From: a bacterium | Lineage (GTDB): Bacteria; Patescibacteriota; Gracilibacteria; Peribacterales; Peribacteraceae | Assembly (NCBI GenBank): GCA_029558515.1 | Contig: JAKQEM010000018.1 | Coordinates: 1 to 64,000 of the forward strand | DNA length: 64,000 nucleotides | Direction of reading: 5' to 3' | Part shown: one piece after another, positions 1 through 64,000 of the stretch | How the letters are laid out: every line of letters starts with the position of its first letter | Position numbering within the stretch: the first letter of the stretch is position 1 | Position numbers and translations under genes: made by a program | Notes under the pieces: model-generated | What the model was told of the DNA's origin: nothing | The model's input: the letters and a program-made list of their open reading frames with translations, nothing else | Databases searched by the model: none

Positions 1-99
1 GATGGTTCCTTCGCACACTGGAAAAATAAAGTGAAACTCCATCGAGGACTTTCCAAGAAACGACGAAAACAGATGATCGATGCTCTTCTTGAAAAGTGA
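1..99 (+). CDS. C-terminal fragment of a basic hypothetical protein (truncated by window edge)
   Basis: Frame 1 open from base 1 to TGA at 97-99: DGSFAHWKNKVKLHRGLSKKRRKQMIDALLEK*. Confidence 0.4.
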   Translation, partial: DGSFAHWKNKVKLHRGLSKKRRKQMIDALLEK

Positions 100-329
100 T
101 CAGAACATATTTTTAGCATTCATTTTTTCCCTATAAGCCAAAATAGTACTGATATTTACCAATGTAACTGAGACGACGCAAATATCAAATACAGTTTATA
201 TTGCATAATTTGTCCCACGATTCTTTACATACATCATTCTCCTTCCATCCGAGTAGCAGCACTATTTCACTGCACGGAACAATGCCAATACCTCAAGCTG
301 CCATCCGTACGCACCACACACCTCCCCTG

Positions 330-545
330 TTACATATTGGAATAAAACTTCTTCTTCCGTGTCTCCGTGCGGTGCTGCTCGCGCATGAGCGCGCGCAGGC
401 GAACTTTGCGACGATTGGGGCTGCGGCTGAAAGTCCTGCGTTCGCGTAACAGTCGAATGAGGCCAGATTTCTGGACCTGTTGCTTGAAACGCTGCTGCAA
501 GCGATCATTGGATTCTTCACCTTTGCGGTGTGCGTGGATAGCCAT
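330..545 (-). CDS. rpsU: Ribosomal protein bS21
   Basis: Internal start in ORF 330..629 gives MAIHAHRKGEESNDRLQQRFKQQVQKSGLIRLLRERRTFSRSPNRRKVRLRALMREQHRTETRKKKFYSNM, the bS21 pattern. Confidence 0.75.
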   Translation of the reverse strand: MAIHAHRKGEESNDRLQQRFKQQVQKSGLIRLLRERRTFSRSPNRRKVRLRALMREQHRTETRKKKFYSNM

Positions 546-638
546 AAGTGCGGGGATTGTACGGGAACAAGGGCAGGATGCAAGGGCAGAGACGCAAGAG
601 ACCGCGCCTCTACCCACCGCAATCCTCATAACATCGGG

Positions 639-1847
639 TTACTGACAGAGAGAATCATCTCGGAAACCGGCTAAAACGCGCTCTGCCGTCCATCCCCAAC
701 GCTTCGCGAGACGATCGGCATGCCGCTCCAGCACGCTCTCCATCATGGAAGCGATGCGATCCTGCACGCGACAGAATGTGATGCGCTGAGATCGTTTGAG
801 GTCCGACAGACTCGACGTCAATCCGCCGAATGCCGGCGGCGCGATGACAAGGGTCGATGAACGAAACGGTGCCGCACTGAGCGTACCTGCGCCTCTCCGT
901 CCTCCGCTGCCTCCACCGCCCGTCCCACCGGAACCCTGCTGCGCCTGCACGGTCTGTGTGAGGGGGGAAGATGCGCTGCCTTCGTAGACATCATTGCCGC
1001 CGTACGTCGCGATGATCGTATGCGCGCCGACGGCGAGAGTGTCGATGGTAATCGATGCCGATCCCTGACTCACGGACGCAGTCCCCAGAACCGTCGCACC
1101 ATCCGTGAAGGTGACGGAACCCGTAGCCGCCTCTGGCGACACCAAAGCTGAGAATGTGACACTCTGACCAAACACGGACGGATTGAGGGTTGAGGAAAGA
1201 GAAGCGGCGGTCTCGATCTTCGGCACGATCGCCGCATCGAACGCAGACACCGCGGCCGTAAGGTCGGCAAGTGCCTGATCGACGGCCCCTTGCAGAGCAT
1301 CTTCATTTGCGTTCACCGCCGCCGCCGCATCAATGGCTGCTTGCAGCGTCGCTTTGGATCCCACGACATGCATCCCCGGCACGGCTCCTTCCACGGCAGC
1401 TTCATGTTTACCCTGCGCCGCATCGATCGCTTCGATCAACGCCGTTTTGTCGACGGGAACGGGGACGGGAACCAGACCGGCTTTCGCATCCGCAATGCTT
1501 TCAATGGCGTCCGCAATGGTCTCATCCAATTCCACGCCCGCTTTTTCCAATGCTTCCGCGATGGACAGCGCAGATTGATACTGTATCCAACCGGATTCAA
1601 AATCGCTTTCCTGCAGCTTCAGCGTCGTACGCACACCTTCCACCATGTTGTACTCCGCATCGATGGCGGCGGTAAGTTCCGCAAGAGTGGCTGCGGAAGC
1701 GGTGGCAGGAAGCAGGACAAGAAAGAACATGCCGATGATGTGCAGAGACAGAATGCCGATGGTGAGTCGCGCAGCGACCGCGCGCGCGTGCGTATGAATG
1801 GTACCGGGCTCCATACCGAATGGGGGAAAGGGGCAAAAACTTTCCAA
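639..1847 (-). CDS. Secreted protein with FIVAR-like helical repeats and a bacterial Ig-like (group 3) domain
   Basis: N-terminal hydrophobic signal; SSTLNPSVFGQSVTFSALVSP...GSVTFTDGATVLGTASVS...ATYGGNDVYEGSAS is typical Big_3-type Ig. Confidence 0.75.
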   Translation of the reverse strand: MESFCPFPPFGMEPGTIHTHARAVAARLTIGILSLHIIGMFFLVLLPATASAATLAELTAAIDAEYNMVEGVRTTLKLQESDFESGWIQYQSALSIAEALEKAGVELDETIADAIESIADAKAGLVPVPVPVDKTALIEAIDAAQGKHEAAVEGAVPGMHVVGSKATLQAAIDAAAAVNANEDALQGAVDQALADLTAAVSAFDAAIVPKIETAASLSSTLNPSVFGQSVTFSALVSPEAATGSVTFTDGATVLGTASVSQGSASITIDTLAVGAHTIIATYGGNDVYEGSASSPLTQTVQAQQGSGGTGGGGSGGRRGAGTLSAAPFRSSTLVIAPPAFGGLTSSLSDLKRSQRITFCRVQDRIASMMESVLERHADRLAKRWGWTAERVLAGFRDDSLCQ

Positions 1848-1933
1848 CCGTTGATAGTGAGCCTTTTATGATAGGTATTTTTCCTTTCCCTTCAAGGAAA
1901 AGGTCGAGATTTTTCCGATGGACCGCGCACGGA

Positions 1934-3067
1934 TCAATACCGCAGGATCGCCGCCATCGCCGCCCCCTCCGGCATATCCGACGCATCCATCGTCGCCAAC
2001 CGCCCGCGATGCAGCAGACAATGCACGGCCGCCAATCCGATCAATTCTTCCTCCTCTCCTTCTTTCACATGTTCGTGTGCCGTCACCGTACCGGTCTCCG
2101 CATCGAAGCTCCCCCACGATTCCCCTCCCGTACGCATCAAGAGCAAATCGATTTTTCCGCGCAACGCTGCATCCAGAATGGCAGCCAAATCCGTGCTCGT
2201 TCTGCCTGTCCCGACAAGTGCGCCATACTCCTCCAGAAGTCGCATGACTCGACCGGACGCATGCTCACGCGCGATGTCATCCGCCGTAGCTTTGATCTCA
2301 CGGATGTCTGCGCCATCCGGACTCCCCGCGACGTATCGATCGAGGAGACGATCGGATTTATCGAATGTGCGAAACATGCCGAACAGTTCCGTGACGCCTG
2401 CAAAAATGAGCGGGCGATCCTGCTCACGCAGCATGGTATGCAAACTCTTGGCGATTTGCTGCATGAACCGGTCCTCCTCTTGCTCCTGCACATCCTTGGC
2501 CCCGCCGTGCCCGTGTATCGCGGAGGTGCCGCTTCCCGTGGAATGCGACTGCAACGATGGCTCCTGTCTCTCCATCCCCTTCCAGGCATCCTCCATGCTC
2601 ACGGGCATTCCCTCCACCTCCTGCTCTTCCATGTGATCATTTTCCACGGCATACAGTTTCACGGTTTTCTTACTGACTGTCAGAAGAAAGTATCGCAACG
2701 CATGGGAAAGATACGGGAGGAGCGGCGCGAGATAGAATCGCCGTCCGATACTCGTACGTTCAACATCCGTTTTTAGTAGCACCTTCGTATGGAAAGAAGA
2801 AGGAGTAAGGAAAAGCGCGACCGTGCCGCCATCGAAAAGATTTTTGCATTCGTTCTCCGCAAAAGTACGCGCACTCGCAAGAAATTGCTTCTGACCTTTG
2901 GAAGAGAGGCCCGTTCCCTGCAATTTTGTTTCCACTTCATCGAGCGCCGCCAGCAGCCGTTTGACATTGTCATCGGAATGCGCGGAACCAGCTTGCAGCG
3001 GCAAATACACGGAAACGCAGGGTGCTTCCTCAGCGTCCGTCAGCGTGCGAAGAAAATCGTGAGTCAT
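1934..3067 (-). CDS. Bacterial archaeo-eukaryotic release factor (baeRF)-family protein
   Basis: 377 aa; VSVYLPL...NVKRLLAALDEVETKL...GGTVALFLTP...FYLAPLLPYL...YFLLTVSKKTVKLYAV and the C-terminal GKIDLLLMRTG...HCLLHRGRLATMD layout resembles baeRF/eRF1-like proteins. Confidence 0.6.
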   Translation of the reverse strand: MTHDFLRTLTDAEEAPCVSVYLPLQAGSAHSDDNVKRLLAALDEVETKLQGTGLSSKGQKQFLASARTFAENECKNLFDGGTVALFLTPSSFHTKVLLKTDVERTSIGRRFYLAPLLPYLSHALRYFLLTVSKKTVKLYAVENDHMEEQEVEGMPVSMEDAWKGMERQEPSLQSHSTGSGTSAIHGHGGAKDVQEQEEDRFMQQIAKSLHTMLREQDRPLIFAGVTELFGMFRTFDKSDRLLDRYVAGSPDGADIREIKATADDIAREHASGRVMRLLEEYGALVGTGRTSTDLAAILDAALRGKIDLLLMRTGGESWGSFDAETGTVTAHEHVKEGEEEELIGLAAVHCLLHRGRLATMDASDMPEGAAMAAILRY

Positions 3068-3114
3068 GGGAAAGGTGGGGAGAGTGAAGAATGAATGGCG
3101 GGAATTCGGAGAGG

Positions 3115-4719
3115 CTACCGTAGCAGATCCAAAGCGCGCTGCAATTGTGCGTCACCGTCATCGGACTGCACGACGATCTCATCCGGTCGGATACCCGCTC
3201 CGTCAATGACGCGTCCTGCGGGCGTCTGCCACTCGGCAATGGTCATCTTGATGCTGGAACCGTCACTGAATTCGATGATCTGCTGGACCGTTCCTTTCCC
3301 GAATGTCTGCTCACCGATCACCGTTGCCCGCTTTGCATCCTGCAACGCTCCCGCAACGATCTCCGATGCGGAAGCCGATCCCCGGTTCACCAGCACCACC
3401 ATCGGAATGAGAGCATCAATGGTCGGCGGGTCCAACGTCACCTGCGTGTACGAGTCGTCACGCGACAAAATCCTCGCCACGCCGCTTCCCTCGGGGAGAA
3501 AATTGCTGAGGACAATTTCGGCTGCGTGCAAAAGTCCGCCAGGGTTGTTGCGCAAATCCAGGACGATGCCGCGCGGACCGAGTTCCTGCGTCTCCCCCAT
3601 CAATGACCGCAGCTGCGTATCCGTCATCTGACCGAACTGAGACAATTTTACAACGGCGATGTTGTCCTGCGTGGATATCTCAAAATCAGGAACACGAATC
3701 ACATCCCGTTCGACGGTGACATTGAATTCATTCCCGTCACGACGAATGGTCAGTACGACCGAGGACCCCGCCGGACCACGCACTCTGGAAACGGCTTCCA
3801 AAAAAGTCAGCCCCTGCAAGCTCTGATTGTCGACGCCCAGAATGATATCACCCGAGAGCAAACCGACTTTTTCCGCGGGCGAACCGGAAAGCGGTGACAC
3901 GATCACCAGCGCCTCGCCGATCATTTCCACTTGCGCGCCGATGCCTATCACCTCGCCCTCCAGCTGGACTTGAAACTCATGTGAGTCCGCCGGACGCATG
4001 TAGACGGTATACGGATCATCCAAACTTTTCACGAGGGATTCCGCTTCCACAAACTCGCCGTTGATGCTCTCCAGTTTGTCCGTGTAGAGATACTGATCTT
4101 CCAGTAATCGCCGGACGGTCTGCAGGATGTCACCTTCGCTGATCTGCGGGGGGAGAATCTCGATGTGCACGACGGGGACATCCTTTTCGATCTCCGATGC
4201 CTGCTCCAGCAGTCGCAGGGCGTCGCGGCCCGTCAGTGGGACATCTGCTCCGAAACGCGACGAACGCAGCGGTCGCATCCACTGAAGCTCAATGGCGGAC
4301 CCGACGGCTGCTTCCAGAGCGGATCCCTTCTTCACATCACTGAATCGTCGGACGGACGACGGGGGGTCGATCTTCGCGAGAATCGCCACCATCCGGACCG
4401 CTTCCCCCCGCGTGACAGGGAGACTCCAGGAAACGTTCGTTCCCAGAGCATCAAGCGCTTGTTTTCGTTCCGCCGAACGCACGTACGGCGCCAGAGCACG
4501 CGGGACGGGACGGCCGTACTCACGCTGCGGCTCGCTCCTGCGAATGACGGGCAATGCAAACGCTTGAACCGCCGCGCGCAGGAATTCCGCTCGGCTGACG
4601 GTCGGCGCATGTTGCATGGATTCCGGCAGGGAGAACGATGCCCCGAAAGCGCCGAGCGGCGACAGCAGGATGCAAGCGGAAAAAAAAGCGCGCAAGGCGA
4701 AGCGACGAGCAGAGCACAT
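3115..4719 (-). CDS. ctpA: C-terminal processing peptidase (S41, PDZ) with N-terminal S-layer-homology-like region
   Basis: PDZ (GIGAQVEMIGEALVIVSPLSGSPAEKVGLLSGDIILGVD) and S41 catalytic region (NRGSASASEIVAGALQDAKRATVIGEQTFGKGTVQ); start MCSARRFALRAFF chosen. Confidence 0.9.
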   Translation of the reverse strand: MCSARRFALRAFFSACILLSPLGAFGASFSLPESMQHAPTVSRAEFLRAAVQAFALPVIRRSEPQREYGRPVPRALAPYVRSAERKQALDALGTNVSWSLPVTRGEAVRMVAILAKIDPPSSVRRFSDVKKGSALEAAVGSAIELQWMRPLRSSRFGADVPLTGRDALRLLEQASEIEKDVPVVHIEILPPQISEGDILQTVRRLLEDQYLYTDKLESINGEFVEAESLVKSLDDPYTVYMRPADSHEFQVQLEGEVIGIGAQVEMIGEALVIVSPLSGSPAEKVGLLSGDIILGVDNQSLQGLTFLEAVSRVRGPAGSSVVLTIRRDGNEFNVTVERDVIRVPDFEISTQDNIAVVKLSQFGQMTDTQLRSLMGETQELGPRGIVLDLRNNPGGLLHAAEIVLSNFLPEGSGVARILSRDDSYTQVTLDPPTIDALIPMVVLVNRGSASASEIVAGALQDAKRATVIGEQTFGKGTVQQIIEFSDGSSIKMTIAEWQTPAGRVIDGAGIRPDEIVVQSDDGDAQLQRALDLLR

Positions 4720-4759
4720 GGGAGGGACGGAAAAAGAAGCGAAATACATCGCGAGCATT

Positions 4760-6103
4760 CTACGCCACGAACACTTCCTGCACCACGAGACGTCCTCGTT
4801 CCCGCATATTGGCTTTGCGCTCAAACAGAGCAGTGAGCAACCAGAAACCGCCGACGACGTAGAAGAGCGCGGGAATGAGGAGGAACGGAACGGCATTCAG
4901 GAAGGATGGTGCGGAGGGGCCGATGATATCGGCGATGCTCTGCGGATTGCCGGGAAGCAACTCCGGCAGCGTCACCAGAAAATTGAAGAGGCCGTGCAAA
5001 CCGATGGCGGCAAGCAGTCCCGTGGAAAGCATCTGCACACGGAAGAGAGAAATTTCCGGCAATCGCAGCAAACCATGCAACGCACTGAGTATGGGAAATA
5101 CCTTGCCGCTCGCACGTTGTTCCTTCAGATACGGTCCTGCAAATATCGCAAGACCCAAATAGTAGCCCATGACGCCGGTGGAGACGATGTGCACCATGCT
5201 CGTGAGGACGGACCGTCCCAGTACATTGCTGACGAAAGCCATGATATCCGGGGCGGCACCATGGAGAAGGTACTCCCGTACGAATGCGGTGAAATACACG
5301 GGATTCACCACGTTCTCCGCGAACGCAAATCCGATGGCCGCGATGATGGAGAGCTGCATGACGTCATCGATGCTGCTGAAAATGGAACGTCCGCTCCGGG
5401 AAAGCACCCAGTACTTGCTCACCTCTTCGATGAGTCCGACGAACAGGAAGGACAGGAGCGTCGCCCACAGCATGGAGTCGGCCGCCCCTTCCGGCTGCAA
5501 TTGCGTCACGAGACTCTGCGTGGTTCGGCTGAAGCTTTCCGGCCGGATATGGAAGAAGAAAAATTGCATCTCCACTCCCCGACGTACGAGCGTATCGTAG
5601 AAGAGAATGGGGACGGTGGAGAGCATACCGGCTAGAAAGAGGAGCACGACGTTGCCGATGCGCTCCCGGTGATACCGCAAGAATAGCCAACACCAGATGA
5701 GAGCGGGCAGCAGCGCCACCGCGGCCGCAATGAGCCGGGCGGAGAGACTCCCTCCTTCTCCGGCGATGATGTGCAGGGAGATCCAGAAGAGGAACGTGCC
5801 GAGCATCACCGTTTTCGTTTGCGCGTCCCACGGACCGAACAACCCGCGCCAACCGAGGAGCACCAGCACGAATCCCGCTGCGGCCGCGACGGGATGACTG
5901 CCCGTCCCCTGCTGCAGAAAGACTTCTGCGATCCGAATCAGTCCAAGGGAGAGCGCGGTGCCCAACACAACGGCAAAGAGCAAATGTGTGGGACGATGCT
6001 TGCAGCGGCGCACGAGATCGAATACTGCGATCGCCGTGACCGCGCACAGCACGATGGCCGTCTTGGACCCCGAGAATTCCAAGGATGAGAGGAATCCGAA
6101 CAT
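4760..6103 (-). CDS. PrsW-like intramembrane protease / polytopic membrane protein
   Basis: Multi-TM; LLSFLFVGLIEEVSKYW (EE) and AFAEN motifs; start MFGFLSSLEF directly after a TATAAT box. Confidence 0.7.
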   Translation of the reverse strand: MFGFLSSLEFSGSKTAIVLCAVTAIAVFDLVRRCKHRPTHLLFAVVLGTALSLGLIRIAEVFLQQGTGSHPVAAAAGFVLVLLGWRGLFGPWDAQTKTVMLGTFLFWISLHIIAGEGGSLSARLIAAAVALLPALIWCWLFLRYHRERIGNVVLLFLAGMLSTVPILFYDTLVRRGVEMQFFFFHIRPESFSRTTQSLVTQLQPEGAADSMLWATLLSFLFVGLIEEVSKYWVLSRSGRSIFSSIDDVMQLSIIAAIGFAFAENVVNPVYFTAFVREYLLHGAAPDIMAFVSNVLGRSVLTSMVHIVSTGVMGYYLGLAIFAGPYLKEQRASGKVFPILSALHGLLRLPEISLFRVQMLSTGLLAAIGLHGLFNFLVTLPELLPGNPQSIADIIGPSAPSFLNAVPFLLIPALFYVVGGFWLLTALFERKANMRERGRLVVQEVFVA

Positions 6104-6166
6104 CTGAGTATTATAGCAGTTTTTCGAATTCGTGGCAATATCGACACAATATGTCGTTGTGAATAA

Positions 6167-7702
6167 ATGCCCGAACGCGTTAGACTCCCCGACATGCGCA
6201 TCTCCTCCATCATCAATCGATGCAAGGAACATCCGGTGCCGGTCGCCGTGGTCTTCCTCCTCATCCTCTCGTACTTCACCTATGTGCATGCTTACTGGCA
6301 ACCCAACGCACTCTTCTGGGACGAGAACTACCACATCGCCAGCGCGCAGAAATACTTGAACGGCACCTTCTTCATGGAGCCGCATCCCCCGCTGGGCAAA
6401 CTGTTGATCGCAGCGGGAGAACAGTTGATCGATGCCAATGCGTCGGATGATCAATTCATCGGAACCGACTACGCCAAGGATCCGCCGGAGGGATTTTCTT
6501 TCGCGGGCTATCGTCTCTTCCCCACCTTGCTTGCATGGCTGACCGTACCCTTCTTATTCTGGATCTTCCTGCTTCTCACGCGAACGGTCCTGTGGTCGGT
6601 GCTCTTCACATTCCCTTACGTCTTTGATAACGCACTCATCGTGCACTCACGCTCCGCGATGCTGGATTCCACTTTGGTATTCTGCGGCGTGCTGACCGTC
6701 CTCGCGTTCCTGCTCCTACGGGAATGGAAAGATGATCCGAGGAAATTTTCCAGGGCATCCGTTCTGTTCGGCGCCGCGTTCGGATTACTCCTCACGACGA
6801 AGGCGTTCGGTCTTCTGTTGATTCTCCTGATCCCCTTCCTCGCATGGGAATTGCACGCGCGACCGCGACAGGTGCTCCGCTTCGGATGGATCGCCGCCAT
6901 CGCATTCCTCGTCCCCTTCGTCACGGTATGGCAGATCCATTTTGCGATCGCCGATACGGTCAATCCCGCGTTGCCCGATCAGGGCTATTACCAAGCATCT
7001 CCGTGGTACAAAGAACTGATCCAACGTGACAAAACATCGTCGATTTTCGCGTTTCCCGTCATGCTACGCGATTCGATGAATTTCGTCGGACATTACCAGA
7101 GAGGTGTCCCACGCCTGAATCTCGCCAAATCCGATGAAAACGGCAGCCCGTGGTTCCTGTGGCCCGTCGGTGCGCGCACGATCAATTATCGATGGCACAC
7201 CCCGGATGGACGTGGGTACGGGTATCTCTATCTCCAGAGCAATCCCGTCGTATGGCTCGTGACATTTGCCGGAGTCCTCATCGCCATCGCTTTGCTGCTT
7301 GCCTCCGTCCTGCTGCCGCTGCGCGAACCGCTGCGCCATCGCACCCTTCTGCTGACGTTCACCACGCTCTACGTCTGCTTCTTCATCGCAGTGAGCCGAA
7401 TCGATCGCGTCCTGTACCTCTACCACTACTTCCTGCCGCTTGTCCTCGGCTTCATCATTCTGGCACTCGTATTTCTGGAGTTGCGTCACATCGGAAAGTG
7501 GGAACTGTCGGAACATCGTAAAACAAACGTTTTACTGGCGCTCGGCGTCCTCATCTTCCTCGGCTTCCAGTTCTATCGCCCGCTGACCTATAATGAACCG
7601 ATCTCCGACCGAGCCTTCGAGCGTCGCGCTTTCCTGCGCATCTGGGAACTCAAGTGCGTGCGCTGCGCGCCGGACAGTCCGCTGGTGATTCAGGGCACGT
7701 AA
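6167..7702 (+). CDS. Dolichyl-phosphate-mannose-protein mannosyltransferase family (GT39) protein
   Basis: NALFWDENYHIASAQKYLNGTFFMEPHPPLGKLLIAAGEQL motif, multi-TM. Confidence 0.85.
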   Translation: MPERVRLPDMRISSIINRCKEHPVPVAVVFLLILSYFTYVHAYWQPNALFWDENYHIASAQKYLNGTFFMEPHPPLGKLLIAAGEQLIDANASDDQFIGTDYAKDPPEGFSFAGYRLFPTLLAWLTVPFLFWIFLLLTRTVLWSVLFTFPYVFDNALIVHSRSAMLDSTLVFCGVLTVLAFLLLREWKDDPRKFSRASVLFGAAFGLLLTTKAFGLLLILLIPFLAWELHARPRQVLRFGWIAAIAFLVPFVTVWQIHFAIADTVNPALPDQGYYQASPWYKELIQRDKTSSIFAFPVMLRDSMNFVGHYQRGVPRLNLAKSDENGSPWFLWPVGARTINYRWHTPDGRGYGYLYLQSNPVVWLVTFAGVLIAIALLLASVLLPLREPLRHRTLLLTFTTLYVCFFIAVSRIDRVLYLYHYFLPLVLGFIILALVFLELRHIGKWELSEHRKTNVLLALGVLIFLGFQFYRPLTYNEPISDRAFERRAFLRIWELKCVRCAPDSPLVIQGT

Positions 7703-7707
7703 ATCGC

Positions 7708-8436
7708 TTAGATGCTGCGCTGCGACCTCTTGAGGTTCGCCAACTCGTGAAACATGCGAACAATGACCCGGATGGATCCGCCCGTCGGTACCCCCGCGCG
7801 ACGCGGATAATGAGGAACGTCCACCTGCTTCCAGGGGATGTGCTTCTGTTTGAGCCGCAGAAACATCTCAGTATTGAACAATTTCTCCACGCCGTGAACG
7901 GGACGAATGTCCGGCCAGATCTCGCGGAGGAACACTTTGAGTCCGCAGTTGACGTCCCGCACCCAGAGACCGAGCACCAGTACGTTCATCGCTCCCAACA
8001 CCTTCCCGAATGCATTGCGCAGGAGTGAGTCTGCACGCTTGCGACGACGTCCCGTCACGAAGGGAACAGCGTCGAGATGAGGGAGCAACAGAGAAAAGTC
8101 CGCAGCAAGAAATTGCCCGTCGCTGTCCATGAAACCGATCACATCCGAAAGGGCCGCGTCGCAACCCGCGCGCACGGCAATGCCATACCCGCCGTTCTCC
8201 TGGAGACGTACGACACGCAAGGCCGATAGTTCTCTCTGCAAATCGGCAAGAATGCGGGGAGATCCGTCCGTCGATCCGTCATCGACGACGATGATTTCTC
8301 CCTGCAACGACGCTCGCTCCATCCATGCTTGCACATCGCGTACGCTGGCTTCGATGTTCTTCTCCTCGTTGAAACACGGGAGGACGACGGAAAATGTCAT
8401 GGCGACAGTATCGCATTGATGACGGGCAATCGGCAA
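7708..8436 (-). CDS. Glycosyltransferase family 2 (dolichol-phosphate mannosyltransferase-like)
   Basis: FSVVLPCFNEEKNIEASV...IIVVDDGSTDGS...FMDSDGQF. Confidence 0.9.
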   Translation of the reverse strand: MPIARHQCDTVAMTFSVVLPCFNEEKNIEASVRDVQAWMERASLQGEIIVVDDGSTDGSPRILADLQRELSALRVVRLQENGGYGIAVRAGCDAALSDVIGFMDSDGQFLAADFSLLLPHLDAVPFVTGRRRKRADSLLRNAFGKVLGAMNVLVLGLWVRDVNCGLKVFLREIWPDIRPVHGVEKLFNTEMFLRLKQKHIPWKQVDVPHYPRRAGVPTGGSIRVIVRMFHELANLKRSQRSI

Positions 8437-8462
8437 ACCATTATTCTCCCGCGCGCTCCATC

Positions 8463-9803
8463 ATGCTACTCTTGCGGAAGATGCCCTCGTTATTGCCCGG
8501 TCGTCGCGCCACACTGCTGACCGTCGTCGTGACGATCATTCTTCTCGGCGGTTTCGCCCTGCGGCTCTGGTTCTCGCCACATCGCGGCTCGCCGGGCGAT
8601 CTGAACATCAATCAAAACTGGATGCGCAGTGCGGCGACCTTCGGATTCGTAGAATCCTTTCGCACCCAAGTGGACGGTAACATGTGGCCGAATCACGGCC
8701 CAGTCGCCATCGGACTGTTTGCGATCACCGAACAAGCCTATCGCACGGTGGTTTCATCATCAGAGGAGGTGGTGCAGCCGGTGCACATGATCTACTCGAA
8801 ACTGCCCGCGATCTCCTTTGATCTGCTCCTCGCGCTTCTGCTCTTCCTCATCATGGCGCGGCTGTACGATCGGAAGGCCGGTTTGATTGCAGCCGGCATC
8901 GTCGCAGTGCACCCCGTGCTGATTCTGGAATCCGCACTCTGGGGTCAGACCGATGTCATCTACTCCTTTTTCGTTCTTCTCTCCCTCTTTCTGGTCACTC
9001 GTCCGACCGCGCTCCCCGCGGGGCTGGGCGGCGTAGCCTACGCGCTTGCCGTCCTGCAGAAACCACATGCGTTGATTTTCGCGCCGCTGCTTCTGTTCAT
9101 TCTGCTCCCCAAGTGGCGCTCTCTGATGCTCTGCGCCGGAGCGGGCCTGCTCACCGCAGGCATTACCCTCCTTCCGTTCTATCTTGCGGGACATCCGGAG
9201 AGCGTCATGCGCATCTATCTGAATGCGCCGAATGAAGCATGGAGACTGTCATGGCGTGCGTACAACGCATGGTGGATGCTCTTCGGTGACAATGCGTGGG
9301 AACGCAACGGGTTGGAGGCATTCTTCTTCGGCCGGTCCTACCGTACCATCGGGCTGGCGCTATTCGGTGCCTCCTATGCCTACATTCTCACGGTGATGCG
9401 GCGCAGACTGTGGAACGGAGAGCGATTTGTGCCGAGCACGATGGCAGCGGCCGCCGTCGCCCTCTCGTTCTTCCTCTGGAATGCCGGCATGCATGAACGC
9501 TACCTGTTCTCGGTTGCCGTCGTGGGCCTCCCGATGCTGTGGGCCGGGACCCGTTTGCGCACGCTGTACGTCTGGATCACCGCTCTGCACTACGCCAATC
9601 TGGCGGTAGTCCTTCCGCTCATCTCCGTGGAAAACAGGCTGCTGGCGCTGTTTCCCGTTCTCCCCGTCTTCATCGCCACGCAACTGGTCGTCGCGTTCTT
9701 CCTTCTGATGCACGCGCTGTGGACCGATGGCAAAGACGCGCTTACGGAACGATTGCGTCCGCGTTTCGTGGCAGCGCTACTGCGTAGTGCCCGAAAGGCG
9801 TGA
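8463..9803 (+). CDS. Polytopic membrane glycosyltransferase (mannosyltransferase-like)
   Basis: ESALWGQTDVIYSFFVLLSLFLV, KPHALIFAPLLLF, MHERYLFSVAVVGLP motifs; homologous to both halves of the 11456..14065 product. Confidence 0.75.
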   Translation: MLLLRKMPSLLPGRRATLLTVVVTIILLGGFALRLWFSPHRGSPGDLNINQNWMRSAATFGFVESFRTQVDGNMWPNHGPVAIGLFAITEQAYRTVVSSSEEVVQPVHMIYSKLPAISFDLLLALLLFLIMARLYDRKAGLIAAGIVAVHPVLILESALWGQTDVIYSFFVLLSLFLVTRPTALPAGLGGVAYALAVLQKPHALIFAPLLLFILLPKWRSLMLCAGAGLLTAGITLLPFYLAGHPESVMRIYLNAPNEAWRLSWRAYNAWWMLFGDNAWERNGLEAFFFGRSYRTIGLALFGASYAYILTVMRRRLWNGERFVPSTMAAAAVALSFFLWNAGMHERYLFSVAVVGLPMLWAGTRLRTLYVWITALHYANLAVVLPLISVENRLLALFPVLPVFIATQLVVAFFLLMHALWTDGKDALTERLRPRFVAALLRSARKA

Positions 9804-11373
9804 CAATAAACTCATTGTTGTGAAACGCTGCAACCTCACCTTCCTGCAGAACGTAGGCGACGACGGGCAACCCCTGGCAACGTCGTACTCCAAATACATA
9901 CCGATCCATGGAAGCGATGCTGGAAGCGGGGGCAGTAGGATCATTGGTCACCCGAGTCCGCAAATATGTCCGCGGATTCATCCGGGTGGCAAACAGCACG
10001 TACATGTACGCTTGGTTGACATTCTCTGTCACACAAATGGTGCCGGACGGCTTCTCCTGCACGGCATACCGAATGGCGTCATTGATGGACGCATAAAATC
10101 CGTCGGCGCCGGCAACGGCAGGATATGTCGTGAAGTACGCATGTGTGAAGCCGACAAAGGAAAGCGTGTACACGATGATAATCATCGAAAAAATCGCCGA
10201 GTATGAACGAAAAATTGTGATACCAAGCGCAGTGAAATAGATGAAAGGAAGGAAAAGTAGATTGATGCGGTTGGTATTCACCGCCATCAACCCCGCCATC
10301 AAAACTGCGGTGAGTAACCAAAGCGTCACCACCCAACGAGCGGAAAATTTCCGCATTTGTTTCCATCTGCTCGTCGTACGCAGGATCCCCAATAGCGCCA
10401 AGGGCAGACTGAATGCATAGAGTACTCCGTACGATGGAAGGTTGTTCCAGAGCAACCCATCATTCTGCGTACGCATGTAATTCCAAAAGATGCGGAAGTT
10501 TTGCATGACAGTACGCAACGGATCACTGCCAAAGACAGCCGAAACTTGCTCGTATCGAGCTTCTCCCTGCAAACGCGGAATGCTAAAAAATGGAGTAATG
10601 ATTGCCGGAAGATCAAATTGATTGATAATAAGATAGAGCAGATGAGGCGTCGCGAGAACAATGAGCAGCATCCATGCGACGATAATGGTGCGCAGAGGAA
10701 TGCGGCGATATGCCAGCAGATACAACGATGAAAGAACTGCAAAAACAGGCACCGCAAAATACGCCGCGCCGTGCGTGCCCAGCGCAAGGCCGAGGAAAAG
10801 GAAAGAAACGTTCATCAACCGCGGCCGCTCGATGGCACATACCAAAAAATATGCCCCGGCCAAAAAGAAAAATGGCAGCGCAGTTTCGTCGATCCCCACG
10901 CGCGAAGAGACGATGTGCCACGGGGAAATGGCCAGGAGAAATGCCGCGAGCAGGCCCGTTCCCTTCCCCTCGATCTTCCGCGCAAGCAAGTATAAAAGTA
11001 AAACGCTCGCTATGCCCAGCAGAACGTTGACGATGCGCGCGGTCCCCTCATTGAGCCCGAAGACCGCAATGAACGGCATGGCAAGGTATGCTGGAATGGC
11101 ATTCATACCCGAGCCCCAAGAAACAAGTGCCATCGGAAACGGATAACCCGTCCTGTCGATGCCAAAATGCAAAAGAGAGTACGCATCATAGGCAGTCGAA
11201 GCTTCGTCTTGATTCAATCCCGGAGGAATATTGGGGAATCCGGCGACGCGTACGACGATGGCAAGAGCAAGCACAAGCAGCAGCAATGCATTGCTGCGTA
11301 CTCTCATCGGCAAACGTCCATACACTCGCGACATGACGGTCGAAGCAGGAAAGGCATTGAACATGCGTTCCAC
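9742..11373 (-). CDS. ArnT/PMT-like glycosyltransferase family 39 membrane protein
   Basis: GLNQDEASTAYDAYSLLHFGIDRTGYPFPM...WHIVSSRVGIDETALPFFFLAG; multi-TM. Confidence 0.8.
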   Translation of the reverse strand: MERMFNAFPASTVMSRVYGRLPMRVRSNALLLLVLALAIVVRVAGFPNIPPGLNQDEASTAYDAYSLLHFGIDRTGYPFPMALVSWGSGMNAIPAYLAMPFIAVFGLNEGTARIVNVLLGIASVLLLYLLARKIEGKGTGLLAAFLLAISPWHIVSSRVGIDETALPFFFLAGAYFLVCAIERPRLMNVSFLFLGLALGTHGAAYFAVPVFAVLSSLYLLAYRRIPLRTIIVAWMLLIVLATPHLLYLIINQFDLPAIITPFFSIPRLQGEARYEQVSAVFGSDPLRTVMQNFRIFWNYMRTQNDGLLWNNLPSYGVLYAFSLPLALLGILRTTSRWKQMRKFSARWVVTLWLLTAVLMAGLMAVNTNRINLLFLPFIYFTALGITIFRSYSAIFSMIIIVYTLSFVGFTHAYFTTYPAVAGADGFYASINDAIRYAVQEKPSGTICVTENVNQAYMYVLFATRMNPRTYLRTRVTNDPTAPASSIASMDRYVFGVRRCQGLPVVAYVLQEGEVAAFHNNEFIVTPFGHYAVALPRNADAIVP

Positions 11374-11455
11374 TATACCAACACTTGTGCTTTGTGACAG
11401 CGTAACCCGTCAGCGGATTGCCGTTTCTCTCTTGGCACGATACGCTGTGAGCCGC

Positions 11456-14065
11456 ATGCTCATCAGGTCTATACGCTTTTTTCGTCTCGTCGCACCGATC
11501 CTCTTACTTGCGATGGGGGGAATGCTGCTGCGTCTCTGGCTGGCTCCCATGGTGGCACAGGTGGATATCAATGCGTTTCGCAGCTGGATGGAAACGGGGG
11601 TAAAACTGGGTGTGGTGCGATCCTACTCGGAACAAGTCTCCAGTCCGTGGCTCACGAATTATCCTCCCGTGGGGATGTATCTCATTACTGCTTCCGGATA
11701 CCTCTACAAATGGTTGGCATCGCCGGAATTTTCCATGGCGGATCCGACGTACATGGTATTCACAAAATTGCCCGCTCTTCTCTCGGACGTCGTGACGGCA
11801 TGCCTCTTGCTTCTCTTCTTTGTAAAACTGCGGCGCAAACGATTGGGTCTCATCGCCGCGACGATCTACCTCTTGCATCCCGCAGTCCTGTATGAGAGTG
11901 CTCTCTGGGGACAAATGGATAGCCTGAGCGCCATGTTCGCCATGGGTGCACTGACGGCCGCCGTATGGAAAAAACCTTCCCTGGCCATGATGATCGCCGT
12001 GCTCGGCATGTTCACCAAACCCCAGGGGATTATTTTCGTTCCGCTCTTCCTCTTTCTTCTACCCGCCAAACCCAAACCGCTCCTTCGCGCTTTTGCCTTG
12101 TCGGCTGCCGCCGTGATCGTCGTCCTGCTGCCATTCCTTCTTGCGGGAAAAACGGGAGACGCGCTGGGTGTGTTCAATCTTGATGCCACCTTGAAGCAAA
12201 CACACATTTCCTGGAACGCCTTCAATGTCTGGTGGGCGGCTTTGGGACCGGAACTGTCCAATGCCGCCTCAGCCACATCGATGCTTGGATTCGTGACATA
12301 CCGGCATGCAGGCATCCTGCTCTTTGGCACACTCTACTTGATTCTCCTCCTCGCCCATCGCAAGCAACTGCGCGGAGATCTCTCTGCCGAACGGAACGCA
12401 GCGACCCTTTCCTGCGTCGCGGGACTGATTGCGTACGGCATGTTCATGCTGGCACCGGAAATGCATGAACGCTACTTGTTCCCCTATCTCGCTCTCGCTC
12501 TTCCGCACGCACTGCTTCGGCTCCGTGTGCTTCTTCTCTACGTCACCGTCTCCGTCTTGTACTTGCTGAATCTCATGCATGTCTTTTCCTTCATGCCATG
12601 GCAAACGCACATGCTCGCTTGGCCGCTCCTTTCAGGACCGATCATCGCCATGGCTCAGACATTCGTTTTTTTCCTGACAGTTGCCGCACTCACGCGCTGG
12701 GATCAATTGCGCCTTGAACTCCTCTCCCTATCCAAGCGATGCGCACACATCGGGAAGCGCATCATCGACAATCGGCATTTTACTGTGAGCGTTCTCGTTC
12801 TGCTGGGGTTTCTTCTGCGTCTGATCGTCGCATTGCATCCCGGCTACGGATTCGATGTCGGCACGAACCAAGGCTGGGCATGGACCGGAGCCGTGAACGG
12901 CGTCACTACTTCGTATACGGAACAGCTGGACGGCACCATGATCCCCGACTATCCGCCATTCTCACTCATGCTCTTCACCGGAGTGGGGGAAGTCTATCGT
13001 CTGTTCGCCGCTGAGCGGGAAGCGCATCCACTTCTGTTCCGCCTCCTCATAAAACTGCCGTCGATTACCTGCGATCTTCTCATCATTGTCACGCTCTACT
13101 TCCTGCTCACGTGGCTGAAGAACAAACGCGCGGGCATGCTTGCGGCGCTCATTGCAGCCCTCCATCCCGCCATCTGGTACGACTCATCGGCTTGGGGGCA
13201 AACCGATGTCATCTTCACGCTGTTTGTTCTGCTCTCCCTGCTCTCCCTTGGATGGAATCATGCGAAATTGGGCGGCACACTGGGCGCATTGGCACTCTTC
13301 ACCAAGGTGCATGCCATCGCCTTCTACCCGCTGTTTCTGATTGCCACACGTCTACGGTGGAAATCCATTCTCCAGGCTATCGCAGGAGGGCTCTTTGCGT
13401 TTGCGCTCATCTTCACTCCGTTCTTCCTTGCGGGCACGGGCATGCAAGCATTGGATGCATTTATCAAAGTCATCGGCAGTTACCACATGGTATCGGCAAA
13501 CGGCTATAACTTCTGGTGGGCGCTTTTGGATCAGGCAGCCTGGGATCGGCAGGATACCCTCCTGTTGCTGGGGCCTCTCACCTACCGACACGTCGGACTG
13601 CTCTTGGTCCTCCTCTCCTATACCCTGGTCCTCTGGCCTCTCTACCGGCTGCTGCGTACCAAGGCAACGAACCGCGTCATCACGGAAGCACTCCTTGCGG
13701 CGGCGGCCGTGTGCGCGTTCGCTTTTTTCCTCTTCAACACGGAAATGCATGAACGCTATCTGTTCCCCTTCACGGTGTTTGGACTGCCACTGGTGTTCTT
13801 CCATCGAAGCTATTGGCTTTCGTACTGGGGTGCGACAAGCGCCTTCCTCCTGAATCTGATGAGTTTTCTTCGAGCGCCGGATGCCATCGGATGGCTGTTT
13901 GATACGTTCCCCACCATCGACAGCGCGATCGCTTCCCTGCAAGTGGTCTTGTTTGTTCTGCTTCTCATCCGCGTCCGCAGATATTCCCTGCGTGTCCCCC
14001 CGTTGAGATCGAGTCCTTTGGGGACGCTCGTGCGTACGTGGTATGCTCGCACTCGTTTATTATAA
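11456..14065 (+). CDS. Tandemly duplicated (two-unit) polytopic membrane glycosyltransferase
   Basis: Two homologous halves: YLLHPAVLYESALWGQMD...TKPQGI...MHERYLFPYLALALP and ALHPAIWYDSSAWGQTD...TKVHAI...MHERYLFPFTVFGLP. Confidence 0.85.
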   Translation: MLIRSIRFFRLVAPILLLAMGGMLLRLWLAPMVAQVDINAFRSWMETGVKLGVVRSYSEQVSSPWLTNYPPVGMYLITASGYLYKWLASPEFSMADPTYMVFTKLPALLSDVVTACLLLLFFVKLRRKRLGLIAATIYLLHPAVLYESALWGQMDSLSAMFAMGALTAAVWKKPSLAMMIAVLGMFTKPQGIIFVPLFLFLLPAKPKPLLRAFALSAAAVIVVLLPFLLAGKTGDALGVFNLDATLKQTHISWNAFNVWWAALGPELSNAASATSMLGFVTYRHAGILLFGTLYLILLLAHRKQLRGDLSAERNAATLSCVAGLIAYGMFMLAPEMHERYLFPYLALALPHALLRLRVLLLYVTVSVLYLLNLMHVFSFMPWQTHMLAWPLLSGPIIAMAQTFVFFLTVAALTRWDQLRLELLSLSKRCAHIGKRIIDNRHFTVSVLVLLGFLLRLIVALHPGYGFDVGTNQGWAWTGAVNGVTTSYTEQLDGTMIPDYPPFSLMLFTGVGEVYRLFAAEREAHPLLFRLLIKLPSITCDLLIIVTLYFLLTWLKNKRAGMLAALIAALHPAIWYDSSAWGQTDVIFTLFVLLSLLSLGWNHAKLGGTLGALALFTKVHAIAFYPLFLIATRLRWKSILQAIAGGLFAFALIFTPFFLAGTGMQALDAFIKVIGSYHMVSANGYNFWWALLDQAAWDRQDTLLLLGPLTYRHVGLLLVLLSYTLVLWPLYRLLRTKATNRVITEALLAAAAVCAFAFFLFNTEMHERYLFPFTVFGLPLVFFHRSYWLSYWGATSAFLLNLMSFLRAPDAIGWLFDTFPTIDSAIASLQVVLFVLLLIRVRRYSLRVPPLRSSPLGTLVRTWYARTRLL

Positions 14066-14108
14066 CCTTTCTGCCGTTTCTGCCTTTCCCCACCTTCCTC
14101 ACTTCCCG

Positions 14109-15512
14109 ATGCCCGCCACCTCCCTCGATCAAATCGTTTCCCTCTGCAAGCGCAGGGGCTTCATCTTCCCCGGCTCGGAGATCTACGGAGGACTGGCCAA
14201 CACGTGGGACTACGGTCCGCTCGGAGTGGAATTGAAGAATAATGTAAAACGGGAATGGTGGGAGACATTCGTTCACAAGCGCCCCGACATGATCGGGACG
14301 GACGCGGCAATCCTCATGAACAGACGGGTCTGGGAGGCAAGCGGACACGTCACATCCTTTACCGATCCTCTGATCGACTGCAAGAAATGCAAAGCGCGCT
14401 TCCGCGGCGACAAACTGCTGGAAGAGAAGATCGGCGTGGAGGCCGTCACCGTTCTGACCCTCGATCAAATTCAGCCGATGATGATGGCGGAGAACGTCGT
14501 CTGTCCCAACTGCGGCAAGAATGATTGGACGCCGACCAAACAGTTCAACATGATGTTCAAGACGCATCAAGGTGTGGTGGAAGATGCGGCTGCACTCGTG
14601 TACCTGCGGCCGGAAACTGCGCAAGGCATGTTCGTGAACTTCAAGAACGTCATCGACACCATGCGAATGCGTTTGCCCTTCGGCATGGGGCAGATCGGCA
14701 AGGCTTTCCGCAATGAAATCACGCCGGGCAACTTCACCTTCCGCACGCGCGAGTTCGAACAGATGGAGATCGAGTACTTCTTCGATCCATCGGTGACTGA
14801 CTGGGAAACGCTGTTTGAAGAATGGAAAGCGCTGGAATGGGAGTGGTTCACGTCCCTCGGTCTTTCTCCCAAACGCCTGCGCTTCCGTGAACACACGCAG
14901 GAGGAGTTGGCTTTTTACAGCACTCGTACCATCGACATCGAATACCTCTTCCCGTGGGGCTGGGGCGAGCTCTCGGGTCTCGCCAATCGCACGGATTACG
15001 ACCTTGCGCAGCATGAGCAGTTCTCCGGCCAGGATTTGAAATACACCGATCCCGATGATCCGACACGAAAGTTCCTTCCGCATGTGCTGGAACCGACCTT
15101 CGGGTGCGATCGATCCGTCCTGACCTTCCTTTTGGAAGCCTACACCGAAGAAATTCTGGAGAATGGCGAAACGCGTACCGTCATGAAATTTCATCCGAGC
15201 ATCGCGCCCATCGACATCGCTATTCTCCCTCTCTCTAAGAAGGAGCACCTTATTGCCAAGGCAAAAGAACTGTACAATAAAATTGTGCAGGAAACGGATC
15301 TCGTGGTGGATTTCGACGTCACGGGAAGCATCGGGAAACGCTACCGACGCCAGGATGAAATCGGAACGCCCAAGGCCGTCACGGTCGATTTCGGCTCATT
15401 GGGTGAAGATTCCGCACAGGGTGAAAAGGACACCGTCACCATCCGGGACCGCGACACGCTGGAACAGATCCGCGTTCCCATCGGAGAGCTCATCGCATCG
15501 CTTGAGCGATAG
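14109..15512 (+). CDS. glyQS: Glycyl-tRNA synthetase (class II, single chain)
   Basis: SLDQIVSLCKRRGFIFPGSEIYGGLANTWDYGPLGVELKNNVKREWW; ...RPETAQGMFVNFKNV. Confidence 0.97.
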   Translation: MPATSLDQIVSLCKRRGFIFPGSEIYGGLANTWDYGPLGVELKNNVKREWWETFVHKRPDMIGTDAAILMNRRVWEASGHVTSFTDPLIDCKKCKARFRGDKLLEEKIGVEAVTVLTLDQIQPMMMAENVVCPNCGKNDWTPTKQFNMMFKTHQGVVEDAAALVYLRPETAQGMFVNFKNVIDTMRMRLPFGMGQIGKAFRNEITPGNFTFRTREFEQMEIEYFFDPSVTDWETLFEEWKALEWEWFTSLGLSPKRLRFREHTQEELAFYSTRTIDIEYLFPWGWGELSGLANRTDYDLAQHEQFSGQDLKYTDPDDPTRKFLPHVLEPTFGCDRSVLTFLLEAYTEEILENGETRTVMKFHPSIAPIDIAILPLSKKEHLIAKAKELYNKIVQETDLVVDFDVTGSIGKRYRRQDEIGTPKAVTVDFGSLGEDSAQGEKDTVTIRDRDTLEQIRVPIGELIASLER

Positions 15513-15579
15513 GCAGACTCGCCCTTGTCAACGTCCAATGACATGGGCATACTCCCGTCATCACCGGATGCCGATCGCA

Positions 15580-15652
15580 GCGGTCCTGGCCCGAAGGGCC
15601 ACCCTGAGCGAGTGAGCCCCGACGGGCGAATGAGTCGAAGGGTGACCCAAAG
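15580..15652. repeat. Palindromic dispersed-repeat-like sequence (CCCTGAGC...CGAAGGG) in rpsB leader
   Basis: TGGCCCgaaGGGCCA hairpin followed by CCCTGAGCGAGTGAGCCCCGACGGGCGAATGAGTCGAAGGG; similar short form at about 53242-53260. Confidence 0.55.
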
Positions 15653-15747
15653 GGAAATCCTCCGCACAGGCGAAACGACGCATCCGGGCAGCCCCCAAGG
15701 ATCTCTTGCACCGCCCCTGTCATTTTCTTTCTTTCCTCACCTCTCCT

Positions 15748-16485
15748 ATGCCGATTCCTTCGGAAAAAGAACTGTTGGAACATGCCTGCCATTTCGGTCA
15801 TCCGCGCCAGAAGTGGAATCCCAAGATTGCGCCGTACCTCTATGGCACGCGCAAAGGCATCCATATTTTTGATCTGGAGAAGACCCGCACGGGCCTCACG
15901 AAGGTCTGCGAAGAGCTGCGCGCACTCCAGGAAACCGGCAAAACCATTCTCTTCGTCTCCACCAAGCAGCAGAGTATCCCGCTGATCGAAGACATCGGCC
16001 GCCGTCTCGGACAACCGATCGTCACCAAGAAGTGGATCCCTGGACTCTTGACCAACTGGCCCACCATCAAACGCCGTCTCCAGTACTACCTGGATCTGCG
16101 CCGTTCGTTCCAGACGGGCGAGGTCGAGAAGTACACCAAGAAGGAGCAGACGCAGCTACGCAAGGAACTGACGAAACTCGACATCGCCCTCGCAGGCGTC
16201 GCTTCCATGACGGCCTTGCCGGACGCCATCTTCGTTGTGGACGCCGTGCGCGATAACGTCGCCGTTCTGGAAGCAAGAAAACTCTCCATTCCGGTTTTCG
16301 GCATCTGCGATTCCAACGCCGACCCCCACGCGTTCGCCGCACTCATCCCCGCCAATGACGACGCCGTACGCTCCATTCAGCTCATCCTGGATACCGTGGT
16401 GGCGGAATTGGAAAACGCAAAAATCCGCAAGAACGAACCTGCCAAGTCTGCGACAAAGGAAGCATCGGCCACTGTAGCAGCCTGA
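15748..16485 (+). CDS. rpsB: Ribosomal protein uS2
   Basis: ELLEHACHFGHPRQKWNPKIAPYLYGTRKGIHIFDLEKT...LPDAIFVVDAVRDNVAVLEARKLSIPVFGICDSNADP. Confidence 0.97.
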   Translation: MPIPSEKELLEHACHFGHPRQKWNPKIAPYLYGTRKGIHIFDLEKTRTGLTKVCEELRALQETGKTILFVSTKQQSIPLIEDIGRRLGQPIVTKKWIPGLLTNWPTIKRRLQYYLDLRRSFQTGEVEKYTKKEQTQLRKELTKLDIALAGVASMTALPDAIFVVDAVRDNVAVLEARKLSIPVFGICDSNADPHAFAALIPANDDAVRSIQLILDTVVAELENAKIRKNEPAKSATKEASATVAA

Positions 16486-16500
16486 CAGTCACAAGTTTCC

Positions 16501-16556
16501 GTCCCGAAGTCCGAATCCCGAATCCCCAGTCCTTAGTCCTTAGTCCTTAGTCCCCC
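16501..16556. repeat. Heptamer array (8 x 7 nt), tsf leader
   Basis: gtcccga agtccga atcccga atcccca gtcctta gtcctta gtcctta gtccccc. Confidence 0.9.
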
Positions 16557-16582
16557 GCCCCCCATCCCTACCCCCTCCTCCC

Positions 16583-17359
16583 ATGCCCCCCATCTCCGTC
16601 GCCGCCATCCAGTCACTCCGCATCCGCACGGGTGTCCCCATCTCCGCCTGCAAAGAAGCCCTCGAGGAGGCCGGCGGTGACGAGGAGAAAGCCATTGAAC
16701 TGCTGCGCAAACGCGGCATCGCTCAGGCAGCCAAGAAAGCCAGCCGTGCCCAGGCGGAAGGTTTGATCTTCCAGAAAACGAACGACAATACTTGTGCCAT
16801 GTTCGCGTTACGCTGCGAGACGGATTTTGTCGCTCGTGACGAGCACTTCCTGCAAGCAGGCGAACAGATTCTCGACCTGCTGTTCTCCAAGGGAGTGGAA
16901 GCAGCGACGACGTTGGCGTCCGAGGCGCTGCCCGTGCTCGTGCAGAAGCTTGGAGAGAACATCACCGCTGACGAAATGCACCGCATCGAAGCACCGATTC
17001 TCGGCAGCTACCTGCACAGCAATCGGAAGATCGGCGTCATCATCGGTCTGGACGGTGCGACGCAGGAAATCGCCCGCGACATTGCGATGCACGCTGCGGC
17101 ATTGAGCCCCCGTTATGTCCATCCCGAGGAAGTCGGCGCGGACGTCGTAGAGAAGGAGCGCGAGATCTGGCGCGAACAGCTGAAGACCGAAGGCAAGCCG
17201 GAAGCGATATGGGAGAAGATTCTGCTGGGCAAGGAAAAGAAGTTCCGGGAAGAGAACGCAATCACCAAACAGGCATTTGTCAAGGATCCATCCAAGACAG
17301 TCGAACAGCACCTTTCGGACGCAAAGATCACGACCTACGTCCGAATCAGTATCGGCTGA
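16583..17359 (+). CDS. tsf: Elongation factor Ts
   Basis: IQSLRIRTGVPISACKEALEEAGGDEEKAIELLRKRGIAQAAKKASRAQAEGLI. Confidence 0.97.
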   Translation: MPPISVAAIQSLRIRTGVPISACKEALEEAGGDEEKAIELLRKRGIAQAAKKASRAQAEGLIFQKTNDNTCAMFALRCETDFVARDEHFLQAGEQILDLLFSKGVEAATTLASEALPVLVQKLGENITADEMHRIEAPILGSYLHSNRKIGVIIGLDGATQEIARDIAMHAAALSPRYVHPEEVGADVVEKEREIWREQLKTEGKPEAIWEKILLGKEKKFREENAITKQAFVKDPSKTVEQHLSDAKITTYVRISIG

Positions 17360-17403
17360 TTCTCTGCACGGTACGATCCCCGGCTTGCTGATGTCGATAT
17401 GTA

Positions 17404-17433
17404 TTGGCAGACGCAAGCCATTTCTGCTATACT
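17404..17433 (+). promoter_or_regulatory. Putative promoter (TTGGCA-N18-TATACT) for leaderless GTG start
   Basis: TATACT ends 7 nt upstream of GTG at 17441. Confidence 0.5.
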
Positions 17434-17440
17434 GGAACAC

Positions 17441-17824
17441 GTGACGACCACACTGGACATCCTCATCGTGGAAGATGATGCGGTACTGCGAAGCCTCTAC
17501 ATCAAAAAATTCGCGACCGCTGGCTACACGATTCGCGCCGCGGAGGACGGCGAGATGGCGCTTGCGGAGATCAACAAGAAGAGCCCCGACATTCTGGTGC
17601 TCGATCTGCACATGCCGAAGATGGACGGATTCCAACTGCTCCAGCAATTTCCCAAGAAAGACCGTCCTTTCGCAGTGGTGATCCTGACGAACTTCGCCGA
17701 CGAACAAACTCGTCAAAAAGGCAAAACACTGGGAGCCGACGACTTCTTCGTGAAGAAAGACATGACCATCAAATCGCTCCTGGAAATGGTGCAGCGCGTG
17801 GGGAAGGAGTGGAAGAAGAAATGA
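17441..17824 (+). CDS. Response regulator receiver (REC) domain protein
   Basis: (V)TTTLDILIVEDDAVLRSLY...DILVLDLHMPKMDGFQLLQQF; start moved from track ATG 17399 to GTG 17441 because the former lies upstream of the promoter. Confidence 0.85.
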   Translation: MTTTLDILIVEDDAVLRSLYIKKFATAGYTIRAAEDGEMALAEINKKSPDILVLDLHMPKMDGFQLLQQFPKKDRPFAVVILTNFADEQTRQKGKTLGADDFFVKKDMTIKSLLEMVQRVGKEWKKK

Positions 17825-17828
17825 GGGG

Positions 17829-17856
17829 AATGCAAAATGTGAAATGCAAAATATTG
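17829..17856. repeat. Heptamer array (4 x 7 nt, AATGCAA type)
   Basis: aatgcaa aatgtga aatgcaa aatattg. Confidence 0.7.
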
Positions 17857-17885
17857 TGCTGAGATACTTGTTCAATACTGTTGCA

Positions 17886-19112
17886 TCATAGTCCCAGCAA
17901 TGCCAACCACCGTGACAGCCACAACAGCCGTGGAGGACCGACGAGCACTCTGCTCTGCACGATACTTTTGCTCATTGCTTCACGCAGTCTCCACGCGATG
18001 CGATGCCTTCCCCGCACAAGCACATTGACCTCCCCCATCTCATCGAGTGAAACTCGAAAAGTGTTTGCGGAACCGATGAACACCGTCTTGTGATCCACAA
18101 TGGTCGCTTTGGCATGGAACATGCGCGGTGTAAGCAACACCGTCATATGGGAACCAAGCCCCTCCGCAAGAAGCGTACCGACGGTCGCGATGTTCGCATG
18201 ATGGTGAAAGTCCGTCTGCTTCGGCAGAATGATGGTGACGTGCACCTGACGCCGGCTGAGCGCAATGAGCGTGCGCACCACCTCCGGATCCGAGAGGTAG
18301 CACTGCTCCATCACAACGTGTTCCTTCGCGCTTTGCAGCAGCTCCATGAGAACGGGACGAATGTCCTTGTGTTCTTCGTTATTCATGACCAACCGGACGG
18401 GTGCGTCCGCCGGTCCGCGCCCGCGCGTGAGAAATTGTTCCACAAATCGCGCTCCCCGCAACTCCACCATGTAATCATGCCAATCCCGATAGTACTCATC
18501 TGCGATGTTCATGCCGGTGAGCAGCATCGTGGAACCGTCGATGACGAAGACCTTGGCGTGATCATTGTATGTCGCCGTGCTGATACGGATATTCGGATGA
18601 TGCCAAAACGCGAGCCAGGGTTCCTGCGTTGATTCTTTGGTACTGATGAAATCGCCGGAAAATTCGAAGAAATCCCCCACCGCCTCTTTGGTGATGTCGA
18701 CGAGAACGCCGCGTTCCGCCACCTCGAGGAGCAGCCGAGCGATACGGCGCCCCGTCGCATCGTTCTTCCAGATGAACATTTGAATGATGACGGAGTGTTG
18801 CGCATGCCGGATAAGATGCTCGATGCGATGGAACACGCCGGAGCCGTCCACCCACAAACGGACGTCATTGCGACGAGTCATACGCCCGATCGACTCCCCC
18901 GTCCGGAAGAGAATCAAGATGCGCATACGAAAAAAGAGTCGTAATCCGCGCACACGTCTCTGCCCCCTTCGACCGAAGAAATAGCGCAGAACACCGCGAA
19001 CGGCGCTTCTAAACCCTGCGGTATTGGTGAGATCTCTCCAGCTTCGAAGACGTGGCATACGAAAAACGGGGGATATCCTCAGTATACACGGCGTGCGCGC
19101 AGAATGCGTCAA
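17886..19112 (-). CDS. Phospholipase D superfamily / cardiolipin synthase-like protein
   Basis: Degenerate HKD motifs: YNDHAKVFVIDGSTMLLTGMNIADEY and FHAKATIVDHKTVFIGSANTF. Confidence 0.88.
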   Translation of the reverse strand: MTHSARTPCILRISPVFRMPRLRSWRDLTNTAGFRSAVRGVLRYFFGRRGQRRVRGLRLFFRMRILILFRTGESIGRMTRRNDVRLWVDGSGVFHRIEHLIRHAQHSVIIQMFIWKNDATGRRIARLLLEVAERGVLVDITKEAVGDFFEFSGDFISTKESTQEPWLAFWHHPNIRISTATYNDHAKVFVIDGSTMLLTGMNIADEYYRDWHDYMVELRGARFVEQFLTRGRGPADAPVRLVMNNEEHKDIRPVLMELLQSAKEHVVMEQCYLSDPEVVRTLIALSRRQVHVTIILPKQTDFHHHANIATVGTLLAEGLGSHMTVLLTPRMFHAKATIVDHKTVFIGSANTFRVSLDEMGEVNVLVRGRHRIAWRLREAMSKSIVQSRVLVGPPRLLWLSRWLALLGL

Positions 19113-19178
19113 GGACAGTCCTCTGCGATTTTCAAGTGATCATCGGTGCTTTTTCTGCTACAATGGTAGGATACTCCT

Positions 19179-21653
19179 ATGTGGGAATTCCTCCTCCCCA
19201 CCGGCGCGCTTGCGGCAACCATCGTCCTCGTCCTCCTGCTGACGCAGATGACGCGGCGTCTGGCGGACCGCAGACGGGAAGAGGATCTGGTGTTCCTGCA
19301 GCTTTTGATGCCCAAGAAGGAATCTCGGGAGGAACGGGATGCGGAATCCGAACAATTCGGGCACGACTACAAAGAGGTCATCGGCGTGATGGATCACCTG
19401 TTCCAGTCGCTGCACGGCGTCTACAACGGCACGCTGTCCCGGCTGTTCTACGGTCAGACGTTCATCTCCATGGAGTACGCGGCGCTCGCGGGAGAAATTC
19501 TCTTCTTCGTTGTCTGCCCCCGACGCACGGCCGCTCTGGTGGAAAAGCAAATCACGTCGTTCTATCCGGAAATCACGATTGATGAAGTGGAGGATTACAA
19601 CATCTTTACGGAGCGCTCGGTGGTGACGGCAAAATCACTGCATCCCGCCAAATCATTTGTCGCGATTTTTAAAACGTACCAGCAACTTAAGAGTGATCCG
19701 CTCAACGCCATCACCAACGCGTTCTCGAAGCTCGGCAGCGACGAGGGGGCAGCCGTGCAGATCGTGCTGCGGCCGGCGAAGCAGGGCTGGCAAAAAAAAC
19801 TGCAGGAGGAAGCCGGCAACTTACTCAATAAGCCCGGCGGGAAACGGCGCTCCATTTTGCATCCGCTGTCATGGATCGGAGCGCTCATGGATGTCTTCAG
19901 CGAGAACGGCGGCACACCCGCGGAAGACGCGCACAAGGGAGAACGTGTCTCGCAGATGGTGGAAGAGTACAGCAAAGCCGTCGATGAGAAAGCGGGCAAC
20001 CCCGGATTCCACTGTGTCATGCGCGTCGTCGCATCCGCCAATACGCTCCCCCGCGCGAACACGATTCTGGGAACCGTGCTCGCGGGATTCGGTCAATTCA
20101 ATGACGTGCGCGGCAACGGACTGAAGACGATCAGCGTGGAGAGCAGGAAGGAGACGGTTCGTCGATTCATCCGCCGCTCTCCGCGCCGCACGCTGCACGA
20201 ACGACTGCAGGCGCGCAGCATGCTTCTGGGCACCGCGGAACTCGCGAGTTTCTTTCATGTGCCGCACATCAAGTACAACAAAGCCGAGACCATTAAGTGG
20301 CAGAATTTCAAGATCGCCCCGTCGCCCAAGAACGTTCCCGAAGACGGTTTGTACCTGGGTACCAATACCTACCGCGGCGACAAGAAGAAGATTTTCATGA
20401 ACAACGAAGACCGCTTCCGTCACTTCTACATCATCGGACAGACGGGTACGGGAAAATCTTCGATCATCCAGCTGATGGCTCGACAGGACTTCCATGCGGG
20501 ACGCGGCGTGTGCATCGTCGATCCACACGGATCGCTCATCGATGACTTGATGCCCTATATCCCCCGTCACCGCGCGGATGACGTCATTTACTTCAATCCT
20601 TCCGATACGGAACGTCCGCTCGGACTGAACATTCTGGAGGGAAAGACCCCCGAGGAGCGCGACCTCATCGCGCTGGACGCCATGAACATGATGGTGAAGA
20701 TGTTCGGTGAGGAAATCTTCGGACCGCGCATTCAAGACTACTTCCGCAACGGCTGTCTCACGCTGATGGAAGACACGGAGGAAGGCGGCGCCATCACCGA
20801 TCTCGTGCGTCTCTTCACCGATGACGAGTGGCAGAAATTCAAGCTCAGTAAAGTGAAGAACCCCATCGTCCGCAGCTTCTGGGAGAACCAGATGGCCAAG
20901 ACCGGCCAGCGCGAGAAACAGGAGATGATCCCCTACTTCGCCGCGAAGTTCGGACAGTTCTACACGAACACCCTCATGCGCAACATCGTGGGACAAACGC
21001 GCAGTTCGTTCGATGTCGCGGACGCGATGAACACCAATAAAATCGTATTGATGAACCTCTCCAAAGGTCTCATCGGAGATATCAACTCGACGCTTTTGGG
21101 CATGATCGTCGTGAACAAAATCCAGGTGGCCGCCATGCGTCGCCAGCGCATGAGCTCCGACGAGCGCAAAGACTTCTTCCTGTACATCGACGAATTCCAG
21201 AACTTCGTGACGCCGTCCATCGAATCGATTCTCTCCGAGGCTCGCAAGTACCGTCTGGGATTGATTCTGGCGCATCAGTACATCGATCAATTGGAGAAGG
21301 AAAGCAAACTGAGCGGTGCGGTCAGTTTGAAGGGAGCCATCTTCGGCAACGTCGGCACGATGATGTTCTACAAGATCGGCCCGCAGGACGCCGAGGTGGC
21401 CGCCAAGGAAATGGCGCCGGTCTTCAGCGAGCAGGACCTGGTGAACATGGACGCGTTCAAAGGCGCCATGAAACTCAGCATCGGCGGACAGCCGAGCCGC
21501 CCCTTCTCTATCGAAGTCCCCCGCCCGTGGCTGGATAAAACCTATCCCCGCGACGACCAGGCCGCGGAAGCATACAAGCAGCTTTCGAGACTGAAGTACG
21601 GCAGACCGAAGGACTTTGTGAGTCGGGAAGTACTGCGGAGAATCGGGATGTAG
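19179..21653 (+). CDS. TraD/VirD4/HerA-like DNA-pumping ATPase (membrane-anchored)
   Basis: Walker A IIGQTGTGKSSIIQLMARQDFHAGRGVCIVDPHGSLIDDLM; DFFLYIDEFQNFVTPSIESILSEARKYRLGLILAHQYIDQL. Confidence 0.85.
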   Translation: MWEFLLPTGALAATIVLVLLLTQMTRRLADRRREEDLVFLQLLMPKKESREERDAESEQFGHDYKEVIGVMDHLFQSLHGVYNGTLSRLFYGQTFISMEYAALAGEILFFVVCPRRTAALVEKQITSFYPEITIDEVEDYNIFTERSVVTAKSLHPAKSFVAIFKTYQQLKSDPLNAITNAFSKLGSDEGAAVQIVLRPAKQGWQKKLQEEAGNLLNKPGGKRRSILHPLSWIGALMDVFSENGGTPAEDAHKGERVSQMVEEYSKAVDEKAGNPGFHCVMRVVASANTLPRANTILGTVLAGFGQFNDVRGNGLKTISVESRKETVRRFIRRSPRRTLHERLQARSMLLGTAELASFFHVPHIKYNKAETIKWQNFKIAPSPKNVPEDGLYLGTNTYRGDKKKIFMNNEDRFRHFYIIGQTGTGKSSIIQLMARQDFHAGRGVCIVDPHGSLIDDLMPYIPRHRADDVIYFNPSDTERPLGLNILEGKTPEERDLIALDAMNMMVKMFGEEIFGPRIQDYFRNGCLTLMEDTEEGGAITDLVRLFTDDEWQKFKLSKVKNPIVRSFWENQMAKTGQREKQEMIPYFAAKFGQFYTNTLMRNIVGQTRSSFDVADAMNTNKIVLMNLSKGLIGDINSTLLGMIVVNKIQVAAMRRQRMSSDERKDFFLYIDEFQNFVTPSIESILSEARKYRLGLILAHQYIDQLEKESKLSGAVSLKGAIFGNVGTMMFYKIGPQDAEVAAKEMAPVFSEQDLVNMDAFKGAMKLSIGGQPSRPFSIEVPRPWLDKTYPRDDQAAEAYKQLSRLKYGRPKDFVSREVLRRIGM

Positions 21654-21732
21654 GAAATGACGAGCGATGAGCGGCTGGCACAAATGAATACCGTTTCTGC
21701 AAGAATGATTTGGATCTTCCGAGCAAACTGCT

Positions 21733-22179
21733 TCACAGATAATGATGCGCCTCGTCGCGTTTACGGCGCAAACGCTCCTGCAGTGTCGGGTCTTCGTCCC
21801 ACCAAAGCGTACGTCGCACTTGTTCACTTTCGGAAGGAACCCGACCGCCGACAAACCCATACGACAAAAGCCAACGACAGATTGTTTCTGTCACCGGTGC
21901 GAGTACGTACTTCTTATGGCGTATGTGTGCAATGTACTCTTCTTCCTGTTGGGTATATTCGCGGCAGACTTCTTCCGCAATGCATCTCAATTCCACTCCT
22001 TCGATGATGGAAAGCGATCTTTGGCCCAAAATATCTCGAATACACAGTATGGCAGTATGCAATGTTTCTGAGACCAGTGTTCTCATTCTCTCCCCATCAT
22101 CAATGGAACATCGTGCATTTCGGCTCGATCGATCATCTTCCAATGATGCAAGAAGAGTGTCAAAAGATACTTCGGACAT
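21733..22179 (-). CDS. Hypothetical protein
   Basis: 148 aa ORF in gap between strong genes; no recognised family. Confidence 0.5.
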   Translation of the reverse strand: MSEVSFDTLLASLEDDRSSRNARCSIDDGERMRTLVSETLHTAILCIRDILGQRSLSIIEGVELRCIAEEVCREYTQQEEEYIAHIRHKKYVLAPVTETICRWLLSYGFVGGRVPSESEQVRRTLWWDEDPTLQERLRRKRDEAHHYL

Positions 22180-22196
22180 CTGAATGACGGAAAATG

Positions 22197-23357
22197 CTAC
22201 ACCGGACTCGCATGCACCAAGTACCGTTCCTTGATGCTGTCCGGCGGCCAGCAGGTGTAGAGAATCAGTTCCTCGCCTCCGCCGCGCTGGTAGACGCTCA
22301 TGTCGGAAGCAGGCACGGTTTGCTTGTGCGTGACCCTGTACGTGTACGACTTTCCCGCGTACGTCACACTGATGGTATCGCCGACTGAGAGCTTATTGAT
22401 CTGTCGAAAGATCTTCGTGTAACTGCTGACGTCCCACGGGTAGCTGCTACTGTGTCCATAAATCAGTATTTTCCCGCCTTTGCCCGGATAACTGAAGAGA
22501 TGTCCCACGCCGTACTTGAGCGGCGCAAGCAGACCGTCCTTGCTGAGCGGATCTGCGGGATGCGTGACGGTGAGATCGCTGATGCCCAAAGACGGCATGG
22601 AGATGGCAAAGTTTTTTCGTGAGACGGATGCGGTGGGAGCAGTGGGGGTGACGACGGATTGCGCGCGTGCGACGGGAACGACCGAAGGAGGCGTATACCG
22701 AACCGGCGCGGGCGCAGTGGTCACGGCGGGCTGCCGAACGATTGGCGTGGTCGGCGCGCGCGCAACGGGAGCCGCGGCCACGACAACGGGAGTCGGGGGA
22801 ATGACCGGAGGCGGCGATTGCACCGTGAGGGATCGCGAATCGGGGATACCCGCCGACGAGAGGAGCACGTGATACGCGTCCCGCTGCATGGGCTGCCCCA
22901 GGCGCACGGGATTGGGCACCTGCAACCCCCCCTGCACGGCGGCCCGGAGGGGTACATCAAACCAGTGGCCGGAAGAAGGCGTCTGCAGTGACTGCGCGAC
23001 TGAGGCATTGCGGCGCGCCTGCGAACGTGCGACGAATGCAACTGCTTCCTCTTCCGTCACCATATCCCCGGGCCGGAAGAGTGCGGCACCGTTGCCCAGC
23101 ACAATCCCCGCCTCGAACGCCGTCTCAATGTACGGCGCATACCAGTGCTCCGCAGAGACGTCTTTGAAGAGCGGCAGAGGCGGCATTTTCTCTTTGATAC
23201 TGCCAAATCGTGCTTTCAGAACGGGGTCTCCCTCCACCAACAAAGCAACCGCTCCCGCACGAGTGATGGTCGGCGCCGATGCGTTCTGCGCAAACGCACG
23301 CGTAAATGCACCGACAAGCAGAACGACTGCCAAGAGCAAAAAGAAGCGCTTATGCAT
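22197..23357 (-). CDS. Class E-like sortase with N-terminal SLH-like region
   Basis: Signal peptide; SKDGLLAPLKYGVGHLFSYPGKGGKILIYGHSS...LILYTCWPPDSIKERYLVHA (catalytic H and TxTC-like motif). Confidence 0.85.
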   Translation of the reverse strand: MHKRFFLLLAVVLLVGAFTRAFAQNASAPTITRAGAVALLVEGDPVLKARFGSIKEKMPPLPLFKDVSAEHWYAPYIETAFEAGIVLGNGAALFRPGDMVTEEEAVAFVARSQARRNASVAQSLQTPSSGHWFDVPLRAAVQGGLQVPNPVRLGQPMQRDAYHVLLSSAGIPDSRSLTVQSPPPVIPPTPVVVAAAPVARAPTTPIVRQPAVTTAPAPVRYTPPSVVPVARAQSVVTPTAPTASVSRKNFAISMPSLGISDLTVTHPADPLSKDGLLAPLKYGVGHLFSYPGKGGKILIYGHSSSYPWDVSSYTKIFRQINKLSVGDTISVTYAGKSYTYRVTHKQTVPASDMSVYQRGGGEELILYTCWPPDSIKERYLVHASPV

Positions 23358-23440
23358 AGGAAGGGGGTAAGTTTATCATGTATCTTCATTTTGTCAATTC
23401 GATGTCCCGCATGGGGCTATTCCTGTAGGATGCTGCGGCT

Positions 23441-24535
23441 ATGGCTCTGCAAATCGGCATCGTAGGCCTTCCGAACGTCGGAAAATCCACGCTCTTCAAC
23501 GCACTCACGAAGACCCGCGGCGCTCAGGCGGCCAACTACCCTTTCTGCACCATCGATCCCAATATCGGCATCGTCGAAGTCCCCGACGAAAGACTGCAGG
23601 CCTTGGCGGCCATCGCCAAACCCCGGAAGGTCGTTCCGGCGGCCATCGAGTTTGTCGATATCGCCGGACTCGTCAAGGGAGCGAGCACGGGAGAGGGGCT
23701 CGGCAATGCCTTCCTCAGCCACATCCGCGAGGTCGATGCGATCTGCCACGTGGTGCGCGTGTTTGCCGGCGGCGATGTCATCCACGTCGACGGTTCCGTG
23801 GATCCCAAGCGCGATCGCGACACGATCGAGACGGAATTGATCCTCGCCGATCTGCAGAGCATCACCAAGCGCGTCGAGAAAATTCGCAAACCCGCGCAAC
23901 TCGGCGACAAGGAAAAGAAGCTCGAGCTCTCCGCAGCTCAAACGATGCAGACGCTCCTCTCTGCGGGCAGAACGGCGCGCGAGGCGGTGCTGCTCCCCGA
24001 AGAAATCCCCGTTGCCGCGCAATTCGGTCTCCTCACCATGAAGCCGATGTTCTACGCAGCCAACGTTGCGGAAACGGATCTCTCGACACTCGATCCCGAT
24101 GCACTCAAGACATCGATGGGGCTCACGCCGTCCGACCAGCTCATTCTCATCTCCGCAAAGATCGAAGAAGATCTGCAGGATCTGTCACCTGAGGAAAGCG
24201 CAGAATTTCTCGCCGCATTGGGCGTCTCATCTTCCGGTCTCGACCGTCTCATTCACGCCGCGTACGCCGCGCTCGGCTATCAAACATACTTCACGGCCGG
24301 CCCCGATGAAGTGCGCGCGTGGACCATTCGCAAAGGTGATACGGCTCCGCGGGCAGCGGGCGTCATCCACACCGATTTCGAGAGAGGTTTCATTCGAGCG
24401 GAAACAATTTCGTACGAAGATTTCATTCGATATGACGGGGAAGCCGGAGCCAGAATGGCGGGAAAAATGCGCAGTGAGGGAAAGACCTACGTCGTGCAGG
24501 ACGGAGATGTGATGTTGTTTCGATTCAATGTGTGA
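23441..24535 (+). CDS. ychF: Redox-regulated ribosome-binding GTPase YchF
   Basis: [55 protein letters not shown] domain C-terminus. Confidence 0.97.
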
Positions 24536-24551
24536 CAACCTCGTTGTTTCT

Positions 24552-24878
24552 ATGACTTTTCTTCCCCGCCAAGAACCGTTCGTCTGCGAACACTGCGGCT
24601 GTGCCGTGGAACCGATTGAACATGGCCCCTGCCGCAACCACTGTCCGCTGTGTCTCTACTCCAAACACGTGGATGCATTGGGCCCCGGGGACCGTGCGTC
24701 TGTCTGCCAAGGTCTTATGGAGCCCATCACTCTTGACCAGGATGGAAAGCGTGGCTGGATGATTCTTCATCGGTGCATTGCCTGTGGGAAGCTGATTCCC
24801 AACAAGACTGCACCGGATGATCAGATCATCGAATTTATGGAACGCAAGGGCAGTGATGGTGCACAACTGTCCTCCTGA
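24552..24878 (+). CDS. RNHCP domain-containing protein
   Basis: [32 protein letters not shown]...HRCIACGKL. Confidence 0.85.
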
Positions 24879-25132
24879 ACGCACGCGGTGCACAAGTGGA
24901 CACTTAAGAGGGAAAACAGACCGGAATTCTGTGTTGAACAAGATTTTTCCACAAGGTGGATCTGGGAGATTCCGTCTGATTGAAGTAGTAATGTGTTCAC
25001 GTTTTTCTTCGTCTGCAAGCGATGATCGTTCTCCGACACTTGCGAACAAATCCGGTGATCACGTACTCTGCGGTCCCTATGAAGTTTCTCCTCTTCGTCT
25101 GCGCCTTCGGCGTGCTGTTCGTTGCAATCTGA

Positions 25133-25594
25133 TCACGAGCGATCGGCTGACCCGCTCGTCATCCCCGTCAATTGCCCCGCATACCGTTCACTGAAGGATT
25201 GTTTCACCGGCACTTTTTCCTGCACTCTTCCCTCCGGCAAAACAACAAGTGCGTCATTCTTCGTATCGGGATGCATATCGACACGCACATCAAAATTCCC
25301 TTGTTCAATCATCTGCCTCGCTTCCGGTGAGAGGTGCGTCATTTCCAACACGTGTTCGATTCCTTGCTCTGTTATGTCATGTTCCAGCGAATTTTTCAGT
25401 GCGGTGCGCATCTGCGGCTCGCCCTCCAGCGCCATGTGCACGTCGGCGAGTTGCTCGCTCTTCTTCATCTCGCGCTCCAAATCTTTCGGCCCCTTCACCT
25501 GCTCGCGCAATGCTTCATACGCTTCCGGGCTGCGAAGACGCTTGCGGATTTTTTCGCGCTCATTGCCCGGGAGTCGGTCGAGATAGGAGGACAT
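25133..25594 (-). CDS. Hypothetical protein (charged, helical)
   Basis: 153 aa ORF between ychF/RNHCP block and nrdJ. Confidence 0.6.
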   Translation of the reverse strand: MSSYLDRLPGNEREKIRKRLRSPEAYEALREQVKGPKDLEREMKKSEQLADVHMALEGEPQMRTALKNSLEHDITEQGIEHVLEMTHLSPEARQMIEQGNFDVRVDMHPDTKNDALVVLPEGRVQEKVPVKQSFSERYAGQLTGMTSGSADRS

Positions 25595-25618
25595 ACGAAG
25601 TGAGGAAGGGGAGGAAAG

Positions 25619-28600
25619 TCAACTGCACCCGCTTGTCGCGCCACAATCCAAACAGACTTCACAACTCCCGTTGCGCTTCATCTTGGTGGAACCGCATCCG
25701 GAACACAGCGACCCCGTGAAACCCTGCTGGCGGGCAATCTCCAACGCGGTGGGCATCGCATCCACCGGGACGACAGTCTGCTGCAAAGCGTCCGTACCCT
25801 CCTCCGCACTCTCACGCTGCACATCGGTGACGGGAAAGGGGGAGAGGGACGCACCTTCGTCAACCACGGGCAACCGCATGGCGAACGCTTCCTTGCTCTT
25901 ACTCCCCTCTGCGTACGCCCTCTCGACGAGATCATGATTGTGATACTGCATCGCCTTGTCCTTGCTCAAAAATTTGAGCGCAAGCCAGCGACCGAGGTAA
26001 TCCATGATGCTCTTCACCATCGGAATTTCCTTGTTGCCCGTCATGCCCATCGGTTCGAAGCGCGCGCCGACAAGCTTCTCGCACAGAACTTCCAGCGGCA
26101 CGCCGTACTGCAGATTCATGGAAAGACTCAACGCCAGCGTGTCCATCACGCCGGAGAGCGTCGATCCTTCCTTGCTCATCTTAATGAAGATTTCGCCCGG
26201 TGAGCCGTCATCGTACATGCCGACGTGCAGATACCCCTCGTGCCCTGCGATGCTGAACTTGTGCGCGATGGCCATGCGCTCCTGCGGGAGTTTGCGACGG
26301 CGGGGCACTTCCTTGATGACGATGCGTTCCTGCAAAACGGGCCGATCGGCGGCGGGACGCGCCTTCGGTTCGTCTTTACGATCATCCGCCGCACGTTCCA
26401 TCCCGTCATCCTCCTCTCCCTTGTCTGCTTTGTTCGATAGTGCCTGGCTCAACTTGCTGCCGTCACGATAGAGAGCGTTGGCCTTCACTCCCAGTTTCCA
26501 GCTGAGGAAATACGCGTTCTTGGTGTCCTCGATGGTGGCCTCGTGCGGCAGATTGATGGTCTTGCTGATGGCGCCGGAGATGAACGGTTGCACCGCGGCC
26601 ATCATGCGAATGTGCCCCTCCGCGGCGATGGAACGCTTCCCGAGTTTGCCACACGTGCTGGCACAATCGAAGACCGGCAGGTGCTGCGGCTGCAGGAACG
26701 GCGCCCCCTCCACCGTCATGTGTCCGCAGACGGCGACGTTGGCTTCCTCAATCTGCGCGGCGGTGAATCCGACGGCACGAAGCACATTGAGCGATGGATC
26801 ATCGATCTGTTCCTGCGTGAGGCCCACGCGCCTGAGTGACTCTTCGCCCAGCACCCAGCGGTTGAAGGTGAAGGAAAGATCAAACACTTGCGGCAGCTGC
26901 TTCTCGATATTCGCAATGTCTTCATCGGTGAATCCTTTTGCGCGCAGCGTATTGCGATTGACGTGCGGCGCTCCCTCCAAGCTGAGACTGCCCATCACGT
27001 ACCGCATGATATCCTTCACGTGCGTGGAATCGTACCCGAGCGCCTTCAGTGCGGGCTCCACCGACTGATTGGCGATCTTCATGTAGCCGCCGCCCGCAAG
27101 CTTCTTGAACTTCACGAGCGCGAAATCCGGTTCGATGCCGGTGGTATCGCAGTCCATCAGCAAACCGATGGTCCCCGTCGGCGCGACGACGGACACCTGC
27201 GCGTTGCGGTAGCCGTGCTCCTCCCCCATCGCGAGCGCTCGGTCCCAGCACTCCTTGGCGCACTCCAGCAGTTCCGAAGGCGTTTCCTCCTGGTCGAGTC
27301 CCACGGGCACGACGTGCAGACCTTCGTATTCTTTGGTCGATGCGTCGTAGGCGGCAAGGCGATGATTGCGCATCACGCGAAGCATGTCCTCGCGATTCTT
27401 CTCAAAACCCTCGAATGTGCCCAGTGCACGGGCCATTTCGGCGGACGTCGCATAGGACTCTCCCGTCAGCATGGCGGAAAGCGCTCCGCCGATGGCGCGG
27501 CCGCGGCGGGAATCGTAGGGAATTCCCATGCGCATGAGCATCGCACCCAGGTTGGCAAATCCCAGTCCCAGCGTGCGGAACCGGTAACTGAGTCGCGCAA
27601 TCTCGCTGCTGGGAAACTGCGCCATCAGCACCGAAATTTCCAGAACGATGGTCCACAGGCGGACGGCGTGCAGGTACTGGCTGATGTTGAAAGCACCTTG
27701 CTCTTCATCATAGAATTTCAGGAGATTGAGCGATGCCAAGTTGCAGGCGGTGTTATCGAGGAACATGTACTCGCTGCAGGGATTGCTGGCGTTGATGCGT
27801 CCGTCCTGCGGGCAGGTGTGCCAGTCGTTGATGGTCGTGTCATACTGCACGCCGGGATCCGCACATGCCCACGCGGCATACCCGATCTGATCCCAGAGTG
27901 CGCTCGCCTTCAGCGTCTTGCACGGAACGGGATTGCGTCCCTCCGCCGCGGCTTTCCGCAGTTCGGTGCGCCAGTACAGATTCCAGTCACCATCGCGTTC
28001 GACGGCCTCGAAGAACGCGTGTGGAACGCGGACGGAATTATTGGAGTTCTGCCCGGAAACCGTCTGATACGCTTCGCCGTTGAAGTCCGTGTCGTAACCG
28101 GCTTTCGCGAGCGCCGCCACTTTCTTCTCTTCGTTGACCTTCCAATTCACGAACTCCTCGATATCCGGATGATCGAGATCCAGACAGACCATCTTGGCCG
28201 CCCGGCGCGTGGTGCCGCCGGATTTGATTGCGCCCGCCGCGCGGTCGCCGATCTTCAGAAAACTCATGAGCCCCGAACTGCGTCCTCCGTGCGAGAGCGG
28301 TTCGCCGTCCCCGCGCAGGCGTGAGAAGTTGGTGCCCGTCCCCGATCCGTATTTGAAGAGACGCGCCTCACGGACCCACAAATCCATAATGCCCCCCTCG
28401 TTGACCATGTCATCATCCACGGACTGGATGAAGCACGCGTGCGGCTGCGGATGCGTATATGCGTCCTCGCTCTTCCTGATCTCGCCGGTCGACGGCTCCG
28501 CGTAGTAGTGCCCCTGTGACGGCCCCGTGATGCCGTACGCATGATGAATGCCGGTATTAAACCACTGCGGCGAGTTCGGTGCAGCCATCTGGTGCACCAG

Positions 28601-29098
28601 CATGTAACTCAGTTCATCCTCAAAAGCCTGCGCGTCCTGCCTCGTCGTGAAGTACCCGTACGTTTCGCCCCAGTACCGCCAGCACCCCGCGAGTCTGCGC
28701 ACCACCTGTTTCACCGACCGCTCGGGCCCGGTAACCACGTTCCCCTCGGCATCCAGGAGGAGATTCCCCTCCGCATCGCGCTGCGGCACCCCCGCTTTGC
28801 GGAAGTACTTGCTGACGACGATATCCGTCGCGACTTGCGACCATTCCGCGGGAATCTCCGCATTCTCCATTTCAAACACACTCGAACCGTCGGTATTTTT
28901 GATGCGGCTCGTGCGCAGTTCGTACGTCACTTCCTCCATCGGATCACTGCCCGGTGTCGTAAACATGCGGGGGATGGACAGACCCGTGGAACGGGAGCGC
29001 GCCGCATCACCCTGCACGGGTTGCGACTGCGATTCTGCGGAGGGAGACGAAGAGAGGGAGGAAACGGGATGCATAGAACTGTGCGGGAGGGATGACAA
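25619..29098 (-). CDS. nrdJ: Vitamin B12-dependent (class II) ribonucleoside-diphosphate reductase
   Basis: NSNNSVRVPHAFFEAVERD; NPCSEYMFLDNTACNLASLNL; C-terminal CSGCGSTKMKRNGSCEVCLDCGATSGCS zinc finger. Confidence 0.97.
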   Translation of the reverse strand: MSSLPHSSMHPVSSLSSSPSAESQSQPVQGDAARSRSTGLSIPRMFTTPGSDPMEEVTYELRTSRIKNTDGSSVFEMENAEIPAEWSQVATDIVVSKYFRKAGVPQRDAEGNLLLDAEGNVVTGPERSVKQVVRRLAGCWRYWGETYGYFTTRQDAQAFEDELSYMLVHQMAAPNSPQWFNTGIHHAYGITGPSQGHYYAEPSTGEIRKSEDAYTHPQPHACFIQSVDDDMVNEGGIMDLWVREARLFKYGSGTGTNFSRLRGDGEPLSHGGRSSGLMSFLKIGDRAAGAIKSGGTTRRAAKMVCLDLDHPDIEEFVNWKVNEEKKVAALAKAGYDTDFNGEAYQTVSGQNSNNSVRVPHAFFEAVERDGDWNLYWRTELRKAAAEGRNPVPCKTLKASALWDQIGYAAWACADPGVQYDTTINDWHTCPQDGRINASNPCSEYMFLDNTACNLASLNLLKFYDEEQGAFNISQYLHAVRLWTIVLEISVLMAQFPSSEIARLSYRFRTLGLGFANLGAMLMRMGIPYDSRRGRAIGGALSAMLTGESYATSAEMARALGTFEGFEKNREDMLRVMRNHRLAAYDASTKEYEGLHVVPVGLDQEETPSELLECAKECWDRALAMGEEHGYRNAQVSVVAPTGTIGLLMDCDTTGIEPDFALVKFKKLAGGGYMKIANQSVEPALKALGYDSTHVKDIMRYVMGSLSLEGAPHVNRNTLRAKGFTDEDIANIEKQLPQVFDLSFTFNRWVLGEESLRRVGLTQEQIDDPSLNVLRAVGFTAAQIEEANVAVCGHMTVEGAPFLQPQHLPVFDCASTCGKLGKRSIAAEGHIRMMAAVQPFISGAISKTINLPHEATIEDTKNAYFLSWKLGVKANALYRDGSKLSQALSNKADKGEEDDGMERAADDRKDEPKARPAADRPVLQERIVIKEVPRRRKLPQERMAIAHKFSIAGHEGYLHVGMYDDGSPGEIFIKMSKEGSTLSGVMDTLALSLSMNLQYGVPLEVLCEKLVGARFEPMGMTGNKEIPMVKSIMDYLGRWLALKFLSKDKAMQYHNHDLVERAYAEGSKSKEAFAMRLPVVDEGASLSPFPVTDVQRESAEEGTDALQQTVVPVDAMPTALEIARQQGFTGSLCSGCGSTKMKRNGSCEVCLDCGATSGCS

Positions 29099-29105
29099 GT
29101 AAAAT

Positions 29106-29119
29106 ACACTATGTAGTGT
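29106..29119. promoter_or_regulatory. Operator-like palindrome ACACTATGTAGTGT between -35 and -10 of the nrdJ promoter
   Basis: Perfect inverted repeat; on the minus strand TTGAAC-N17-TATTTT flanks it; a weaker site CCACAAGATATTGATC (29136-29151) is centred 31 bp away. Confidence 0.4.
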
Positions 29120-29285
29120 CTCTGTTCAAAACAAACCACAAGATATTGATCTTCGATCACGTCATCAAGAAATCATCGGATGAGTTTGATCACCCTGTCA
29201 ATGACGGCATGAGCAACACATAATGTCAGAAAACCACCCCTGAACAATCATGTATCTCAGCACGTTTGTGCTAATCTGCACTCTC

Positions 29286-30287
29286 ATGTTCACGGGTATC
29301 ATCGAAGCAACGGCAGCGGTACGGGAGAAACGTGCGACGGGCCTCATCGTCGAGCGTCCTGCATCGTTTGATGATCTGCGTCCGGGTGGGAGTGTGTGCG
29401 TGAACGGCGTGTGTTTGACGATCGCGGCGATCGACGATGCGACGCTCTCGTTTGATGTCATGCCGGAAACGTGGAACAAGACTAGACTAGGCGATCTCAA
29501 ACCGGGACATCGCGTGAATGTGGAACGAGCGATGCGGGCGGACGGACGCTTCGACGGACACATCGTACAGGGGCATGTGGAAGGAGTAGGAGAAGTTCTG
29601 TCTATCGCCCCCACCCCCCAACCCCCTCCCCCAAGGGGAGAGGGGGCACACAAGGCCTTGGAAGGAGAACGGTACCCAGCGCCATTGCTCATCAATCGAT
29701 CACGCCACATGCGTAAAGCGCCAACAAAGAGCGAAGCTATCTTGTGGGATGCTGTACGGAATCATCAGTTGGGATATCACATCCGACGGCAGCGCCCGAT
29801 TGGAAAATATATTCTTGATTTTTTCTGTGAAGAGAAACTGCTTGGCATTGAAGTGGACGATAAAATTCATGAACGACAAAAAGAATATGATGCATTGCGT
29901 GATCGAGAATTGCATGCACTCGGCATACGCATGCTGCATGTCACCAGTGAAGAAGTTGAACACGATACTTCTGCCATTCTTGAACGGATCCGTGTCGCTC
30001 TGCATGTCACCCCTCCACCGCACGGGGGAGGGGCCGGGGATGGGGGCATTCTTTTGGAAATCAATCTACCACCGAATCTCTCCCCCTTCGTCCTCCCCAA
30101 AGGTTCCATCACCGTCGACGGCGTTTCGCTGACGGTTGCCTCTCTCACCCCATCAGGGTGTACACTGGCCCTCATTCCCACGACGCTGCGCGAAACGACC
30201 CTGGGAGCGCTCCGCAAGGGCGACCGCGTGAACATCGAGACGGACATTCTGATCCGCAGCATCGCCGCCCTCCTTCCACAGACATGA
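29286..30287 (+). CDS. ribE: Riboflavin synthase alpha chain interrupted in frame by a DUF559-containing element
   Basis: MFTGIIEATAAV...GHIVQGHVEGVGEV [insert] LLEINLPPNLSPFVLPKGSITVDGVSLTV...LRETTLGALRKGDRVNIETD. Confidence 0.9.
   Translation: MFTGIIEATAAVREKRATGLIVERPASFDDLRPGGSVCVNGVCLTIAAIDDATLSFDVMPETWNKTRLGDLKPGHRVNVERAMRADGRFDGHIVQGHVEGVGEVLSIAPTPQPPPPRGEGAHKALEGERYPAPLLINRSRHMRKAPTKSEAILWDAVRNHQLGYHIRRQRPIGKYILDFFCEEKLLGIEVDDKIHERQKEYDALRDRELHALGIRMLHVTSEEVEHDTSAILERIRVALHVTPPPHGGGAGDGGILLEINLPPNLSPFVLPKGSITVDGVSLTVASLTPSGCTLALIPTTLRETTLGALRKGDRVNIETDILIRSIAALLPQT
29606..30050 (+). mobile_element. In-frame element: hairpin end - DUF559 nuclease domain - hairpin end
   Basis: GCCCCCACCCCCCAACCCCCTCCCCC-aa-GGGGAGAGGGGG left; CCCCTCCaccgcacGGGGGAGGGGCCGGGGATGGGGGC right; between them MRKAPTKSEAILWDAVRNHQLGYHIRRQRPIGKYILDFFCEEKLLGIEVDDKIHERQKEYDALRDRELHALGIRMLHVTSEEV. 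Confidence 0.8.
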
Positions 30288-30784
30288 AGGACTTCCACGC
30301 TTCACCACTCCCGGCAATCATCGACTCCTCGTGGAAGATCGGCATCGTCGCATCGCTCTATCATCGTGCCGTGGTTGATGCACTGGTGGATGGTGCGAAG
30401 ACGCTGCTGCTATCCGCGGGGATCCCGGCGGCGAACATCACCGTCCACGACGCGCCCGGCTCATTTGAGATTCCGCTGATCGGTGCCGCGCTCGCGCAAA
30501 CGCAGACGGTCGATGCGCTGCTGGGATTCGGGGTCATTGTGGAAGGCGAGACGCACCACGCCCGTCTGCTGGCGGAAACGGTCGCCCACGGCATGATGAA
30601 CGTGCAAACGAAGGAATTGATTCCTTTCGCCTTCGAGGTGCTGTACGTTGATAGTCTCGACCAAGCGATAGCCCGCACACAGGGAGCGGATCACAAAGGC
30701 GTCGAAGCCGCCCGGTCCGTCCTTCGGTCCTTGGACACATTGCGTACGTTACGAGATGCGACTGACCGGTTACGAACGAACTGA
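30284..30784 (+). CDS. ribH: 6,7-dimethyl-8-ribityllumazine synthase
   Basis: KIGIVASLYHRAVVDALVDGAKTLLLSAGIPAANITVHDAPGSFEIPLIGAALAQT; ATG overlaps ribE stop region. Confidence 0.96.
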   Translation: MKDFHASPLPAIIDSSWKIGIVASLYHRAVVDALVDGAKTLLLSAGIPAANITVHDAPGSFEIPLIGAALAQTQTVDALLGFGVIVEGETHHARLLAETVAHGMMNVQTKELIPFAFEVLYVDSLDQAIARTQGADHKGVEAARSVLRSLDTLRTLRDATDRLRTN

Positions 30785-30821
30785 CGAACGAACGAACTAA
30801 CGAAATATCGAGATAACGAAT

Positions 30822-30898
30822 CCTTGTCTTTAGTCCTTAGTCCTCTGTCCCGAAGTCCTAATCCCTAATCCCTAATCCCAAACCCCCAATCCCTGCCC
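30822..30898. repeat. Heptamer array (11 x 7 nt) abutting ribBA start codon
   Basis: ccttgtc tttagtc cttagtc ctctgtc ccgaagt cctaatc cctaatc cctaatc ccaaacc cccaatc cctgccc. Confidence 0.92.
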
Positions 30899-30899
30899 C

Positions 30900-32111
30900 A
30901 TGTCCCCTTTCTCCTCCATTCCCGACGCCATCGCCGCCCTGCAGCAGGGCCGCATGATCGTCGTAGTGGATGATGAGGATCGTGAGAATGAGGGGGATTT
31001 GATCGCCTCCGCCGAACATGTGACCGAGGATCAGATGGCATTCCTCATCCATCACACCAGCGGCATCGTGTTTTTGGCCATCACGAATGAAATCGCCGAC
31101 CGCCTCCGCCTGCCGCCGATGGTCCCCGTGAACACCGCCAAGCGCGGCACTCCGTTCACCGTCAGCATCGAAGCACGGGAAGGCATTGAGACCGGCGTCT
31201 CCGCCAAAGACCGCGTGACGACCGTGCGCACCGCAATTCGTCCCGATGCCTCGCCGCATGATTTGGCGCGTCCGGGACACATCTTTCCCTTGCGTGCGGA
31301 TGACGGTGGCGTCCTCAAGCGCGCAGGTCATACGGAAGCCACGGTCGATCTCATGCAACTGGCGGGGTTGCGTCCCGGAGGCGTCGGTGCGGAACTGATG
31401 CATGAAGACGGCACCATGATGCGCCTCCCCGCACTCGAAGCGTTCGCACAGGAGCATGATTTCCCTCTCATCTCCATCGCAGATCTCATCGCCGAACGAC
31501 ATTCCCGGGAACATCTCATCAAACTGGAAGCGGAAGCGAACCTGGAAACGCACGTCGGTCTGTGGCGCATCAAAGTGTACAGTGACTCCGTCTCCAAACG
31601 AGAGCACATTGCTCTCATCCGAGGTGACATTCATCCGGCGAAACCCACTCTCGTCCGCGTCCACTCCGAATGTCTGACGGGCGACATTCTGCACTCGCAA
31701 CATTGTGATTGCGGCTGGCAACTCGACCGCGCGATGCACATGATCGCACAGGAGGGAATGGGTGTGATCGTTTACATGCGTCATCAGGAGGGACGCGGCA
31801 TCGGCCTGTCCAACAAGATACGGGCGTACGCTCTGCAACAGGAACAAGGATTGGATACCGTGGAAGCCAATGAGAAGCTCGGATTCCCGCCGGACGCACG
31901 CAACTACGGCATCGGCGCACAGATCCTCCACGACGTAGGAGTGGGAAACATCCGTCTTTTAACCAACAATCCGCGTAAAATTAGCGGACTCAAAGGGTTC
32001 AATCTGGAGATCGTGGAGCAAGTTCCCATCGCGATGGAAGCGCCGCCGCTCGGCTTACTTTCGTACCTCACCACCAAGAAGAACAAACTGGGGCATCTGC
32101 TCAATTTGTGA
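30900..32111 (+). CDS. ribBA: Bifunctional 3,4-dihydroxy-2-butanone-4-phosphate synthase / GTP cyclohydrolase II
   Basis: MIVVVDDEDRENEGDLIASAEHVT...HTEATVDLMQLAGL; HSECLTGDILHSQHCDCGWQLDRAMHMIAQEGMGVIVYMRHQEGRGIGL. Confidence 0.97.
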   Translation: MSPFSSIPDAIAALQQGRMIVVVDDEDRENEGDLIASAEHVTEDQMAFLIHHTSGIVFLAITNEIADRLRLPPMVPVNTAKRGTPFTVSIEAREGIETGVSAKDRVTTVRTAIRPDASPHDLARPGHIFPLRADDGGVLKRAGHTEATVDLMQLAGLRPGGVGAELMHEDGTMMRLPALEAFAQEHDFPLISIADLIAERHSREHLIKLEAEANLETHVGLWRIKVYSDSVSKREHIALIRGDIHPAKPTLVRVHSECLTGDILHSQHCDCGWQLDRAMHMIAQEGMGVIVYMRHQEGRGIGLSNKIRAYALQQEQGLDTVEANEKLGFPPDARNYGIGAQILHDVGVGNIRLLTNNPRKISGLKGFNLEIVEQVPIAMEAPPLGLLSYLTTKKNKLGHLLNL

Positions 32112-33135
32112 GACTGATTTCTTCATCCACCATCCCCGCTTGTCGGAAAGCGTCCCACGTACGTTGACCGCCTTCCACCAGGATGCTCGTGAGTCCGTGA
32201 TACCCTCCGGACGGTTCCGTGAGCGCTTGCCACAGCATCGTCCAATCGAAGCACTGTTTTTCAACCGGAACTTCCCGCAGCATCACTCCCCTCTTCGTGA
32301 GTTCACGCCACACATCTTCCTGTTCCCGCGTGACGGGAGGCGCGTGGACAATGATCGTTTCTGATCGACGATCATCGGAGACGATGCGCGCAGTAAGCTG
32401 AATGCGCAGGTGCGGATCGAGGATGATGCGCAAAGGATGGAACGTCTTCCCCTCTCCCGGTAGGCATACGGCGTGTGGAGGGAGAGGGGGTTGGGGGGTG
32501 AGGGAATGGAAGCGAACATCCAACTTCGGATCATCCGCGAGCACCGTCCCGACGCCGACCAGAATGGCATCGTGCGTGGAACGGAGAAACGTATGCGACC
32601 AAATGTTCTGTGCTTTCGATGTGATCGCAAGCGGCCTGCCATCATCCTCCGCGATGCGACCATCCCGGGTCCGTGCGGATTTGAGCGTAATGAACGGGCG
32701 ATTCTTCGTGCGCATTGAGAAAAATCCGCGATTCATACGTTCGCATTCCGTCTGTAGCACAGGCCCAAAAACCCGAACACCATTTTTAATCAATTTACCA
32801 ATTCCCTCCCCCCGCATCCGTTCGTCGGGATCCGTCATGCCATACACCAGATTCCGTACGCCGCGTTCGAGAATGATGTCCGTGCAGGGCGGCGTTTTCC
32901 CGTGATGACAACAAGGTTCCATATTCACATAGAGCGTATCCGTCGGCAGCACGGTGCCATCGAATCGCTCCAGCAGTGCTCGCTCCGCATGGGGCGCGCC
33001 GAATGCTTCATGCCATGCCTCCGCAATGATGCGTCCATCCCGTACCAACGCCGCTCCGACCATCGCGCCATCGCCCACGGAGCCGCGACCATGTGCGGCA
33101 AGAGCAAGGCAATGACGAATATGGGATGCATGCAT
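32101..33135 (-). CDS. ribD: Bifunctional diaminohydroxyphosphoribosylaminopyrimidine deaminase / reductase, with in-frame hairpin insertion
   Basis: PHAERALLERFDGTVLPTDTLYVNMEPCCHHGKTPPCTDIILERGVRNLVYGMTDPD; insertion SLTPQPPLPPHAVCLPGEG between DVRFH and KTFHPLRIILDP. Confidence 0.95.
   Translation of the reverse strand: MHASHIRHCLALAAHGRGSVGDGAMVGAALVRDGRIIAEAWHEAFGAPHAERALLERFDGTVLPTDTLYVNMEPCCHHGKTPPCTDIILERGVRNLVYGMTDPDERMRGEGIGKLIKNGVRVFGPVLQTECERMNRGFFSMRTKNRPFITLKSARTRDGRIAEDDGRPLAITSKAQNIWSHTFLRSTHDAILVGVGTVLADDPKLDVRFHSLTPQPPLPPHAVCLPGEGKTFHPLRIILDPHLRIQLTARIVSDDRRSETIIVHAPPVTREQEDVWRELTKRGVMLREVPVEKQCFDWTMLWQALTEPSGGYHGLTSILVEGGQRTWDAFRQAGMVDEEISLTN
32448..32506. repeat. Solo C/G-rich hairpin element inside ribD
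   Basis: CCCCTCTCCC-loop-GGGAGAGGGGGTTGGGGGGTGAGGGA. Confidence 0.75.
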
Positions 33136-33150
33136 GATAAGAGGAAGGAT

Positions 33151-33185
33151 AATGCAAAATGTGAAATGTGAAATGTGAAATGCTC
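33151..33185. repeat. Heptamer array (5 x 7 nt, AATGTGA type)
   Basis: aatgcaa aatgtga aatgtga aatgtga aatgctc. Confidence 0.8.
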
Positions 33186-33228
33186 ACAAAATAGACCTTG
33201 GAGAGTTCGTCCTTGTACATTTTCTCAT

Positions 33229-33660
33229 TCAGTCAGCCCGAGGCGGACGATCATTTTGCATTCCCTTATGCAGATACTTCTGCAATGCCGACACCGGAAC
33301 CGGGGCGTGTTTCTTCTCCGATTCTTCCTGCAGCTTCGCATCTTTCCGCATGCGGTGGTGACGGTGCGCATGCAGGATGGTGCGATAGCCGCCTTCGCCG
33401 TTCTCCAGAAAATGCGCGACACGCGTGACCGTCGTGGTACTGGCGCCGGTCACTTCGGCAATGTTTCGGTAACTCATCCCCTGCGCGATCAAACGCGCGA
33501 CCTCCAGCCGTTCGCTCCAGGCTTGCAGCTCACTGAGTGTTCCGATATCCCGCAACAACGCCGCCATATCCGCATCCGACTTGCAGGAGCGCAGCGCGGA
33601 CACCAACGCTTTGAACCAAGGCTCCTTGTGCCAACTGTCCTCGGTGAAACGTCGTTTCAT
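33229..33660 (-). CDS. TrpR/YerC/YecD-like DNA-binding protein
   Basis: ELQAWSERLEVARLIAQGMSYRNIAEVTGASTTTVTRVAHFLENGEGGYRTILHAH. Confidence 0.88.
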   Translation of the reverse strand: MKRRFTEDSWHKEPWFKALVSALRSCKSDADMAALLRDIGTLSELQAWSERLEVARLIAQGMSYRNIAEVTGASTTTVTRVAHFLENGEGGYRTILHAHRHHRMRKDAKLQEESEKKHAPVPVSALQKYLHKGMQNDRPPRAD

Positions 33661-33749
33661 GGGAAAGGAGAATGGAGAATGCGTCAACTGTACAGGAAGT
33701 GCGTGAAACGGTCCACAGGCACTTGCGTGTATGGTACACTGAAAAAACT

Positions 33750-34967
33750 ATGAGCGGCACCCGCACCATCGCACTCTCCGCGTTCACGTCCCTCCTCGTC
33801 TCCTCCCTCGTACTTGGCATCGAGACGGTGACGCTTCGCGCACCCCAACCCTCGGATTCTCCCACGATGCCTTCCGCACCCATCGACGCACTGGAGGAAG
33901 AAGTGCGCGCGGAATCCCCCGTGATCGAAGTGGTCTCAGCCGCGGAACCGGCGGTTGTAAGCGTGATCATCAGCAAAAACCTGCCCGTGATCGAACGTTT
34001 CTACGATCGCATTCCATTGGGTGATTCTCCCTTTAATTTTGAAATACCCCGCCTGCGGCAAATGGGAACCGAATTGCAGGAAGTGGGTGGAGGGACGGCG
34101 TTCTTCGTTTCGGAAGACGGTCTCCTGATGACCAACCGGCACGTCGTCAGTGACGAAGATGCTCTGTACTCGGTCCTGCTCAATGACGGCCGGACACTGA
34201 CCGCCAAGGTGCTCGCGCGCGATGCTCTCACCGATATCGCGCTCCTTAAGGTGAAAGGAACGGATTTCCCGGCGTTGCGACTTTCCTCGAGCAATGAGCC
34301 CGTTTTGGGCCAGACGGTCATTGCCATCGGCAATGCACTCGCGGAATTTCGCAACACGGTGAGCGTCGGCGTCATCTCCGGACTGCAACGCACCATCACG
34401 GCCGGCAATCCTGCCGAAGGAACGACGGAACGCCTCACGCAGATTCTGCAGACCGATGCCGCCATCAACCAGGGCAACTCCGGCGGGCCGCTGCTGGATC
34501 TGCAAGGCTCCGTCATCGGCATGAACACGGCGGTCGCTTCCGGCGCGCAGAACATCGGCTTCGCCATTCCCGTTTCCGATTTGCGTCGCGTGCTGCACAG
34601 CTATCAATCATTCGGCCGCATCGTGCGACCCTATCTCGGCGTCCGATACGTGATGCTCACGCCCGCACTTGCCGAAGAAGAGAAACTGTCCGTGACACAG
34701 GGGGCACTGATCACCAAGGGCGAGGAACCCGGCGAAATCGCCATCGTCCCCGATTCTCCCGCTGCAAAAGCCGATCTGCGCGAAGGAGACGTGATCGTGA
34801 AAGCGGGTGAAACGGCACTGACAGAGCAAGCTGACTTCAGTGGCATCATCCAGCGCATGCTGCCGGGAGACACACTCACGCTGACGATTCTCCGGGACGG
34901 ACGGGAACGGGAAGTGACGGTGACACTGGAGGAGTGGACGAATGAGGGGGTAGGGAGTGGAGAGTAG
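33750..34967 (+). CDS. HtrA/DegP-like trypsin-type serine protease with PDZ
   Basis: GGGTAFFVSEDGLLMTNRHVV...DIALLKVKG...INQGNSGGPLLDLQGSVIGMNTAV. Confidence 0.95.
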   Translation: MSGTRTIALSAFTSLLVSSLVLGIETVTLRAPQPSDSPTMPSAPIDALEEEVRAESPVIEVVSAAEPAVVSVIISKNLPVIERFYDRIPLGDSPFNFEIPRLRQMGTELQEVGGGTAFFVSEDGLLMTNRHVVSDEDALYSVLLNDGRTLTAKVLARDALTDIALLKVKGTDFPALRLSSSNEPVLGQTVIAIGNALAEFRNTVSVGVISGLQRTITAGNPAEGTTERLTQILQTDAAINQGNSGGPLLDLQGSVIGMNTAVASGAQNIGFAIPVSDLRRVLHSYQSFGRIVRPYLGVRYVMLTPALAEEEKLSVTQGALITKGEEPGEIAIVPDSPAAKADLREGDVIVKAGETALTEQADFSGIIQRMLPGDTLTLTILRDGREREVTVTLEEWTNEGVGSGE

Positions 34968-35016
34968 GTTATAGACGTTTCATGCAAAAATCACTCTCAC
35001 ACTGAGGGCATTTTCT

Positions 35017-35058
35017 CCTACCCCCTACAACCTACCACCTACAACCTACCCCCTACTT
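35017..35058. repeat. Heptamer array (6 x 7 nt), inverted relative to the 3' end of the HtrA gene
   Basis: cctaccc cctacaa cctacca cctacaa cctaccc cctactt; opposite-sense GGGTAGGGAGTGGAGAGTAGG at about 34950-34970 covers the HtrA stop codon. Confidence 0.85.
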
Positions 35059-35681
35059 CTCTTCCTCCGCCACACCACCCACCCGAATACGACAACGATC
35101 ACCAGAGCGATCAGCGCTTCCAGGATGCTCTCGATATTCTCGAACCCGTGTACCAGCCTGTACAGTGTCTCGATGCCGGTAAAGCCGACATATAGATAGA
35201 ACGCATCGCGGACGATGGTGCCGAGGATGGTCGTCGGAAGATAGATGCGCATGGGCACTTTGATGGCCCCCGCACCGATCGAGACGACGGCACTGGACAT
35301 AATCGGAAGTGCGCGCAGCGCAAAGAGCAGTACGTAATCCTTCCACGTTCCCCTTAGCCGCTTTCCGAAAGAAACAATTTCCTCGTGCGACACGCCGAAA
35401 AGCCAACCGAACCGACCGAAGATGAACGACTCCGCCTTCGCGGCGATGGCGTAGACGAGAACCGCCCCGATCGTCTTGCCTGCCGTGGCAATCAGAGAGA
35501 GAACGATCAGGTAAGCCATCGGTTTGTCCTGCGCCGCGGCGATGGACCCCGTCACCGTCATGACGATAGGCGACGGAACGGGAGCGAGCAACTCCTCCAC
35601 GAACGATCCCAGGACCGCGAACAGTTCCAGCGGAACAACCCGCGCCCAGTCGATCAGAGCATCCGTAACGGATGAAATCAT
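35046..35681 (-). CDS. DedA/VTT-domain membrane protein
   Basis: FVEELLAPVPSPIVMTVTGSIAA...GAVLVYAIAAKAESFIFGRFGWLFG...ALRALPIMSSAVVSIGAGAIKVPMR. Confidence 0.85.
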   Translation of the reverse strand: MISSVTDALIDWARVVPLELFAVLGSFVEELLAPVPSPIVMTVTGSIAAAQDKPMAYLIVLSLIATAGKTIGAVLVYAIAAKAESFIFGRFGWLFGVSHEEIVSFGKRLRGTWKDYVLLFALRALPIMSSAVVSIGAGAIKVPMRIYLPTTILGTIVRDAFYLYVGFTGIETLYRLVHGFENIESILEALIALVIVVVFGWVVWRRKRSRG

Positions 35682-35700
35682 GAGGACGGAAGGAAGAAAC

Positions 35701-37821
35701 TCACCCGTTGGACCGGGATTGCGTGACGCCGGAGCGCGAGACGATGATCTCCTCGGCGACGTTTTTCGGAACCTTGTAGTAGTGACTGGGCTCCATGGCG
35801 TAACTCGCGCGACCCTGCGTCATGGAACGCAGTTCCGTGGCGTACCCGAACATTTCCGCCAGCGGCACCTGCGCCGCGATGATCTTGGCCATGCCGCGAT
35901 CGGAGGTGCCCATGATCGTACCGCGGCGAGAATTCAGATCGCCCATGACGTCTCCGAGGAAGTTTTCGGGAACCGTCACTTCCACTTTCATGATCGGTTC
36001 GAGAATGACGGGATCGGCCTTGCGCGCGGTCTCTTGGAACCCGATGGACGCGGCGAACTTGTAGGCCATCTCGGAGGAGTCGACGTCGTGGTACGAACCG
36101 TCCAGCAGCTCGACCTTCACATCGACCACGGAGAATCCCGCAAGGATGCCGCGGCTCATGCCTTCCTGGAACCCCTTGTCGCACGGCGCGATGAATTCGC
36201 GCGGAATGCGGCCTCCCACCACGGAGTTGACGAACTCGTAACCCTTGCCGGGTTCCTGCGGCGTCAGTTTGAAGATGACGTGACCGTACTGTCCGCGACC
36301 GCCGGTCTGCTTGATGTACTTGCCCTCGCCATCGATCTCCTTGGTGATGGTCTCGCGATAGGCCACCTGCGGCGTGCCGACGTTCGTCTCCACCTTGAAT
36401 TCGCGACGCATGCGATCGACGAGGATATCCAAGTGCAGCTCTCCCATGCCCGCGATGATCGTCTGCGCCGTCTCATCATCGGTGTGGACGCGAAACGTAG
36501 GATCCTCCTCCGCCAGCTTCTGGAGGGCGATGCCCATGCGCTCCTGATCGGCCTTCGTTTTGGGTTCGATGGCGATGTGGATGACCGGTTCGGCGAAGGT
36601 GATCGACTCGAGCTGCACCGGCATGGATTCGTCACAGAGCGTGTCGCCCGTCCGCGCATCTTTCAATCCGATGACCGCGGCGATGTCACCGGCCTGCACC
36701 TCCGTGATTTCCTGACGCGAATTGGCGTGGAGACGTACGAGACGACCGATGCGATCTTTATTGCCGTTGCGCGGGTTGTAGACCGACGATCCGCTCTTCA
36801 GAACGCCCGAGTACACACGGATGAACGTCAGCTTCCCGACGAAGGGATCGGAGGCGATTTTGAACGCGAGCGCTGCAAGCGGCTCATTGTTATCGGCTTT
36901 GCGTTCGACAGGTTCACCGTTGGAAGGATTCGTCGCCTTGATGGCCGGAACATCGAGAGGAGAAGGCAGGTACGCGACGACTGCATTGAGTACGCGCTGC
37001 ACACCGATGTTTTTCAGTGACGATCCGCACAGAACCGGATAGACCTTGCCGGCAACGGTTGCCTTACGCAAACCCAGCATCAACTCAGCGTCCGTGAGAG
37101 CGCCGTTCTCCAGGAAAGCATCGATGAGATCGTCGTTGGCTTCCGCGACTTTCTCCATGAGAACCGCGCGATACTCCGCCACTTCGCTCTCCATATCCGC
37201 GGGGATGGGTTGCTCCGTGATGATTTCACCGTGTGCGCCGCTGAAGACGTACGCCTTCTTCGCAATGATATCAACGAGCCCCTTGAAGGTGTCCGCCGCC
37301 CCGATGGGCAGCTGAATGGCCACCGCATCTTTGCTGAGCCGATCGTGAATGGATGCCAGCGACATGAAGAAATCACCGCCGGTCTTATCCATTTTGTTGA
37401 TAAAGGCGAGTCGCGGCACATCGTACTTATCGGCCTGGCGCCACACCGTTTCGCTCTGCGGCTCCACGCCCTGTGAACCATCGAACACAACCACGCCGCC
37501 ATCCAGCACGCGGAGACTGCGCTCCACTTCGGCGGTGAAATCGACGTGGCCGGGTGTGTCGATCAAGTTGATGGTGATATCCTGCGACTCTTCCCCCTCA
37601 CCGGGTACCGGTGCCTTCCAGTGACACTGCGTGGCAGCCGCCGTGATGGTGATGCCTCGCTCGCGCTCCTGCTCCATCCAGTCCATGGTCGCCTCGCCTT
37701 CGTGCACTTCACCGATTTTATAGTTGATTCCCGTATAGAACAAAATGCGCTCGGACGTGGTGGTCTTTCCGGCATCGATATGTGCGATGATACCGATGTT
37801 TCGAACGTGTTTGAGGTCCAT
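35701..37821 (-). CDS. fusA: Elongation factor G
   Basis: [25 protein letters not shown]...; full 706 aa. Confidence 0.98.
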
Positions 37822-37840
37822 ACGGGGAAAAAGGAAAGGA

Positions 37841-37885
37841 AAAGCTGCAACTACTCACATCTCACGTCTCACAACTCACAGCTTT
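37841..37885. repeat. Heptamer array (4 x 7 nt) bracketed by a 7-bp inverted repeat
   Basis: AAAGCTG caa-ctactca catctca cgtctca caactca CAGCTTT. Confidence 0.7.
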
Positions 37886-38120
37886 GAAGTGCGGAGACTC
37901 TACAGAAAGAAGGAAGGGGATGCAATACGGAGAATATCCTCATTGATCAACCAATCATCACCCAACGTCTCGCCTTGTGCGGAGTGCGAGGGGCTAAAAT
38001 GTTTCGTAGCCCGAAGCATTTGGGTGAAGAAATTTCGCATTCTTTGCCATCTTCAGAGCTAAATTTCTGAACCGTACAAGGCGTGTTATATGCTGTAGCA
38101 TTTTCTGCTAAGGTAGTATT

Positions 38121-38327
38121 ATGGGTGAGAGATTGCCAACATATGCTGACGCTGAGGCGGCTATTGAATCATTGCCGATAGGTAACTCAGAACGAGGCAT
38201 TCTACTTGGATTGCTTGCAGCTCAGCGTGAGAGGGGAATAAACGATCAATTTGGTGAGATCATTAAAGAAGTCAAGAAAGCAAAAGCAAGAATCAAAAGA
38301 CTTGAATTGCCGCCATTTTGCGATTAA
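38121..38327 (+). CDS. Small hypothetical protein
   Basis: TTCTGCTAAGGT extended -10 six nt upstream of ATG; 68 aa. Confidence 0.45.
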   Translation: MGERLPTYADAEAAIESLPIGNSERGILLGLLAAQRERGINDQFGEIIKEVKKAKARIKRLELPPFCD

Positions 38328-38416
38328 TGGAGCAGAAAAGGCTATTGCATATATCTATCACAAAACGCGCTCAACGATACGAAGCAATCCTCTGCAATCC
38401 ATGAGAACCTCTTTAG

Positions 38417-39103
38417 CTATTGAATATCTTGGGATTCAAGAGCTATCAGATGCTTTATCCTACAATTTGGCAATTGTTTCTGCAAAATGGCAAGATCCTT
38501 GTATTCCAAATTCTCCGATGATATACGCAATTCCTGGAGATGCGAAAGACCCGTCAGAATGGGAAATAATTTAGGTGTCACCTGTGTGGATGTCAGATTC
38601 AAGTGAGTAAGTTGTGTGAGACCCGCCAAATGCATTGCGGCAGCATCGTCTATCTCCGTGTATCCAAGATCAAGATTGCGCAATTCACTGAGCCTCCCGA
38701 TTATCCGCATGTGCCCTTCGGTCAACTTCCATAAACAGCAATTCAGTGTTTGCAGCTGAGTGAATTGTGGCAATGCTTGCCAACCAAAGCCATCGGCGTC
38801 AGGTATGACGGCCACATCCAAACCGGAAATAGAGCCTGCGAGTCCTTTATCTACCAACTTCTGTAATTGCTTTCCTTGATGGGGATACAATAGAAATAAC
38901 ACAATATCTGTTCTTCCTACAAATCTGGAAGGATCTGCAAGCAGATCATCAGGGGAAGGATAACATGTCTCGGTACTCCCTCCATAAAATGCTTCGCCAA
39001 CTGAGACTCTCACCTCCGTTTGGATTGCTTTCGGAGCACCATCAGCATTGGGTGCTCCTCTGCGCAACGTCGGCTGTAGAACCTCAAACTCTATACGAGG
39101 CAT
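38417..39103 (-). CDS. Leucine-rich-repeat protein
   Basis: LRNLDLGYTEIDDAAAMHLAGLTQLTHLNLTSTQVTPKLFPILTGLSHLQELRIS; start MPRIEFEVLQP chosen. Confidence 0.65.
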   Translation of the reverse strand: MPRIEFEVLQPTLRRGAPNADGAPKAIQTEVRVSVGEAFYGGSTETCYPSPDDLLADPSRFVGRTDIVLFLLYPHQGKQLQKLVDKGLAGSISGLDVAVIPDADGFGWQALPQFTQLQTLNCCLWKLTEGHMRIIGRLSELRNLDLGYTEIDDAAAMHLAGLTQLTHLNLTSTQVTPKLFPILTGLSHLQELRISSENLEYKDLAILQKQLPNCRIKHLIALESQDIQ

Positions 39104-39168
39104 AGAACATGGGAGAACTGACTTACCAATTCTCTTCCTCCTTTCTTGAAAGGGCAAGAAGTGTCCTC

Positions 39169-39522
39169 TTACGCCGCCACTCGGTGCTCCCGCTCCACCC
39201 TCTTTCCCAAATGATTTAAGTTTCGCTGCGTCGCCAGTTGCACATCCTGCCTTTCTTTGTTCCAGAAAGGAATCCATGGGAGATGAACAGCCAATTGAGC
39301 AACGCTCCCCCCGCCGCGCAGCATGCCTTTCACGACCTCCCACGTCAGCTTGAATGGCAAAAAAACAGTACTCCCCAGTGCCTCACCAAAGGCACGCCGC
39401 GTCGCCCCCTTCTCACCTTCAATCCAGCGAATGGGTAACGTAAACGGTGCCCCCGCCATCTTCTGTATCGTTTTTCCCATTTCCCTGCTGACACCTTCAA
39501 TTGTTTTCAACATATACGTCAA
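39169..39522 (-). CDS. Hypothetical protein
   Basis: MLKTIEGVSREMGKTIQKMAGAPFTLPIRWIEGEKGATRRAFGEALG...; protein-like composition. Confidence 0.5.
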   Translation of the reverse strand: MTYMLKTIEGVSREMGKTIQKMAGAPFTLPIRWIEGEKGATRRAFGEALGSTVFLPFKLTWEVVKGMLRGGGSVAQLAVHLPWIPFWNKERQDVQLATQRNLNHLGKRVEREHRVAA

Positions 39523-39589
39523 TTGTACACTATTCTTTACAATTCTGCTACTGCAAAAGCTCTGGTGCCTTTAGCTCGCAACCCGTTTA

Positions 39590-39830
39590 CCTGCAGTCAT
39601 ACATACCAACAGGAGTATCTTTGGGGAAATCTGCAAGAGTCAACTCCAGAAATGCCCGCCGATCCTCCGGGATATTCAGATACGGCAAATGTTTCGCAAG
39701 AGCGCAGCATTCAGCTTTGTACCATTGAGCCCATACAGAATTTTATGTTCCAACTCCCACCGCTCCACAATGGTACCTTTTCTCAGTATTGTGATGTCAT
39801 AGTCCCAGGCGCGCAAGGCAACAGTTTACA
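39590..39830 (-). pseudogene. Possible frameshifted gene remnant between rpsG and downstream genes
   Basis: Minus strand reads TVALRAWDYDITILRKGTIVERWELEHKILYGLNG, then another frame gives WYKAECCALAKHLPYLNIPEDRRAFLELTLADFPKDTPVGMYDCR*. Confidence 0.35.
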
Positions 39831-39856
39831 CCCTCTTTGAGGAGGGAGCACAGTGC

Positions 39857-40309
39857 CTATTTGGCCAAATGAGCGAATGCCTTGTTTGCTTGCGCCATCT
39901 TGATGACGTCCTGCTTCTTCTTGAAAGCCCCTCCCTGTTCAGCGGACGCATCCAGCAGTTCCAACGCGAGCTTCTGCGCCATGGGGATTCCCTTACGATC
40001 GCGCGCCGCTCCCAGAATCCAACGGAAGGAAAGCGCCGTTTGACGTTTGGGCGTCACTTCCACCGGCACCTGATACACGGAGCCCGCCACGCGCTTTGGA
40101 CGGACTTCGACCATGGGAGTCACATTGAGCAGCGCCTTGTTGAAGACTTCAATGGGATCTTCCTTCGTGCGGGTCTTGATCACTGCGAGCGTGTCTTTGA
40201 AGACACGTCGCGCCGTGGATTTCTTCCCGTCCTTCATGAGACAGTTGATGAACTTCTCTATTTGAGGGCTGGAACCTTCGGGGACGTAGACTTTGACGGG
40301 ACGGGCCAT
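39857..40309 (-). CDS. rpsG: Ribosomal protein uS7
   Basis: ARPVKVYVPEGSSPQIEKFINCLMKDGKKSTARRVFKDTL...VEVRPKRVAGSVYQVPVEVTPKRQTALSFRWI. Confidence 0.97.
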   Translation of the reverse strand: MARPVKVYVPEGSSPQIEKFINCLMKDGKKSTARRVFKDTLAVIKTRTKEDPIEVFNKALLNVTPMVEVRPKRVAGSVYQVPVEVTPKRQTALSFRWILGAARDRKGIPMAQKLALELLDASAEQGGAFKKKQDVIKMAQANKAFAHLAK

Positions 40310-40317
40310 GGGAGGAA

Positions 40318-40408
40318 GGGATTAGGGATTAGGGATTAGGGATTTGGACTTAGGGATTCGTTGGTTCGTCACTCATCACTCAAAACTCAAAACTCATCAC
40401 TCAACTCT
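40318..40408. repeat. Heptamer array (13 x 7 nt) filling the rpsL-rpsG gap and covering the rpsL stop codon
   Basis: gggatta x3 gggattt ggactta gggattc gttggtt cgtcact catcact caaaact caaaact catcact caactct. Confidence 0.92.
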
Positions 40409-40832
40409 TCGCTCCGGCTTTCGGCTTGCGGGCGCCGTAGCGAGAACGACCCTGCTTGCGGTTGCGGACGCCTTCGGTATCCAGCACGCCGCGAACGATG
40501 TGATAACGGACACCCGGAAGATCTTTCACGCGGCCGCCGCGGACCAGGACCACCGAGTGCTCCTGGAGGTTATGCCCCTCTCCCATGATGTACGCCTTCA
40601 CTTCGTGGCCGTTGGTCAGGCGCACGCGGGCGATCTTGCGAAGAGCGGAGTTGGGTTTCTTCGGCGTCATCGTGGTGACTTTCAGGCACACCCCGCGCTT
40701 GAACGGCGCGCCGCCGGGCAACGAAACGGGACGCATCTTGAGGGCGTTCCACGTGTACTGGAGCGCGGGAGCTTTGCTCTTGGTGCGCTTATCCTTGCGA
40801 GGCTTGCGGATCAACTGATTGATGGTCGGCAT
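40401..40832 (-). CDS. rpsL: Ribosomal protein uS12
   Basis: [25 protein letters not shown]...[28 protein letters not shown]. Confidence 0.98.
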
Positions 40833-40874
40833 GGGGTGGGGATAGTAATGGAGGGAGGAGAGGGAGTAAAGGGC

Positions 40875-43800
40875 TCATTCTTCCTCATTGCGATCTCGAT
40901 ACACCTGGCCCGTGGGAATGAGGCGTCCGATAATGACGTTCTCCTTCAAACCGTGGAGCATATCGATCTTGCGTGTGGTAGCGGCATCCACGAGGACGCG
41001 AATGGTTTCCTGGAAGGAAGCACCGGAGAGCCAGCTATCCGTGGCCAACGCCACGCGCGTGATCCCGAGGAGCAACTGCTCGTAGGTGGCGGGCTTCCCC
41101 ATCTCGGCCTTCTTCGCGCCTTTGTTCTGCTTCAGGATGCGTTCGTTTTCATAGTCGACATCTCCCTTGTCGGCGACTTCTCCGGGGAGGAACGCGGTGG
41201 TGCCGGCGTCGGAGACGCGGACCTTGCTGAACATCTTGCGCACGATGATCTCCAGGTGTTTGTCATTGATTGTTTGCCCTTGGGAGGCGTAGATGTGCTG
41301 CACCTCCTGGACGACGTAATTCTGAACGGCGTAGACACCTTTCTTCTCCAACAAATCCTGAAGGTTATAGTGTCCGAGATTCAGCGCGTCGCCGACTTTG
41401 ACGCGCATGCCGGTCTTCACCGTGAGGGATTCTCGCGCACCGAACGTGTAACCGGCGTCCTGCAATTCATTGTGCTTCACGCGGATGACGCCGTCCTCGG
41501 CCTGGGTGATCTTGCCGGCGCAGGTGGCGCGCACGACGGATTTGTCGAAACGAGATCTGGCCAGAATGGCGCGCTCGGCGACCTCCTCGCCCTTCGCGAC
41601 GGCGATATCGAATCCCGCTTGCAGACGGAACGTGTCCTCACCGGGCTCTTCCTCCTGCACGTGCACGGTGGTCTTGCCGCCCTGATGACTCACTTTCACC
41701 ACACCCGTGATGTCGGCAAGCTGCGCGGACGTACGCGGATTTCGCGCTTCAAAGAGTTCCTCCACGCGCGTGAGACCCTGCGTGATGTCGGCCCCCTCCG
41801 CGACGCCTCCCATGTGGAAGGTGCGCATGGTCAGCTGCGTTCCCGGTTCACCGATGGATTGCGCTGCAATGATGCCCACGGGCGTTCCGATCTTCACGGT
41901 CTTGTTGTCCCCGAGGTCACGGCCATAGCACTTCTGACAGATGCCCTGCTTCGTCTTGCAAGTCATGATCGATCGCACGGCCACTTCCGTGATCTTGTTC
42001 TTGTGCATGAGTTCCAGCAGATCCGCATCGATCTCGACGTCACGCTTGGCCAGGATCTCTCCCTTCTCGTTTTTCAGATCGATGCCGAGCGTCCGCCCGA
42101 AGATGCGGCTCTCGAACTTCTCACCGATGCGCTCGGAATCTTCCTGAGTGATGACATGGATATCCGTGGAACCGCAGTCATTTTCACGGATGATGATGTC
42201 CTGCACCGCATCGACGAGACGACGTGTCAAGTAGCCTGCCTCCGCGGTTTTCAGAGCGGTGTCCGACTTGCCTTTGCGTCCTCCGTGCGTGGCGATGAAG
42301 TACTCCAATACGGAGAATCCACCTTTCAGGTTGCTCTTGATGGGCAGTTCAATGGTGCGACCGGAGGGATTGGCGACCAATCCTTTCATGCCTCCCAGCT
42401 GCGTGACCTGGCCCCAGTTTCCGCGTGCGCCGGAATCGATCACGTAGGTGATGTCATTCTCGGGAAGCTCCAGGAAACCGCGAACCATCGCATTCGTCAC
42501 TTCGTTCTTCGTGTCGCTCCAAATGCGGATGGCGTGGTTGTAGCGCTCATCGGCGGTGATGAAGCCCTTCCAGAAGAAGTTGTTCATCTGGCGGATTTTC
42601 TCGTCGGCCTCCGCGACGAACGCGTCGTATGCAGGCGGCACCACCACATCGCTCGCCGCGACGGAAATGCCAGAGATGGTGGCATATTTGAAACCGGTGT
42701 CCTTGATGCGATCCGCAAACCGGACCGTCTCCTCTTCGCCCGCCAACTCCAGCGCGCGCGCTATCAAGTTACTGAGCCCCTTCTTGGTGAGCGCCTGCGT
42801 TACGTGGCCGAGTCCCTCGGGCATGATCTCCTCGAAGAGGATGCGGCCGACCGACGTATCGATGATCTCGGTCTTCCCCTCCTCCCCTCCGGAGACCGGC
42901 ACGCGCACCTTCACCTTCGCCTGCAGATCCACCACGCCCGCATCGTTGGCAAGAATCGCTTCCTCGGCGCTCGAAAAGACCATTCCTTCCCCCTTCTTGC
43001 CATCGTGCACCTGCGTGAGGAAGTAGCATCCGACCACCATGTCCTGCACCGGGTTGATGATCGGCTCTCCCGCGGAGGGCTTCAGGACGTTCCGGGTGGA
43101 GGCCATCAGATGCCTGGCTTCTTCCTGCGCCTTCTCCCCCAGCGGCACGTGGACGGCCATTTGATCTCCGTCGAAATCGGCGTTGAAAGCCGTGCAGGCG
43201 AGCGGGTGCAACTGGATGGCCAAACCCTCGATGAGCGTCGGCTGAAAAGCCTGTATGCCCAGACGGTGGAGCGTCGGAGCGCGGTTGAGGAGCACGTACT
43301 TGTCCTTGATCACTTCCTCCAGAATGTCCCACACTTCCTTGCCGCTGTCCTGGATGAGGCGCTCGGCGGCTTTCACGTTGTGCGCCAGTTCGCGGCGAAT
43401 GATGGTGCCGATGACGAACGGCTTGAAGAGTTTCATCGCCATTTCCTTGGGCAATCCGCACTGCGTGAGTTTGAGATGCGGTCCCACGACGATGACGGAA
43501 CGCCCGGAGTAGTCGACGCGCTTTCCGAGGAGATTCTGACGGAAGCGTCCCTGCTTGCCCTTCAACATATCCGAGAGCGAACGGAGCTTGCGCCGGTCTC
43601 CCGCCGTGAAGAGCGTTTTGCCGCCGCGAGCGGAGTTGTTGAGCAGCGTATCGACGGCCTCCTGCAACATGCGCTTCTCGTTGCGGCAGATGACTTCCGG
43701 CGCACCGATACTCATGAGTTTCTTCAAGCGGGAGTTTCTGTTGATGACACGGCGGTAGAGATCGTTTAGGTCCGACGCGGCGAAGCGTCCGCCATCCAGC

Positions 43801-44744
43801 TGCACCATCGGACGAAGATCCGGAGGCAACACGGGCAAACGCGTGGGAATCATCCAGGAGGGATCGATGCCGGCCTGGACGACGGAACTGACGAACTTCA
43901 TCCGCTTCATGATCTTCTTGAGCTTCTGGCCCGAGGACTTCTCGCGCTCCGCCTGCAACGTCTGCGCCAGCGTCGGCAAATCGATGTTCATCATCACTTC
44001 CCGCAGCGATTCCGCTCCGGTACCGGCACGGAACACATGGCCGAATTTCATGTTCATCTCACGAAACTTGAGCTCCGAGAGTACCGATCCCAGTGCAAGA
44101 TTCTGCAGATCCTCAAGCGCTTCGCGGTGATTGTTCTTCAGTGCTTCGAGACGATCCGCCGCTTCCTTGTCCAACGCATCGAGCTGCGCGCGGGTCGCAT
44201 TGCCCTCTTCCAATTTCTTCTTGGCTTCCTCGTACTCGCGCGTCACCTGCTTCTTGCGGTTCTCCATGGAACCGTTGAGTTCCTTCTCCGCCTCGCCCTT
44301 CGCCTCTTCGTTCACCGTGATGACGATGTACGCGGCGAAGTAGACGATTTGTTCGAGTGTCTTGATGGGGAGATCGAGCAGCAGTCCAATGCGCGACGGG
44401 CTCGAGCGCAGGAACCAGATGTGGGCGACGGGCACGGCCAGGTTGATGTGACCCATGCGCTCGCGTCGGACGATCGACCGCGTCACCTCCACGCCACACT
44501 TCTCGCAGACGACACCCTTGTAGCGGATCCCTTTGTATTTGCCGCAGAAACACTGGAAGTTCTTGGTGGGTCCGAAGATACGCTCGCAGAAGAGGCCGTC
44601 GGGCTCCGCGCGCTGGGTGCGGTAATTGACGGTCTCGGCCTTGGTCACTTCTCCGCGGGACCACGTCAAAATGTCATCGGGGCTGGCGACGGAGAGCGCG
44701 ATGGCGTCGAAACTGTCGGTGGCGGCGGTGGGGGCGGAAGGCAT
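40875..44744 (-). CDS. rpoC: DNA-directed RNA polymerase subunit beta'
   Basis: PLACTAFNADFDGDQMAVHVPL; 1289 aa full length. Confidence 0.98.
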   Translation of the reverse strand: MPSAPTAATDSFDAIALSVASPDDILTWSRGEVTKAETVNYRTQRAEPDGLFCERIFGPTKNFQCFCGKYKGIRYKGVVCEKCGVEVTRSIVRRERMGHINLAVPVAHIWFLRSSPSRIGLLLDLPIKTLEQIVYFAAYIVITVNEEAKGEAEKELNGSMENRKKQVTREYEEAKKKLEEGNATRAQLDALDKEAADRLEALKNNHREALEDLQNLALGSVLSELKFREMNMKFGHVFRAGTGAESLREVMMNIDLPTLAQTLQAEREKSSGQKLKKIMKRMKFVSSVVQAGIDPSWMIPTRLPVLPPDLRPMVQLDGGRFAASDLNDLYRRVINRNSRLKKLMSIGAPEVICRNEKRMLQEAVDTLLNNSARGGKTLFTAGDRRKLRSLSDMLKGKQGRFRQNLLGKRVDYSGRSVIVVGPHLKLTQCGLPKEMAMKLFKPFVIGTIIRRELAHNVKAAERLIQDSGKEVWDILEEVIKDKYVLLNRAPTLHRLGIQAFQPTLIEGLAIQLHPLACTAFNADFDGDQMAVHVPLGEKAQEEARHLMASTRNVLKPSAGEPIINPVQDMVVGCYFLTQVHDGKKGEGMVFSSAEEAILANDAGVVDLQAKVKVRVPVSGGEEGKTEIIDTSVGRILFEEIMPEGLGHVTQALTKKGLSNLIARALELAGEEETVRFADRIKDTGFKYATISGISVAASDVVVPPAYDAFVAEADEKIRQMNNFFWKGFITADERYNHAIRIWSDTKNEVTNAMVRGFLELPENDITYVIDSGARGNWGQVTQLGGMKGLVANPSGRTIELPIKSNLKGGFSVLEYFIATHGGRKGKSDTALKTAEAGYLTRRLVDAVQDIIIRENDCGSTDIHVITQEDSERIGEKFESRIFGRTLGIDLKNEKGEILAKRDVEIDADLLELMHKNKITEVAVRSIMTCKTKQGICQKCYGRDLGDNKTVKIGTPVGIIAAQSIGEPGTQLTMRTFHMGGVAEGADITQGLTRVEELFEARNPRTSAQLADITGVVKVSHQGGKTTVHVQEEEPGEDTFRLQAGFDIAVAKGEEVAERAILARSRFDKSVVRATCAGKITQAEDGVIRVKHNELQDAGYTFGARESLTVKTGMRVKVGDALNLGHYNLQDLLEKKGVYAVQNYVVQEVQHIYASQGQTINDKHLEIIVRKMFSKVRVSDAGTTAFLPGEVADKGDVDYENERILKQNKGAKKAEMGKPATYEQLLLGITRVALATDSWLSGASFQETIRVLVDAATTRKIDMLHGLKENVIIGRLIPTGQVYRDRNEEE

Positions 44745-44781
44745 AAAAAGGTAGAGAAAGTAAGAAAAGGCAGAAAGGGTG

Positions 44782-44872
44782 GATGAGGACGAAGGACTAG
44801 GGACTAAAGATTCAGACTTCGGAACGAACTACCAATCGCTAACCACTAACCACTTATCACTAATCACTACAT
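44782..44872. repeat. Heptamer array (13 x 7 nt) upstream of rpoC
   Basis: gatgagg acgaagg actaggg actaaag attcaga cttcgga acgaact accaatc gctaacc actaacc acttatc actaatc actacat. Confidence 0.85.
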
Positions 44873-44947
44873 ATGAAATCCCGCCTCGCCCGGCGGCGTT
44901 CGTCTCAAACGCGCGGGAAAGGACGGTGAATGTGAGGGTATTGTACG

Positions 44948-44976
44948 AAAAAACCCTCGGAGTGCAAGGGGTTTTG
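44948..44976 (-). terminator. Rho-independent terminator downstream of the 45007..48525 gene
   Basis: AAAACCC...GGGGTTTT stem; T-run on the minus strand. Confidence 0.6.
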
Positions 44977-45006
44977 AGCATCATTTCATGACACAAATAA
45001 TAATGG

Positions 45007-48000
45007 TCATTTTTTCAATAATTCTGAATATGCATTATTGATTATTTTGAAATCAATTCGTGCCTGAAGAAAATCATCAGGATAGAGATCTGGGTGATAT
45101 TTTTGAGCCATTTTTTGATATGCAAGAGAAATGTCTCTCTTTGAATATCCATCTTTGAGGCCAAGGATTGCTTGAGCAGAATCTTTCGGATTAAGCTTCT
45201 GGTATAGAAGAGTATTTGCTTCTGCCATAGATGCCCGAATTTGAACTGCCCTGTCTTCCAATTCTTGAATCTCAGAAGATATTTCATGGCGAAACCCAGA
45301 ACCATTTCTCCTTGATCTCATCGCATGTTGTTTTGCATTATTGTCCATTAATTCATTTGTCATCCTTTGCAGAAATGCCTCTGGCGTTTCTCCGGGACGT
45401 AACGGAACTACTGCCTGTCGCGGTTTGAATGTATCAGCATTCGCCGTCTGACCCTTCGGTTGCTCCTTCGAACGAGGATTTGATCTTGGTTGTTCGTCAC
45501 CGGCTCGCGCATTCGGCCTCTCACGTCGTGTAGTCTTTCGAGTTCTTTCTGCAGCCTTTCCTTTTGCTTTTGAAGCACTATCAAACGTCTTTTCAGTATT
45601 TTGACGCGCGGAACTCTGAGTCTTTCTAGATTCCCATACATCTTTCACCCACTTCACCGTCTTGTCTTTAGTACCGCTCACTTTCGTTTTCGCGCCTTGA
45701 TACAGATCACCTGATGCTCGCCATGTCTTGCCAAATCCACGTCCTGCTATAGGTAAAACTCCTCCAATCGCCGCTCCCACCGCAGCTCCCTTCGCCGTAT
45801 CCACAGTCACATCCGCAATCGCCTCGCCGGCAGTCTTGTCGCCACTCATATATTCATCGGCGTTTTGACTCGCCGATAATGCACCGGCCATCGCAGCACC
45901 CTCCTTCGCCCCCTCCGTCGCCGCTTGCTTCACCGCATACTTCAATCCTTGCTGCGCAACCACCTGCGCTCCTTTCCGTGCGACACCGGCCACCGCTCCG
46001 CCTCCCAATGATCCCAATGCCATGACTCCCTCCATCGCAACATCGCGACTCACATCCATCAACTCTTGATCCTGCTTGAAGTGTTCGACGCCGCGAATCG
46101 CTTTCTCCCCCGTCGGATTCTCTTCCGAAGGCGTAAAGTCAGCATTCACCTCACGCATGCCCAGTATCCGCCGCACCGCATTCAGCTGTTCCACCTGTTT
46201 CGTCACGTCCGGTTCCATCTTTGCTGCATCCAACATATCGTTTGCGTAGCGCACAGTCTCCATTCTCTTCCGGCTGTTGCTGATTTCCATGTCATACGGA
46301 TTCGATTGCGTGACGATGCGATGGAACGTTCCAAAGACACCCGATTCGATGTGCCCCATTTCATTGGCGTTGATGTTGGATTGTTCGCGGTTCAGCACTG
46401 CTTGAATACGCTGCCAGGTTTCATAAAACGCCGATGATCGTGTTTGCTCGTCGAATTCCGGAACCGAAGACCGATGTTCCTCCACCACCCCCTCCTCAGA
46501 CCTCTGTTGCTCCGCAGTGATGTTGCTATCACCCGGCTTTTCGCCGGGATCAACTTTTGGGCCCCCTGTATTTGGGGGAACGGCGGGAGCTTGCGGAGCC
46601 GATTCTGTTTGTGCTTTATCCGTTGCATGCTTCAACACCGCGTTGAATTTGTCTGGATTCTCGACAACTCCCGCGTCGCTGATGGCAAGATCCGGACTGG
46701 TAACCAACGTTCCTGTCGCCTTCGCGAGTTCCATGCGGAATGAGCCGATATCCGGCCCTGCCAACTCCACCTGCAATGTATCGGGATTCTTCGTCACCGT
46801 CATAGTCTGCATGGCATCGAGCAACGGTTTCATGGGATGGTCCACTTTGCCGCCGACTGCATTGGAAAGGACAAGCTTCTGTGCGTCGAGCCCGCGCTTG
46901 ATCCCCTCGACACCTTGCGTGGCAGCTTCGTCCAACTTGGTCAGCGCATCAAGATCCGAAGCTGCATCTGCCACTTTCTTCTCCGCTGCAGTCACCTTCG
47001 TCTGTGCCTGCTCCACCTGCTGCTGGGCATTGGCGACTTTTGTTTTCGCTCCGCTCATTCTTGTTTCCATTGCAGCCCTCGCCGGATCATCCGCAGGCAT
47101 TTTTTGGATCTCTTCCTGTAAAGTTTTTACTTCCGCTTCCGCACTGCCCAGTTCCGTCTTAGCCGTCAGGAGATTCTTCTTGAGATCTGCCGGAGGACCA
47201 TTCAACTCATTTTCAGCTGCAGTTTTTTTCGCCTCTCTGTCAGTGCGAATATCTACGGCGGATTTTCCTCCTTTTATTTCCCCGCTCACCCGTTCGCGCG
47301 CTGCTGCCACATCGGGAGTTTCCACTTGTGCTCCTTCTTTGCCCTCCGCAGCCGTATCCTGCGGCTTCTCTTCTTTCTTTTTGAATAAATCGGCAAAGGA
47401 CGTGAGGAATGTGACGAATCCGATGATTTTATTGATGCCGGCTTCCATTCCGTCAATGGGGGCGATTGCCACCAGTTTCCCGCCGCTCTCCACGACATTC
47501 ACGCCATGCGTCATCATGACCTGCCCGATCCGCATGTTCTTCTGGACCTCCGTCATATTGGCGAGATCGAATTTCCCGAGCGTATCATTGATCTGATCAA
47601 GTTGCTCCGCCGGAACAACGGGGGGCTGAATGACGCCTGCTTCCGGCTGCATGGCGATTGCCTGCAGTGCTTCATTTTGCGCTGGGTCCAATCTTTCCAC
47701 GAATGAGACGAGACCCGACATTCGCGGATCTTTCTTCGCGCGTTCCATCGCCTTGGGATCCGCCGCAATCTTGAGAACATCACGCTGCTGTGAGGGGCTG
47801 ATTTTATTCAATTCCATACCAAGCAGCCCGTATTGCAAAGCTTTCTCTGAATCGCTCGCAGCTGTTTCGAGCAAGGTAAGCATGGCGTTCTGGACTTTCG
47901 GATCGAGCCCATCAAGACCCTGTCTGATCGCTCCACTAGCCTCCGGATCGATCTTTGATAGAACTTGCTCTTTTCTCGCTGTGAGTATTTCTTCCGGTTT

Positions 48001-48525
48001 CTCCGCTGTGGGCTTGGCTTCTTCATTCCCGGTTTCCGGCGCCGGCTTCTGCGCTTCAGCAGACGTTCCGGAGACCGGCTGCTCCACTGATTCGTTTTTC
48101 CGTATTGACGGCTCAGCAACCATCCGTGGGGCATTGAAGCTGAGTTTGCCCGTATCATGACGATACCGCAGACGATCTTTGAGCGGATCCGGGCAAATAT
48201 TTTTCACTTCATCAAAAGCCTCTTCATACTTTTTTCCTTGCTGCTGCAATTCATCCATCATCAACTGCAGTGACCCTTGTACTCCCATTTCTGTGTTCAA
48301 TTGGCCTCTGATAGATTCCTCTTCTGCATTCCTCAACAATTCATTTGCTTCTTCTTCAGCAGCATCGGCGACTGCTTCATCGGACCTTTCCGGAGAATCC
48401 GACGGAGCTTGCTGAGACACTTCAACGGGAGGTGGGGTTTGCGACGATTCCGCCGGCGCAGCACCCATTTCCCACACCAACCTGCGCTCCGCGAAGCCGA
48501 TGGAGAGGAAAGCATCGCGTGTCAT
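45007..48525 (-). CDS. Very long charged coiled-coil protein with C-terminal J domain
   Basis: C-terminus QAILGLKDGYSKRDISLAYQKMAQKYHPDLYPDDFLQARIDFKIINNAYSEL; internal Gly/Ala-rich hydrophobic segment; N-terminal AERRLVWEMG. Confidence 0.8.
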   Translation of the reverse strand: MTRDAFLSIGFAERRLVWEMGAAPAESSQTPPPVEVSQQAPSDSPERSDEAVADAAEEEANELLRNAEEESIRGQLNTEMGVQGSLQLMMDELQQQGKKYEEAFDEVKNICPDPLKDRLRYRHDTGKLSFNAPRMVAEPSIRKNESVEQPVSGTSAEAQKPAPETGNEEAKPTAEKPEEILTARKEQVLSKIDPEASGAIRQGLDGLDPKVQNAMLTLLETAASDSEKALQYGLLGMELNKISPSQQRDVLKIAADPKAMERAKKDPRMSGLVSFVERLDPAQNEALQAIAMQPEAGVIQPPVVPAEQLDQINDTLGKFDLANMTEVQKNMRIGQVMMTHGVNVVESGGKLVAIAPIDGMEAGINKIIGFVTFLTSFADLFKKKEEKPQDTAAEGKEGAQVETPDVAAARERVSGEIKGGKSAVDIRTDREAKKTAAENELNGPPADLKKNLLTAKTELGSAEAEVKTLQEEIQKMPADDPARAAMETRMSGAKTKVANAQQQVEQAQTKVTAAEKKVADAASDLDALTKLDEAATQGVEGIKRGLDAQKLVLSNAVGGKVDHPMKPLLDAMQTMTVTKNPDTLQVELAGPDIGSFRMELAKATGTLVTSPDLAISDAGVVENPDKFNAVLKHATDKAQTESAPQAPAVPPNTGGPKVDPGEKPGDSNITAEQQRSEEGVVEEHRSSVPEFDEQTRSSAFYETWQRIQAVLNREQSNINANEMGHIESGVFGTFHRIVTQSNPYDMEISNSRKRMETVRYANDMLDAAKMEPDVTKQVEQLNAVRRILGMREVNADFTPSEENPTGEKAIRGVEHFKQDQELMDVSRDVAMEGVMALGSLGGGAVAGVARKGAQVVAQQGLKYAVKQAATEGAKEGAAMAGALSASQNADEYMSGDKTAGEAIADVTVDTAKGAAVGAAIGGVLPIAGRGFGKTWRASGDLYQGAKTKVSGTKDKTVKWVKDVWESRKTQSSARQNTEKTFDSASKAKGKAAERTRKTTRRERPNARAGDEQPRSNPRSKEQPKGQTANADTFKPRQAVVPLRPGETPEAFLQRMTNELMDNNAKQHAMRSRRNGSGFRHEISSEIQELEDRAVQIRASMAEANTLLYQKLNPKDSAQAILGLKDGYSKRDISLAYQKMAQKYHPDLYPDDFLQARIDFKIINNAYSELLKK

Positions 48526-48884
48526 AGCGTCTCGGCGGAAAGCATGGATTCAATACCGGACAATCTGTCCGACTCATACGCACTTACCATTTCTTCCACG
48601 AAACGTCGCGCATTCCGCTGGAATTGCGTCGTCTCCTGATGCAGAGCTGCGGCATAGTCCCGGAACGCAATCTCGTAAGCAGCGAAAGCCTTCTTGTATC
48701 TCTTGCCCCTTTCCTTCTTCTGTTCGAGCGTCTCGCCGGCGTACTTTTCCTTCAGCAGCGGCAATTGGGAAGAGGTCAGTTCCGGCTCGATGACCGCCAT
48801 GATCGAGTCATAGATCTCTTGACCCGATGGGATATTCGGAGGCATCAATCCCCGGCCATTCTGTGTTTGTGTTGGATCGGACAT
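48522..48884 (-). CDS. Small helical protein, paralog of the 58479..58772 product
   Basis: IYDSIMAVIEPELTSSQLPLLKEKYAGETLEQKKERGKRYKKAFAAYEIAF; ATGA overlap with the downstream gene. Confidence 0.75.
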   Translation of the reverse strand: MSDPTQTQNGRGLMPPNIPSGQEIYDSIMAVIEPELTSSQLPLLKEKYAGETLEQKKERGKRYKKAFAAYEIAFRDYAAALHQETTQFQRNARRFVEEMVSAYESDRLSGIESMLSAETL

Positions 48885-48900
48885 ATCAAGGAATTATAGC
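48885..48900 (-). promoter_or_regulatory. Extended -10 CTGCTATAAT 8 nt before the start codon at 48884
   Basis: Minus strand TTTCTGCTATAATTCCTTGATATG. Confidence 0.55.
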
Positions 48901-48952
48901 AGAAATCGCCGTTTTTCACAATCCAAAGATCAGGGCACGGAAGCTTTGGTAC

Positions 48953-48983
48953 GCAAAAAAAGCCGCTCCGGGAGGGGGCGGCT
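48953..48983 (-). terminator. Rho-independent terminator downstream of the 49006..51048 gene
   Basis: AGCCGCtCCgggaGGgGGCGGCT with minus-strand T-run. Confidence 0.75.
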
Positions 48984-49005
48984 GAGATACTGAAATACTT
49001 GGTCT

Positions 49006-51048
49006 TTACGCCATATCCGGCACGGAATCCAGATCATCCGGCAGTGCGGCAAGCTGGCGCTTCAGTTGAGCAATCTGCTCAGGCTTTCGCAATTCCATGA
49101 GGGCATTGAACGCAGCAACACCCAACGACCATGTACTTGCCATGCCACCACTCAATTGAAACGGCGGTGTCGGTTGCTCCAATTGTGCGATCGTATCTTC
49201 CAATTGCTGACGAATTCGCGGCATTTCGTTTTTCTCTACCTGCACGTTGCGCTGAAATTCTTCCATGGAAATTTGATGCACCTTATTTGCTTCCTGTCGA
49301 AAATATTCCGCATCAGCCAGCACCTTCGCCTTCAAAGCAGCATCTGTAATTTGAGTAGCAAATGTTTCCTGTTCTTTTGCTTTTGCAATTAATCTCTCTC
49401 GTCTTTTGTCTCGAATGTCCTCCCACTTTGTATCAACACGCTCCGCGTTCCGCTTTGCCTTCGCCACATCCAGGCGACCTCCCAATTCCAGAGACATGCG
49501 CTGCAGCTCGGTGTATGAATCCGTGAACAGAGCGTCTACGCTCAGGCGCGCATTGACTTTCTCCAGTAATGCGGTGACTTTTCTTACATGGGCTCTGAGA
49601 TCAGCCGTAACCAACGTATCCAACGGGACCGACATCAGCGCTTCTGCCTCCTGTATCAACTTTTTGTCATTCTCCTCACGTTCTTGATGTTCTATGCCCG
49701 TCACCTGCTCCATCTGTGCCTGTATGCGCTTCAGCTCATTCATGGGAGCAACCAAAGCCTGCGCCTCCGGCGAAGCGACCTGCACGCCGTCATCCAACAT
49801 TTCCTGCGCCACGCCTTCCAGATCCTTGATCATTCCTTTCACTTTCTCCAGTGCGGACCTGCTATCTCCTCCAAGTACGTTGATCGCATCAGTGCCGCTC
49901 ATGCCCTGTAACGAAGCAACGGGCTCCAAGACGGTGCGCACCTTCTCGGCTCGCTCCAATTGCTTCACTTGCGTCTTTAGATTCTCCAACTGTGGCAGCG
50001 CGCGTTCGATATCATCATTGAGCGCAGCATCCGTTCCCTCAAGGAAAGATGCAAGTTCCGTATACTCCGCCTGCAGCTCCTTGCCTGCGCGGATCCAATT
50101 ATCCACGATCGAAACACCTTTCCTATCGGCTGCGATGGCCCCGGCTTCCAACTTGCTCCAGCCCTTAAAAGTTTCCGCCTTATTCTTCCACGCCTGCACT
50201 CTGGGTGCCATTTCTTTCTGTTTCTCCATGCTTTCTCGCTGCATCTTCAGAATACCCTGCTCATGTTCCTGCATTGCAGGATACAAATCCCGACATTGCT
50301 TCGCCGCCGCGCGCAAGCGAGAAATATAATTTTCATCCTGAGAAATTTTACCATCAAGCGCATCATATCTATTGGCAATGTCTTCCATCTCTTTTGCTCG
50401 TTCGATGAGCTGTTTGGCCCCGGCACCGATACGCGCATCACCGGAAACATTGATGTATTGCACATCGATGGATTTCCCCTCCAAATTATCCCGCACCCAT
50501 CCAAACTGTTCATCAGCTTGCGCCATATATTCTTTCCTGCGTTCCTGTCGTTCCTGATCTTTATCTGCGGATTCCTCAAGATGATGGGCGGTATTTTGAA
50601 TATTTTCCACTATTTCATCATGAGTTTGCTCCGCATCTTTCACCGCATCCATCGCCGTGCGCCATGAAGTACTTTCGAGCTTTTGCATTTTCTGTTCCAA
50701 ATTGGTGATTTCTCTTTCGAGTGTCTTCACCGCATCCGCATCATGAGCATAGTTATAGAGAGTCGGAAACGGACTGTCATGATCCTGCTGTTCGATTTTC
50801 TTCCGTAACGCATCCTTGGCTTCCTTTGCCTTTTTGGCTTTCTCGCGCAATTCATCCATCTTCTTTTGCTTCTCCGCCATCACCTCGCGCTGCGTCATGC
50901 GCTTGCCCTCATGCTCGATGGTTTCCGGCGCCCTTGCGGAAGTGCGCTCCACCCTGCGATGTCTGCCAAGGTTGGGGAAAAGGCCTCTGCCGCGCAGATG
51001 CACCAGACGCGACTCGGCGCTGTCGGATGAGGTGTGACTCGTTTCCAT
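49006..51048 (-). CDS. Long coiled-coil protein
   Basis: 680 aa heptad-rich; N-terminal SAESRLVHLRGRGLFP. Confidence 0.75.
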   Translation of the reverse strand: METSHTSSDSAESRLVHLRGRGLFPNLGRHRRVERTSARAPETIEHEGKRMTQREVMAEKQKKMDELREKAKKAKEAKDALRKKIEQQDHDSPFPTLYNYAHDADAVKTLEREITNLEQKMQKLESTSWRTAMDAVKDAEQTHDEIVENIQNTAHHLEESADKDQERQERRKEYMAQADEQFGWVRDNLEGKSIDVQYINVSGDARIGAGAKQLIERAKEMEDIANRYDALDGKISQDENYISRLRAAAKQCRDLYPAMQEHEQGILKMQRESMEKQKEMAPRVQAWKNKAETFKGWSKLEAGAIAADRKGVSIVDNWIRAGKELQAEYTELASFLEGTDAALNDDIERALPQLENLKTQVKQLERAEKVRTVLEPVASLQGMSGTDAINVLGGDSRSALEKVKGMIKDLEGVAQEMLDDGVQVASPEAQALVAPMNELKRIQAQMEQVTGIEHQEREENDKKLIQEAEALMSVPLDTLVTADLRAHVRKVTALLEKVNARLSVDALFTDSYTELQRMSLELGGRLDVAKAKRNAERVDTKWEDIRDKRRERLIAKAKEQETFATQITDAALKAKVLADAEYFRQEANKVHQISMEEFQRNVQVEKNEMPRIRQQLEDTIAQLEQPTPPFQLSGGMASTWSLGVAAFNALMELRKPEQIAQLKRQLAALPDDLDSVPDMA

Positions 51049-51077
51049 AAAATGGATGGGAAGAAGAATTGGAATAA

Positions 51078-51443
51078 TTACACTTGCAACAGTTGATCTG
51101 CGACCGCCGCGTCATGCTCATGCTCCGCACGCTCATCGAACGCACGGCCCGCTTTCTTACACTTACCGATACATCGATCCGCATCATGCATGGCTGCATC
51201 GGTCTCGGCATCCAGCTGCGCCATCGCATCCGCAATCTTCGCATCCATCTCCGTATACTGTGCAAGGAGCGTATCGCAAGTTTCCTCCGTCAGTTGAGAG
51301 ACCAGAGCAGCAAGCTCCGGATAAAAACGATCGGGAAGGTGCGTGAGATCCTTCAGTGCCGCCAAGAATGTCGTGTGGAAAGCTTGCATGTGTGTTTGGT
51401 TTGTTTCGCTCACCATCATACCCCTTTTTCTCATTTTCTGCAA
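51078..51443 (-). CDS. Small helical protein
   Basis: MVSETNQTHMQAFHTTFLAALKDLTHLPDRFYPELAALVSQLTEETCDTLLAQYTEMDAKI; immediately upstream of a coiled-coil gene. Confidence 0.6.
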   Translation of the reverse strand: MQKMRKRGMMVSETNQTHMQAFHTTFLAALKDLTHLPDRFYPELAALVSQLTEETCDTLLAQYTEMDAKIADAMAQLDAETDAAMHDADRCIGKCKKAGRAFDERAEHEHDAAVADQLLQV

Positions 51444-51446
51444 TGT

Positions 51447-51719
51447 CTACTCTTCTCCGGCAACCCCCTCCCGCAGCAAATCTGCCCCTTCACGAAGCTT
51501 TTCTATGCCTTTTTGAACGGAATCGGCCCTGCGGTCCAGCGCATCGACCCTCTCGATGACCGGCTGCGTCAGCGCATCGGCACGTTCCCGGATGGTCAGT
51601 ACCTGCCCGCTGGCCGTCTCCCGCACATCCTCCGCCGTTTCACTGAGCAGTGTCTTCACGCTTCCCCAACTCAAAAGTGTGACGATAACCGCACCGGCAA
51701 TAAACAGAAGAAACGGCAT
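51447..51719 (-). CDS. Small single-TM coiled-coil protein
   Basis: MPFLLFIAGAVIVTLLSWGSVKTLLSETAEDVRETASGQVLTIRERADALTQPVIERVDALDRR. Confidence 0.6.
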   Translation of the reverse strand: MPFLLFIAGAVIVTLLSWGSVKTLLSETAEDVRETASGQVLTIRERADALTQPVIERVDALDRRADSVQKGIEKLREGADLLREGVAGEE

Positions 51720-51724
51720 GGGAA

Positions 51725-52060
51725 TCAGGAAAAGAGCTGTTCGAAGGATCCGTCCGCACGCTCCAGCGCCTGACGCAAAATGTCCACCTCCTCCTCTCGA
51801 TGACACAGTGAGGAAGAAGCGTTCTGAATGCGATCCTGCTCTTCCTTCCGCAATTTGGCACCTTTGATGCCGTCCAGCGATGCGTGCAGAACGATGTACG
51901 CGTCGCACATGGGGCACTTGAGCTGCAATAAAACAAAATCATCACCTGTCAGTCGTACGGATGCCATATCGACGGGGATTTTTTCTCCGCATTGCGGACA
52001 GCGCATCTGATTGCGAATCCGCTGGATGATCAAATGGAGCGTGTGTGGGTCAAGTTCCAT
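51725..52060 (-). CDS. Zinc-ribbon-like hypothetical protein
   Basis: MELDPHTLHLIIQRIRNQMRCPQCGEKIPVDMASVRLTGDDFVLLQLKCPMCDAYIVLHASLDG; two CxxC pairs. Confidence 0.65.
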   Translation of the reverse strand: MELDPHTLHLIIQRIRNQMRCPQCGEKIPVDMASVRLTGDDFVLLQLKCPMCDAYIVLHASLDGIKGAKLRKEEQDRIQNASSSLCHREEEVDILRQALERADGSFEQLFS

Positions 52061-52154
52061 GCGCACACTGTAGCACCGACACACACATGCAACCAATCGA
52101 AGATACATGAAAAGAGAAGAAGATTGCCGTACACTGCCGTACTGATCTCCGCTC

Positions 52155-52649
52155 GTGCTTACGCTCCACACCCGCATCGCGCTCCTCACGCTGCTGCCCA
52201 TCCTCCTGTGGGCATCGGTCCGCTTCACGCAAGAACAGAAGGCGAAGGATGCCCGGGACGAGCCCGTGCTCATCGGCATCGAGCACACGGGCAATGCCGC
52301 TCTCACACTGACGAGAACCGTTGATCGACGGCCGCAACTGTTTGATGTCACCAATGAGCGTTCGGAGACGATCCGCATCAGCCTGCCGGCGGAATGGGAA
52401 CGCGGCGAAGTGCGGGGTGCCCCCCTGACATCCATCACCGCCGACGAAGCGATGTTTGGCTACCGACGTTGGCATCTGCCCGGTGGCGCCACTCTTTCCT
52501 TTCGTAATCCCCTCCCCGGTTCCGGCATGACGGTGCACAATCCCTCCGGTCTGCCGTTGCGATTACGCGTGGTGACGGTAGACCTCGGCGGCAATACGAC
52601 GCAGCGTGCATCCTACCTGCTTTCAGATCAATCGATCACGCTGCCGTGA
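52155..52649 (+). CDS. Hypothetical secreted/membrane-anchored protein
   Basis: MLTLHTRIALLTLLPILLWASVRF signal anchor; 164 aa. Confidence 0.6.
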   Translation: MLTLHTRIALLTLLPILLWASVRFTQEQKAKDARDEPVLIGIEHTGNAALTLTRTVDRRPQLFDVTNERSETIRISLPAEWERGEVRGAPLTSITADEAMFGYRRWHLPGGATLSFRNPLPGSGMTVHNPSGLPLRLRVVTVDLGGNTTQRASYLLSDQSITLP

Positions 52650-52664
52650 AGAGGGACGGGGGAA

Positions 52665-52776
52665 GAGTTATGAGTTATGAGTGACTAGTTACGAGTCCCG
52701 AAGTCCGAATCCCGAATCCCAAGTCCTTCATCCTTAGTCCTTCGTCCTTCGTCCTTAGTCCCTCGTTTTTCGTCCC
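52665..52776. repeat. Heptamer array (16 x 7 nt) abutting the cofE-like start codon
   Basis: gagttat gagttat gagtgac tagttac gagtccc gaagtcc gaatccc gaatccc aagtcct tcatcct tagtcct tcgtcct tcgtcct tagtccc tcgtttt tcgtccc. Confidence 0.93.
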
Positions 52777-52777
52777 C

Positions 52778-54007
52778 ATGCTCTTCCTCCCCCTCACCTC
52801 CCCCCTCCTGCGCTCCGGCGACGACCTCGTCGCTTGTCTGCGCCTGCGGGAGAATGTGCGACCGGGGGATATCGTCGTGCTATCTTCAAAAGCGGTTGCG
52901 ACTGTGGAAGGAGCGACCGTAGACCTTGCGACGATGCGCGTGACAGAAGAAGCCCGCGTGTGGAGTGAGACGACCAAACGCTCCCCCGCGTTCTGCCAAG
53001 CGGTGCTGGAAGAAACCAAGAGACTCAACGGAACCATTCTACGTGCCGTCCCGGGAGCGATGCTGACGGAAGTGCGCCCCGAAGGCATGACTCGCGGGAC
53101 GATTCTGGTTGCGAATGCCGGATTGGATGAGTCGAATGTGCAACAAGGATATGCTGTGGGATGGCCGATCGATCCGATTGCGTCATTGCGAAGCATCAAG
53201 ACTCTCCTTTCTTCCTCCATCCCCCGGCCCCTTCCTCCACCCTTCGGCTCTGCTCAGGGCAAGCGGGAGGAAGGGGGGGATCTGAAAAAGAAGCCACTGT
53301 CGCAGACAATCAAATTCTTTGCACGTGAAATGCGCAGCAATCCAACAGAAGCAGAAGAAGTATTTTGGAATGCAGTACGATACGATCAACTCAACGTTCG
53401 CGTTCGACGTCAGCATCCCATCGGAGGACGGATTCTTGACTTCTTCATCCCAAAACAGAAATTGGGCATTGAATTGGACGGCGCGTATCACACCAGAACA
53501 ATTGCACAACGAACCGAGGATGCATTGCGAGATGCGTACCTGGCACAGGATCACAATGTGCAGGTTATTCGGTTTTCCAACGATGAGATCCTTACTGATC
53601 TTCCTGCTGTCCTTCGAGCTCTTCGCACCATCCTGGGAACCTCCCCCTCCTCCATCGGAGGAGGGGGCCGGGGGGTGGAGGAAAAGGGGGTGAATAATTT
53701 CGCTCTCCTCCTCTCCGACTCCTCCTGCACCCCCCGCCGCCGGGGTGTCACCGCCATCGCGCTGGCTGCGTGCGGGATCGATCCGCTCGTCAGCACCATC
53801 GGAACGAACGATCTCTTCGGCAGGCAGATGACCATCACCGTGGAAGCCGTCGCCGACCAACTGGCAACGGCAGCCAATGCGCTCATGGGCAACGCCGCGC
53901 AGTCGATCCCGGCAGTGATCATTCGCGATCACGGACTTCCGTTCTCGGATGTGTGCGGCTGGGTTCCTGGCATCGAGCCGGAGGAAGATTTGTTCGGGAG
54001 GTTGTAG
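52778..54007 (+). CDS. Coenzyme F420-0:L-glutamate ligase (CofE)-like protein interrupted in frame by a DUF559-containing element
   Basis: LRENVRPGDIVVLSSKAVATVEGATVDL...TRGTILVANAGLDESNV...[insert]...NNFALLLSDSSCTPRRRGVTAIALAACGIDPLVSTIGTNDLFGRQMTITVEAVADQLATAANALMG. Confidence 0.8.
   Translation: MLFLPLTSPLLRSGDDLVACLRLRENVRPGDIVVLSSKAVATVEGATVDLATMRVTEEARVWSETTKRSPAFCQAVLEETKRLNGTILRAVPGAMLTEVRPEGMTRGTILVANAGLDESNVQQGYAVGWPIDPIASLRSIKTLLSSSIPRPLPPPFGSAQGKREEGGDLKKKPLSQTIKFFAREMRSNPTEAEEVFWNAVRYDQLNVRVRRQHPIGGRILDFFIPKQKLGIELDGAYHTRTIAQRTEDALRDAYLAQDHNVQVIRFSNDEILTDLPAVLRALRTILGTSPSSIGGGGRGVEEKGVNNFALLLSDSSCTPRRRGVTAIALAACGIDPLVSTIGTNDLFGRQMTITVEAVADQLATAANALMGNAAQSIPAVIIRDHGLPFSDVCGWVPGIEPEEDLFGRL
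53214..53690 (+). mobile_element. In-frame element: hairpin end - DUF559 nuclease domain - hairpin end
   Basis: Left CCCCCGGCCCCTTCCTCC...GGAGGAAGGGG; right CCCCCTCCTCCatcGGAGGAGGGGGCCGGGGGGTGGAGG; between MRSNPTEAEEVFWNAVRYDQLNVRVRRQHPIGGRILDFFIPKQKLGIELDGAYH...DALRDAYLAQDHNVQVIRFSNDEIL. Confidence 0.8.
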
Positions 54008-54036
54008 GAAGGAGGTGGTAGGTGGTAGGTTGTGGG
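54002..54036. repeat. Heptamer array (5 x 7 nt, TGGTAGG type)
   Basis: ttgtagg aaggagg tggtagg tggtagg ttgtggg. Confidence 0.8.
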
Positions 54037-54102
54037 TGGAAAATTTGTACGTTTGTGGACTGATGATTTTTCGCAAAATGTATATTGCCCATGCGGAGAA
54101 CA

Positions 54103-54136
54103 CTACCCCCTACAACCTACAACCTACTCCCTCATC
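54103..54136. repeat. Heptamer array (about 5 x 7 nt, CTACAAC type) abutting a start codon
   Basis: ctacccc ctacaac ctacaac ctactcc ctcatc-ATG; inverted relative to 54002-54036. Confidence 0.8.
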
Positions 54137-54850
54137 ATGGTCCCCGACTACACCATCACCTGCACGCGAAAATTGTTGCTCGCGCGCAATGTCTACGAAT
54201 TCGCCTTCACCAAGCCCAAGGAATTTTCGTTCAAAGCCGGCCAGTTCGTCCTGCTCGATGTGCCGCTCCTCGACGACCCGTCAGACATCCAGACGCGCGC
54301 GTACTCCCTCGCATCCGCACCGCACGAACGGGAAATTCTCTTCCTCATCAAACTCATTCCCGGCGGCCGCGCCAGTCGCTGGTTCGAGGAATCCGTCGGG
54401 CCCGGCTCCCAAGTTCGCATGCGCGGACCGTTCGGCGCGTTCGTGCTCCATCCGCACGCCCGCAAGGACATGCTCTTCATCGGAACGGGAAGCGGCATCG
54501 CTCCGTATCGCTCGCTGGTCCTCCATCTGCTGCAGAAAGAGAACAAACGCACCATCGATCTCCTCTTCGGCGTGCAGAGCGAACAAGATCTTTTCTGGCG
54601 TTCTCTGTTCCAGGACATCGCCCTGTCACATCCGAACTTTTCCCTGCACATCACGCTGAGTGAACCGAGCGACCTGTGGGAAGGTCACCGCGGCCGAGTG
54701 CAAGCGATTGCGCCGATCATCGCGCCGGACATCGCCAAACGCACCGTCTTCATCTGCGGTAATCCGGAGATGACGAAGGAGTTGAAAGAACTCTGTCTGA
54801 ATGAATGGAAGGTGGAGAAGAAGGACTTGCATGTGGAAGGGTATATTTAG
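54137..54850 (+). CDS. Ferredoxin-NADP reductase-like FAD/NAD-binding oxidoreductase
   Basis: FSFKAGQFVLLDVP...TRAYSLASAPHE...GPFGAFVLHPHARKDMLFIGTGSGIAPYRSLVLHLL...VFICGNPEMTKELKELC. Confidence 0.9.
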   Translation: MVPDYTITCTRKLLLARNVYEFAFTKPKEFSFKAGQFVLLDVPLLDDPSDIQTRAYSLASAPHEREILFLIKLIPGGRASRWFEESVGPGSQVRMRGPFGAFVLHPHARKDMLFIGTGSGIAPYRSLVLHLLQKENKRTIDLLFGVQSEQDLFWRSLFQDIALSHPNFSLHITLSEPSDLWEGHRGRVQAIAPIIAPDIAKRTVFICGNPEMTKELKELCLNEWKVEKKDLHVEGYI

Positions 54851-54867
54851 GTGACAATCCCTCTCTC

Positions 54868-54930
54868 CATTCCCTCACCCCTTCCCCTCTCCCTCCTCGC
54901 ACCGCACGCCGCCCGGGAGAGGGGTGTCGG
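54868..54930. repeat. Intergenic solo C/G-rich hairpin element
   Basis: TCCCTCACCCCTTCCCCTCTCCC-loop-GGGAGAGGGG. Confidence 0.65.
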
Positions 54931-55140
54931 GATTCATATCTCTCCATGACGGAGGGGCACCGCCGCCACAGGGGGGTGCAGAGGCGTTGCTCAAAAATTC
55001 CAAGCAGTCAAACGATGCGATAGAGGGTTGTTCCGTCATGGTGTATCCCCACGAAGGCACGTCCGGAGGTGATTTGGCGGCGGCGCGCTTTCTTTGGTCC
55101 TTTCTTTTTGCGCAAAAAAGAAAGGACAATCCTCACAAAT

Positions 55141-56379
55141 CTATTTACTCTGTTTCATCACATCGATAAACGAATCAAACAAATAATTCGCATCCTCCGG
55201 TCCGGGAGTGGCCTCCGGATGAAACTGCACGGAGAAAAATCTGCCTGACTCATGCATGATCCCTTCGACCGATCCGTCATTGGCATTCGTGAACCACACG
55301 CGCCATCCCGCGGGCAACTTGTCACTGACGGCAAAACCGTGATTCTGTGACGTAATCAGACATCGCTCGCCTCTCACCTCCATCCCCCTGCCCCTTCCTC
55401 CACCGGAGGAAGGGGGGACAGAGCCTGTCTCCCCCTCTCCCATGGAGAGGGGGTCGGGGGGAGAGGAAGAAACCTCCACGCACGGCTGGTTCATCCCCCG
55501 ATGTCCGTACGGCAACTTGTACGTATCACCGCCGATGCCCAGTGCGAGGAGCTGATTGCCGAGGCAAATACCGAACGTCGGAATGTCCTGTTCGATTGCT
55601 TTCTTGATCTGCGCGATCGTCGCAGTGCAAGTTTTGGGGTTGCCGGGTCCGTTGCTGATGAGCACGCCGTCGATCGTTCCCTGATAGGAATCGAGATCGA
55701 AATCCCACGGCACGCGGATCACCGTCACGCCGCGCTTGAGAAAGCTGCGCAGGATGTTGCGCTTCATGCCGCAATCATAAGCGAGGACGACGGGAGTATT
55801 GGGTATTGAGTATGGAGTATTGAGGTCAGAAAAGGATGTGCCATCCGGGAAATAGACAATCGGTTCCTTGATGCTGACTTCTGCAACGAGATTTTGTCGA
55901 TTGGGATCCGCAATGTCATTTTGCATTTTGAATTTTGCATTTTGCATTTCCTGGTCCTCTTGCACAATCCTCCCCAACATCACTCCTTCCTCCCGCAGCT
56001 TCTTCGTCAGCATCCGCGTGTCGATGCCCGTGATGCCCGGAATGCCGTGATGCTCCATCCAGCGCTGCAGGGAACTCACCGCCGCATGGTGACTGTACTC
56101 GTCACTCACTTGGGCCACGACAAGCCCACGTACCTGAATCTCCTCGCTCTCCAGATGCTGCGAAAAACCCCAAGAATTTTTCTCCTCGCTCGGCACGCCG
56201 TAGTTGCCGATCAGCGGATACGTCATCACCAATATCTGCCCCCGATAGCTGGGATCCGTCATGCTCTCCGGATAGCCGACCATCCCCGTGGCAAAGACGA
56301 CTTCGCCGTCACTGTCCGTCGCGGCACCGAACGATTGGCCATTGAGCACCGTCCCGTCCGATAAAATGAGAGAAGCCAT
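55141..56379 (-). CDS. carA: Carbamoyl-phosphate synthase small chain, with several in-frame repeat insertions
   Basis: MASLILSDGTVLNGQSFGAATDSDGEVVFATGMVGYPESMTDPSY...ISNGPGNPK...FGICLGNQLLALGIGG...LITSQNHGFAV. Confidence 0.95.
   Translation of the reverse strand: MASLILSDGTVLNGQSFGAATDSDGEVVFATGMVGYPESMTDPSYRGQILVMTYPLIGNYGVPSEEKNSWGFSQHLESEEIQVRGLVVAQVSDEYSHHAAVSSLQRWMEHHGIPGITGIDTRMLTKKLREEGVMLGRIVQEDQEMQNAKFKMQNDIADPNRQNLVAEVSIKEPIVYFPDGTSFSDLNTPYSIPNTPVVLAYDCGMKRNILRSFLKRGVTVIRVPWDFDLDSYQGTIDGVLISNGPGNPKTCTATIAQIKKAIEQDIPTFGICLGNQLLALGIGGDTYKLPYGHRGMNQPCVEVSSSPPDPLSMGEGETGSVPPSSGGGRGRGMEVRGERCLITSQNHGFAVSDKLPAGWRVWFTNANDGSVEGIMHESGRFFSVQFHPEATPGPEDANYLFDSFIDVMKQSK
55381..55468. mobile_element. 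Empty paired-hairpin (MITE-like) element inside carA
   Basis: CCCCCTGCCCCTTCCTCCaccGGAGGAAGGGG - 9-15 nt spacer - CCCCCTCTCCcatGGAGAGGGGGTCGGGGGGAGAGG. Confidence 0.7.
55794..55828. repeat. Heptamer array (5 x 7 nt) within carA coding sequence
   Basis: gagtatt gggtatt gagtatg gagtatt gaggtca. Confidence 0.75.
55917..55951. repeat. Heptamer array (5 x 7 nt, CATTTTG type) within carA coding sequence
   Basis: cattttg cattttg aattttg cattttg catttcc; translated as EMQNAKFKMQND. Confidence 0.8.
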
Positions 56380-56436
56380 AGAAAGATCCCGCACAGGGTA
56401 GCGAGTCACAAAGCATCTGTCACGTACGCATGTGCA

Positions 56437-57360
56437 CTACTTCTTTCGATCGATGATGTCCCACCCTTCAACGATGCCGTCACAGAGAAAGTCCTGGAGC
56501 AGCGTCGTATCATCCATCCGTTGCGCGGTGTTGAGCGCGGCATAATAGAACCTCTTCTTCTCGGGTCTGATGACAACCGGAGGGAAATTTTTGTGCAGAA
56601 GCATCGCATGCATGAGGAGCCGACCGATGCGTCCGTTGCCATCGGAGAACGGATGAATCTGTTCGAAACGCGCATGAACGGAAGCTACGTGTGCGACAGT
56701 ATCTTCGGAACGATGGAGCTGCGTCATCAGTTCCCCCATGCGCTTGGGAACGGAAAGATAATTGGCTGTCGGCACATTCGACCCCACGATGCGCACGCCC
56801 TGTCGACGGTACGCCCCCGCATCCGGACGGATCCCATTCATGAGCATCCCGTGCAGTTTCAGCACCAACGGTTCATCGACGGATCGCTTGGAGGAAAGGT
56901 GTTCCAAAAGATGCAGCAACGCCGTCTGATGATTGCGGGCTTCCAGCTGCTCCGTGAATGTTTTATCCGGCAACGCGGCATTCTGAAAGAGGACGGCGGC
57001 GGTCTCTTCCTGCGTAAGCGTGCTGCCCTCGATGGAATTGGACGTATACGTGAGCACGAGGACAAACTGATCACGGACGTCAGGATGATCCATGATCATT
57101 TGCAGCACGGATGCATCCTTCTTTGCGCGCGCCATCAGCATGGCTTTCTTTGCCGTCAGTGCTTCTTCGGGGATGATCGTGAGGCCGGTGAGCTCCCGGT
57201 AGAGCGCGTCGATGCGTTCCTGCGCCTTCCTGCGGGGAACGGCTTTTCCGGTGCTCCATCGATTGAACGCAACGAACGAAACGCCCAACTGCTCTGCGAG
57301 AGCGGTTTGACTGAGGCCGGAGAGACGCCGGATGGTGTGGAGCTTCTGGGGGATGGTCAT
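56437..57360 (-). CDS. Fic-domain protein with N-terminal HTH (XRE-like)
   Basis: LSGLSQTALAEQLGVSFVAFNRWSTGKAVPRRKAQERI and Fic motif HPFSDGNGRIGR. Confidence 0.92.
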   Translation of the reverse strand: MTIPQKLHTIRRLSGLSQTALAEQLGVSFVAFNRWSTGKAVPRRKAQERIDALYRELTGLTIIPEEALTAKKAMLMARAKKDASVLQMIMDHPDVRDQFVLVLTYTSNSIEGSTLTQEETAAVLFQNAALPDKTFTEQLEARNHQTALLHLLEHLSSKRSVDEPLVLKLHGMLMNGIRPDAGAYRRQGVRIVGSNVPTANYLSVPKRMGELMTQLHRSEDTVAHVASVHARFEQIHPFSDGNGRIGRLLMHAMLLHKNFPPVVIRPEKKRFYYAALNTAQRMDDTTLLQDFLCDGIVEGWDIIDRKK

Positions 57361-57435
57361 GACACGATGAAGGAAACTTTATAAAGTTTAGCAGAAAGCT
57401 GCTTCCTTATAAAGTTCTATTCAACTGCTCGATGC

Positions 57436-58479
57436 TCACGCCGCCACCGCACGTTCGTACCGGTCGAGGACGGAGGACATGGAAGCAAGCAGCTGCTGAT
57501 CGGCATGCGCCTTCATGTTCATCCGATCCATGAGAGGCATACTGTCCGCCAATGCATGCTGCTGTTGCCAGAGCTGCACAAACCCGTCCTTCACCGCAAT
57601 GAGCTGTGTCCAGAGGGGCGCTTTCTCCGGTGCGGCTTTGCAGAGGAGGCCGATCGTGTCGTATCGCCCTCTCAATATTGCGATATCGCGCGTCCACTGC
57701 TCCCTGTACATCCGTCCACGTTCACGAACATCCGCAATTTCCTGTTCCACTCTTTGCATTTCTTCCACCTTCCACTGATCCATTCGTGACTGCTGCTCTC
57801 TGCGTCCCCCATCCGTCGCGTCGATCACCCCTCTCTCATTGATGGGTCTCCCCGCGGCCTGCGCCTCCAGCAAATGCAACCGCGCGTTGATCTCCGATGC
57901 GGGGCGTGCTCGCGAAAGACCCTGCTCGGCGTTGATCATTTGAATGAGTTGGCGGCGCGCGTATACGGGACTGCGCTCCCTGAATTCATGTTGAACCCTC
58001 TGCTCCAGACGCTGTGTCCATGACAGTGGCGTACGTTCCCTTCGGGGAGGTCGCGGATGCACGATGATGATGCCACGAGGCTGCGGCGGCATGATGATCA
58101 TCTGCTGCTGCTGTTGCTCCTGATTTCGACGCCAGTTCGCCCAATTTTGCGCGGCCGATTCAAAATACTGACGGTTCTCTCGGTAGCGATACGGCGCTTG
58201 ATTGGGATTGCCGGTTCGTCTCTGCATATTTTCCAACGCCTGCTGCGCGATGGAGAAGCGCGTAACCGCCAGATTCTGATAGCGCTGCGCCTCCGTCTGC
58301 AGTTCCCGATACGTACGCATACGCTCCGGCGTCATCGGCAGTTGCTCGTTCATTTGTTGCTCCATGATGTTCGGCGTCAATTGTCCCATCCACTCCTGCG
58401 GACCCGTGGGCAGCTGACGGCACAGACGGGCTTCCATGAGATTCTCTTTGCGAGCCTGTGGAAAGGAGTGGTACAGCAT
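57436..58479 (-). CDS. Coiled-coil protein, second cistron of the small/large module
   Basis: QAEERK-type heptads; N-terminal LMEARLCRQLPTG; TGATG overlap with the upstream small gene. Confidence 0.75.
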   Translation of the reverse strand: MLYHSFPQARKENLMEARLCRQLPTGPQEWMGQLTPNIMEQQMNEQLPMTPERMRTYRELQTEAQRYQNLAVTRFSIAQQALENMQRRTGNPNQAPYRYRENRQYFESAAQNWANWRRNQEQQQQQMIIMPPQPRGIIIVHPRPPRRERTPLSWTQRLEQRVQHEFRERSPVYARRQLIQMINAEQGLSRARPASEINARLHLLEAQAAGRPINERGVIDATDGGRREQQSRMDQWKVEEMQRVEQEIADVRERGRMYREQWTRDIAILRGRYDTIGLLCKAAPEKAPLWTQLIAVKDGFVQLWQQQHALADSMPLMDRMNMKAHADQQLLASMSSVLDRYERAVAA

Positions 58480-58772
58480 CAGGCAGCGAGAGCAAACGGA
58501 TCAGTTAACGATATTGCCGATTCACTCAAAACGGAATGCAGTGCCATGTCCTGCGTAATCTCCTCCATCGCCTCATCAAAGATCGCCAAGCATTCTTGGT
58601 AGTGTGCGAGCCTCTTCAGACGCTTTTCTTTGCTCTCCTCTTTGTACTTCTCCTCCAGGAGGGGAAGGTTCTTGCGCAGCAAATCCGGCTCAATCGCCTC
58701 CATGACGATGTCGTACATCGCGCCGATGTCGATCGCCTGCGCATCCGACGATGTCGTTTGTGCTGAGGTCAT
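58479..58772 (-). CDS. Small helical protein, paralog of the 48522..48884 product
   Basis: MYDIVMEAIEPDLLRKNLPLLEEKYKEESKEKRLKRLAHYQECLAIFDEAM. Confidence 0.75.
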   Translation of the reverse strand: MTSAQTTSSDAQAIDIGAMYDIVMEAIEPDLLRKNLPLLEEKYKEESKEKRLKRLAHYQECLAIFDEAMEEITQDMALHSVLSESAISLTDPFALAA

Positions 58773-58815
58773 GGATGTGTGTGTACGGCTTGTATTGTAG
58801 CATAGGAAGATGTAT

Positions 58816-58844
58816 TTGACAAATATACAATATATGATTATTAT
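58816..58844 (+). promoter_or_regulatory. Sigma70-type promoter TTGACA-N17-TATTAT
   Basis: ttgaca aatatacaatatatgat tattat; nearly 300-nt leader to ATG 59134. Confidence 0.5.
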
Positions 58845-59133
58845 ATCATTTGTTTCCTAATGTCCTTTCACACCACCGATGATCCCCCACGGATCCTGCT
58901 TCTATTGTGCCCGCAAGGGCACAGAGTAGGTCCGCTTGCGGCGTAGCAAGTGTGAAATGTTAGGGCAAAAGCCTCTCACCAATCTTGCTTTCGCTGTAAT
59001 GGACGTATTCAGCGGAAGTAGGACCACGTGGGGGGGCGAGTTACAAACGCTTTTTTTTCTTTCGATCGCGTTTCTGAGGGATCCATGGTGGGTTTCAAAG
59101 AGATGCGGTCGACACACAATGGGAGACTGATCG

Positions 59134-59808
59134 ATGATGAAGTATGTTATTGCGATCCTCGTGGTCGCCGTGTTCGTGGCTGAGGCGCAGGCACAGCGGG
59201 TTATTTATGATCCGCAAAGCTATTATGCTGCTGCGGTTCAGGCGCCGATCGTCGGCGACGTGATAGGAGGCGACCTCACGGTTGTCTCCAGTGGCGACCT
59301 CGCTGTGACGTTGGCGAACGGCGCAGTGCAACAGGCGATGCAGACAAATGCTGGCATGGCACAGATCGCCATGCAGCATCTCAATCGTCAGCCGGTCATT
59401 GTCTGCGTCCCCGGAAGCCGCTGCCAGCCCGGATACTGCGTCGCGGTGCAGCCGGCGCGACAAGCGCCGGTGATCGTCAACCGGCAGGCGCCGTGCCTGC
59501 CGCCACCACCTGCCCCCAATATGTATGTGTTCCCCGCTGGGGCGCACACGACGGTGATCAACCCACCGGGCATGGTCTTCAACAACAATGCCCCGGTGCA
59601 AAATTCTCCGCCTGTCACCCAGTATCAAGGCGGACAGTCGTCCGCCAACTGGAACGCTCCCCAGCAAACGGGGAGCCCGGTGACCCAGGGGCAGGGGGGG
59701 CAGCAACAAGCTCTCGGGCATCCGTGCCCGGGTTGCCCGCAATGCGCCCCGCCGGTGGCCCAGCCACCGGTGCAACAGCAACTCCCAGCTTTGCATCCCG
59801 CGACCTAG
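59134..59808 (+). CDS. Secreted Pro/Gln/Cys-rich hypothetical protein
   Basis: Signal peptide MMKYVIAILVVAVFVAEAQAQ; low-complexity C-terminus; hairpin-dense mRNA. Confidence 0.65.
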   Translation: MMKYVIAILVVAVFVAEAQAQRVIYDPQSYYAAAVQAPIVGDVIGGDLTVVSSGDLAVTLANGAVQQAMQTNAGMAQIAMQHLNRQPVIVCVPGSRCQPGYCVAVQPARQAPVIVNRQAPCLPPPPAPNMYVFPAGAHTTVINPPGMVFNNNAPVQNSPPVTQYQGGQSSANWNAPQQTGSPVTQGQGGQQQALGHPCPGCPQCAPPVAQPPVQQQLPALHPAT

Positions 59809-59836
59809 CAAGGTCGTGCGACAGTAAAGAAAAAGC

Positions 59837-59864
59837 GCGGAGACTCGTCCTCTCCGCATTTTTT
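59837..59864 (+). terminator. Rho-independent terminator
   Basis: GCGGAGA-ctcgtcc-TCTCCGC-ATTTTTTG. Confidence 0.85.
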
Positions 59865-59905
59865 GTGCCTATTTTTTGGCGTATGGCAGCCATTTCACAT
59901 TATAT

Positions 59906-59933
59906 TTGACATATAAATTTATAATGATATTAT
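59906..59933 (+). promoter_or_regulatory. Promoter TTGACA-N16-TATTAT giving a near-leaderless transcript
   Basis: -10 ends 8 nt before ATG at 59942. Confidence 0.6.
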
Positions 59934-59941
59934 ATGCGCAT

Positions 59942-61189
59942 ATGACTACCAACGCCCCCACGCTGAAGCCACAGATCGAATGTGCGAAACCTCTGTTCCC
60001 ACAGGGACTCATTCAGAGTGCATTCGACATCGCGCAGGAACACGGCACAGTCGATGGCACCGGCAACCGTACCAAGCACACCATCAAAATTGCCGGAGCC
60101 AATGCTACCATTACCATCTGGAGCGAGGGACCGCAGAGCCCGGAACGCCGCACGTGCATCATCATCGATGGCACATACAAACGACAGCCATTTCATGCAT
60201 CCGTTGTCTACGCCTATGGACTGCGCGGCCAAGAAATTGGCATCGAATCGGTGGAAGTAACGTTGAATGGAAAAACCGACAAAGTTGATCAGCCCAACGA
60301 TGCACGCGAACGTAATGATCAAGAAACGGAATTTAGAACTGTCGCCGGAGATGAAACGGAAGCGGCGCTCTCCGCCATGCTGACAGACGCACTGCCGATC
60401 ATCGCTGCAGAACATGCGCGTCTGGATGAACAAGAGATCCTCGAAAGAGCGAGCAAACTTATTTTGGCAAAACGTGAAATCGACAGATCACAATCGATAA
60501 TGCGTCGACTTGCTGGGGGAATCCTCGGAATAAATGCAACAGTAAAGAAGATAACCGGACACGATCTGGAACACGATCCCCGTGATCCCTCCAAATTGAT
60601 GGGTCAGAATGCAGCGGATCTCGGACGTTTCGCCGGCAAAGCGGCAATCTCGCGCGACCGAACACCGCTGCAACGAGTGGAACTTTCCGTGGATGATGAT
60701 CTCAAGGTATACATCGATGAACCGCTGGATGTTCCTCAAGGTCAAAACACCTCATTAACAGTCACCATCAATGATCAAGAAGGCAAACTCATTGCGACGC
60801 TCGACTATGCCTACCCGTACTTGGCACAGATTCCTTTGCTACGTTCGATCGGTGCCTACGATGGTAATGTGTGGAGGGAAGGAAGAACGGAAGGAAATAA
60901 ATCACCTTGGAACACACTCAGACTTCATGCCGATTTATACAATATGACTACTATTGAGGAAACGGTGCGACGTGTAGATGCAGCCATTCAAGCAAAACTG
61001 GAGGACTTGGTATCCACAAGAAGTCCTCAGAGAGCAACGAACCCCACAGCATCCGCAGAAGAAGCCACGCCACCCGTCGAAGCACCGGTGGCAGAAACCG
61101 TAGCACCAGCAGAGACCACGACTCCGCCAGTATCCGATGAAGAAGCGGCCAGAGTAGCAGCATTTCTACGGGGAGAAGGCGAGCTCTAA
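59942..61189 (+). CDS. Hypothetical protein
   Basis: MTTNAPTLKPQIECAKPLFPQGLIQSAFD...; long ORF; track ATG 59876 lies upstream of the promoter so start revised. Confidence 0.7.
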   Translation: MTTNAPTLKPQIECAKPLFPQGLIQSAFDIAQEHGTVDGTGNRTKHTIKIAGANATITIWSEGPQSPERRTCIIIDGTYKRQPFHASVVYAYGLRGQEIGIESVEVTLNGKTDKVDQPNDARERNDQETEFRTVAGDETEAALSAMLTDALPIIAAEHARLDEQEILERASKLILAKREIDRSQSIMRRLAGGILGINATVKKITGHDLEHDPRDPSKLMGQNAADLGRFAGKAAISRDRTPLQRVELSVDDDLKVYIDEPLDVPQGQNTSLTVTINDQEGKLIATLDYAYPYLAQIPLLRSIGAYDGNVWREGRTEGNKSPWNTLRLHADLYNMTTIEETVRRVDAAIQAKLEDLVSTRSPQRATNPTASAEEATPPVEAPVAETVAPAETTTPPVSDEEAARVAAFLRGEGEL

Positions 61190-61218
61190 ACCATCCCATC
61201 AAACCATAGAACCCAAGT

Positions 61219-61251
61219 AATAGATGCACAAACTGCATCTATTGCTGTTTT
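61219..61251 (+). terminator. Rho-independent terminator
   Basis: AATAGATGCA-caaac-TGCATCTATT-GCTGTTTTT, 10-bp perfect stem. Confidence 0.85.
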
Positions 61252-61268
61252 TGGTGTTAAATACTAAC

Positions 61269-61297
61269 TTGACATAATAGCAATTTAGTTATAGGAT
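61269..61297 (+). promoter_or_regulatory. Sigma70-type promoter TTGACA-N17-TAGGAT
   Basis: Located upstream of the 61365 CDS. Confidence 0.55.
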
Positions 61298-61364
61298 TGT
61301 AGTTAGCTCCTTCAAAGCGTTGGCAGGTAGAAAAATCAAATTCTAGAAAGAAGTAAGGTGAAGT

Positions 61365-62345
61365 ATGTCCGCGAATGAATTGGGTCTGTTGGTTGCGTTC
61401 GCTCTATTCGTTGTAGGTGCTGGGGTGATCATCACGGGTCTGATCAAGACGAAAAATGATGGACACCTTGAACCTCTGGTGTGGCTGATGGTTGGTGCTG
61501 CGGTGCTGGCTTGGGCAAGCTATCATCTCTGCAACGCAGCCGACTTCTTCGAATGGGTGCATCCTCTGGCTTGGGCAGTGAGCTTCATCGCCCTCCCCAT
61601 ACTGCTTGCGCTCGTTACGATGTTGATCGGATATGCCATCTACCAGGCGGCAACGATCGGAACGGACGTCGAATTTTTCGGTACGAAGGGGAAGTATGCG
61701 GGTGGCCGGCAGTGGGATTTTGTCCTCGTGCTTGTCGTCTTCATGTTTCTTTTCCTCGGTTTCACATTGGCGGCCTGTCGGGCTACATTGAAAGAAATCG
61801 TGGGCTTCGTCCCCAGTATCAACCAAGGCGAGCTTCGGCAAGTGGTCAGCCTGGCGAATGAGATTGACGCGATTCGACGTGACCTTGGAATGGAAAACGA
61901 TCTCTTGGAAGCCAAACGTAACCCCTTTAGCATCCGCTTTCACGAAATCGATATCCAACCAGCAGAGCAAGCCAAATTCACCGCCAAGCTGAATGCGTTG
62001 TTGAACCCCCGTGGATACCTGTGTGATAAAGTAGTCTCCCTCCGGTACGAAGCCCCGCACAACGGGAATCACCGGACGGGGTATTGTCTCGTCACTGCAT
62101 GTGTCCACAAGGCAAATGAACCCGCATGCTTGAGTGTCTTCCGGATGGCCGAACCCATCGGCGCCGGAGGAGTGAATCGATGGGCAAAGGATTGTTTTGA
62201 GGGAAAATTGGCAACGCTCCTGGAAGCGATGCGACAAGCGCAGGGATCCGATCCTGCAACTGCTCGTCACATCATTGAGGACGCGTTGAACGATATCCCA
62301 GTTGGCGGAGGGATTGACGACTTCGTCGTTGTCCCAACGCGGTAG
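61365..62345 (+). CDS. Membrane protein with four N-terminal TM segments
   Basis: Hydrophobic N-half, soluble C-half; AAGGTG Shine-Dalgarno-like sequence before ATG. Confidence 0.7.
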   Translation: MSANELGLLVAFALFVVGAGVIITGLIKTKNDGHLEPLVWLMVGAAVLAWASYHLCNAADFFEWVHPLAWAVSFIALPILLALVTMLIGYAIYQAATIGTDVEFFGTKGKYAGGRQWDFVLVLVVFMFLFLGFTLAACRATLKEIVGFVPSINQGELRQVVSLANEIDAIRRDLGMENDLLEAKRNPFSIRFHEIDIQPAEQAKFTAKLNALLNPRGYLCDKVVSLRYEAPHNGNHRTGYCLVTACVHKANEPACLSVFRMAEPIGAGGVNRWAKDCFEGKLATLLEAMRQAQGSDPATARHIIEDALNDIPVGGGIDDFVVVPTR

Positions 62346-62359
62346 AAATACCTGCCGAC

Positions 62360-62463
62360 AACCCCCGAATTGATAATGTCATCGAAGGAGCCTTCGGATG
62401 ACATGCATAGCACAACAAAGGCGCCAGTCGGCGTCGCTATGGAAACTCAATTCGGGGGTTTCG
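62360..62463 (+). ncRNA. Three-way-junction structured element (terminator or small RNA) at the 3' end of the 61365 gene
   Basis: P1 AACCCCCGAATTGA/TCAATTCGGGGGTT (14 bp perfect); P2 ATGTCATC-GAAG/CTTC-GATGACAT; P3 CATAGC/GCTATG enclosing GCGCC-AGTC-GGCGT. Confidence 0.5.
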
Positions 62464-62492
62464 TCATGCCTTTCATTCCTTCATCATATTCG

Positions 62493-63950
62493 TTATTTCT
62501 TGCGCAAAGGATTCTGTCCCCAGCGATCCCGCTCTGAATCAGAAAGGATTTCCCACACTTTATACTTTTCGACTAACTCTTTCGGGTCAATAGCAATTAT
62601 TTCGTACCCGGATGTCATTGCAACAGGTGTCACAGCCAATCCCATGGCGACCGCAAGTGCAGGATCATTCGGAGAGTAGTGCAACAATTCGCCTTCCACT
62701 TTCATCCAAAACTCCTTCCCTGCATACGCCGCCTTTGCTTCCGGTTGTATGGCTTTTATTTTTTCCGGTAACACAGCCTTCAAATACTCCTCCCCGATCT
62801 CCATCGTCGTCATTGCATTGAAGCGATCCAGCGGGATCTTCACAGGAGTCAAAAGTGACCCTCCCACTCCCGCCACTCCCCCTATCACAATCCCCACTTC
62901 CACCAAATCTCCCGTCCGCACGGCACTCAACCCTGCAAGACGCCCCATGTGTTCGTAGGATTCCAGTGCGGCTTTGCGTTCCAGGAATCTCCCCTGCTCT
63001 ATCTCCACCTTCCCCTTCTTATCCGGCATCTCACTCAGCCGCAACGCATCGATGATGAATTGTCCCATCGTCTCATCCGCACTCGCATCCAATGCTTCCT
63101 TCATGCCCTCCGCACGCAGCTCGCAGTAGAGCCGCTGCGCATCCACGAAGACCCCGCCTTCTATCTCACGATCCCCGGCAGGCAGTTCATCGTAGGAGCC
63201 CATGGTGGTGAAGCGCATGCGCGCGTCCTCCACCTGACTCCCGCGCGGATCGCCGGGCTTGCATCCCTTCAGGAACATCACCGTGGAAAGTGCGTCACCA
63301 GTCTCCAACGCGATGCGTGCCTGCGAGGCGCGCTCCGGCGAAGGAGCACTGTCCGGTTCGCCCGTGGGGCCGAAGATCGCCGAGACGGAAGAAGTCTTGA
63401 GCCCCTTGGCCCGCAGATTATCGCGCACCATTTTCTGGAAAGCGGGATCCCACACGCGAAGACGCGCCTTCATGCCTGGCTGAAACGAGGTGCCCTCAGG
63501 AATATCCAGAAACTGCGCGATGTGCGCGATGGGAACGTCGAAGAGCATGTTGATCGCATCATTGGATGTGTTGATATCGTCGCGCAACTTCTCCTCGATG
63601 AACGTATTGACGATTGCTTGTCGACGAATAATGGTCTCGCGATCCGTCGTTTGCACCTCATCGGGCGCCAGCCAGTCAGGCATCGTGCCCTTGACCATAT
63701 CCGCCGATTTGTCCGCCAACCGCTGCACGGGCGCCCAGGGGTTCTCCATCTTCATGAGAAACTTCGCGCCGAAGTAGTACGCCGCGATGCCCGCCGCCGC
63801 TCCCCGCGCCACTTTGGATTTTGCCAGCGCAAAGAGACCGATGATCGGAAGCGCGAGCCTGGCGAAGGGGGGCAGATCCCGCCAGATGGTGCCAAAGTTC
63901 TTGGCCTCCTTGCGCAGGTCCTTCTCGACGGCACCCATGAGGTCCGCCAT
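62493..63950 (-). CDS. Hypothetical protein with N-terminal hydrophobic segment
   Basis: MADLMGAVEKDLRKEAKNFGTIWRDLPPFARLALPIIGLFALAKSKVARG...; 485-491 aa. Confidence 0.7.
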   Translation of the reverse strand: MADLMGAVEKDLRKEAKNFGTIWRDLPPFARLALPIIGLFALAKSKVARGAAAGIAAYYFGAKFLMKMENPWAPVQRLADKSADMVKGTMPDWLAPDEVQTTDRETIIRRQAIVNTFIEEKLRDDINTSNDAINMLFDVPIAHIAQFLDIPEGTSFQPGMKARLRVWDPAFQKMVRDNLRAKGLKTSSVSAIFGPTGEPDSAPSPERASQARIALETGDALSTVMFLKGCKPGDPRGSQVEDARMRFTTMGSYDELPAGDREIEGGVFVDAQRLYCELRAEGMKEALDASADETMGQFIIDALRLSEMPDKKGKVEIEQGRFLERKAALESYEHMGRLAGLSAVRTGDLVEVGIVIGGVAGVGGSLLTPVKIPLDRFNAMTTMEIGEEYLKAVLPEKIKAIQPEAKAAYAGKEFWMKVEGELLHYSPNDPALAVAMGLAVTPVAMTSGYEIIAIDPKELVEKYKVWEILSDSERDRWGQNPLRKK

Positions 63951-64000
63951 CTTGCGACCACCCTCCACTATGGATTCATTGCGCCTGTGCGTGCCGATGC

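Follow-up and report, generated by a model that had tools for sequence, protein, structure and literature searches.

The CofE-like Gene and Its Insert

Does a nuclease domain that lies between matching hairpin ends inside an enzyme gene mark a mobile element, or is it the outcome of a chance domain fusion? The question is raised by an open reading frame for a CofE-like gamma-glutamyl ligase (52778–54007, + strand, 409 aa) in the window, as we call the whole 64,000-nucleotide stretch of DNA that was analysed. The original prediction, made from the letters alone, held that CofE homology stops within this frame, resumes after an in-frame insert with matching hairpin ends, and that the insert and a relative in ribE belong to a mobile family. 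The break in homology was confirmed by a Pfam scan, which placed DUF559 at aa 178–283 of the product (E = 8e-23), between two stretches matching F420_ligase/CofE. The insert occupies approximately 53212–53683, the frame is preserved throughout and the DUF559 nuclease is intact. Its left end (53212–53276, + strand) is composed of a C-rich outer arm (53212–53227) and a hairpin (53228–53276) with arms pairing at 11 of 11 bp around a 27-nt loop, and reads ..SSIPRPLPP..EEGG. The cargo (53309–53629, + strand) is a DUF559 (Vsr/EDxHD-like) nuclease domain with an intact DF..E.DG..H motif. The right end (53643–53683, + strand), an inverted copy of the left one, starts with a hairpin (53643–53667; arms 11/11 bp, loop 3 nt) and continues as a G-rich outer arm up to 53683. 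The ends match as had been claimed, with a hairpin on each side and a terminal inverted repeat (53212–53238 / 53657–53683) that is 27 nt long and 93% complementary. The precise insertion junctions of this element and of the one in ribE are uncertain by a few bases.

The sister copy splits the riboflavin synthase gene ribE (29250–30287, + strand) between its two lumazine-binding domains. It spans 29607–30047, with the left end at 29607–29646, the DUF559 cargo at 29694–30002 and the right end at 30010–30047, all on the + strand. It has two hairpins, one of them at 29622–29646, and its terminal repeats (29607–29630 / 30024–30047, 75%) are weaker than those in cofE. No other DUF559 copies are present in the 1.31-Mb host genome, which its named relatives assign to Candidatus Peribacteria. 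The homology between the two cargos, asserted in the original prediction together with a proposal to align them, amounts to 41% identity over 103 aa (E = 2e-25), and the residues singled out there (RRQ, DF, E.D, H, D and R) show little or no variation among 17 in-frame copies. Both inserts, again as described, share the orientation and the frame of the host gene.

Hairpin DNA without cargo is found in the same window. A solo hairpin end (32448–32504, − strand) lies in frame in ribD (ORF 32101–33135, − strand) and reads SLTPQPPLPPHAVCLPGEG, another (54867–54925, + strand) is intergenic, and a two-ended derivative without cargo (55378–55470, − strand) lies in frame in carA (ORF 55141–56409, − strand) and reads SSPPDPLSMGEGETGSVPPSSGGGRGRGMEV. 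We infer that the ribD and carA copies are non-autonomous relatives of the element.

Ends and Cargo as One Unit

The association of ends and cargo was analysed in two samples: 70 DUF559 loci from genomes of Peribacteria and relatives, found by a whole-genome search not biased by the cargo pattern, and a named set from other phyla, which the search pattern had skewed towards one cargo type. A left/right inverted-repeat score of at least 14 was reached by 47 of the 70 loci in the former sample, as against 1 of 323 displaced windows at the same loci; in the named set, matched ends accompanied 44 of 80 loci and 3 of 585 displaced controls. A degenerate hairpin pattern gave 25 matches in the host genome and none for its mirror-image control. 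Taken together, these comparisons indicate that the matched ends and hairpins are more than chance. Elsewhere in the family solo hairpins number up to 46 per genome, and almost all own-family copies shown, whether intergenic or in frame, have the C-rich hairpin and outer arm on both sides.

True left/right pairs score approximately 18 on average, compared with approximately 10 for ends swapped between elements. Across different genomes, the similarity of ends correlates with the similarity of cargos (Spearman 0.21–0.43; 0–7 of 2000 permutations reach the value), a relation also expected from plain co-inheritance of the unit. Two units in one genome (G004, L009 and L055) are 83% identical in unrelated flanks, their homology beginning at or just before CCTCACCCCC (the 8 preceding bases match too) and stopping near GGGGGATGAGG; G031 has another similar pair in unrelated flanks (L012/L054). 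Ends and cargo demonstrably travel together as a unit, and this unit is very probably mobile.

Some lines of evidence were abandoned. The single-strand folding energy of the ends is only modestly better than that of same-composition shuffles (z from −0.2 to −2.6), and inverted-repeat statistics were used in its place. The notion that stop codons are exceptionally rare in the poly-pyrimidine/purine ends was rejected, with 4.83 of 6 frames open in the in-frame ends and 4.71 in shuffles, while stand-alone ends have 3.98 open frames compared with 4.32 in same-base shuffles. At one locus (L050, G011:C13:33253-34138), two identical DUF559 copies stand in tandem, 565 bp apart, and share hairpins; this pair was set aside as evidence of mobility because it may be an assembly artefact, with tandem amplification as the alternative.

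A Chloroflexota-dominated clade of stand-alone DUF559 genes (L183, L193–L197, L201–L209, L212, L214–L215, L223 and L225) lacks matched ends, so that DUF559 alone does not define the element. The members of this clade are possibly settled, non-mobile relatives.

Range of In-Frame Hosts

Matched hairpin ends flank DUF559 genes repeatedly, in Peribacteria, Bacteroidota, Helicobacter and Rickettsiales. Most of the genomes surveyed are metagenome-assembled. The element is found in intergenic DNA as well as within conserved genes, where it is in frame and the host enzyme is kept on either side. Counting as in-frame those copies with at least 60 codons of the ORF after the domain, or an ORF of at least 340 aa, 73 of the 161 compared qualify. 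The Peribacteria hosts include ribE (7 genomes), cofE, murD (twice), rsmG (twice), a glycosyltransferase (twice) and tsaC, several of these names having been assigned by reading the sequence. In the named set, which comprises Bacteroidota, one Rickettsiales genome and Helicobacter sp. 15-1451, the hosts include leuS, ileS, metG, metH, mnmE, murC, acetyl-CoA synthetase, UDP-galactopyranose mutase, sugar epimerases and ispF (N-terminal). Further copies from Bacteroidota and Rickettsiales add priA, gmk, rpiB, tsaC and tlyA.

Empty Sites, Cargo Trees and Horizontal Spread

The original prediction would have failed if no empty-site orthologs existed and the cargo phylogeny followed the host-gene phylogeny exactly. 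Neither turned out to be the case. Uninterrupted orthologs of both genes are common: CofE is whole in approximately 20 relatives, and among these genomes a DUF559 insert is seen only in the host genome, while RibE has the element in 7 genomes, each time at the same loop, and lacks it in approximately 20, with 15 uninterrupted orthologs aligning cleanly at that loop. In the cargo tree, a single clade (99/93) unites all 17 in-frame Peribacteria copies to the exclusion of the intergenic ones, and the ribE cargos are scattered over several places within it. Instead of pairing with the ribE cargo from the same genome, the cofE cargo groups with the cargos of ribE in a second genome (G013), the foreign copy beside it (87/90), and of rsmG in a third (G009). 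A wider tree, based on approximately 108 columns and with many forks unresolved, nests two Cyclobacteriaceae copies within the Peribacteria in-frame clade and distributes the leuS elements over at least two cargo lineages.

The leuS gene was compared in 36 Maribacter-genus genomes, of which 26 have it uninterrupted (one of them keeps a short remnant in the loop), 5 have a DUF559-sized insert and 4 have other short in-frame repeats. The host leuS of G059 has 90–95% DNA identity to those of G091 and G107, which bear a different insert. Two genomes of different species, G090 and G109, share an insert with a dS of 0.27, as against 0.85 for the leuS host (2e-5 in a rough Fisher test on approximate counts); the leuS of each is closer to that of relatives without the element, and the identity between the two declines from 93% to 77% on crossing the right junction of the insert. 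The lower dS of the insert, the nearer empty hosts and the drop at the junction imply that the leuS loop was entered after the divergence of the genes in at least one of the two genomes. Judged by these sequence comparisons, the Maribacter leuS insert has spread horizontally.

The same leuS loop (L258–L296) also holds unrelated short in-frame repeats, namely a CTGAGCGTAGCCGAAGTGACG palindrome in G091, G107 and G093 and a different repeat in G096; it is a hotspot of tolerated in-frame insertion. Likewise, in G002, G023, G008 and G024 (L098, L111, L113 and L114), the cofE loop that holds the DUF559 element is occupied by other short palindromes or repeats, also in frame. Since unrelated repeats occupy the same loops, common sites may reflect tolerance and need not mean target recognition. 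The recurrent site in ribE could partly be due to vertical inheritance.

The element meets the criteria of a mobile element in that one unit occurs in unrelated flanks, sites are found empty, and the cargo tree is unlike the host tree. With the Maribacter leuS case added, the preference of the original prediction for a mobile family over chance domain fusion is supported, transposition and the role of the nuclease being inferred. Chance fusion or shared domain architecture is rejected on account of the empty sites, the unrelated hosts and the disagreement between the cargo and host trees.

The Nuclease Cargo

The cargo fulfils the criteria of the DUF559 / Vsr-EDxHD superfamily, i.e., a profile match, a PD-(D/E)XK-like core and the DF..E.D...H residues. 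D44, F45, E55, D57 and H61 (cofE cargo numbering) are invariant in the 17 in-frame copies, and 70 of the 71 in-frame copies retain an intact catalytic motif. The dN/dS of the cargo, proposed as a check in the original prediction, is 0.02–0.13, with dS near or past saturation in several pairs; as far as substitution rates can tell, the nuclease residues have been shown to be under purifying selection. The AlphaFold2 model of the cargo has a pLDDT of 88.8, and the nearest PDB structures are 3hrl and the homing endonuclease I-Bth0305I (3r3p), at a TM of 0.67, with Vsr matched more weakly; the profile match has an E of 1e-4. Mixed alignments for the CofE fusion were misaligned, and the RibE fusion was chosen for modelling. 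Its cargo and most of the host are predicted with confidence, and low confidence affects both hairpin-encoded linkers, host segment 88–95 and the termini. It is inferred that the host enzyme remains functional while bearing the nuclease as an additional domain, expression of the fusion protein not having been shown.

Pfam scans of 12 fused proteins found no intein domain and no match to an IS/DDE transposase family; the inserts consist of hairpin-encoded linkers and DUF559, the only catalogued family between the hairpin ends in these proteins. The absence of a splicing domain there led us to reject an intein. No HUH/Y1 (RAYT) transposase was found in the cargo, which all profile and fold searches returned as DUF559. 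In the pairs compared by eye, no target-site duplication was seen and no target motif was recognised. A phage-borne homing endonuclease gene was discarded with one weak phage match only (34% identity), and so was a defence gene, with only a marginal PADLOC match (E 9e-4). Plasmid matches are sporadic DUF559 genes.

Proposed Mechanism and Alternatives

We favour, with a probability of roughly 0.68, a mobile unit driven by its own Vsr/EDxHD-type nuclease, in which hairpin DNA encodes peptide linkers. The unit of approximately 440–480 bp consists of a hairpin left end, one DUF559 domain with the Vsr/EDxHD fold and an inverted copy of that end. With no stop codon through the host frame, the ribosome would read across the element, the GC-rich ends would become flexible linkers once translated, and the nuclease would be carried, as an added domain in a surface loop, by a functional enzyme and be expressed from an essential gene. 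It may then nick or cut DNA, its substrate being either the hairpin ends or an empty target, after which repair or strand transfer would copy the element to a new site. In essential genes, the survivors would be only in-frame insertions in tolerant loops. DUF559 is probably the mover; the cleavage mechanism is inferred and no movement has been observed. We consider the chances even that this is a new autonomous class, in which a small Vsr-type nuclease with hairpin ends doubling as linkers spreads unspliced and in frame into essential genes across phyla and also mobilises the cargo-less hairpins seen as coding palindromes.

A homing-like selfish nuclease is conceivable, if doubtful. DUF559 would recognise and cut the empty host gene (leuS, ribE or cofE) and be copied in by break repair from the filled allele, the hairpin ends being by-products or serving only to protect the frame. 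The kinship of the cargo with I-Bth0305I, the filling of one leuS loop in several genera and of one ribE loop in 7 genomes, and the spread of the leuS insert after host divergence would all suit such homing, which nevertheless leaves the matched hairpin ends unexplained and fits poorly with copies in dozens of unrelated genes and in intergenic DNA, with the entry of leuS by at least two cargo lineages, and with a domain of only approximately 105 aa, devoid of the DNA-binding extension of phage EDxHD enzymes (PMC3943268). It is likewise possible, though we think it rather unlikely, that extruded single-stranded hairpins are the substrate of DUF559, which would move hairpin-bounded DNA, solo hairpins included, as proposed for RAYT transposases on REPs; a single gene between two inverted hairpin ends, the genome-wide solo hairpins (25 in the host genome with none for its control, and as many as 46 in other members of the family) and the tracking of cargo by ends agree with this. 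However, the cargo has no HUH/Y1 motif, hairpins are present without DUF559 in G006, G015 and G018, and Vsr-type enzymes act on duplex DNA.

DUF559 might instead be a passenger, with the hairpin repeats moved by another enzyme and the domain kept for another role, e.g., mismatch repair or defence. The solo and cargo-less copies, also in frame (ribD, carA), the unrelated in-frame repeats in the same loops and the proposed role of the DUF559 protein VsrA of Caulobacter in mismatch repair (PMC12907096) speak for this option; we hold it improbable, as DUF559 is the sole catalogued family between the ends in the fused proteins scanned, ends and cargo co-vary, and a second enzyme was not found, albeit without a systematic search. 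An ordinary fusion, i.e., a domain acquired for the function of the host and inherited with the host enzyme, is hardly credible. In-frame coding, purifying selection and the single ribE loop in 7 genomes could be accommodated by it, but not the sporadic presence, the functionally unrelated hosts, the matched inverted ends, the like units between genes and the horizontal acquisition in Maribacter.

Relation to Known Systems

The element combines traits of three known systems, yet fails one defining trait of each. Rickettsia palindromic elements are 105–146 bp long, non-autonomous, without a known mover, and occur in and outside genes (PMC2229807). Like them, the DUF559 element places palindromic DNA in frame in conserved genes as well as outside genes; translation as part of a protein, as in Rickettsia, is matched by reading frame only and was not observed. 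Unlike them, it is not short and cargo-less, as it carries a conserved 105-aa nuclease between inverted hairpin ends, is longer and occurs in several phyla. In REPtrons, inverted hairpin repeats stand on both sides of a gene and also exist as solo copies (PMC3733652), an arrangement that the DUF559 element shares; however, RAYT is an HUH/Y1 enzyme, whereas the DUF559 cargo has a Vsr/PD-(D/E)XK-type fold. In the portions of the REPtron literature that could be examined, no RAYT read in frame within housekeeping enzymes was found.

With EDxHD homing endonucleases such as I-Bth0305I and with inteins, the element has in common a related catalytic fold (3r3p, TM 0.67) and a selfish nuclease in conserved host genes. 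It differs in its hairpin ends, in the lack of an intein or intron splicing part and in that the insert stays in the protein. Inteins reside at conserved active-site positions, whereas the DUF559 element is found in variable loops. An earlier study places DUF559 in the EDxHD family (PMC9403480), and the domain is also present in Caulobacter VsrA (PMC12907096). Vsr and Vsr-like mismatch endonucleases (E. coli Vsr, Caulobacter VsrA) belong to the same nuclease superfamily but are stand-alone repair-type genes, with no mention of hairpin ends or in-frame insertion in the parts of the sources available. The open-access literature naming DUF559, as far as accessible, gave no sign of an earlier description of such an element; subscription papers and preprints were outside the search, and an earlier description is not excluded. 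The hairpin-ended DUF559 unit has the appearance of a hitherto undescribed type of mobile element, no movement having been seen.

In-frame palindromic insertions have been known since the Rickettsia elements, with the mover unknown (PMC2229807); here, the same type of insertion brings its own nuclease, which makes the question of the mover testable. The element also suggests a third way for selfish DNA to reside in an essential gene, as a tolerated extra folded domain on flexible linkers and not through splicing at the RNA or protein level. It accounts for the puzzling DUF559 domains annotated inside leuS, metH, priA, murC and others, gives context to the CCCTCTCCC...GGGAGAGGG hairpins near DUF559-bearing genes, and its insertions point to permissive loops in enzymes.

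Loci in Other Families and Variant Copies

Two DUF559 loci whose ends are different and less GC-rich were noticed in genomes from other families of the same class: in G045 (L018) DUF559 lies upstream of miaA and in the same frame, and in G040 (L028) it lies within an Elp3-like radical SAM gene. The Rickettsiales ileS (L155) contains, besides DUF559, an in-frame GNAT acetyltransferase domain (ORF aa 558–701), which was rejected as a further cargo of the element because matched ends are absent. In G048 and G057, which belong to the same class, several TGA codons fall within the frame of the matches to DUF559 and ribE, which would be expected were TGA to code for an amino acid there.
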